DNA of 25,816 nucleotides from a virus: positions 1 through 25,816 of IMG/VR virus record IMGVR_UViG_3300017917_004041. The stretch is one strand, 5' to 3'. The notes beneath the pieces were generated by a model. It searched no databases. It was not told where the DNA came from and was given only the letters and a program-made list of their open reading frames with translations. A program made the position numbers and the translations under genes. Positions within the stretch are counted from its first letter, which is position 1; each line of letters opens with the position of its first letter. This document shows positions 1 through 25,816 of this stretch, in pieces.

Positions 1-531
1 ACAGGTTTCCATATAGATAGTGGCTCAAATGCGACAATCAGTGGAAGTTTAGCAATCAGTGGAACTTTCAATGCAGATTTACAACAAGGATATGTTTGGG
101 TAGGTAATGGTAACAATAGATTAACAACAGTTGCTACTTCATCATTCACTGATGTAACATTCCCATATACAGGAAGTGCAATAATTAGTGGTAGTTTAGA
201 AATCACTGGTAGTGCAAGAGGAAATGTAGTAGCATTATCTATTACATCCAATACTGCATCTATGGACTTGAGTTCTGCTAACTACTTTACTTTAACTTTA
301 GCTGATACTGCTACAACACACATTACGGCAACAAATATAAAACCAGGAACATCCGCAACGTTGGTTATTACAACCGGAACTAACTCATCTGCATCATTGG
401 CGCCAATATTATTGGAACCATCTGGTAGTGAGTATGTTGCAACAAACGGAAGTTCTAAAAAAGATGTATTATCATTTGTAGCAGTAGATACAACTAATTT
501 ATTTGTAGTATCAACTAAAAATATGATATAA
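1..531 (+). CDS. Fibre-like virion structural protein, C-terminal part
   Basis: The reading frame is open from base 1, so the true start lies outside the window; 176 residues are visible. An in-frame ATG at 262 is internal because the same low-complexity style continues upstream of it. The sequence is rich in Gly, Ser and Thr, with repeated GSL-I-SG/TG units (for example SGSLEITGS) typical of beta-solenoid or fibre stalk segments. The last 90 residues carry HITATNIKPG and LVITTGTNSSAS stretches that I associate with C-terminal ends of tail or appendage proteins in phages of Bacteroidota. There are no Cys residues and no enzyme motif. It ends in a TAATG junction that overlaps the next start by one base, suggesting translational coupling. 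The structural role is inferred from composition and context; a secreted adhesin-like role on the virion surface is equally possible. Confidence 0.6.
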   Translation, partial: TGFHIDSGSNATISGSLAISGTFNADLQQGYVWVGNGNNRLTTVATSSFTDVTFPYTGSAIISGSLEITGSARGNVVALSITSNTASMDLSSANYFTLTLADTATTHITATNIKPGTSATLVITTGTNSSASLAPILLEPSGSEYVATNGSSKKDVLSFVAVDTTNLFVVSTKNMI

Positions 532-1343
532 TGATATTTCAAAACTTTGGATTTAATCAAAATTACCCAAAAGCGGTTGCACCTGTATCTACATGGACTC
601 CTGCTGACTTTACTAATATTAAATATTGGTTTACAGCAGGTGCAGGATTAACTATATCAGGTAGTTGGGCAAACGGTTGGACAGACCAGATAAGTTCAGT
701 AACAATGACAACTGGTTCTGCAGCAGCAGGAAGAACTGCACCATTGTATATCGCTTCATCATCAGAAATGAATAATCAGCCAGTATTATTATTCAATAGT
801 GGCTCTATTACAACAAATAGATTGCAAGTTGAAGTATCTACTGGTATTGCATCTACTGATGATTTAACAGTAATTGGTATTTTCAAACCAAAACAAAATT
901 CAAATGGTGATTATCAGGTTTATGGAGGTATTGGTGTAAATACAACAGCAAACTATGAAACTGCTATGTATCTAAACTCTCCTGGTAATAATAATAAAGT
1001 TGGGGTTTATGTATTTGGTGGAGGAGTTGCAACAGATAGTAGATTTGCAACAACATATTCTGAAGTTCCTACATGGCATGCAGTAACATATGACTCATCA
1101 GCAGGTACAATTGAACAATACTTAAATTCAACAACGCCAGGTATAACAGTAACAGGTAAAGCAGTAAATCCAACAAAGAGTAATTTTAAGTTAATTGCAG
1201 GTGATTATTCAGATGGTAGTAACATTGGTATAGTACCACCTCGTAATCTATTACTTGCTGAACTAATTTACATAAAAGCAATACCATCATCACAAGAATT
1301 TAGTGATTTAGCAACATACGTAACTACAAAATACGGAACATAA
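531..1343 (+). CDS. LamG/concanavalin A-like jelly-roll virion protein
   Basis: This 270-residue protein has the look of a LamG or ConA-like lectin fold. It opens with a W-TPADF-NIKYWF segment and a GWTDQ motif, as in LamG proteins where a Trp-rich strand begins the sandwich. A central strand-rich part contains VIGIFKPKQ and TWHAVTYDSSAGTIEQYLN. The end (LLLAELIYIK-IPSSQEFSDLATYV-TKYG) is the usual 'AE-IIY...L-KYG' close of such domains. Domains of this type bind carbohydrate or serve as structural caps. The start overlaps the preceding stop by one base (TAATG), so the two are probably co-translated. Together with the upstream fibre-like gene it may form a host-binding appendage, which is inference. 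No catalytic residues of a glycosidase are evident. Confidence 0.65.
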   Translation: MIFQNFGFNQNYPKAVAPVSTWTPADFTNIKYWFTAGAGLTISGSWANGWTDQISSVTMTTGSAAAGRTAPLYIASSSEMNNQPVLLFNSGSITTNRLQVEVSTGIASTDDLTVIGIFKPKQNSNGDYQVYGGIGVNTTANYETAMYLNSPGNNNKVGVYVFGGGVATDSRFATTYSEVPTWHAVTYDSSAGTIEQYLNSTTPGITVTGKAVNPTKSNFKLIAGDYSDGSNIGIVPPRNLLLAELIYIKAIPSSQEFSDLATYVTTKYGT

Positions 1344-1408
1344 ATAAAAAATTACAACTTTTATAAAATTAGTTGTTATTATTGTATAATTTAATAAAGA
1401 AGAAAACT

Positions 1409-2149
1409 ATGAACGCAAAAAATGTTTTAAGTAAGATAATGACGTTACTTTCTAAAGATGAAGTAGAATTAACTTACGCAAAATTAAATGACGGAACAAT
1501 CGTAGAGTCTCCTACATTTGATGTTGGTGAGCCATTAGAAGTTGTTTCAGAAGATGGAGCAAAGACTCCAGCACCAGATGGTGAGCACGAATTATCTTTA
1601 AGAGATGAGTCAGGTAATGAAAACATTATCAGAGTAATCACAAAAGATGGTATCATCACTGAAAGAATGAATGTTGAATTAGCAGACGCTGACGCAGAAA
1701 CTGTAAAAGTTGAAGACATCCCACAGGCATCAGGTGATAAAGAAAAAGCTAACGAAGTTAAAGACCAAACCAATCAGGTTAAAGAAGGTACTTTATTAGC
1801 AGAAGAAACTTTAGAACCATCTGAAGATATGCCAGAAACCGATGGTGAACCATTAGGTGAAACAGAGGAAGAAAGCGAAGAACCATCTATCGAAATCGAA
1901 TTAGGTAAGAAGATGGAAGAAATGGCTTACAGAATTGAAGAAATGGAAAAGAAAATTGCTAAAATGGAAGCAATGACTCCTCCAGTAGATGAAACTGTTG
2001 TAGAAGAAGCAATGGAAGAAGAACTTCCTAAATTAGATGGAGCACCGATTGAAGAAGGTGTTAAGTTTTCAGCAGAAAAGAACAAAAATAACTTTGGTAA
2101 GAAAATTGAGAATACTCAATCTGCTTTCTTATCAAAATTGTATAAATAA
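1409..2149 (+). CDS. Putative prohead scaffolding protein
   Basis: I place the start at 1409 (MNAKNVLSKIM), because an upstream in-frame ATG at 1373 lies in an AT-rich leader with no coding character. The 246-residue product is very acidic. The N-terminal third (about 1-90) is beta-rich, with LNDGTIVES and LRDESGNENIIRV stretches. The middle is a low-complexity Glu-rich linker. About residues 165-190 form a heptad-like coiled coil (MEEMAYRIEEMEKKIAKME). The last 30 residues are basic (KKIENTQSAFLSKLYK), as is usual for scaffolds that contact capsid protein through the C-terminus. It sits 32 bases before the major capsid gene, the classical scaffold position. Acidic coil plus basic tail plus position support the call; no sequence motif is diagnostic. 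A protease site within it is not obvious. Confidence 0.65.
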   Translation: MNAKNVLSKIMTLLSKDEVELTYAKLNDGTIVESPTFDVGEPLEVVSEDGAKTPAPDGEHELSLRDESGNENIIRVITKDGIITERMNVELADADAETVKVEDIPQASGDKEKANEVKDQTNQVKEGTLLAEETLEPSEDMPETDGEPLGETEEESEEPSIEIELGKKMEEMAYRIEEMEKKIAKMEAMTPPVDETVVEEAMEEELPKLDGAPIEEGVKFSAEKNKNNFGKKIENTQSAFLSKLYK

Positions 2150-2181
2150 AATATTATTAACTAATTACAAAGTATTACAAA

Positions 2182-3153
2182 ATGAAAGCAAAACAAAACT
2201 TTGCATTACCTACAATCAGTAACTCTACCTATGCAGGTGAGGCAGCAAGTGGGTACATTGCAGCAGCATTATTGAGCGCTAGAACTTTGGATAACAAATT
2301 AGTAACTATCATGCCAAACGTGAAGTACAAATCTGTAATCCAAAAATTAGACGTTTCAGGTATCGTACAAGATGCATCATGTGATTTTACTACTTCAGGT
2401 TCAGTAGCAATTTCAGAACAAATTTTAGAACCAAAAGAATTACAAGTAAACTTACAATTATGTAAGCAAGAGTTCGTAGACTCATGGGAAGCTTTACAGT
2501 TAGGATTTTCAGCATTTGACCAAATCCCTGCTAACTTCAACGATTTCTTGGTATCTTACGTAGGTGGTAAAGTAGCAGAAGCAACTGAAAGAAGCATCTG
2601 GCAAGGTAACGGTTCATTGAACGGTGAATTCCAAGGTTTCCAAACTGCATTATCTGCATCTATCGCAGCAGGTGGAGCAACAGCTGTATTAGCAGCTAAA
2701 TCTGGTTCAACAATCATCTCTGGTTCAGTAACTTCAGCTAACGTATTATCTGTATTGAACTCTGTTGTTGATACTATCCCTGCAACTGTTTACGGTAAAG
2801 AGGATTTATTATTATACGTTCCAACTAACGTAGCAAAAGCTTACCAACAAGCATTAGCAGGTGGAGCAGTAGGTGCTAACGGATGGAACAACCAATTAAA
2901 CGTTGGTGAAAAACCATTCAACTTCAACGGTATTGAAATCGTATTGTGCCCAGGTATGAGCGATAGCAAAATCGTAGCAGCTCAAAAATCTAACTTATTC
3001 TTCGGTACAGGTTTATTATCTGACCATAACGAAGTTAAAGTTTTAGATATGGCTAACATTGATGGTTCTCAAAATTACAGAATTATTATGAGATATACAG
3101 CTGGTACTCAATTCGGTATCGGTCAAGACATCGTATATTACGGAGCATACTAA
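2182..3153 (+). CDS. Major capsid protein
   Basis: This 323-residue protein matches the capsid protein type of Bacteroidota phages, with an expected HK97 fold. Recognisable stretches are VTIMPNVKYK, DASCDFTTSG, ILEPKELQVNLQLCKQEF and YRIIMRYTAGTQFGIG near the C-terminus. It follows the scaffold gene directly and is closed by a strong intrinsic terminator at 3161. Its codon use differs from the neighbours: Asn is mostly AAC, and Tyr and Phe are often TAC and TTC, as expected for the most expressed gene of an AT-rich phage. Residues 9-32 (containing TYAGEAASGYIAAALL) closely resemble the last 23 residues of the prohead protease encoded at 17892. No long N-terminal delta domain is present, which fits use of a separate scaffold. 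Confidence 0.88.
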   Translation: MKAKQNFALPTISNSTYAGEAASGYIAAALLSARTLDNKLVTIMPNVKYKSVIQKLDVSGIVQDASCDFTTSGSVAISEQILEPKELQVNLQLCKQEFVDSWEALQLGFSAFDQIPANFNDFLVSYVGGKVAEATERSIWQGNGSLNGEFQGFQTALSASIAAGGATAVLAAKSGSTIISGSVTSANVLSVLNSVVDTIPATVYGKEDLLLYVPTNVAKAYQQALAGGAVGANGWNNQLNVGEKPFNFNGIEIVLCPGMSDSKIVAAQKSNLFFGTGLLSDHNEVKVLDMANIDGSQNYRIIMRYTAGTQFGIGQDIVYYGAY

Positions 3154-3160
3154 AAAACAC

Positions 3161-3186
3161 AGTGGGGGGTAAAACCCCCACTTTTT
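3161..3186 (+). terminator. Intrinsic terminator after the capsid gene
   Basis: A perfect 8-bp GC-rich stem (AGTGGGGG at 3161-3168 with CCCCCACT at 3175-3182) encloses a six-base loop and is followed by a T run. It starts eight bases after the capsid stop codon. It could end or attenuate transcription between capsid and the next gene, raising capsid mRNA relative to downstream genes. Confidence 0.85.
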
Positions 3187-3213
3187 AACTAACAAAATAA
3201 AACTTAAAGTATT

Positions 3214-3750
3214 ATGGCTTGTAACTTATCACAAGGAAGACAGGAAGTTTGTAAAGAAAGTATCGGTGGATTAGCCGGTGTATATTTTCTTAACTATACA
3301 ACTGGTTCCTTTACAAAAAACGGAAACGGTGAGGTAACCGCATTACCTTCTGGCTCAACAGTTTATTACTATGAATTGAAGGGCACAAGTGCATATACTG
3401 AAACAGTAAACACTTCAAGAGAGAACGGTACTACTTTCTTTTCACAAGAATTGGTATTGAACTTGAAAAAATTGACAAACGAAATGACTACTCAATTAAA
3501 GCTTATGGCTTACGGTAGACCACAAATCATCGTTTGGACTATGAACGGAGATGCATTGTTAGTTGGTGAAAGAGAAGGTGCTGACGTAACTGCAGGTACA
3601 ATTCAAACTGGTGGAGCATTGGGTGACCTTTACGGTTATTCAGTAACCTTCACAGGACAAGAACAATTACCAGCAGCGTTCTTATCTGGTTCAACAACTA
3701 CAAACCCATTCGCAGGTTTGAGTTCTCAACCAACTATTGTGTATAACTAA
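3214..3750 (+). CDS. Probable major tail tube protein
   Basis: A 178-residue beta-rich protein with no membrane segment. It has a conserved-looking core (LMAYGRPQIIVWTMNGDALLVG followed by GG-LGDLYGYSVTFTGQEQLPA) that I associate with small virion proteins encoded directly after the capsid gene in Bacteroidota phages and usually assigned to the tail tube. The C-rich codon choice (AAC, TAC, TTC) matches that of the capsid gene and suggests high expression, as expected of a tube subunit. The gene is bounded by intrinsic terminators on both sides (3161 and 3773) and has a leader resembling that of the capsid gene. Tail tube is inferred from size, fold type, expression signature and position; a capsid decoration protein is the main alternative. 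Confidence 0.55.
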   Translation: MACNLSQGRQEVCKESIGGLAGVYFLNYTTGSFTKNGNGEVTALPSGSTVYYYELKGTSAYTETVNTSRENGTTFFSQELVLNLKKLTNEMTTQLKLMAYGRPQIIVWTMNGDALLVGEREGADVTAGTIQTGGALGDLYGYSVTFTGQEQLPAAFLSGSTTTNPFAGLSSQPTIVYN

Positions 3751-3772
3751 TCAGTATAACACATCATATATT

Positions 3773-3804
3773 AAAGGGATATTCTTTTGAGTATCCCTTT
3801 TTTT
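3773..3804 (+). terminator. Intrinsic terminator after the tail tube-like gene
   Basis: A 9-bp stem (AAAGGGATA at 3773-3781 with TATCCCTTT at 3792-3800), a ten-base loop and a run of seven T (3798-3804). It lies 23 bases after the stop codon at 3750 and separates the highly expressed capsid/tube unit from the endonuclease gene that follows. Confidence 0.85.
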
Positions 3805-3805
3805 A

Positions 3806-3837
3806 TTTGTAATTATCAAATAATTTTTGTATATTAG
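3806..3837 (+). promoter_or_regulatory. Bacteroidota-type promoter for the GIY-YIG gene
   Basis: TTTG at 3806-3809, a 20-base spacer and TATATTAG at 3830-3837 fit the Bacteroidota form (TTTG upstream, TAnnTTTG-like downstream box). The same two boxes with the same spacer length recur at 21163-21194. It directly follows a terminator and ends four bases before the start codon, so the transcript would be leaderless or nearly so. Confidence 0.6.
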
Positions 3838-3841
3838 TATT

Positions 3842-4222
3842 ATGAAAAAGTATTTTGTTTATGAGTTAATTAACTCAATGGGAACTATTGAACACGTTGG
3901 TGAAAGCACAAGACCATATGAAAGATTTGCAAATCATATAAAACATAAACCACATAAAAGGAGTGGAATTGGCAAGTTTTATGGAAGACAAGATTTAATA
4001 TTGAATATAGTTTCAGTATTTGATAATAAAAAAGAAGCATATGATTATCAAATAAAATTACAGAACTCGTATGGATTGAGAAATGATAATGATACATTGG
4101 GAGATAATCCAAATGAAACTAAATTAAAAATGAGTTTAGCTAAAAAAGGTAAAGCAAGACCACAATGGGTAAAGGACAAGATAAGAGCAACTATGCTATC
4201 TAAACATATAACTATTTATTAA
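3842..4222 (+). CDS. GIY-YIG-like homing endonuclease with NUMOD3-like tail
   Basis: I choose ATG 3842 (MKKYFVYEL) over an in-frame ATG at 3827, which lies within the promoter region; this gives 126 residues. The N-terminus fits a divergent GIY-YIG nuclease: YFVYELIN (first motif), EHVGES (second motif, HVG in place of YIG), then TRPYERFANH with the expected Arg. The segment KKEAYDYQIKLQNSYG supplies the downstream Glu. About residues 95-115 (NETKLKMSLAKKGKARP) resemble the NUMOD3 DNA-binding motif. Such free-standing genes spread by cleaving alleles that lack them. It sits alone between a terminator and the next structural gene with its own promoter, as expected for a mobile insertion in the head-tail module. 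The weak first motifs leave some doubt over activity. Confidence 0.72.
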   Translation: MKKYFVYELINSMGTIEHVGESTRPYERFANHIKHKPHKRSGIGKFYGRQDLILNIVSVFDNKKEAYDYQIKLQNSYGLRNDNDTLGDNPNETKLKMSLAKKGKARPQWVKDKIRATMLSKHITIY

Positions 4223-4225
4223 AAA

Positions 4226-4259
4226 ATATATGTTATATTATAGATAAAACAACATATAT
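4226..4259 (+). promoter_or_regulatory. Inverted repeat covering a start codon
   Basis: ATATATGTT at 4226-4234 and AACATATAT at 4251-4259 form a perfect 9-bp inverted repeat with a 16-base loop. The right arm includes the first two bases of the ATG at 4258. As RNA it would hide the start codon; as DNA it could be an operator. Function is not shown. Confidence 0.45.
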
Positions 4260-4626
4260 GCTACCTTATTACGATAATCAACAAAATGCATACACCATTA
4301 GAACAGAAGCGACATCTTCTGGCACTGCATTCTTCACAATGTCATTACAGAATATGACAACACAAGAGAATTCATTCATGCAGTTTAGTGGTGGTTATCC
4401 ATACATCACATATGAACCTTATGAGAGTTTTGTTTCATTTACAGGTTCAATACCATCTGCATCAGTTGGTGAAGAATACAGAGCAACACTTATTGGAGGT
4501 TCGGAGCCTATTTGGCATGGTACATTCCAAGTATACGCTTCTCAATCTGTGGATAAAGATGTATATGAAAATAAAAATACTCAATATGTTTCGCATGATA
4601 GCGATAACGAATATATTATAATGTAA
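4258..4626 (+). CDS. Small beta-rich virion-associated protein, unknown role
   Basis: I do not recognise this 122-residue protein by name. It is Tyr/Ser/Thr-rich and strand-rich, with pieces such as SGTAFFTMSLQNM, YESFVSFTGSIPSASVGEEYRATLI and IWHGTFQVYASQ. The last piece resembles the 'W-G-I-V' strand found in small phage structural proteins that precede baseplate or neck genes. There is no signal peptide, Cys or enzyme motif. It lies immediately before the portal gene with a 4-base gap, so it is probably made with the head-tail connector set. A neck or decoration role is inference only. The start codon is inside an inverted repeat that could control translation. Confidence 0.6.
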   Translation: MLPYYDNQQNAYTIRTEATSSGTAFFTMSLQNMTTQENSFMQFSGGYPYITYEPYESFVSFTGSIPSASVGEEYRATLIGGSEPIWHGTFQVYASQSVDKDVYENKNTQYVSHDSDNEYIIM

Positions 4627-4630
4627 TAAT

Positions 4631-5914
4631 ATGGAAAATAAAAAAGCAAAACAACAGTTTTCAATAGTAAATGTAAATACTAACCAATTACCTATCATAT
4701 CTGAAGATACAAAGACAAGATTTGGTTGGGTTCCTTTTGGTGTTTATGGACACGATGATTTCTTTGATGCCGTAACTTCGGCTTACAATTATTCTACAAC
4801 CAATGCGGCTTGTATAGAAGGGATTTCAGACCTTATTTTTGGAAAAGGGTTATACACAAAGGATGAAGCATTTCAATCAATCCTGACAAAGATATTACCC
4901 CAAGAGGAGGTAAAGAGAGTTGCATTTGATTTCAAACTTTATGGTAACTCTGCATTGCAAGTATATTGGAACGATGACCATACAAGAATTGTAAAGATGT
5001 ATCACGTTCCAGTCCAACTATTGAGAGCTGAAAAGATTTATTCTAATCCACAGATAGAAAACTATTACTACTGTACAAATTGGAATGACCAAAGAGCAGT
5101 TAGAAACAAAAAGAAAATACCTGCATTTGGAACATCTACTGAAAAGATGGAAATCCTTTATATTAAACATTATTGTCCAGGTCTATATTATTACGCATTA
5201 CCTGATTGGGTATCTGCAATGCAGTTCTCATTAGCAGAAGGTGAGTTGAGTAACTTACACATCAATAACATTACAAACGGTTTCTTACCTGCTGTGATGA
5301 TTAACTTCAATAATGGAGTTCCTGCACCTGAAGAAAGACAAACAATAGAGGATTTAGTTCAAGCTAAATTCACAGGCACAGATAATGCTGGTAGATTTAT
5401 GATGTCATTTAACGATGACCCAGCAACTAAACCTACAATTGATGTAATCAACATTGATAATCTGCATGAGAAATATCAGTATGTTGCAGAATATGCTCAA
5501 GATAGAATATTGGTAGCACATAGAATTACATCACCTCTACTTTTTGGTATTAGAACACAGGCTAATGGTTTTAGTTCTCAATCAGAGGAGATGAAAACTG
5601 CTTTCAGTATTTTACAAACAATGACAATTCTTCCTTTCCAAAATGTAATCGTAAATGCTTTAGCATACGCATTAGAAAACGGTGGATATGGAGAACAACA
5701 ATTATACTTTGAACAATTAACTCCTTTGGTAATCCTTTCAACTACTGCGGAAGAAACTGGTAAAACTATTGAGGAAGTAGAGAAAGATGTAAATGAGTCA
5801 ATGGAAACTCCTACTGAAGGACAAGAAGATGCTCAAATAGAAGATAATGTAGAAATGGAACACTTCTCTATGTTAGAGTATAACGAAAAAGAATACGAAA
5901 TTTATAAATCATAA
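4631..5914 (+). CDS. Portal protein
   Basis: A 427-residue protein with the features of a phage portal of the HK97/PBSX-like type. After a variable N-terminus comes a helical segment (NAACIEGISDLIFGKGL, about 58-75), a DFKLYGNSALQVYWN strand region (about 100-115), VPVQLLRAEKI, a wing region with LYYYALPDWVSAM, and the clip-associated NNITNGFLPAVMI helix-strand. The C-terminal part has a DRILVAHRITSPLLFGI segment, which resembles the 'HR-P-LLG' segment of portal stems. The last 50 residues are acidic and poorly structured. Portals form the dodecameric ring through which terminase packages DNA. Terminase lies at the far end of this window rather than next door, which is unusual unless the genome is circular and short. 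Confidence 0.85.
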   Translation: MENKKAKQQFSIVNVNTNQLPIISEDTKTRFGWVPFGVYGHDDFFDAVTSAYNYSTTNAACIEGISDLIFGKGLYTKDEAFQSILTKILPQEEVKRVAFDFKLYGNSALQVYWNDDHTRIVKMYHVPVQLLRAEKIYSNPQIENYYYCTNWNDQRAVRNKKKIPAFGTSTEKMEILYIKHYCPGLYYYALPDWVSAMQFSLAEGELSNLHINNITNGFLPAVMINFNNGVPAPEERQTIEDLVQAKFTGTDNAGRFMMSFNDDPATKPTIDVINIDNLHEKYQYVAEYAQDRILVAHRITSPLLFGIRTQANGFSSQSEEMKTAFSILQTMTILPFQNVIVNALAYALENGGYGEQQLYFEQLTPLVILSTTAEETGKTIEEVEKDVNESMETPTEGQEDAQIEDNVEMEHFSMLEYNEKEYEIYKS

Positions 5915-5918
5915 CCAT

Positions 5919-6437
5919 ATGGCATACGCATTATTCATAACAAGAAACGATATAATTAAGAATACTCCTTTGCAGGGGGCTATTGATGCTGATGCACTTT
6001 TACCATTTGTTCGTACAGCACAAGATAAGTACTTAAAGAACCTTTTAGGAACTGTACTGTTTTTTTATTTGCAAGACCAGATAGAAAACAATACAGTAAG
6101 TTCTTTATCTTCTTATTATCAAGACCTTTTAGATGATTACATCAAAAACACTTTGATTTGGTATGCGTGTGTTGAGTATATTCCATTCTCATCTGTTCAA
6201 TTCAAATCTAATGGTGCAGTTAAACAGGCATCAGAACAGGCATCTGCTCCATCAAAAGCTGAAATTGATTATTTGTTAAATAAGGCTCTAAACAATGCTG
6301 ATTACTACGCACTTCGTTTACAGAACTATTTAATCGCATACTCAAACGAAATACCACAGTATTTAGAGTCAGTTGGAAATCAAACACAAATATATCCTGA
6401 CCAGAGTAACCAATACTTTGGTGGAATACAATTATAA
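5919..6437 (+). CDS. Head-tail connector protein (DUF6712-like)
   Basis: A 172-residue mostly helical protein. It starts with the ITRNDIIKNTPLQGAID segment, followed by a helix containing FVRTAQDKYLKNLLG, then YYQDLLDDYIKNTLIWYACVEYIPF and YALRLQNYLIAYSNEIPQYL. This pattern resembles the DUF6712/gp6-like connectors that dock under the portal in Bacteroidota phages. It follows the portal gene after four bases and precedes a tail-completion-like gene, the expected order. The SNGAVKQASEQASAPS segment is a likely flexible loop between helices. I am confident in the position and fold class, less so in the exact family name. Confidence 0.65.
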   Translation: MAYALFITRNDIIKNTPLQGAIDADALLPFVRTAQDKYLKNLLGTVLFFYLQDQIENNTVSSLSSYYQDLLDDYIKNTLIWYACVEYIPFSSVQFKSNGAVKQASEQASAPSKAEIDYLLNKALNNADYYALRLQNYLIAYSNEIPQYLESVGNQTQIYPDQSNQYFGGIQL

Positions 6438-6442
6438 TAATT

Positions 6443-7855
6443 ATGGCAAGTATCATACACAATACAGGCACTAACAATACACTGTATTACAATATTTTAG
6501 ACTACTTTAGAACGATTATGGATAACCACCCATCAATCGAAGTAGTTACGCAAGGAGATATTAGTGATATAGATACAAGAGAATACCCAGCATATCCTTT
6601 GGGTAATGTAAATATATTAGGTTCTACATTCGGTATAAACTATACTGATTGGAGTGTTCAACTTATTATAGCGGACAAGATAAAAAATAAAAACAATGAG
6701 AGTGGAGATAGAACTAATGCACAGACTATTCCTTTCTATGGAGTAGATGATGTAGTTGATATTCACGCCAACACTCTCGCTATTGTAAATGATTTAACTT
6801 CTTATACACAAAGAAGTGTAGATGGATTTGAGATTAACGAAGATATTATCTGTGAACCATTTATGGACAGATTTAATAATGGGTTAGCAGGATGGGCTGC
6901 AACGTTTACTTTAACTGTACATAACGATAGAAACAGATGTCTTTTTGATTTATTTCCAGTTGCAGTAGAAAGTGGCTCAACAACCACTACTACAACTGCA
7001 GGACCTACTACAACTACAACTGCAGGACCTACTACTACAACAACAGCAGGACCTACTACGACTACTACTACATTAGCACCAACTACAACAACTACAACTA
7101 CTGCTGGTCCAACTACTACAACAACTACATTGGCTCCAACTACTACGACTACAACAACAATAGCACCTGGTACAGTTTGTTATCCATCTGCATCATTTAT
7201 AGTATCATCTGCTGAACCTGGTAATTTAGTTTATGGTTATAATGAATGTGATGGGACATATGTTCAAATAGCAATTGGTACATTTGATACAAGTATGAGT
7301 ATAAATTTAGATGCATGTTTTATTTCTGGTACTATTGTAGGTGTTGAAGGTGATACTATTTCAAATATTCAAATTTCAGGAAGTAGTTGTGGAACATATA
7401 CACCAACAACTACAACTACTACTACAACACTTGCTCCTAACACATTCTATTATGTAGTTGAAGGTGGAGAAAGTAGTGGTGGTGTATTAACATATAAAAA
7501 TCAAAATGGTAATTTTATAACTCAAAGTTTAGCTTCTGGTGAAACAGTTTTAATTGGAGTTATGGATAATGATATTGGTATAACCGGAGCAGGTTCTCAA
7601 ATATTTAATTCTGATATACCGTATGGTACTTCTTATACACCATCATCAAATTGTACAGCGTATGATATAACAAATAATAATGTTGGTACCGGTGGAGATA
7701 TTGTAGTATTCTATGTACCTTGCAATAGTTCATCTATATCATATAAATTTGTAGATACAGGTACAACAGATACAATGTGTGCATCTTATACAGGTTCAAT
7801 TGTAATTAAGAATTCACCTACTAATGTTGTATTAACACCTACTGGCACTTGTTAA
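6443..7855 (+). CDS. Tail-completion-like protein with Thr-rich linkers and surface modules
   Basis: The first about 178 of 470 residues look like a neck or tail-terminator protein (NTLYYNILDYFRTIMDNHPSI, then YPAYPLGNV, DWSVQLIIADK and a C-terminal WAATFTLTVHNDRNRC). The rest is not expected in that family. A Thr-rich linker of TTTTTAGP and TTTTTTLAP units (bases 6979-7170) leads to a module of about 78 residues with Cys pairs. A second short linker (7399-7440) leads to a C-terminal module of about 138 residues ending in a terminal Cys (VVLTPTGTC). The same linker type occurs in the gene at 11577. A natural reading is that exposed beta-sandwich modules hang from the neck by rigid mucin-like stalks, possibly binding cells or glycans. 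The fusion point is clear from composition; the role is inferred. Confidence 0.6.
   Translation: MASIIHNTGTNNTLYYNILDYFRTIMDNHPSIEVVTQGDISDIDTREYPAYPLGNVNILGSTFGINYTDWSVQLIIADKIKNKNNESGDRTNAQTIPFYGVDDVVDIHANTLAIVNDLTSYTQRSVDGFEINEDIICEPFMDRFNNGLAGWAATFTLTVHNDRNRCLFDLFPVAVESGSTTTTTTAGPTTTTTAGPTTTTTAGPTTTTTTLAPTTTTTTTAGPTTTTTTLAPTTTTTTTIAPGTVCYPSASFIVSSAEPGNLVYGYNECDGTYVQIAIGTFDTSMSINLDACFISGTIVGVEGDTISNIQISGSSCGTYTPTTTTTTTTLAPNTFYYVVEGGESSGGVLTYKNQNGNFITQSLASGETVLIGVMDNDIGITGAGSQIFNSDIPYGTSYTPSSNCTAYDITNNNVGTGGDIVVFYVPCNSSSISYKFVDTGTTDTMCASYTGSIVIKNSPTNVVLTPTGTC
6979..7170 (+). repeat. Thr-rich linker repeat region
   Basis: Six short units of five to seven Thr followed by AGP, LAP or IAP are encoded in tandem within the tail-completion-like protein. 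Thr codons alternate irregularly between ACA, ACT, ACG and ACC, so the protein repeat is far more regular than the DNA repeat. Confidence 0.85.
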
Positions 7856-7863
7856 AGTAAATT

Positions 7864-8244
7864 ATGAAAACCTTATCTGATGTTGCAAGTTTAATACGTA
7901 CTATTGCACAAACCAATTTAACTGTTGGTGATACTCGTGCTTACAAAACAGGTAACTTATACAGACAGATTGGTTCGTTTAACACATTAGATAGAATGAT
8001 TTCTAAATCAGGCAATCGTTCTACAATCAAATTATTTTATTCTCCAACAGATGCTGCTTATGGTAAATTTGTTGAAAAGGGAACATATAAAATGAAAGCG
8101 AGACCGTTTGCAGGAAATGCTGTATCTGACCCACAAGTTGCAACCGCTGTATCTGAATATCAAAACTCTGTTGTAGATGATATTAACAAAGATATATTTA
8201 AGCAAGTATCTGTATCTTTTAAGAGTTTAGGTAAAAAGAAGTAG
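7864..8244 (+). CDS. HK97 gp10-like neck/tail completion protein
   Basis: A 126-residue protein with the recognisable gp10-like core: SPTDAAYGKFVEKGTYKMKARPFAGNA (about 62-86), where 'VE-GT...ARPF---A' is the family signature. Two helices flank it: an N-terminal one (VASLIRTIAQTNL) and a C-terminal one rich in charged residues ending in KSLGKKK. Proteins of this family join head and tail after packaging. Position after the portal, connector and tail-completion-like genes agrees. The start at 7864 follows an AT-rich spacer of eight bases after the preceding stop. Confidence 0.72.
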   Translation: MKTLSDVASLIRTIAQTNLTVGDTRAYKTGNLYRQIGSFNTLDRMISKSGNRSTIKLFYSPTDAAYGKFVEKGTYKMKARPFAGNAVSDPQVATAVSEYQNSVVDDINKDIFKQVSVSFKSLGKKK

Positions 8245-8292
8245 TATCAAATACTTTTCCAAAAAAAGTGGTTATTAAATAAAAAAGATTAG

Positions 8293-9456
8293 ATGTCATT
8301 ATCAATAACACAAACACCCGCATCTTGCTCATTGGCTCAATCACCAATCGTATTTTCTGTAATTGAGAATACAGGTGTTGTAGCGAGTTCGTCATTTCAG
8401 TATATGGCGGATTTATACTATTGGACAGGTTCTTTAACAAACTCGTCATCAGTAGCAGATTATGTTTTAACAAAATATCCAAACACATCTCTTACTGGTA
8501 TTTTTGACTTTAATAGAATTATAAACTCTACACTTACAAGTTTAGCAATACAGAATACATCTAATGTAGAATATTTTGCAGCTGATTTCTATTGGCAGTA
8601 TCTTTCAGGTTCTACCTACGTTACTGGCTCACATGTTAAATCTAATACATATAAAGCATTAGATGGATATGCAATCTTTCAAGAACCAATAGGACAAGAG
8701 ATTTATAATAAAACCCCACACTGGCCTTTGATGAGTGATGGACCTGCTACTCAATCTGCTTTTGATTTTAATAAAGGTACTGCAGGAGTATATGTAGGTG
8801 ATGTAGGTACAACTACTCCAACTAAATTAGTTTATAGTTCTAATTTGGGAAGTGTAGATTACGCTTTGAGTTCTACAACAGCAACGACTGGACAGATTGT
8901 ACAATATCCAATTGGACCATCACAGAGTGGATTTCCTCTTTCAACATCAGGTTTACAATATTACACAATTCAGGCATACAATAACACAACTCCGTTAGGT
9001 ACTCCAATTACTTACAATATCGTATGTAATCAGAAATATCCTAACATTAGAATTAAGTGGAAAAATAGATACGGACAGTTTGATTGGTTTAACTTTAATA
9101 TGGTTAATAGACAATCATTCCAAACACAGACAAGAACATACCAACCACAATTAGGAAGTTGGGAAGGAAGTTCTTTATCATACAACAATTACGATAGTTC
9201 AACTCTAAATTATATTGCGGACTCAAAACAAGCAATCTCTGTAAATACTGATTGGATTTCAGAAGATTACAATGAGCTGCTTAAACAATTATTAGTTAGT
9301 GATGAAATCTATTGGATATACGATGAAAGTACAGGAGATTTAAGACCTATCACTATAACAACTCAATCTATTACCTTTAAGACAGGAGTAGTTGATAAAA
9401 CAATTCAATACGCATTTGATTTCAATTGGGGACAAGCATATAAACTAATAATATAA
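8293..9456 (+). CDS. Putative distal tail/baseplate structural protein
   Basis: A 387-residue beta-rich protein with no membrane segment. The N-terminal half is Ser/Thr-rich and resembles immunoglobulin-like or fibronectin-like sandwiches (FSVIENTGVVASSSFQY, GIFDFNRIINSTL). The C-terminal half contains a distinctive NIRIKWKNRYGQFDWFNF stretch and DWISEDYNELLKQLLVSDEIYWIYD, which I associate with tail tip (Dit-like) proteins encoded before the hub gene in Bacteroidota phages. It overlaps the next gene by one base (TAATG), so the pair is translationally coupled. The Dit assignment rests on position and style rather than a diagnostic motif. Confidence 0.55.
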   Translation: MSLSITQTPASCSLAQSPIVFSVIENTGVVASSSFQYMADLYYWTGSLTNSSSVADYVLTKYPNTSLTGIFDFNRIINSTLTSLAIQNTSNVEYFAADFYWQYLSGSTYVTGSHVKSNTYKALDGYAIFQEPIGQEIYNKTPHWPLMSDGPATQSAFDFNKGTAGVYVGDVGTTTPTKLVYSSNLGSVDYALSSTTATTGQIVQYPIGPSQSGFPLSTSGLQYYTIQAYNNTTPLGTPITYNIVCNQKYPNIRIKWKNRYGQFDWFNFNMVNRQSFQTQTRTYQPQLGSWEGSSLSYNNYDSSTLNYIADSKQAISVNTDWISEDYNELLKQLLVSDEIYWIYDESTGDLRPITITTQSITFKTGVVDKTIQYAFDFNWGQAYKLII

Positions 9457-11573
9457 TGGGTATTATATCTACACAAGGATTTAGTTTCAAGCTAATAGCC
9501 AATGGTGAGCAATTAGACCTATTCAAAGATGAAGAAATATTATTATCTGATAATGTTACTGGCCTTTTTGATTTGGGTATATTACCTGCTGACTTTACCC
9601 GCCAGATTACCTTACCAGGAACAAAGAAGAATAACGCCTTCTTTGAACACTACTACGATATTAGTGTAGATGAACCATTCTTATTTGCAACCAACACAAA
9701 GGTTGATGCCTATTTTGACTTTGATGGTATTATTCTTTCTGATGGGTATTTACAGTTAAATAAAGTAAATGTAATTGCGAATAAGTTTATTGACTCATAC
9801 GAAGTAACTATATTCGGTGGATTAAGTTCTTTTGCAAGAGATATTAACAGATACTTCCTTACAGATTTAACTTCTTCCCTTTCACAATACAATCACACAT
9901 CATCATTACAGAACATAACTGCGAGTTGGAGTGGAGACCTTTTTAACGGAGATATAGTTTATCCTCTTGCTGAATACGGACAGAAGATACTTTATACACC
10001 ACAAGAAAATCAATTTGGTATAGATACTCCTTCAGGCTCTCTTTCAGTGCAGGATTTCAAACCTGCAATCAGAATTAAGCCGGTATGGGATGCGATATTC
10101 GAGCAATATGGATATACATATACTGGCTCATTTTGGAATGAACCATTCTTAAATAATGTATATCTACTTTGTAATAACAAATTAAGATACCCTGTTTACG
10201 ATAGTATTGATTTAGAAACATACGGTTTATTTAAGATAGCACCTATTAGTGGCTCTGGTATGACGAATGTTTCATTACCTGCATCTTCAACTGATTATGT
10301 TTTACCTTGGTATAATATCCAATCTAATCCTGCTGGCAATCTAAATTCCAATACTGAATATACTTTGGACTTTGATACAAAATTAAGAGGTGAAATTAAA
10401 TTAAGTTATTTAGTAAATCCTGATAGTACAACATCAGCAGGTTATCCTTTATTTAACTTAAAAGTAAAAACATTATCAAATACAACTGTTGCTACAATAC
10501 CTCTTACGATTATAAATCAGTTTATGGAAGATACTTACACAGCAAATCTACCATATAACAGAGAAGAAAAGTTTGATGTAACTGCAGAATTTAATTGTAA
10601 TACTGTCATTCCTCCTGGCACTTATAGATTTTACATAGAATATACTTCAACAACAGGCGGTAGTGCACAATTTGATGTTGTTTTAGACCCTGATGGACAA
10701 CCTAAATCATATCTTGCAATTACAAAAGTAAATCAAGGTGGTGATGGATTAGTTCTAAACGTAGGTGAAAACTTACCGTATGGAACATCTGGTATTAAGC
10801 AGATTGATTTTATTACATCTGTACAGAAGAAATTTAATTTAGTAATATATCCATCTAAAACTAAATCAAGAGAGTTTATTGTTGAAGCATTTAACAAATG
10901 GTATAAAGAAGGAGAAGTTAAAGATTTTAACAAATACATCAATTTAGATGAGAAGATAGAAGTAATACCTGCTAACTCACTCGCTGTAAATGAATTAAAT
11001 TTCGGTGATACATTAGACCAGGATTATATTTCTCAACAGTTCTCTAAAGAAGCGAATAGAGAGTATGGTAAAACATATTACATAGATACTCAAAACTTTT
11101 TCTCACAAGGAAAGTTTGAGGTCAAAACTGGCTTTGCATCTTCACCATTGATATATTTAGCAGGAACAGGAACATCTGGCTCTGCTTTACCACAACCTGC
11201 ATATTCTGCATCTATTTCGGACTCAACTATTGGAAGTGATACAATTACTTGTTTAGGAAGTTCATATACGAATACAGTTAATAGAACTGTTGTTACTATT
11301 GTAGATAGCAACGGTACAACTGTAACTAACTTTGGTGCACCTGTTGTTGTGGTAGTTAGATACGATATTGGATTATGTAGTGGTGGAACATCAACAAAAG
11401 AAGAAACAATTACTGTTCCTTTTGGTGCTTCATCGGCATATTTAGATTATTATTCAACTGCGTATGTTGATTGTGGTTCATCACCTTGTACAACAGAAAC
11501 ACAAACAATAGATTGTGTAGTTTCAGTTTCACCTGGAGCTATTTATGCATCATCATCAATATCAGCTTGTTAA
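9456..11573 (+). CDS. Tail hub protein, N-terminal part, with Cys-rich terminal module
   Basis: A 705-residue protein. The N-terminus (GFSFKLIANGEQLDLFKDEEILLSDN, then GILPADFTRQITLPGTKKN) is typical of hub or tail-tip proteins in Bacteroidota phages. The middle includes KPAIRIKPVWDAIFEQYGYTYTGSFW and a QKKFNLVIYPSKTKSREFIVEAF segment that fit the hub of such tails. About the last 130 residues are a separate Cys-rich beta module (CLGSSY, CSGGTST, VDCGSSPC, terminal C) closely related to the end of the next protein. The next gene begins in the same reading frame after only the TAA and one codon. Its N-terminus looks like the missing C-terminal part of this hub. This suggests a single ancestral hub gene split by insertion of the module and stop. 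Confidence 0.68.
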   Translation: MGIISTQGFSFKLIANGEQLDLFKDEEILLSDNVTGLFDLGILPADFTRQITLPGTKKNNAFFEHYYDISVDEPFLFATNTKVDAYFDFDGIILSDGYLQLNKVNVIANKFIDSYEVTIFGGLSSFARDINRYFLTDLTSSLSQYNHTSSLQNITASWSGDLFNGDIVYPLAEYGQKILYTPQENQFGIDTPSGSLSVQDFKPAIRIKPVWDAIFEQYGYTYTGSFWNEPFLNNVYLLCNNKLRYPVYDSIDLETYGLFKIAPISGSGMTNVSLPASSTDYVLPWYNIQSNPAGNLNSNTEYTLDFDTKLRGEIKLSYLVNPDSTTSAGYPLFNLKVKTLSNTTVATIPLTIINQFMEDTYTANLPYNREEKFDVTAEFNCNTVIPPGTYRFYIEYTSTTGGSAQFDVVLDPDGQPKSYLAITKVNQGGDGLVLNVGENLPYGTSGIKQIDFITSVQKKFNLVIYPSKTKSREFIVEAFNKWYKEGEVKDFNKYINLDEKIEVIPANSLAVNELNFGDTLDQDYISQQFSKEANREYGKTYYIDTQNFFSQGKFEVKTGFASSPLIYLAGTGTSGSALPQPAYSASISDSTIGSDTITCLGSSYTNTVNRTVVTIVDSNGTTVTNFGAPVVVVVRYDIGLCSGGTSTKEETITVPFGASSAYLDYYSTAYVDCGSSPCTTETQTIDCVVSVSPGAIYASSSISAC

Positions 11574-11576
11574 ATT

Positions 11577-13538
11577 ATGGCATACAGTGCAATATACATA
11601 CCTACATTTATTAGTTCGGTAACTTACCAACCAGCTAGAGTTCTGCCACATATTTATTTTTACAATGGAACAAGAGAAACTGATACATGGTATTTGGAAG
11701 GGTTTAATACAAACTCTACTTCTTCCGTTAGAGTTCATCCTTCTACTATATTCCCTTATTTTGACAATTATAGTGGAAACACACCTACTACTTCATCACT
11801 TTCATTATTATTTAATAACGAAGCCGCAGTATATGGTGAAGCACCTACTGCATCTTTATATCAGACATATTGGGAAACCTATGTGTCTTTACTTTATAAC
11901 CCAAAAACGAGATTATTAAATTGTTCTGCAATAATTCCTCTTGCTGACTATTTTAAGATGGAATTGAATGATATAGTTAATTTTAGAGGAAACTATTATC
12001 ATTTAAGAGCAATAAACGATTATAACTTATCAACAGGTGAATGTAATTTACAGTTGTTAGGACCAATAATTAAAGGTACATTAGATGGAAGTATTGTTCC
12101 ACCTGGACCTACTACAACTACAACTACTACAACAGCAGCACCAACTACTACAACTACTCTTGCTCCTACAACTACGACAACGAGTACAACGAGTACAACT
12201 ACTACTGCTGCACCTACAACAACAACTACATCTACTACAACAACACTTGCTCCTACTACTACAACTACGACAAGTACAACTACAACGGCTGCTCCAACAA
12301 CTACAACCACAACGAGTACAACAACTACAAGTACTACGACTACAACTGCTGCACCTACTACTACAACCACAACTACAACTTATATCACTAAATATTTAGT
12401 TGAGTTATGTGGAGGTGGAATTGGTCCATATATCGTAACTTTAGGTAGTGGTGATACTCCATCAGGAATTGGACAAGCATTTAAGATAAGTGGTAATTCA
12501 GGTGCTGGATTTAATGGTACTAACTGTTGGGAAGTTTTAGAAATTGACCCAATTGGAAATGTTGATTACGCAAACCTTGCATTTGGTTCTGTATTTAGTA
12601 ACTGTACTGATTGTAATAATACAAATACAACTACAACTACATCTACAACATCTACAACTACGACAACAGCGGCTCCAACAACCACTACGACAACAAGTAC
12701 TACGACTACTACAACCACTGCTGCACCTACAACCACAACAACTACAACTGCAGCACCAACTGTATATGCATGGGATGCAACTGTGGTAGATAATACATCA
12801 CACTCATCAAGCTGTACTTTACCGTACACTACAACTTATTATACAACAACTAACGTTCCAATTCTGAATACAACTATAATTTATTTAGACTCGGCATTAA
12901 CTACAACGTTAAATGGTGGTGATGGATTTGTTAAGATGAAGAGAACAGGTATTACAAATGAATATTCAGTAAGAGTTAATTCATCTGGTTTAGTGACAAG
13001 AGTAACAGTTTGTCCTGTTACAACTACAACTACATCTACGACAAGTACAACAACTACGACAACAACTACTACGGCTGCACCTACGACTACAACAACGACT
13101 ACAACCGTTGCACCAACTACTACAACAACTGCAGCACCAACTATTTATTATGTATCTGCTGATGATGTATATGAAGGAGCATTTGATGTAAACTGTTTAG
13201 GAGTTGATTATTATGGTGGATTAGTTGTTTATAGATTAGTTGCAACACTTAAAGATGGTTCAGGAAATACAATAACTAACTCAACCGGAACACCGATATA
13301 CACTAATGTTAATTTTGAAACAAATCCTTGCTTTGGTGGAACATCAACCGGTTCAGTACAAATTACAATACCAACAGGAGGACAGACTGGTTCATATACA
13401 TACTACTCACAAAACGTAGTAGATTGTGGAACTTCAGTTTGTGCATACGAATACGAAACAGCATTATGTGTAACATCATTGAGTGGTAGTGGATTAACAT
13501 TACAAATCGCAAGCGGTTCAGATTATACTTATTGTTAA
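11577..13538 (+). CDS. Tail hub C-terminal part fused to Thr-rich stalk and modules
   Basis: The first about 165 of 653 residues (PHIYFYNG, TIFPYFDNYSG, LYNPKTRLLNCSAIIPL, NFRGNYYHLRAINDYNLSTG) look like the C-terminal domain normally found at the end of a Bacteroidota phage hub protein, not like a fibre start. Then come three Thr-rich stalks (12111-12380, 12621-12761, 13018-13140) made of T runs broken by AAP, LAP, VAP and single Ser. They separate three compact modules with Cys residues. The second module has a YLDSALTTTLNGGDGF segment known to me from other phage appendages. The last module is a relative of the end of the upstream protein and ends in Cys. The architecture suggests a beaded, exposed and possibly glycosylated receptor-binding structure at the tail tip. 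The receptor is unknown. Confidence 0.66.
   Translation: MAYSAIYIPTFISSVTYQPARVLPHIYFYNGTRETDTWYLEGFNTNSTSSVRVHPSTIFPYFDNYSGNTPTTSSLSLLFNNEAAVYGEAPTASLYQTYWETYVSLLYNPKTRLLNCSAIIPLADYFKMELNDIVNFRGNYYHLRAINDYNLSTGECNLQLLGPIIKGTLDGSIVPPGPTTTTTTTTAAPTTTTTLAPTTTTTSTTSTTTTAAPTTTTTSTTTTLAPTTTTTTSTTTTAAPTTTTTTSTTTTSTTTTTAAPTTTTTTTTYITKYLVELCGGGIGPYIVTLGSGDTPSGIGQAFKISGNSGAGFNGTNCWEVLEIDPIGNVDYANLAFGSVFSNCTDCNNTNTTTTTSTTSTTTTTAAPTTTTTTSTTTTTTTAAPTTTTTTTAAPTVYAWDATVVDNTSHSSSCTLPYTTTYYTTTNVPILNTTIIYLDSALTTTLNGGDGFVKMKRTGITNEYSVRVNSSGLVTRVTVCPVTTTTTSTTSTTTTTTTTTAAPTTTTTTTTVAPTTTTTAAPTIYYVSADDVYEGAFDVNCLGVDYYGGLVVYRLVATLKDGSGNTITNSTGTPIYTNVNFETNPCFGGTSTGSVQITIPTGGQTGSYTYYSQNVVDCGTSVCAYEYETALCVTSLSGSGLTLQIASGSDYTYC
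12111..12380 (+). repeat. Long Thr-rich linker repeat region
   Basis: About 90 residues of almost pure Thr, broken by AAP or LAP every 5-15 residues and occasional single Ser. This is the longest stalk in the window. Related tracts in the same gene lie at 12621-12761 and 13018-13140. Synonymous Thr codons are mixed throughout. Confidence 0.85.
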
Positions 13539-13549
13539 AATAAAAGGTT

Positions 13550-14491
13550 ATGAAACAAATTAGATTTTTATGTGCCCAACCTGCTTCTAAATACTACGAA
13601 TGGCAAGTTGAGGTAATGTTAAACAATTTTATGGAAATGGGAGTAAATCCCAATTGGATAGATATTGTTTGTTGGAAAGTAGATGGTGAAGTACCACAGA
13701 ATTGGAGTAGATTAGCAGAAAAATATCCTGCTCGTTTTTTCTTTTATGATGATAAGAGAGAAACAAAACACTACATCAGTTCAATCAGACCCAACATCAT
13801 CAAACAACATTGGCAGGCTCATCCTGAATTGATGGATGAAATCATCTTTTATCACGACTGCGATATACTCTTTACCAAACCCATAAATGAGTGGATTACA
13901 GAGGATATGCTCAACGATAATAATTGGTATGGTTCTGATACACGCTGGTACATTTCACACTCTTATATCAAAGGAAAAGGGGATGATATAATGAATAAGA
14001 TGTGTGAGATTATGCAGTTGGATGAAAAACTAATTGAAGATAACGAATTAAACGCAATTGGTGCTCAATACCTGATGAAAGGATTGAATTATCAGTTTTG
14101 GCATAGAGTAGAAAAGGATAGTGAAAGATTGTTTAAGGAAATAACAGAATTAAATAATCAAAAAGTAGCCGAAGACCCTAACTACCACACATTACAAATA
14201 TGGTGTGCAGATATGTGGGCAGTTCTTTGGGGTGGATGGAGAATGGGTAAAAATACAATCTGCCATCCTAACTTTAACTTTAGTTGGGGCACATCAAATG
14301 AATTGGACTGGTTGAATAATAATATAATGCATAATGCAGGAGTTATTTCATCGCATGAAGGTCTGTTTTACAAAGGAGAATGGATTAGTGAATATCCTTA
14401 CGGAAAAGAATTAGATATAAAAGAAAACACTGCGAGTAAAAGATATTGGGAATGGGTACAGAAGGTTGGTGAAAAAACAGTATTAGTATGA
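13550..14491 (+). CDS. Glycosyltransferase-like protein, GT-A type with DxD
   Basis: A 313-residue soluble protein that looks like a GT-A glycosyltransferase. The N-terminus (RFLCAQPASKYYEWQVEVM) and the metal-binding motif YHDCDILFTKPI (DCD at 103-105) are in the usual order. The late WCADMWAVLWGGW and HPNFNFSW segments complete an acceptor side. The YxWQ element, the DxD with following 'P' and the late Trp/Met-rich segment remind me of peptidyl hydroxyproline/serine O-glycosyltransferases; this resemblance is by eye only. It follows the Thr/Pro-rich tail gene by 11 bases and has a good AAAAGGTT ribosome site. A protein-glycosylating role on the stalks is therefore an attractive inference; modification of host surface glycans is the alternative. 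It overlaps the next gene by 4 bases (ATGA). Confidence 0.62.
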   Translation: MKQIRFLCAQPASKYYEWQVEVMLNNFMEMGVNPNWIDIVCWKVDGEVPQNWSRLAEKYPARFFFYDDKRETKHYISSIRPNIIKQHWQAHPELMDEIIFYHDCDILFTKPINEWITEDMLNDNNWYGSDTRWYISHSYIKGKGDDIMNKMCEIMQLDEKLIEDNELNAIGAQYLMKGLNYQFWHRVEKDSERLFKEITELNNQKVAEDPNYHTLQIWCADMWAVLWGGWRMGKNTICHPNFNFSWGTSNELDWLNNNIMHNAGVISSHEGLFYKGEWISEYPYGKELDIKENTASKRYWEWVQKVGEKTVLV

Positions 14492-15009
14492 TAGAGAAAA
14501 TAATATCAGAGAACCCAGAAAACCATTGGAGATTTCTTAATTGTGAGAATAAAATAGTAATGGATATGGGATGCTCATTTTGGGATAGTAGTTGGAATGA
14601 TGGATGGTTATCATCAGCTCAATATTTTGTTTCTAAAGGTGCTTCTAAACTAATCGGTTTTGATTGTGCTATGCAGGATATTATCAGATACAATGAAATG
14701 TATAATGGTGATGCCAAATGGGAGATATTCCATTTATGTGTAGATAACGAACTACAATTAAGAGAACTGATAGAAAAATACCAACCACAGGTAATCAAAT
14801 GTGATATAGAAGGAGCTGAAATATATTTTGATAACATAGAAAAAGAAGTTATGGAATGTGTAGATGAAATTGCGATTGAATATCACAATGAGCCAACAAG
14901 AATAATGTGTGAAAATAAAATAAACGAATGGGGATTTAATAACAGTCAATTTTACCAATTAGGTGAATATGACATAAACTACGTAGGAGTATGGCATCTT
15001 TGGAGATAA
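14488..15009 (+). CDS. FkbM-family SAM-dependent methyltransferase
   Basis: A 173-residue class I methyltransferase. Motif I is KIVMDMGCSFWDSS (about 22-35, with the D-G-C turn that binds SAM). An acidic residue after strand 2 (LIGFDCAMQ) fits ribose contact. The strand 4 motif QVIKCDIEGAE (104-111) is the hallmark of the FkbM family, which O-methylates sugars or polyketides. It is short for the family (about 200-250 residues) but keeps the core. It is coupled to the glycosyltransferase-like gene upstream by an ATGA overlap and to the gene downstream by a 19-base overlap. The three probably act on one glycan, for example capping a sugar by methylation. Substrate is unknown. Confidence 0.72.
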   Translation: MIEKIISENPENHWRFLNCENKIVMDMGCSFWDSSWNDGWLSSAQYFVSKGASKLIGFDCAMQDIIRYNEMYNGDAKWEIFHLCVDNELQLRELIEKYQPQVIKCDIEGAEIYFDNIEKEVMECVDEIAIEYHNEPTRIMCENKINEWGFNNSQFYQLGEYDINYVGVWHLWR

Positions 15010-15872
15010 AAAAAGCAACTTATGGTGGTGCAGATTGTACCGAAATCATCAAATCAAAAATAAAGGGTGATACATTGATTTTAAGAGTAGATAATTCTAT
15101 AATGGGTGATACTCTCGTTGGACAGGTAAAGTTCCTTGAGATTGAAGGAAAAGTGGGTGAAATGGAATTTAATGAGAGAGTTAGAGAAGGAGATGTATTT
15201 AGGATGCCAAAATCTACAAATAAAAGATTGGGTATTTGGTATTCAAATGACCAGACAGGTCATCCTTGCATAAAAAAATCGTTAGAAAGCATAGAAATCG
15301 CCTCACAAAATAAGGCTGATATAATCACTTGTGTATGGAATAGGGTAGAAAACAACCCTTTTCATGAAATAATTAGTTGGAATAGAAGTTCATCTCATCT
15401 CAACCAATTATTACAGATACTACAATGCATATTTACTGCGAGAACGATGGGTAATTACGATTATGTTTCATTTTTGGAACACGATGTAATGTACGGTGAA
15501 GGATATTTTGATTTTCCAGAGTTTGAAAAAGGAGAAGTTTGGACAAATATGAATTATGGTGGGATAAATAGAACAGGTTGGCAGAACAGAAATCAGAACG
15601 ATGAACCGATGCACCAAATGACAATGAGAATGGAAGATGCATTAGAGCATTTTTTAGGTATATTAGATAACGCATTGGTGACAAATAGTGGAATGATTGA
15701 GGACCAGAGATTGATTAGAAAACAATGGCATGCACCAAACCAAAGTATTCATATAAATCACGGTTCTCACTTTACATCTCACTTTACAATATACGATACT
15801 GAAGATACTTACAAAGAGCATATGTATTGGGGAAAGCATAACGATTACCTTTACTTATTTAATAACGAATAA
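14991..15872 (+). CDS. DUF3395-like domain fused to glycosyltransferase-like domain
   Basis: Residues 1-55 (KKATYGGADCTEIIKSKIKG, VDNSIMGDTLVGQVKFLEI) fit the DUF3395-type beta domain, which in bacteria often accompanies glycosyltransferases. The remaining 235 residues look like a GT-A-like enzyme: ADIITCVWNR (about 109-118), DYVSFLEHDVMYGEGYFDF with an acidic EHD at 163-165 in the DxD place, then NYGGINRTGWQ and a C-terminal INHGSHFTSHFTIY. I choose 14991 because the DUF3395-like domain needs this start, although it overlaps the methyltransferase by 19 bases; a GTAGGAGT sequence just before the ATG serves as ribosome site. It probably extends or edits the same glycan as the two preceding enzymes. 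Family assignment is by eye. Confidence 0.58.
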   Translation: MASLEIKKATYGGADCTEIIKSKIKGDTLILRVDNSIMGDTLVGQVKFLEIEGKVGEMEFNERVREGDVFRMPKSTNKRLGIWYSNDQTGHPCIKKSLESIEIASQNKADIITCVWNRVENNPFHEIISWNRSSSHLNQLLQILQCIFTARTMGNYDYVSFLEHDVMYGEGYFDFPEFEKGEVWTNMNYGGINRTGWQNRNQNDEPMHQMTMRMEDALEHFLGILDNALVTNSGMIEDQRLIRKQWHAPNQSIHINHGSHFTSHFTIYDTEDTYKEHMYWGKHNDYLYLFNNE

Positions 15873-15885
15873 TTGTTATACTATT

Positions 15886-16032
15886 ATGATAAAGAATATA
15901 ATTGATTTATTAAACCAGTCTGATTACTATGGTGTAAGTGAAAGAATTGATATTGCTAAAGGTAAATATCAAAAACCACACTCACTAAAACAGGCATTTA
16001 GATTGGTAAAACGAGTTTGGAATGGCCGATAA
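15886..16032 (+). CDS. Small basic protein before the tape measure
   Basis: A 48-residue ORF (MIKNIIDLLNQSDYYG... ending LVKRVWNGR) fills the space between the glycosyltransferase-like gene and the tape measure gene. It overlaps the tape measure start by 11 bases. Codon use and composition are normal, and the C-terminus is helical and basic. In many siphophages the tail assembly chaperones sit just before the tape measure, so an accessory tail role is possible. It is much shorter than known chaperones and I do not recognise it. No frameshift signal that would join it to the next gene is obvious. Confidence 0.5.
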   Translation: MIKNIIDLLNQSDYYGVSERIDIAKGKYQKPHSLKQAFRLVKRVWNGR

Positions 16033-17860
16033 TACTACTACATATAATACCATTGTTGATGTCCAAGTCAAAGGTGAAGGAGGTTTAGAAAACCTAAATG
16101 AAACCGTTGAGAACACTGGAACTGGTTTTACTCGTCTACAAAGACAGATTAAAGAAACCAATATTGAATTACAGAAAGCAGCTGCTTCAGGTGATAAAGT
16201 AAAGTTCAATCAGTTAAGAGCACAATTGGATGATTTACAAGAAGGATTAGAAAAAGTTCAATTTCAATCTAAACAGTTTGATGACCAATTAGCTGCTCTG
16301 CCTGGTCCTGCTGGTCAGGCCGGTAATGCAATCAAATCAATTGATGGTGCATTTAAGTTGTTAGCAGCCAATCCAATCATTGCCATTATTGGTGCAGCGA
16401 TTGGTATATTCTTATTATTAAAAAAATCATTAGAGAGTACGGCTGAAGGACAGGCTGTATTAAACAGAATATCTACTGCATTTAGTAAGATATTAGGTCC
16501 AATCCTTGCACTTATCGAGTCCGTTGCAGTTCCTCTATTTGAGAAATTAGCAACCATTTTAGAAGGTGTAGGTTCTGCATTTGCATTCGTTGCTGAAAAG
16601 TTAGGTATTTCTAAACAAAAGATTTCAGAAGCATCATCAGGTGTTAAAGATTTTGCTGCAGAGAATAAGAAAGCTGCAGAAGAAGCGAAGAAACAAGCAA
16701 AAGAAGATGCTGAAAGAAGAAAGAGAGAAGCGGAAGATAGAAAGAAAAAGGCTGAAGAAAGAAAAAAACAATTAGCAGAAGAAAAACAAAGAGCTATTGA
16801 TAATGCTAAAAAGGCAATTGATTTAGCAGAAGCAATCAAAGAGTCAGAAGATAAATTACAACAGGCGAGAACAAAGATATACGGTGATAAGATTGCTCAA
16901 ATGAAGCAAGAGCAAGATTTCGCTGATGCTAACTACCAAAGAGAGAAGAAAAGAATTGAAGATTTGATGAAAATCAACAATCTTTCAGAGGAAGATAGAA
17001 AGAGATTACTTGCTGAAAGAAATAATTTAGAAGCACAATATACTGCAGAAACTCGTTCAAGAGAACAAGCAATTATTGATGAACAGAAAGCAAGAGATGA
17101 GGAAGCTAAAGAAAAGGCAAAAGAAGATGCACAGATATTAGCTGATAAAGAAGCACAACAAAGAGAAGATAGAATTGCTTTATTAGATGCAGAGTTCCAA
17201 TACAAAATGGCTACTGGCGAAGCTACATTCCAAGATGAATTAAATACATTTGATAGAATTGCTGCATTAGATAGAGAACAATTAGTTGCACAGAAAGCAT
17301 CAGCAGATGCCTTACTTGCATTTGATAAAGCAACTGCGGCAGCGAGAATACAAATAGAAGAAGCACAAGCGGCAGCCAAAATGGGTATTATATCAAACGC
17401 ATTAGGAACTGTTGCTGATATGGTTGGTAGAGATAGTGTTGCAGGTAAAGCACTTGCAATCGCACAAGCAACCATAGATACATACGCAGGAGCGAACAGA
17501 GCATTGAAACAATATCCACCACCATTTGGTGCAATCGCAGCAGGTACTGTAATTGCGGCAGGTTTGATGAACGTTAGAAAGATTTTATCTACTAAATTAC
17601 CATCTGTTCCTAAACCAAACGGAGGAAGTGTATCTGCATCTGGTGGAGGAGGTCAATCACCAACTGCACCTCAATTACCACAAATGAACGCACCACAGAT
17701 AAATGTAGGTGGTGGAGCAAACCCAACACAACAATTAGCTGATACATTAGCAGCATCTACAATGAAACCAATTAAGGCATACGTTGTAAGTGGTGATGTA
17801 TCATCTCAACAGGCTTTAGATAGAAGAACTAGTAGAGCGGCTACATTTAGTGGTGGGTAA
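16022..17860 (+). CDS. Tail tape measure protein
   Basis: A 612-residue protein with the typical tape measure plan. An N-terminal helical part (about 20-95) has ETVENTGTGFTRLQRQIKE and other coils. It is followed by a hydrophobic segment (ANPIIAIIGAAIGIFLLL, about 115-133) and a second amphipathic segment. Then comes a long charged coiled coil of Glu, Lys, Arg and Ala (about 200-400), and an Ala-rich helix. The end is a Gly/Pro-rich tail (GGSVSASGGGGQ, then a VSSQQALDRRTSRAATF segment). By the usual relation of about 0.15 nm per residue, the tail would be near 90 nm, which is an estimate. It lies after the hub and glycan genes rather than before them, a non-standard order. The gene is long, repetitive in charge and clearly coding. 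Confidence 0.83.
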   Translation: MADNTTTYNTIVDVQVKGEGGLENLNETVENTGTGFTRLQRQIKETNIELQKAAASGDKVKFNQLRAQLDDLQEGLEKVQFQSKQFDDQLAALPGPAGQAGNAIKSIDGAFKLLAANPIIAIIGAAIGIFLLLKKSLESTAEGQAVLNRISTAFSKILGPILALIESVAVPLFEKLATILEGVGSAFAFVAEKLGISKQKISEASSGVKDFAAENKKAAEEAKKQAKEDAERRKREAEDRKKKAEERKKQLAEEKQRAIDNAKKAIDLAEAIKESEDKLQQARTKIYGDKIAQMKQEQDFADANYQREKKRIEDLMKINNLSEEDRKRLLAERNNLEAQYTAETRSREQAIIDEQKARDEEAKEKAKEDAQILADKEAQQREDRIALLDAEFQYKMATGEATFQDELNTFDRIAALDREQLVAQKASADALLAFDKATAAARIQIEEAQAAAKMGIISNALGTVADMVGRDSVAGKALAIAQATIDTYAGANRALKQYPPPFGAIAAGTVIAAGLMNVRKILSTKLPSVPKPNGGSVSASGGGGQSPTAPQLPQMNAPQINVGGGANPTQQLADTLAASTMKPIKAYVVSGDVSSQQALDRRTSRAATFSGG

Positions 17861-17891
17861 TAATTTTTAATATTATAGTTGTTATTACAGT

Positions 17892-19055
17892 ATGAAATTA
17901 TACGAATTACAAATAGAAGATGAGAGTACCGATGAGGTATTTGCGATTTCATTAGTAGAAACTCCTGCTATTGAGTCCGATTTCGTTTTCTTTGATAAAG
18001 AGGAAGTACAATTTGCAAGATTGGAAAATGAACAAAAGATGTTGATTGGTCCAATCCTTATTCCTGATAAAAAGATTTTAAGAGTAGATGGTGTAGGACA
18101 ACCTTATCACGTCTATTTCAAAAGAGATACAGTTAAGAAACTGGCACAGAATTATCTTAAAAAGAAATACACAGATAAAGCTACATTAGAACATGGTGGT
18201 AAAATCAAAGGTGTTCATTTAGTAGAGAGTTGGGTTAAAGAAGGTAAATTAGACAAATCAAATAACTACGGATTAAATCTACCAGAGGGAACTTGGGTAG
18301 GTATATTCAAAGTAGATGATGATAAGATTTGGAATGATTATGTGAAAGAAGGAAAAGTAAAAGGTTTCTCTATTGAAGGTCTTTTTGAACACAGTTTAGT
18401 AAAAGCCTCTATGATTGATTTAGAGAAGAATATAGAGGACTTAACTGAAAATGAAGCTAACATACTACTTTCACAGATTAAAGTGATTATACAGAAGGAT
18501 AATCGTTATAAGAATAAAAAAAGAATGGAGTTTGAGTCATACTCTGATTATGGGCAAAGTATTAGTAATAATGCCAAAAGAGGAATTGAATTAAACGAAA
18601 AGAACGGTAATAAATGTGCAACTCAAGTTGGTAAAGTAAGAGCACAACAATTGGCAAACGGAGAACCTATCTCTGTGGAAACAATTAAAAGAATGTATTC
18701 TTATTTAAGTAGAGCAGAAGAATATTACGATGAAAGTGATATGAACGCTTGTGGTACTATATCATACCTATTATGGGGTGGTAAATCAGCATTAAGTTGG
18801 AGTAGAAATAAATTAAGAGAATTAGGATTATTACAAGAAAATGCAATGGGTGTTCCACACTATACCAAAGATGGTAAATTGTGGGAAGGACCTACACATA
18901 AAGGAGCAGATGGTAGATTGATGACAGGTGTAGTTCATACAGAAGATAGTGAATATCTTTATCATAAAGAAGAATTAGAAGCACAACCATCAATTACATC
19001 ATCGTATCCAGGTGAAGTAGCATCAGGTTCTATCGCACCAGCATTATTAGATTAA
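17892..19055 (+). CDS. Prohead protease (XkdF/S78-like) with extra C-terminal domains
   Basis: Residues 1-170 match the XkdF-like prohead serine protease: FAISLVETPAIESDFVFF, a GPILIPDKKILR strand, the His of TLEHGG (H101), VESWV (112-115), GTWVGIFKV, and the catalytic Ser in KGFSIEGLFEH (S160). Residues about 216-312 are a second, helical domain (AKRGIELNEK, ATQVGKVRAQQLANGE, IKRMYSYLSRA, ISYLLWGGKSA) seen in other phage proteins but without known function. Residues 323-358 (HYTKDGKLWEGPTHKGADG) form a third, short motif. The last 23 residues resemble the capsid N-terminus (SYPGEVASGSIAPALL against TYAGEAASGYIAAALL). The gene is 15 kb from capsid and scaffold, unlike the usual neighbourhood. 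The protease call is strong; the role of the appended parts is open. Confidence 0.8.
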   Translation: MKLYELQIEDESTDEVFAISLVETPAIESDFVFFDKEEVQFARLENEQKMLIGPILIPDKKILRVDGVGQPYHVYFKRDTVKKLAQNYLKKKYTDKATLEHGGKIKGVHLVESWVKEGKLDKSNNYGLNLPEGTWVGIFKVDDDKIWNDYVKEGKVKGFSIEGLFEHSLVKASMIDLEKNIEDLTENEANILLSQIKVIIQKDNRYKNKKRMEFESYSDYGQSISNNAKRGIELNEKNGNKCATQVGKVRAQQLANGEPISVETIKRMYSYLSRAEEYYDESDMNACGTISYLLWGGKSALSWSRNKLRELGLLQENAMGVPHYTKDGKLWEGPTHKGADGRLMTGVVHTEDSEYLYHKEELEAQPSITSSYPGEVASGSIAPALLD

Positions 19056-19056
19056 A

Positions 19057-19380
19057 ATGTATAACAATTCGGTACATAATAAGATTAAAGAGTTCTTTGC
19101 AAAAGAACAAACAATCCCAGTTAGAAGACTGAGAAACCTTACTCTTGCCAATAAAAATATTCCATTTAAGATTTGGGGTACAACTTTGGAAGGTGATGAG
19201 TATAAAGGTAGAGAGGTATTTACATTTCAAGGACCTTCTCGTAATCCTGGCGTTGCATATAACTACAATGCATTAGGATATATGATTATGTATGATATGA
19301 ATGTTGGTGATTATAGAACATTCGTATATGATAACATTTACAAATTAGAATTAAACGGAATAACTTATAACGTACAATAA
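19057..19380 (+). CDS. Unknown 107-residue protein, likely virion-related
   Basis: I do not recognise this protein. It starts one base after the protease stop, so it is co-transcribed and probably coupled. The N-terminal 35 residues are basic and helical (VHNKIKEFFAKEQTIPVRRLRNL). The rest is a small beta domain rich in Tyr, Gly and Asn (KIWGTTLEGDEYKGREVFTFQG, YNYNALGYMIMYDMNVGDYRTF). No signal peptide, membrane helix or Cys. Position among protease and small late genes suggests a structural or assembly role, which is inference. Confidence 0.6.
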   Translation: MYNNSVHNKIKEFFAKEQTIPVRRLRNLTLANKNIPFKIWGTTLEGDEYKGREVFTFQGPSRNPGVAYNYNALGYMIMYDMNVGDYRTFVYDNIYKLELNGITYNVQ

Positions 19381-19381
19381 T

Positions 19382-19837
19382 ATGCCAGTAAACCCAGAAA
19401 AAGGAGAAAGAGAAGAAGATTTTATTTCTCGTTGTATTGCAGAAGAAGTAAGTGGTGGATATGAAACCACACAAGCAGCAGCTATCTGCTACTCATATTG
19501 GAGACAAGATAAAATGAGTAAGATTACAGATACTACTGAAAAAGTAATGGCTAAAGTAGCATACGATACAGACTTCAAAGGTATCAATTTAGCAGGTTTA
19601 GAAGATGCGTGTTGGGATGGATATGTTGCCATAGGAACTAAATCATTAGATGGTAGAGAAGTACCTAACTGTGTTCCTATGGAAGAAGAAATGAAAACAA
19701 TCCAAATGGAAAAAGGAATACAACTTGCTGACTACCCTTGGGATGAATGTATTGCAGACCAAACCGAAAGATACGGAGATGAAGAAACAGCAGCGAAAGT
19801 ATGTGGTTATATTCGTTCTCAATCAGGAGGTGAATAA
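19382..19837 (+). CDS. Small Cys-containing phage protein with PNCVP motif
   Basis: A 151-residue acidic protein made of three short helical units around Cys residues. The first unit (EREEDFISRCIAEEVSGGYETTQAAAICYSYW) and the last (YPWDECIADQTERYGDEETAAKVCGYIRS) are alike: each has a Cys, a Glu/Thr-rich helix and a second Cys about 16-20 residues later. The middle unit (DACWDGYVAIGTKSLDGREVPNCVP) carries the GxK...VPNCVP motif seen in other Bacteroidota phage proteins, where it is often attached to portal or protease proteins. This suggests a head-assembly accessory. No enzyme motif. Cys pairs could bind metal or form disulfides; neither is proven. Confidence 0.6.
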   Translation: MPVNPEKGEREEDFISRCIAEEVSGGYETTQAAAICYSYWRQDKMSKITDTTEKVMAKVAYDTDFKGINLAGLEDACWDGYVAIGTKSLDGREVPNCVPMEEEMKTIQMEKGIQLADYPWDECIADQTERYGDEETAAKVCGYIRSQSGGE

Positions 19838-20028
19838 TGATAAAAATATTTGGAAAGAGATGGGATTGTATAAGTAGAATATACGACCTTGAATTACAGG
19901 TTGAAAATCTAAAGAAAGATAATTCAGACCTGAAAGATTTAGTATTGGATTTGACAGTAGAGATTGCACAATTATCAGTGCAAGTAAAACACGCAGTAGA
20001 ATTAGCTGAAAAAAATAAAGCTTTATAG
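19837..20028 (+). CDS. Small coiled-coil protein
   Basis: A 63-residue protein that overlaps the preceding stop by one base (TAATG). After a basic N-terminus (MIKIFGKRWDC), residues 15-60 are a near-continuous heptad pattern (LELQVENLKKDNSDLKDL then VEIAQLSVQVKHAVELAEKN), predicting a parallel coiled coil. It has one Cys and no membrane segment. It is the last gene before the terminator at 20087. I do not recognise a family; a spanin-like or assembly role cannot be inferred from the sequence. Confidence 0.6.
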   Translation: MIKIFGKRWDCISRIYDLELQVENLKKDNSDLKDLVLDLTVEIAQLSVQVKHAVELAEKNKAL

Positions 20029-20086
20029 AGAATAATACATACTTATTGAGGTAAGTGATAACTTATTGATGAAATGTTTAGAGTAG

Positions 20087-20122
20087 AACCCAGAGTGTTG
20101 AAAAATATTCTGGGTTTTTTTT
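20087..20122 (+). terminator. Intrinsic terminator ending the late structural block
   Basis: An 8-bp stem (AACCCAGA at 20087-20094 with TCTGGGTT at 20109-20116) with a 14-base loop is followed by eight T. It closes the long + strand transcript that includes tape measure, protease and small genes. Bases 20123-20174 hold only T- and A-rich sequence before the next promoter. Confidence 0.85.
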
Positions 20123-20174
20123 ATGTTTTTTTTTCTTTCATATATTTATTAGTGTAAAAAGATTACAAAATAAA

Positions 20175-20206
20175 TTTGGATATATGAAATATTTTTCGTA
20201 TATTTG
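20175..20206 (+). promoter_or_regulatory. Bacteroidota-type promoter for the structured leader
   Basis: TTTG at 20175-20178, a 20-base spacer and TATATTTG at 20199-20206, an exact TAnnTTTG box. Transcription would start near 20212, giving a leader of about 120 bases before the ATG at 20336. This is the best promoter match in the window. Confidence 0.75.
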
Positions 20207-20228
20207 ATGTAATCAAAAAGAAAATTAT

Positions 20229-20326
20229 ATCCGCCGTAATCGGATTTTATTAAAATTATAGACATTTGGGATTTTTTATTCTGTTAGAAAATATTACGGG
20301 TTTTCTTTCAGTCTAATCAATCCCAA
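20229..20326 (+). ncRNA. Structured 5' leader with complementary hairpin loops
   Basis: Hairpin I has a 5-bp stem (ATCCG 20229-20233 with CGGAT 20241-20245) and a seven-base loop CCGTAAT. Hairpin II has an outer 8-bp stem (TTGGGATT 20266-20273 with AATCCCAA 20319-20326). Its inner stem is CTG then AGAAAA (281-283, 286-291) paired with TTTTCT then CAG (301-306, 309-311), with a TT/TT internal loop. Its apical loop TATTACGGG (20292-20300) contains ATTACGG, the exact complement of the loop of hairpin I. All seven loop bases can thus pair, as a kissing interaction. It lies between a good promoter and the start codon at 20336. I do not match it to a named riboswitch or ribozyme. A regulatory leader for the downstream operon is the simplest reading. 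Confidence 0.6.
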
Positions 20327-20335
20327 TTTTATTTT

Positions 20336-20662
20336 ATGGAAATAACACAAGGAATTGATAACTTGATTAACAAGTATCAAAATTATGAAGGTTCTGCATC
20401 CTTTATCTATGCATGTATGTATTCTCTTGGTGAATTTAGAGATACAAAATTTGTCAAAACATTTATCAACAACACATTTACTTACAATCATATTGATAAA
20501 ATAAATGATGTAGTTTGCAAACAATTATCTTCTCATTGGAAAAATGTTGCAATTAGTAAATTTGAAAAGCAAGATTATTCTGGCTATTACTACGCATTAC
20601 TTACTTCTACTAATTTTAGAATTGTAGCAGATTATTTAGAAAACAATAAATTTAATTCCTAA
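20336..20662 (+). CDS. Unknown 108-residue protein under the structured leader
   Basis: I do not recognise this protein. It is soluble and mostly helical, with aromatic-rich stretches (FIYACMYSLGEF, HIDKINDVVCKQLSSHWKN, YSGYYYALLTS). It has two Cys and no membrane segment or known motif. It is the first gene after the promoter at 20175 and the kissing-loop leader, whose 3' stem ends nine bases before the ATG. Its translation is therefore the likely target of any leader-mediated control. The next gene follows after 14 bases. The early/replication-like position is suggested by the DUF6291-like neighbour. Confidence 0.6.
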   Translation: MEITQGIDNLINKYQNYEGSASFIYACMYSLGEFRDTKFVKTFINNTFTYNHIDKINDVVCKQLSSHWKNVAISKFEKQDYSGYYYALLTSTNFRIVADYLENNKFNS

Positions 20663-20676
20663 TAGAATATCTTATT

Positions 20677-21162
20677 ATGAAAACTGAAAAAGCATCATGG
20701 ATATTCTTTCAAAGTTGGGAGAAATCAGTAAATTTACTTACATTAGAAGAAAGAGGTAAGTTATTAACAAATTTAATAAATCATCATAAAGGATTAGAAG
20801 TTGTAAACGATACGCCAATGCTAGAAATGTTTTGGAATTCAATTGAATACACTTTAGATAGAAATACTAAAAGATATTTAGCATCAGTTGAAAATGGTAA
20901 AAAAGGAGGAGCACCAAAAGGTAATCAGAATGCTCTTAAACAAAATAAAAACAACCTAAATCAACCTAAAAACAACCAAACTCAATCAAAAAACAACCTT
21001 TATGATAATGATAATGATAATGATAATGATAATGATAATGTAAATGATAATGATAATATAGCTAAAAGTAGACTGCAATTTAATACTTTACCAATGCCAA
21101 ATTATAAACCTGATGAAGTAATTGAATATTGGGAAAGTGTTAAATCTGAAATTGATAAATAA
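20677..21162 (+). CDS. DUF6291-like replication-associated protein
   Basis: The first about 80 of 161 residues fit the DUF6291 type found in phage and prophage replication regions: WIFFQSWEKSVNLLTLEERGKLLTNLINHHKG, then FWNSIEYTLDRNTKRYLASVENGKKGGAPKG. The C-terminal half is low-complexity: Asn/Lys/Gln-rich and then an Asp-Asn repeat encoded by GATAAT units (about 21004-21058). The last 25 residues (LPMPNYKPDEVIEYWESVKSEIDK) form a short ordered end. Proteins of this type are thought to act at replication initiation, but the function is unproven. The sequence is directly followed by the promoter of the candidate small RNA, whose upstream box begins one base after the stop. Confidence 0.65.
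   Translation: MKTEKASWIFFQSWEKSVNLLTLEERGKLLTNLINHHKGLEVVNDTPMLEMFWNSIEYTLDRNTKRYLASVENGKKGGAPKGNQNALKQNKNNLNQPKNNQTQSKNNLYDNDNDNDNDNDNVNDNDNIAKSRLQFNTLPMPNYKPDEVIEYWESVKSEIDK
21004..21058 (+). repeat. GATAAT hexamer repeat inside the DUF6291-like gene
   Basis: Tandem GATAAT units, with one variant unit (GTAAAT), encode an alternating Asp-Asn tract. Unit length is a multiple of three, so copy number changes would alter tract length without shifting frame. Confidence 0.8.
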
Positions 21163-21194
21163 TTTGGAAATATTAAATAATTTCAGTATATTAG
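21163..21194 (+). promoter_or_regulatory. Bacteroidota-type promoter for the candidate small RNA
   Basis: TTTG at 21163-21166, a 20-base spacer and TATATTAG at 21187-21194. Both boxes and the spacer length are identical to the promoter before the GIY-YIG gene at 3806. Expected start is near 21200, about 145 bases before the terminator run. Confidence 0.65.
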
Positions 21195-21199
21195 TAAAA

Positions 21200-21343
21200 C
21201 AAAACAAAAATAGTATGTTATTATTCAGTAAGAAATTAAAAAATACTCAATCTATTATTACTGCACTCATATTGAGTTTTCTTACTACATACTATTTTAG
21301 CCAGAAGCGTTTACTGCCATTTTCGCTTCTGGCTTTTTTTTTT
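21200..21343 (+). ncRNA. Candidate small RNA with two hairpins
   Basis: A compact transcription unit lies between a good promoter and a strong terminator. The first hairpin pairs AGTAAGAAA (21227-21235) with TTTCTTACT (21278-21286). An inner stem ACTCAAT (21245-21251) with ATTGAGT (21271-21277) stacks directly on it on the 3' side, leaving a nine-base bulge on the 5' side and a 19-base loop. The second hairpin is the terminator. An ORF from ATG 21214 runs through the terminator without stopping until 21394 and encodes a Phe/Leu-rich string with no family resemblance, so I favour a non-coding RNA. A small hydrophobic peptide cannot be excluded. Targets are unknown. The 5' end is estimated from the promoter. 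Confidence 0.5.
21299..21343 (+). terminator. Strong intrinsic terminator
   Basis: An 11-bp perfect stem (AGCCAGAAGCG at 21299-21309 with CGCTTCTGGCT at 21324-21334), a 14-base loop and ten consecutive T. It is the most stable terminator in the window and isolates the upstream unit from the endonuclease gene. Confidence 0.92.
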
Positions 21344-21433
21344 CAATTATTTTCACTTTTTTTTACGTTTGGGAAAACTTTATTATATTTATAGTAAAGT
21401 AAATAATTAAATGGCAAACTAAACTTTATTAAA

Positions 21434-21793
21434 ATGGCACACAAAGAAGAATTAAAACAGATTGAGGGATTTGAAAACTATTATGTATCTGATACAGGTA
21501 ACATATATTCCTCACACAGAATTCAAAATGGTGAATACAAATTAGTAAAACCATCAAAGAACAAATCAGGTTATCTTTACGCAAACATCTTCTCATCACC
21601 ACAAAAGAGAAGTTCACTCCGTATTCACAGATTAGTATATCAGGCATTTGTAGGATGCATTCCTGAAGGATTTGTTATTGACCATAAAAATGGTGATAAA
21701 AAGGATAACAGAATAGAAAACTTACAGATACTAACACCGCAAGAGAATACATTAAAATATCACAGAATTGACAAACAAAGAAAAAGAAACTGA
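21434..21793 (+). CDS. NUMOD4-HNH homing-type endonuclease
   Basis: A 119-residue protein with the NUMOD4 motif at the N-terminus (IEGFENYYVSDTGNIYSSHR, about 10-29) followed by an HNH_3-type nuclease: GYLYANIF, RIHRLVYQAFVG (His65), then FVIDHKNGDKKDNRIENLQIL (about 80-100) with the Asp-His, Asn and Asn-Leu signature. Such free-standing genes are mobile and home into related phages. It follows a strong terminator and has an AT-rich upstream region; a possible TTTG box at 21368 lacks a convincing second box at the right distance. A near-copy of the start region lies just upstream (21411). Family assignment is confident; homing activity is inferred. Confidence 0.87.
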   Translation: MAHKEELKQIEGFENYYVSDTGNIYSSHRIQNGEYKLVKPSKNKSGYLYANIFSSPQKRSSLRIHRLVYQAFVGCIPEGFVIDHKNGDKKDNRIENLQILTPQENTLKYHRIDKQRKRN

Positions 21794-21908
21794 ATGGGTA
21801 TTCTTCTATTACGAAGATATATCACAACTATTATTGATAGATGCAGAAAGTGGTGATATAATAGAATGGATAACAATAATGGGATGTAGAAATTATAAAT
21901 GGAATTAA
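21768..21908 (+). CDS. Small acidic protein with TTG start
   Basis: This 46-residue frame (TTG start at 21768) overlaps the end of the HNH gene by 26 bases. It encodes an ordered-looking sequence (EWVFFYYEDISQLLLIDAE then DIIEWITIMGCRNYKWN). The frame is closed upstream by a stop at 21753-21755, and no ATG occurs before a late internal one, so TTG is the only plausible start. It overlaps the next gene start (21899) by ten bases. Amino acid composition is protein-like and the gene fills what would otherwise be a gap. I do not recognise it. It might instead be a read-through or frameshifted extension of the HNH protein. Confidence 0.45.
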   Translation: MTNKEKETEWVFFYYEDISQLLLIDAESGDIIEWITIMGCRNYKWN

Positions 21909-22069
21909 AAATGAAAAAAGAAAGAAAAACAGCAATGTTGCAACTACCGATAGAGGTACATCAGATGCTAAAAGAGTATTGTAAAGACAAAGGATTTATG
22001 ATGAGTGGATTTGTATCTGCTCTTATCCGTCAAAAATTAGCAAAGGAGAAAGAGAATGTGCGTAATTAA
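21899..22069 (+). CDS. Ribbon-helix-helix DNA-binding protein
   Basis: A 56-residue protein with the ribbon-helix-helix (Arc/CopG) plan: a basic strand (RKTAMLQLP), helix A (IEVHQMLKEYCKDKG), then helix B (MSGFVSALIRQKLA). This is the smallest common phage repressor fold and usually acts as a dimer at inverted repeats. ATG 21899 is used here; ATG 21911 (MKKERK) gives 52 residues and is equally possible. It overlaps the following gene by 14 bases. It is a candidate regulator of the neighbouring promoters, for example those with the TTTG-N20-TATATT boxes, but no operator can be assigned. Confidence 0.68.
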   Translation: MELKMKKERKTAMLQLPIEVHQMLKEYCKDKGFMMSGFVSALIRQKLAKEKENVRN

Positions 22070-22238
22070 ATTAGGTAATATAGTTGATGGAGTTATCAAC
22101 ATATTAACATTAGGTTGGGGAAAAGATTTAGCAGGATGGATTGCATTAAAATACTTTGGACAAACAGACTGTGGATGTGAGAGTAGAAGGATATGGTTAA
22201 ACGAATTATTAGGATGTAAAGAAGGAATAAAGTTATAA
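22056..22238 (+). CDS. Small Cys-rich phage protein
   Basis: A 60-residue protein with a hydrophobic N-terminal half (VDGVINILTLGWGKDLAGWIALKYFG) followed by TDCGCESRRIWLNELLGC. The C-G-C-E-x-R-R...LN pattern is one I have seen in other Bacteroidota phage small proteins, but no function is known to me. The N-terminal segment could be an amphipathic helix rather than a full membrane span because of internal Lys and Asp. The gene overlaps the ribbon-helix-helix gene by 14 bases and is followed by a 21-base gap with a good AAAAGGTT ribosome site for the next gene. Confidence 0.55.
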   Translation: MCVIKLGNIVDGVINILTLGWGKDLAGWIALKYFGQTDCGCESRRIWLNELLGCKEGIKL

Positions 22239-22259
22239 AATAAATAATATTAAAAGGTT

Positions 22260-22484
22260 ATGATAAAGATACACAAAGAAATACAGCAAGATTATTTTCT
22301 AATAGAGTTAGAAGGAAGTAGATATTTTCAAATATGGAACAAATGGGACCTGTTTGAGAACTTATTAGAAGCAAATAAAAAGGTTACACTGTATGTAGAA
22401 GATACTCCATTCAGTGAAGAAAAATTAAACGAAATAGTAGATTACATAAAACAAATTAAAGAAGAAAAAAATGGAAAAAAGTAA
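22260..22484 (+). CDS. Unknown 74-residue protein
   Basis: I do not recognise this protein. It has a small alpha/beta look: strands IHKEIQQDYFLIELEG and KKVTLYVEDT, and a C-terminal charged helix (EEKLNEIVDYIKQIKEEKNG). The ATG is preceded by AAAAGGTT, identical to the site before the glycosyltransferase-like gene at 13550. It overlaps the next gene by 14 bases. No membrane segment or Cys. Confidence 0.55.
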   Translation: MIKIHKEIQQDYFLIELEGSRYFQIWNKWDLFENLLEANKKVTLYVEDTPFSEEKLNEIVDYIKQIKEEKNGKK

Positions 22485-22734
22485 CATTAGTTTAGCAGCA
22501 GATGCTAACGGAGAAGTAGTAAAAGATGCACTATATTTAGTAGATTTTACTAAACTAACAAAAGTAGAAGATTTGGTGTTGGTATTCGCAGCAATTGGAT
22601 TATCATTTCATACATCACACCCACATTTCGAGTTGATTAAACCGTTTTTAGATTTGACTAACCCGATACAAGCACCACAGATACAGCAACCAAAAGCAAG
22701 TGATATTAAATTACCTAAATTAAAAAAGCTATAA
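22471..22734 (+). CDS. Unknown 87-residue protein
   Basis: I do not recognise this protein. The first about 60 residues look folded (VVKDALYLVDFTKLTKVEDLVLVFAAIGLSF), and the last 25 are Pro/Gln/Lys-rich (NPIQAPQIQQPKASDIK) and probably extended. It overlaps the preceding gene by 14 bases and is followed by the next ATG after one base, so it belongs to the same small-gene cluster. No enzyme motif is visible. Confidence 0.55.
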   Translation: MEKSNISLAADANGEVVKDALYLVDFTKLTKVEDLVLVFAAIGLSFHTSHPHFELIKPFLDLTNPIQAPQIQQPKASDIKLPKLKKL

Positions 22735-22735
22735 T

Positions 22736-22996
22736 ATGGAAGTAACAACAGTGACAACGTTACCGTTTGTAGATGATAAGTACTCTCCCCTAACAACTCC
22801 ACAGTATTTAGAGTTAAAGGATTTCTTAACCAATTTAGGACATACTCTACCAACGGATAAATTATCGTATGTATGGAACAACTACAATGCGGTAAGAGGA
22901 ATGAAAGAAAAACAACCCTGTGGATGCGGTTCGGCAGCTGGAATGTGGAAAAGAGCAGTTGATGAATTAAATGCTTGGGTAAAAGAGAGAGAGTAA
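22736..22996 (+). CDS. Small protein with CGCGS motif
   Basis: An 86-residue protein with a conserved-looking C-terminal part (KQPCGCGSAAGMWKRAVDELNAWVKE). The C-x-C followed by a Trp-containing helix is seen in other small Bacteroidota phage proteins, and two close Cys residues could bind metal or be part of a shared site with a partner. The N-terminal part (LTTPQYLELKDFLTNLGHTLPTDKLSYVWNNYN) is helical. The stop overlaps the next ATG by one base (TAATG), coupling it to the sigma-like gene. Function unknown. Confidence 0.58.
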   Translation: MEVTTVTTLPFVDDKYSPLTTPQYLELKDFLTNLGHTLPTDKLSYVWNNYNAVRGMKEKQPCGCGSAAGMWKRAVDELNAWVKERE

Positions 22997-23556
22997 TGGA
23001 AAGAAGTGGAAGTGTATTGATAACGGAATGTGAAGGTAGATTGACACAACTGTGTTTACAATCCCACCAATGGTTATTAAATGTTGCACAACACATATCT
23101 GGCACGAGAGAAAACGCTGAAGATTTAGTAAGTGAGTTATACGAATACCTACACATTAAATGTAATCCAAAGATATTTTGGGGAAACTCTTACAACATAA
23201 TGTATTGCTCAAAGTTTCTAAAGCATAGATGGATAAACAAAACAAAGAAGTTAAACAAACTCACCTATGTAGAAGAAATATGGGATAACGAATTGGACAT
23301 ACCTTATGATGAAGATAAGGATAGAAGATTAGAAGAAGCGCATACTAAAGTACTATGTGAATTAAAAACATTACAGAAGACGAAGATGTGGCCATCAGCA
23401 AGAATATTTGAACTCTATTATATGAGTGATAAAACATTAGATAAAGTAGCGTGTGATATAGGAATAAGTAAATCAACTACATTCCTCGCAGTTAAAAAGA
23501 TAAGAAGATATTTACAAAGAGAAATCCAAAATCCATTTGAAGAAAAAGAGTTATGA
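22996..23556 (+). CDS. Sigma-70-like factor or related HTH protein
   Basis: I choose ATG 22996 (TAATG junction) over ATG 22975, giving 186 residues. About residues 35-80 (ISGTRENAEDLVSELYEYL, then NIMYCSKFLKHRWINK) resemble region 2 of small sigma factors, with the acidic 'EDLV-E-Y' helix and the basic helix. Residues 136-175 (RIFELYYMSDKTLDKVACDIGISKSTTFLAVKKIRRYL) are a clear region-4-like helix-turn-helix. The acidic linker (WDNELDIPYDEDKD) separates them. Small phage sigma-like proteins often switch on late genes. The sequence is divergent, so a terminase-small-subunit-like or other HTH protein remains possible. It overlaps the next gene by four bases (ATGA). Confidence 0.55.
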   Translation: MERSGSVLITECEGRLTQLCLQSHQWLLNVAQHISGTRENAEDLVSELYEYLHIKCNPKIFWGNSYNIMYCSKFLKHRWINKTKKLNKLTYVEEIWDNELDIPYDEDKDRRLEEAHTKVLCELKTLQKTKMWPSARIFELYYMSDKTLDKVACDIGISKSTTFLAVKKIRRYLQREIQNPFEEKEL

Positions 23557-24044
23557 AAAGAAAATGCATTCATTGTGCAGTAGAATTTGAAGAATATAAA
23601 AAAGGTAGTAATGTATGTAGAGTATGTAGAAATGAGCAACAAAGAAAATGGACACAAAAGAGAAAAGAGGAAAGAGAGAGGAGTGCAGTTATAGATGCAG
23701 ATAAATTACCAATAGGAAGAAGACCATATCCAGTCAAACCAATGCAGGCAAGATTAGCATTTAAGAAAAGGCAAACCCTGCTAAAGAAGATGACGCATAG
23801 AGAAGAATGGGTAGAGTATTTTCGACAAAGATTAGATGAAGTAGAAAAAGATAAAGCATTGATGAGTTGGATATTCTTTGGAAGAAATAAAACAACAGAT
23901 AAGATAATATTAGGAGGAGAAGAAGATAATAATAAAAGAGTTGGTAGACCACTAAACGATGAAAGTAAGAGATACAAATCAAACGAGGAGATATGGGATG
24001 AGATTGAGAGAGGAGTGGAAGATATTACCATTTACAAATTATAA
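23553..24044 (+). CDS. Zinc-ribbon protein of unknown function
   Basis: A 163-residue basic protein. The N-terminus carries two Cys pairs (KCIHCAVEFEEYKKGSNVCRVCRN; C-x2-C, then C-x2-C) expected to bind zinc. A strongly basic helix follows (QQRKWTQKRKEERER), then a stretch with IGRRPYPVKPMQARLAFKKRQ and a helical segment (HREEWVEYFRQRLDEVEKD). The C-terminus is acidic. The pattern suggests a nucleic-acid-binding protein; zinc-ribbon proteins of this size occur near phage packaging and recombination genes. It is coupled to the sigma-like gene by ATGA and may cooperate with it. No nuclease motif is visible. Confidence 0.6.
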   Translation: MKRKCIHCAVEFEEYKKGSNVCRVCRNEQQRKWTQKRKEERERSAVIDADKLPIGRRPYPVKPMQARLAFKKRQTLLKKMTHREEWVEYFRQRLDEVEKDKALMSWIFFGRNKTTDKIILGGEEDNNKRVGRPLNDESKRYKSNEEIWDEIERGVEDITIYKL

Positions 24045-24114
24045 TTCATTAGAGCACAGCAAAATGAGTGAGAGGGCTGGGTGAGAATTCGTTAAAGAAA
24101 AATTTATTGATAGT

Positions 24115-24210
24115 ATGCTAAAGAAATTTATAGAAGGATACCCATTAACGTTTTTAATCACACTTTATACGGTGGGTTTAATACTAATGACAGCTCTGTT
24201 GTTATTATAG
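24115..24210 (+). CDS. Very small single-pass membrane protein
   Basis: A 31-residue ORF in the gap before the terminase genes: MLKKFIEGYPLTF then a hydrophobic segment (LITLYTVGLILMTALLLLL-type, about residues 12-31). It has a basic N-terminus and one membrane-spanning stretch, which predicts N-in orientation. It is too short to assign; a holin-like or other membrane-modifying role is only a guess. The rest of the gap 24045-24243 shows no coding sequence, apart from a stretch ending GTTATTATAG that resembles other intergenic motifs here. Confidence 0.35.
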   Translation: MLKKFIEGYPLTFLITLYTVGLILMTALLLL

Positions 24211-24243
24211 TTATAACGATTAAATAACGTTGAGAAAACAATT

Positions 24244-24570
24244 ATGGCAGATAAACCACACTTATTCAAACCGGGTAACAAATTAGGAGGTAGAAAACCT
24301 GGCTCACTAAACAGAAGTACCGAACAGGCTAAACTCGCAATAGCAAGATTGGCTAACGAAGGTATTGATGTCCTTCGAGAAGATATAGAGAAGATTAGAA
24401 AGAGTGACCCGTTAGAGGCAGCTAAACTATACATTCGTTTATTAGAGTTTATTGTACCGAAGAAAGCATCGGTAGAAATGAAAGCAGAGATAGACCAACG
24501 AATACACCAAATCACAGTAAATATAAACAAATCAGGCAGTAATGGAATTGACGATAGATACAACGATTAG
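24244..24570 (+). CDS. Terminase small subunit-like protein
   Basis: A 108-residue basic protein that opens with a Gly/Arg/Lys-rich segment (FKPGNKLGGRKPGSLNR) like the N-terminus of DUF5681-type and small terminase-associated proteins. A helical region follows (EQAKLAIARLANEGIDVLREDIEKIRKS, then LEAAKLYIRLLEFIVPKK). It overlaps the large terminase start by 29 bases, the position expected of the small subunit, which recognises the packaging site and regulates the large subunit. The helix-turn-helix typical of many small terminases is not obvious here. Assignment rests on position and N-terminal style. Confidence 0.65.
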   Translation: MADKPHLFKPGNKLGGRKPGSLNRSTEQAKLAIARLANEGIDVLREDIEKIRKSDPLEAAKLYIRLLEFIVPKKASVEMKAEIDQRIHQITVNINKSGSNGIDDRYND

Positions 24571-25699
24571 TTTTGAGAATATCATAAATAGTAGTAGTAG
24601 AGTAACACAACACATAGGAGGAACGAGAAGTGGTAAAACCTATGCCATACTTCAATATCTGATTGTAGAAGGATTACAAACACCTCAAACGATTACTGTT
24701 GTAAGAAAGACAATTCCATCTCTTAAAAGAACTGTAATGAAGGATTTTAAGGATATACTCGTTTCTATGGGTATATGGAGTGATGAGAATGCAAATTGGA
24801 CAGATAGACAGTATAGATTAAACAACAGTATAGTACAGTTCATATCAACAGATGATGCAGATAAGTTAAGAGGTATTAAATCAGATATACTCTTTATAGA
24901 TGAGGCATCAGAGATAGATGAAGAAAGTTATTTTCAGTTAAGTATTCGTACAACAGGCAAAATCATACTTGCATACAACCCTACCGTATCTCCATTCCAT
25001 TGGTTGAGACAGATGAGTGATTGTGAAAGATTTGTAACCACATATAGGGACAATCCGTATCTACCAAAGGAAATGGTTCAAGCAATTGAAGAACTGCAAG
25101 TAAAGAACCCAAAGTATTGGGCAATCTATGGTAAGGGAGAGTTTGCTGCTAACGATAAAGCAATATACACATTTGAAGTAGTAGATGATATAAGGGATGC
25201 AGAGTTTGTTGCATTTGGTTTGGACTGGGGTTATTCATCAGACCCGACAGCAGTAGTTGCTGTGTATAAGAATGGTGAAACACTTTATTTAGAAGAAGTG
25301 TTATATGAAAGAGGATTGGTGATGAAGGATTTAGCTGATAAACTAAACTCTTTGGAAATAGATAAAAGTTATGAGATATACTGTGATAGTTCAGAACCGA
25401 GAAGTATAGAAGAATTATACAGAATGGGTTTCAATGCCAAAGCAGTAAAGAAAGGACCAGATAGTATTCGTTTTGGAATAAGTGTAATAAAGAACTACAA
25501 CTTAAAAGTTCTTAAATCATCACAGAACCTAATCAACGAATTATATGCATATCAATATAGTACAGATAAGCATGGTTATGTAACAGATACGCCTGAAGGA
25601 GGTTTAGACCACTTATTAGATGCGATGAGATATGTTGGTATGATGAAATTGACACAGAAGGCGACAACAAAAGGAAAATACGTTATTAGTTTTAGATAG
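24542..25699 (+). CDS. terL: Terminase large subunit
   Basis: A 385-residue packaging motor of the PBSX/Terminase_3 type. The ATPase domain has Walker A GGTRSGKT (26-33), a VVRKTIPSLKRTV segment, Walker B ILFIDEAS (116-123, with D120 and the catalytic E121), and a coupling motif LAYNP (143-147). The RNase H-like nuclease domain has its acidic residues in LDWGYSSDPTA (D228), CDSSEP (D282) and HLLDAMRY (D356/D360). The enzyme cuts concatemeric DNA and pumps it through the portal. The start at 24542 is inside the end of the preceding gene and preceded by AGTAATGG. It is somewhat short for the family (about 400-500 residues) but all key residues are present. Confidence 0.93.
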   Translation: MELTIDTTISFENIINSSSRVTQHIGGTRSGKTYAILQYLIVEGLQTPQTITVVRKTIPSLKRTVMKDFKDILVSMGIWSDENANWTDRQYRLNNSIVQFISTDDADKLRGIKSDILFIDEASEIDEESYFQLSIRTTGKIILAYNPTVSPFHWLRQMSDCERFVTTYRDNPYLPKEMVQAIEELQVKNPKYWAIYGKGEFAANDKAIYTFEVVDDIRDAEFVAFGLDWGYSSDPTAVVAVYKNGETLYLEEVLYERGLVMKDLADKLNSLEIDKSYEIYCDSSEPRSIEELYRMGFNAKAVKKGPDSIRFGISVIKNYNLKVLKSSQNLINELYAYQYSTDKHGYVTDTPEGGLDHLLDAMRYVGMMKLTQKATTKGKYVISFR

Positions 25700-25700
25700 T

Positions 25701-25816
25701 ATGAGTAAAGAACAACAGACATGGTCAGAGGAAGAATTAAAAGAGTTAATCCTGTTCGCTCAAAGTTTAAGGTTAGAAAATGAGGATTTGAGAGCCAAAA
25801 TGATAGCGATGAACAC
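25701..25816 (+). CDS. Start of an unknown coiled-coil protein (cut by window edge)
   Basis: The ATG at 25701 follows the terminase stop after one base, and 38 codons are visible. The sequence (MSKEQQTWSEEELKELILFA then LRLENEDLRAKM) predicts an amphipathic helix or coiled coil with acidic N-terminal part. No family can be named from this fragment. Confidence 0.55.
   Translation, partial: MSKEQQTWSEEELKELILFAQSLRLENEDLRAKMIAMN

Follow-up and report, generated by a model that had tools for sequence, protein, structure and literature searches.

Threonine-rich tags and an adjacent GT-A-like enzyme as a proposed system for glycosylating tailed phage particles

What do the sugar-transferase-like genes that directly follow a threonine-stalked protein in a phage structural operon act on? 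We addressed this question in a 25,816-nucleotide stretch of viral DNA (the whole of the stretch analysed of IMG/VR record IMGVR_UViG_3300017917_004041, hereafter the window), for which a cassette decorating Thr/Pro stalks of two virion proteins with a methylated glycan had been proposed. The gene layout behind this original prediction was confirmed: two open reading frames (ORFs) encode proteins with one and three stalks, respectively, with three coupled genes, termed GT1, MT and GT2, after the larger of the two. Both stalked proteins are probable virion proteins, as inferred from where their genes lie, with portal/neck genes on one side and the tape measure on the other. The features are as follows:

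6443..7855, + strand: ORF of the second stalked protein (N-domain of ~175 residues, Thr stalk, C-domain)
6971..7168, + strand: Thr stalk of the second protein with TTTTTAGP / TTTTTTLAP repeats, presumed acceptor
11577..13538, + strand: ORF of the main carrier protein (N-domain of ~170 residues followed by three Thr stalks interspersed with small domains)
12102..12398, + strand: Thr stalk 1 of the main carrier, presumed acceptor
12612..12770, + strand: Thr stalk 2 of the main carrier, presumed acceptor
12993..13142, + strand: Thr stalk 3 of the main carrier, presumed acceptor
13550..14491, + strand: GT1, phrog_4417 match with a GT-A model and an invariant D103-x-D105, proposed initiating Thr O-glycosyltransferase
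14488..15009, + strand: MT, class I SAM methyltransferase with FkbM-like motifs, proposed glycan O-methyltransferase
14991..15872, + strand: GT2, N-terminal ~75 residues lectin-like, then a GT-A domain, proposed glycan-extending enzyme

GT1 starts 11 bases past the stop of the larger stalk gene, overlaps MT by 4 bases (ATGA), and MT in turn overlaps GT2 by 19 bases. Threonine accounts for 175 of the 268 residues over the four stalks, the rest including Ala, Pro and Ser as well as the AAP, LAP and AGP breaks. Such a triplet-like composition, together with the tandem-repeat arrays that TRF reports at the stalks, could point to functionless slippage products of an ACN repeat, a reading to which we give almost no credence. 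The arrays match only at 61-87% per unit, and the Thr codons of the stalks are mixed (ACA 79, ACT 72, ACG 17, ACC 7) and broadly resemble those in the remaining genes counted (ACA 205, ACT 153, ACG 16, ACC 30), with a mild excess of ACG (chi-square p = 0.015). Moreover, the tracts are in-frame, lie at C-termini or between domains, and are tied to GT1 (see below). Judged from the nucleotide sequence, with its mixed codons and low per-unit identity, the stalks are not a trivial DNA repeat.

Structure modelling and fold searches of the products of the genes starting at 13550 and 14991 returned GT-A folds for both, and the predicted acidic motifs are present (DCD at 103-105 in GT1, EHD at 163-165 in GT2). 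GT1 (model pLDDT 97) matches phrog_4417 with an E-value of 2e-60, residues 5-306 of 313 aligning to positions 2-291 of the 293-position profile. This family carries no function in PHROGs and its annotation has no link to Thr tags; the homologues in phages VPE25, VFW and P1046 bear the name 'prophage pi2 protein 34'. Fold searching with the GT1 model gave 112 PDB matches at E <= 0.001, and the best 50 of these 112 are glycosyltransferases. Among solved structures, GT8/GT24 enzymes come closest, with Z-scores of 14.7 for glycogenin, 14.3 for LgtC and 13.9 for UGGT, followed by 13.2 for GlyE of S. pneumoniae. Glycogenin attaches sugar to a protein side chain, and GlyE acts on a Ser-rich adhesin. 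These enzymes have the same fold and DxD motif as GT1 but share only about 6-13% identity with it. D103 and D105 are invariant across 50 sequences; by its model, GT1 is a GT-A enzyme of GT8/GT24-like type that keeps its DxD in all of them. The window protein has no Pfam glycosyltransferase match above cut-off, GT8 families included, and among 50 GT1 members compared with Pfam glycosyltransferases the best match was Gly_transf_sug, at E 0.014 and in one member only. GT1 had also been likened to peptidyl hydroxyproline/serine O-glycosyltransferases; none occurs among the GT1 matches listed, which still leaves such a relationship possible.

The idea that these enzymes act on the stalks would have been refuted if the transferases were just as frequent in relatives without Thr stalks. 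The N-domain of the main carrier (~170 residues) is common to stalked and stalkless relatives, and loci for the co-occurrence analysis were selected solely by their untagged domain. The 52 contiguous relatives of the larger stalk protein comprised 21 with both stalk and GT1, 29 with neither, two with GT1 and a weaker stalk, and none with a stalk only. Accordingly, the relatives lacking GT1 were stalkless without exception (29/29), and all stalked relatives with a complete region carried GT1 (21/21). Under our strict rule for a tag (15 Thr in 24 residues), the two intermediate GT1-positive carriers, L126 and L142, count as tagless, although both show weaker TSTTTQ/TSTTTT tracts; a looser rule was introduced post hoc, once these two were known. 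The 52 do not include 28 carrier loci without a downstream tape-measure match, which under the strict rule comprise seven with both, 11 with neither and 10 with a stalk only, all 10 ending <= 1,419 bases from the carrier ORF. A regular-expression rule applied to all 80 carrier loci gave 28 with GT1 and tag, two with GT1 only (L093 and L126), 10 with a tag only, mostly on contigs that break off, and 40 with neither.

The same pattern was found in other tail proteins. Of the loci of bIL285- and phiFL1A-type tail-tube proteins, 14 have both tag and GT1 and 46 have neither, and the tail-tube proteins of Bacillales prophages divide into six and 29, with no discordant locus in either set. In the Bacillales prophages GT1 starts 7-16 bases past the tagged tail-tube gene. 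The regular-expression rule added a single tag to the tail-protein loci, on a 48-residue reverse ORF of the GT1-negative locus L185. Well-supported branches force at least 4, 3 and 2 label switches in the three protein sets, and the 9 independent switch pairs all go in the same direction under the looser tag rule (sign test p 0.004). One such change is visible in nearly identical carrier N-domains: the carrier of L133 has an Ig-like C-part (judged by eye) and no GT1, whereas among its counterparts L139, L141 and L145 the carrier of L145 has a TTT stalk immediately followed by GT1, an allele swap of tag and GT1 together. For the second stalk protein alone, the association was not significant: its N-domain homologues have a stalk in 7/50 GT1-positive and 0/25 GT1-negative loci (Fisher p 0.09 under the strict rule, 0.046 under the loose one).

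From the side of the enzyme, 32 of 80 GT1 loci have no stalk in view under the strict rule, eight of which do show Thr or Thr/Ser tracts within the locus. When the whole records of the remaining 24 were searched, a run of seven Thr codons was present in seven and absent from 17, all 17 of them being about 30 kb or shorter; all eight stretches taken from six of the seven run-bearing records encode in-frame stalk proteins. Taken together, the carrier and the other tail-protein sets support the central claim of a cassette acting on Thr stalks, without showing a glycan, sugar or methyl group.

Joint gain and loss could also result from transfer of a module whose parts act on different targets. GT1 would then modify something else on the particle or the cell, and the stalks, which do lie between small domains in the main carrier, would be unmodified extended spacers. 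With no glycan shown and no activity assigned to GT1, this remains possible, yet we consider it unlikely: most Bacillota prophages, like phiFL1A, bIL285, VPE25 and 1706, have the tag as a plain tail at the C-terminus, where it separates nothing and is still tied to GT1. Moreover, the tags vary widely in sequence (TTTTTAAP, (TS)n, TPTV, TETQTQ, TTVKP) while their Thr richness persists.

GT1 homologues were found in phages of Enterococcus, Lactobacillus, Lactococcus, Staphylococcus and Chryseobacterium as well as in Bacillota prophages. All 14 annotated GT1 phages examined have Thr-rich tracts, with GT1 near capsid, tail-tube or other Thr-tailed proteins; the tract is on the 'major structural protein' of Lactococcus phage 1706 and on 'structural protein 2-D,MS' of LP65. 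Some phages encode glycosyltransferases for the host surface or for glucosylating DNA (PMC12619734). That GT1, MT and GT2 modify the host surface, either to mask receptors or to exclude superinfecting phages, and are in the tail operon only by coincidence, might also be suggested by a further sugar-transferase-like gene near GT1 in LP65. This is very improbable, as the same enzyme is found across hosts whose envelopes differ greatly (Bacteroidota, Bacillota), its gene often comes immediately after a capsid or tail-tube gene, and it is missing where relatives of those proteins have no tag. Scarcely any weight is left for glucosylation of modified bases in phage DNA, since the neighbours of GT1 are mostly structural genes rather than nucleotide metabolism and GT1 is linked to Thr tags and also present in prophages. 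On the grounds given for each, we rejected the slippage, DNA-glucosylation and host-surface readings.

Among 46 chromosomal GT1 loci, 35 have a tag by the regular-expression rule, which misses tracts in L242 and L259. No such tag was found at the delta-proteobacterial locus L245 and at eight Bacteroidota loci, and no oligo-Thr tract lies near L245 or the Bacteroidota chromosomal homologues, except a weak one in L244. Seven of these eight Bacteroidota loci encode proteins of 509-571 residues; two of these were scanned with Pfam and have Glyco_transf_7C at the C-end, one above and one below cut-off. Cellular GT1 relatives are located in clusters for peptide modification (C39 exporter, LANC-like), and close to one of them lies a leader protein whose tail is rich in Thr.

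The three-gene cassette of the original prediction stands only in part: GT1 is tied to the tags, while MT and GT2, present in 25/86 and 40/86 loci, belong to a variable gene set. MT has the motifs D-M-G-C and IKCDIEGAE; the window protein does not match FkbM (PF05050), which four of 13 relatives match weakly (best E 0.018), and five of 13 match Methyltransf_31 (best 0.0012). In GT2, E163, H164 and D165 are invariant across 27 sequences. Its C-terminal domain models as a GT-A fold, residues 75-257 superposing on 6p61 (Z 15.2, rmsd 2.6, 166 aligned) with IspD-type nucleotidyltransferases close behind (Z 13.9). The N-terminal ~75 residues resemble rhamnose/galactose-binding (SUEL/RBL) lectin domains, with whole-chain profile scores of 5.7e-15 for 5h4s and 3.6e-10 for CSL3; the former sums over repeats, the best single repeat reaching only 0.006, and Pfam SUEL_Lectin is found weakly in 2/21 GT2 members (best 0.066). 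A GT2 scan of viral contigs gave four matches, and because three of these loci (L083-L085) have no detected GT1, GT2 is not strictly tied to it. Genes downstream of GT1 in relatives are other sugar enzymes and methyltransferases, a variability as expected for glycan decoration.

Virion glycosylation by phage-encoded transferases is known from mycobacteriophages (Che8, Corndog, Myrna; Freeman et al. 2023), where O-glycans occur on capsid and tail-tube subunits and cluster O phages include a methyltransferase gene in the set, as described in PMC12363180, PMC12619734, PMC11652166 and PMC11600133 (C-terminal location per PMC12619734). The window shares phage-encoded transferases and a methyltransferase gene with that system. 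Glycans on phage particles, made where a methyltransferase gene accompanies those for the transferases, thus have a precedent there; the Thr tag is absent from that system. In contrast to the window, oligo-Thr tracts are missing from the capsid and tail-tube proteins of Che8, whose glycosyltransferase genes lie far from structural genes. Che8 gp108, gp109 and gp110 are unrelated to the GT1 profile (hhalign probability < 1%), gp110 being GT25-like and gp108 a GT2-methyltransferase fusion. The capsid-glycosylating transferase of chlorovirus PBCV-1 (2p72) is a fold match to both GT1 and GT2, but ranks low (49 and 40) and comes from a different virus class. A literature search covering few subscription papers found no account of Thr-tag glycosylation in phages, and the words 'threonine' and 'glycosyl' are absent from PMC6669764 on Lactobacillus phages Semele to Bromius. 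The window thus differs from the mycobacteriophage system in its Thr tags and in its unrelated, widespread transferase, GT1.

We consider it very likely that the window and its relatives represent a tag-and-enzyme system that glycosylates phage particles, although GT1 activity, glycan and donor sugar are all inferred. Thr-rich tails or stalks on some virion proteins would be the sugar acceptors, and GT1, whose gene mostly adjoins or lies close to that of a tagged protein, would put the first sugar on Thr (and Ser) of the tracts, one GT1 possibly serving several tagged proteins. GT8/GT24 enzymes are of the retaining mechanism class; with this fold, the most natural assumption is that a nucleotide sugar donates the first unit in alpha linkage. 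GT2 of this phage may then extend the glycan by another sugar, perhaps guided by its lectin-like N-domain, and MT may methylate it. The benefit could be virion shielding, stalk solubility or changed surface binding. We observed the tags, the operon, the predicted folds and, in unrelated phages, that tag and GT1 are gained or lost as a pair; GT1 action on the tracts, sugar identity, order of steps, methylation and benefit are inferred only, as neither glycan nor donor sugar nor enzyme activity has been shown.

Overall, tag and GT1 appear and disappear jointly in viruses of very different bacteria, and phrog_4417, a widespread family hitherto without known function, is probably a single protein-O-glycosyltransferase family of tailed phages of Bacteroidota and Bacillota, reading portable Thr-rich tags fused to any virion protein that is to carry a coat. 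Among Bacteroidota phages, it would head coat-diversifying sugar-enzyme islands, and its bacterial relatives would sugar exported peptides; the variable enzyme set behind GT1 suggests coat diversification in environmental phages. The tags would offer a sequence rule for predicting particle glycosylation, down to the proteins modified, and direct tests are possible in simple laboratory phages that bear GT1, such as Lactococcus 1706 and bIL285, Lactobacillus iLp84 and Enterococcus phiFL1A. Such predictions for Enterococcus, Staphylococcus and Lactobacillus phages bear on their structural proteomics. Moreover, since glycans lower antibody binding to mycobacteriophage particles, as stated in PMC11652166 and PMC12363180, they also bear on how these particles behave in animals.

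The stretch is linear, and its 25,816 bases hold a single series of structural genes:

2182, capsid-like gene
4631, portal gene
between the portal (4631) and neck (7864) genes, connector genes
7864, neck gene
9456, gene for a 705-residue product
11577-13538, carrier, a probable virion protein with Thr-rich stalks
13550-14491, GT1, the proposed initiating glycosyltransferase
14488-15009, MT, predicted methyltransferase with FkbM-like motifs
14991-15872, GT2, second GT-A-like enzyme
16022, tape measure
24542, large terminase, at the far end

The enzyme genes directly behind the carrier gene form an operon, and every stalk, gene overlap and acidic motif on which the original prediction of a virion O-glycosylation cassette rested is present in the sequence. 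Full-length GT1 fits the profile of phrog_4417 (E 2e-60, PHROG profile search), to which no function has been assigned, and no clear PHROG or Pfam family match was obtained for MT or GT2. Elsewhere in the window, the 17892-19055 product matches head-maturation-protease profiles, though it lies past the tape measure and far from the portal and capsid genes, and two small ORFs (3827-4222 and 21434-21793) resemble homing endonucleases (GIY-YIG-like and HNH-like) by motif alone.

Thr tag and GT1 are gained and lost together in several protein sets and in two phyla. Carrier relatives were gathered with the first 173 residues, which are free of the stalk (215 relatives, best 80 kept), and the 52 of these 80 loci with a contiguous carrier-to-tape-measure stretch formed the test set. 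Under a strict stalk rule (15 Thr in 24 residues), the first to be set, 21 loci had stalk and GT1, 29 had neither, two had GT1 without a passing stalk and none had a stalk without GT1. Transferase genes just as common in stalkless relatives would have refuted the prediction, and this was not what we found. Both exceptions bear weaker Thr/Ser tracts; a looser rule, set only after they had been seen, gives 23 loci with both, 29 with neither and no exceptions. The remaining 28 loci, mostly cut off, comprise seven with both, 11 with neither and ten with a stalk only, all ten ending at most 1,419 bases from the carrier ORF.

On a carrier N-domain tree (53 sequences: the 52 loci and the window), the GT1 label needs six changes, at least four of them forced by well-supported branches. 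The N-domains of locus L133 and of loci L139, L141 and L145 hardly differ; L133 has a different, by eye Ig-like, C-part and no GT1, whereas L145 has a TTTTTTTTSTSTTTT stalk with GT1 directly behind. Since C-part and GT1 are exchanged behind near-identical N-domains, stalk and enzyme seem to be exchanged as one block on a single kind of protein, in what looks, from sequence comparison, like modular swapping of a surface part.

Tail proteins repeat the pattern. Searches with the untagged parts of the major tail proteins of bIL285 and phiFL1A gathered 46 and 14 loci, many of them near-copies; of these, 14 combine a Thr tail with GT1, 46 lack both and none is discordant. Moreover, a Bacillales prophage tail-protein profile, run on two overlapping sets of 397 genomes, picked up 35 copies. 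All were fetched: six have a Thr tail together with a GT1 gene that starts 7-16 bases past the tail-protein gene, and the other 29 lack both. The Bacillales tree (23 of the 35 rows, the 12 most distant left out) needs five label changes, at least three of them forced. The phiFL1A-type tree of 14 rows needs two, with the tag label set equal to the GT1 label because the earlier count held no discordance. Well-supported branches of the carrier, Bacillales and phiFL1A-type trees yielded four, three and two independent pairs, respectively. With the looser tag rule every pair points the same way; under the strict rule an average of 3.5 of the four carrier pairs agree and none is opposite. None of the trees reaches 0.05 when taken singly; pooled, nine of nine pairs give 0.004 in a two-sided sign test.

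A translated GT1 search of 50,697 phage records returned 74 records, all below 60% identity; the hosts of these phages include Lactobacillus, Enterococcus, Staphylococcus, Lactococcus and Chryseobacterium. All 14 records inspected (seven, then seven more) contain a Thr-rich tract within the fetched stretch, most commonly at the C-terminus of a major tail or capsid protein. Tagged proteins include the tail proteins of phiFL1A, VPE25 and SA2, bIL285 Orf50, the capsid and tail proteins of iLp84 and the 4995_1 capsid. Furthermore, depositors labelled the tagged orf13 of Lactococcus phage 1706 'major structural protein' and the tagged orf51 of LP65 'structural protein 2-D,MS', so that these two tagged products are on record as particle parts. 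The tag sequence varies by lineage (poly-Thr, TETQTQ, TTVAPTTVKP); its Thr richness is constant. In the GT1-bearing phages L032 (850-5884), L033, L071 and L041 (8542-9969), the stalks are (TS)n or (TPTV/TPTA)n instead of poly-Thr, and the acceptor rule may thus be Thr/Ser richness rather than a single motif.

A GT1 profile scan of genomes gave 46 loci. A regular expression found Thr/Ser runs in 35, typically at the C-end of a ~205-residue protein stopping just before GT1 and of a ~390-residue protein ~2 kb upstream; it missed tracts present in L242 and L259 and found none in L245 or in eight chromosomal loci of Bacteroidota. All but one of these eight encode longer GT1-like proteins (509-571 residues), and both of the two scanned contain a Glyco_transf_7C part (one match above cut-off, one below); such fusions in peptide-export clusters represent a possible glycosylated-peptide pathway. 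In L247 (7279-12828) the homologue adjoins a C39-peptidase exporter and, by our reading of cysteine motifs, an apparent radical-SAM protein. LANC-like proteins (weak matches) adjoin both the L244 and L247 homologues, and one product of the L244 cluster (7138-7836, 8949-11704) has a double-glycine-like leader and ends in the Thr-rich tail TTTEWEGYPTTSEYPESTTEFAGGTTTEF. Given these neighbours, the substrates of the cellular relatives are probably peptides destined for export, a point in favour of a peptide acceptor.

The GT1 model (50 sequences, pLDDT 97, pTM 0.93) has a predicted fold whose best solved Foldseek matches include UGGT, LgtC, XXYLT1 and glycogenin; VIA-align gave Z 14.7 for glycogenin (rmsd 3.6, 229 aligned), 14.3 for LgtC, 13.9 for UGGT and 13.2 for GlyE. 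Its catalysis on the tracts is inferred, as is the identity of the sugar. In the GT2 model (27 sequences, pLDDT 90; Foldseek top match BoGT6a), residues from ~76 onward form a GT-A domain (6p61, Z 15.2). The first 75 residues (14991-15215) resemble rhamnose/galactose-binding (SUEL/RBL) lectin repeats in sequence (5h4s: 5.7e-15 as the sum of three repeats, 0.006 for the best one alone), so that this phage glycosyltransferase may carry a fused carbohydrate-binding module. This part could bind the already sugared stalk, a lead only. MT carries SAM-methyltransferase motifs with weak matches to several methyltransferase families; methylation of the glycan is likewise an inference.

Mycobacteriophages use transferases of their own to glycosylate capsid and tail-tube proteins, with the glycans placed at the C-termini by PMC12619734, and in cluster O phages an O-methyltransferase gene is followed by three transferase genes (PMC11600133). 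Profile comparison showed gp108-110 of the mycobacteriophage Che8 to be unrelated to GT1; they fall in other families, and the Che8 capsid and tail proteins lack Thr tracts. The kind of system is therefore known, while a limited literature search found no joint description of this enzyme family, acceptor tag and phage groups.

Across 86 distinct GT1 loci from the GT1 and carrier searches, what follows GT1 differs from locus to locus: GT2 family (40), MT family (25), a Glycos_transf_2 enzyme (17) and a radical SAM/SPASM enzyme (10; L030 and nine others), while Gly_transf_sug, GT25 and methyltransferase genes form smaller groups. The radical SAM/SPASM enzyme is an unusual companion for glycosylation genes. 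This variability, together with a solitary GT1 amid structural genes in several Bacillota phages, agrees with a GT1 that initiates and variable island enzymes that decorate, an order that remains unproven. Overall, we consider it very likely that GT1 starts O-glycosylation of Thr tracts on phage particles and that the other enzymes elaborate the glycan, with a role in phage life that we infer.

Follow-up and report, generated by a model that had tools for sequence, protein, structure and literature searches.

A kissing-loop leader RNA and probable transcription attenuator before replication genes of uncultivated Bacteroidota-type phages

Short RNAs derived from leaders serve as immunity RNAs in phages P4 (CI) and P1 (c4), where they pair so as to stop transcription of an operon of the phage, and where their sequence specificity changes from phage to phage. 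Kissing of leader loops has a tested precedent in the corrinoid (cobalamin) riboswitch, in which an upstream loop (L5) kisses the loop of the expression-platform hairpin (L13) and, in transcriptional members, steers terminator formation (PMC10653944). Long-range loop pairing also occurs in the pseudoknots of plasmid rep genes. These elements (ColIb-P9 repZ, IncL/M repA; cited in PMC10724649) control translation, differ in loop specificity among relatives and are opposed by an antisense RNA transcribed from the other strand. In pT181-type rep attenuators (Novick 1989, cited in PMC10724649), a terminator hairpin lies just before the replication gene and is induced by a countertranscript. The prohead RNA of phage phi29, about 120 nt long, has two hairpins with complementary loops, which kiss between molecules by 4 bp in the packaging motor (PMC7357161).

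Here, we describe a phage leader RNA that resembles each of these systems in part. As in the corrinoid riboswitch, an upstream loop matches the loop of a downstream hairpin; however, the leader loops pair along their whole length (6-8 bp) and differ widely among phages, whereas the riboswitch has a conserved L5 consensus, and the kissing partner is itself a terminator-like hairpin that precedes phage replication genes. The Rfam model of the corrinoid riboswitch recognised no B12 box or aptamer core in the leaders. Loop specificity varies as in the plasmid pseudoknots, but the leader hairpin is terminator-like and no conserved antisense promoter was found. The placement of the hairpin recalls pT181, but no countertranscript is evident here, and the leader is defined by its loop-loop match with an upstream hairpin. 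The size and the presence of two complementary loops recall the phi29 RNA, but the leader pairs over 6-8 bp, belongs to a replication mRNA and has a terminator-like end. None of the nearest ideas (corrinoid kissing loop, plasmid rep pseudoknots and attenuators, phi29 pRNA) shares all features of the leader. The literature that we searched does not describe a phage RNA of this kind. With Rfam 15, no family reached the gathering score for any member tested, and permissive scans of the leaders gave chance-level matches only; the original prediction had likewise matched it to no known riboswitch.

The window, which is the whole stretch of DNA analysed, is a complete IMG/VR virus record of 25,816 bases. 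Its large terminase shares 53-80% identity with relatives in uncultivated viral contigs and about 37-38% with the terminases of Bacteroides and Phocaeicola phages. The terminase search found no relative in 84,980 bacterial and archaeal genomes, and the linker pattern described below likewise found no prophage relatives in bacterial genomes. Searches of plasmids and a direct search of cultured phages for DNA similar to the leader region also found none, and no integrase was noted in the window. Threonine-rich repeats (TTTTTAAPTTTTT) occur in two large structural-gene ORFs (about 6990-7250 and 12100-13250), where they probably link domains. A 193-aa ORF (22975-23556) has weak sigma-factor-like similarity (PHROG 1740, E 0.002; Pfam Sigma70_r2, E 0.03), is kept in relatives and is possibly a phage transcription factor.

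The leader transcription unit, on the plus strand, begins 3' of the strong intrinsic terminator of the upstream late operon (20085-20118, a 15-pair stem followed by a T-run). A conserved late-operon 3' element of the form AATAGGTTACAACCTAATTTTAAGA ... ATACCAAATCGGA ... terminator, distinct from the leader RNA, was seen in L098:905-1030, L031:1520-1665 and L036:5215-5335. The promoter is of the Bacteroidota type, TTTG-N20-TATATTTG (20175-20206), with TTTG at 20175-20178, 20 nt upstream of TATATTTG, in the Bacteroidota -33/-7 pattern; similar promoter DNA recurs in relatives. We infer that the transcript starts at about 20212.

Hairpin I (20229-20245) is formed by ATCCG (20229-20233) and CGGAT (20241-20245) around the 7-nt loop CCGTAAT (20234-20240). 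The linker (20246-20265) carries a weak TTT/AAA mini-hairpin (20246-20248/20252-20254), which may be the counterpart of a conserved middle hairpin in relatives, although its pairing is unsupported in the window. Hairpin II (20266-20326) has an outer stem (20266-20273/20319-20326), an inner stem in two parts (20281-20283/20309-20311 and 20286-20292/20300-20306) and the loop ATTACGG (20293-20299). Homologous hairpins to both exist in relatives. A terminator-like U-tract, UUUUAUUUU (20327-20335), lies between hairpin II and the start codon at 20336, nine bases past the stem, and is placed in the same way in relatives. The original prediction had located the end of TATATTTG at 20206, the outer stem, both loops and the start codon correctly, and the loops are exact reverse complements as it claimed. 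The inner stem that it drew at 20281-20291/20301-20311 is present, but it is interrupted by a 2x2 U-U mismatch (20284-20285/20307-20308) and extended by a U-G pair (20292/20300). Two points had escaped the prediction: together with its U-tract, hairpin II resembles an intrinsic terminator placed immediately ahead of the start codon, and the operon is a replication operon.

The minimum free energy fold of the transcript 20212-20335 contains exactly hairpins I and II, with pair probabilities of 0.73-0.84 in hairpin I and mostly >0.94 in hairpin II. An alternative pairing of AAAGAAAA (20217-20224) with TTTTCTTT (20301-20308) was rejected because it would open the supported hairpin II. The folding energy alone of the window leader is not remarkable (a fold that included part of the promoter region was mildly better than shuffles, z -1.9); the complementary loops are. 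Among 3000 dinucleotide-shuffled leaders, one gave two hairpins with a 7-bp loop-loop match containing at least 3 GC, and none of 20 shuffled versions of the window did so. A strict search on both strands of 104 unrelated phage loci, about 0.87 Mb in all, found no kissing layout. The long-range match of the loops thus exceeds chance. The exact loop pattern had one match in viral contigs, which was set aside as a chance match in GC-rich DNA.

In 80 terminase relatives, we looked for pairs of hairpins whose loops complement each other. The same layout was found with other loops in L002 (ATCGCAC/GTGCGAT), L015 (GTAGGAT/ATCCTAC) and L039 (GTGGTAG/CTACCAC). The linker common to L002 and L015 was used as a loop-free search pattern and returned 19 stretches, all of which contain hairpin I, the middle hairpin, hairpin II, a U-run and a start codon; promoter-like sequence lies upstream in all of them except L100, which is cut at its 5' end. 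The order in relatives is Bacteroidota-type promoter, hairpin I, small-hairpin linker, hairpin II, U-tract and start codon. A relaxed linker pattern returned mostly unrelated contigs, which served as negative controls.

The core family consists of L002, L015, L083-L100, L218, L039, L240, L286, L295, L304 and L341. Its loops are spaced by 55-62 nt; those of the window are spaced by 59 nt and paired at 7 of 7 positions. There are about 12 loop types, or 16 if distant and tentative members are counted, and the loops are fully complementary within each phage. When 14 types were compared, none of the 364 cross-type combinations paired over at least 6 bp. The distant candidates L207 (8 bp), L351, L357, L273 and L375 have the same plan, the last four being GC-richer; L273 and L375 are tentative members from a relaxed scan with a background of 0.5% per 1-kb chunk. 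MAFFT alignments misalign hairpin II of divergent members, so the elements of these members were compared one at a time.

The RNA is lacking in some phages whose terminases and replication genes are related, and therefore seems dispensable in the group: in L026, L031 and similar relatives, promoters are followed by short A-rich leaders in which no such RNA was found. Most contigs are fragments, and its absence in some relatives can be missing data. A match to the L015 leader in Elizabethkingia phage TCUEAP1 was rejected, as it covers promoter DNA only and the gene begins right after the promoter. In cultured Vibrio, Enterococcus, Porphyromonas and Pseudanabaena phages, the annotated upstream genes adjoin DUF4373-type genes closely, which would leave little or no room for such a leader.

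In an alignment of 10 distinct leaders, most of which came from the linker pattern excluding the loops, all 32 pairs of the kissing helix and the stems are standard in every sequence (100%). Two-sided changes were found in 14 of the 32 pairs (kissing helix 5/7, hairpin I 3/7, inner hairpin II 6/10), and pairing falls to 29-48% in slid controls with partners moved by 1-3 columns. L015 and L088 differ at 2 positions in 115 nt, A>T in loop I and T>A in loop II; these are kissing partners, and the changes compensate each other.

A covariance model, R1, was built without the kissing pairs; the E-values of such home-made models are rough. It matched L039 (36 bits, E 2e-5) and L218 in the contig of L005 (59.7 bits), and later L240, L286, L295, L304 and L341 (42-94 bits), and every one of these matches has complementary loops. 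A second model, R2, found L272 (59 bits), which has 6-nt/6-nt loops (GGTCAG/CTGACC). L357 was flagged by model first (E 0.003), and its loops GTTGCAG/CTGCAAC were recognised only afterwards. A second route used the downstream proteins only, by which 142 loci were fetched, 136 of them with enough upstream DNA. The kissing layout was present in 17 nonredundant leaders among the 136 loci, whereas none of 419 coding chunks had it and 3 of 710 shuffles did; one of the 17, L354, looks like a chance match within coding sequence. This route added the loops ATGCGAG/CTCGCAT, CTGACCA/TGGTCAG and GTAGGCT/AGCCTAC. Comparison across relatives demonstrates hairpins I and II and the kissing pair as predicted structures. 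A kissing-loop leader RNA under a Bacteroidota promoter had been proposed from the window alone, with the advice to search relatives for compensating changes; these were found in both stems and in the kissing helix, and they support the proposal.

Hairpin II of core relatives has a 10-bp inner stem, usually with a 3x3 internal loop, and an energy of about -18 to -26 kcal/mol. Its CCC(C)/GGG(G) outer stem and U5-7 are followed by the start codon, usually within 10-25 nt. By sequence it would be a classical intrinsic terminator, and termination itself is suggested by this anatomy. The short gap to the start codon leaves no room for a second promoter, so the downstream genes would be expressed only via read-through from the leader promoter.

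The genes that follow the RNA are of the Lin1244_N/DUF4373 type in L086, L083, L218 and L207, of the DUF6291 family in L084, and sub-threshold DUF1376-like in L098; those of L015, L094 and L085 have no Pfam match. The L207 protein has homologs in cultured phages whose annotation is replication initiation protein. Almost the same RNA stands ahead of unrelated proteins in L084 and L088, which indicates that it does not serve one downstream protein and disfavours autoregulation by that protein, one of three functions suggested earlier beside a ligand-driven and a temperature-driven switch. In the window, the first gene 3' of the leader is a 108-aa ORF (20336-20662, plus strand), an orphan for which no relatives were found. 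It separates the leader from a DUF6291 gene (20677-21162, plus strand), and L357 likewise has a small intervening gene. Because DUF6291 genes directly follow the RNA in L084 and L089, the DUF6291 gene is likely the replication-module gene of this locus. A TGATAA-type repeat within it (about 21000-21060) encodes an Asp-Asn run, the length of which is likely unstable.

A second probable noncoding RNA was observed at 21163-21345, with its own promoter and terminator and a fold z of -7.07. Its promoter, TTTG-N20-TATATTAG (21163-21194), is followed by a long hairpin (about 21207-21298) and a terminator (21299-21334) plus T-run. This RNA has no Rfam match and is kept in L020, L026, L079 and L098, where it occupies the gap from the replication-type gene to the gene that follows. 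Its terminator loop TGCCATTTT (21315-21323) complements the start region AAAATGGCA (21431-21439) of the following HNH gene, which is homing-endonuclease-like. Loop and start region co-vary in L019, L020, L028, L031, L008, L087, L212 and L328, for example TTTGTCATT with AATGACAAA, and over 11 nt TGCCATCGGTT with AACCGATGGCA in L087. A loop/start complement of at least 8 nt was found for 13 of 102 starts with an upstream terminator, against 1.1% in mismatched combinations. The terminator loop is a candidate for antisense control of homing-endonuclease-like genes.

For the leader RNA, we propose with moderate confidence that it is a cis-acting leader of the phage replication operon and acts as a kissing-loop transcription attenuator. 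This is the simplest reading, because hairpin II of relatives is terminator-like and the start codon follows it by 10-25 nt, too close for another promoter to fit; control of the downstream genes is likewise suggested by the anatomy. Transcription would start at about 20212, and hairpin I would fold first; when hairpin II follows, every base of its apical loop would pair with the loop of hairpin I. The terminator would consist of hairpin II and the U-tract, and polymerase would either stop at the U-tract, giving an RNA of about 120 nt, or read into the replication-module genes. Kissing during the emergence of hairpin II would set terminator folding, and hence the level of replication protein. 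The sign of control may go either way, as kissing could speed or hinder the closing of the terminator. No conserved anti-terminator pairing was found. Antisense control of the leader was considered and rejected since an opposite-strand (counter-transcript) promoter is not conserved: the window, L002, L015, L084 and L218 have no match, and one-mismatch promoter-like matches lie on the opposite strand in L083, L086, L099, L295, L304 and L341, and farther downstream in L207.

The terminated RNA (about 120 nt, early, kissing-stabilised) could itself be the functional molecule, while a little replication protein would be made by incidental read-through. It has its own promoter, a compact fold and a terminator-like end, and the fold is kept while the sequence drifts. 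We consider this rather unlikely, however, because the RNA recurs directly before replication-type genes and the gap is too short to hold a second promoter, which suggests control of these genes.

A post-transcriptional role, in which the RNA shields the 5' end from RNase or governs ribosome access as a stabiliser, thermosensor or translational switch, seems improbable to us. Hairpin II does end 9-25 nt before the start codon, and plasmid rep genes, ColIb-P9 repZ among them, have their translation controlled by leader-loop pseudoknots (cited in PMC10724649). However, core relatives keep the GC outer stem and U-run that are the hallmark of a terminator, relatives lacking the RNA are A-rich at the start, and no conserved pairing over the start codon was seen.

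It is very doubtful that the loops pair between molecules, so that the terminated leader is its own antisense in trans and controls copy number or excludes phages of its own loop type. The loops vary between phages, match within each and never cross-match between types, like specificity determinants; kissing loops serve antisense control and incompatibility in I-complex plasmids (PMC10724649) and oligomerise phi29 pRNA (PMC7357161). But the fairly constant loop spacing (55-62 nt, core) fits an intramolecular geometry, and compensated drift accounts equally for the loop diversity. If terminated leaders did pair with nascent leaders of the same phage, which we regard as a long shot, they would form a self-contained RNA dosage control with a private loop code. 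The lineage would then sense its own copy number, or exclude superinfection by the same type, with neither an antisense transcript nor a protein.

The attenuator reading was drawn largely from relatives, and the window copy differs from them. It scored 14.2 bits (R1) and 13.4 bits (R2) against the covariance models, which is not significant, and hairpin II was unaligned. Both models feature the conserved linker AAGAUAAC-GAAC..GUUC-AAAC and the 10-bp inner stem, and the window has neither. Hairpin I is just 5 bp long, and hairpin II contains internal mismatches. The outer stem shows the opposite G/C order and a single A breaks the U-tract, so the putative terminator is weaker than in relatives. 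The window keeps the loop match, spacing, promoter, U-tract and place of the relatives' leaders, with the promoter just upstream, the U-tract and start codon just downstream, and a replication-type operon starting there. On architecture, position and phage kinship, its copy should be called a divergent family member. That the loop match is chance and the leader an ordinary 5' UTR, as the poor family-model scores might suggest, is hardly credible, because the match has a p of about 1/3000 per leader and the spacing, promoter, U-tract and genomic place are the same as in relatives with covarying loops.

The leaders represent a new RNA family in uncultivated Bacteroidota-type phages, absent from Rfam and with strong covariation, and a probable attenuator located at the entry of the replication operons of these phages. 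Their kissing pair is an unusually clear natural one, retained through free sequence drift, and is thus suited to measuring loop-loop effects on termination. Because the same RNA stands ahead of replication genes of unrelated types, it may be a portable control cassette.
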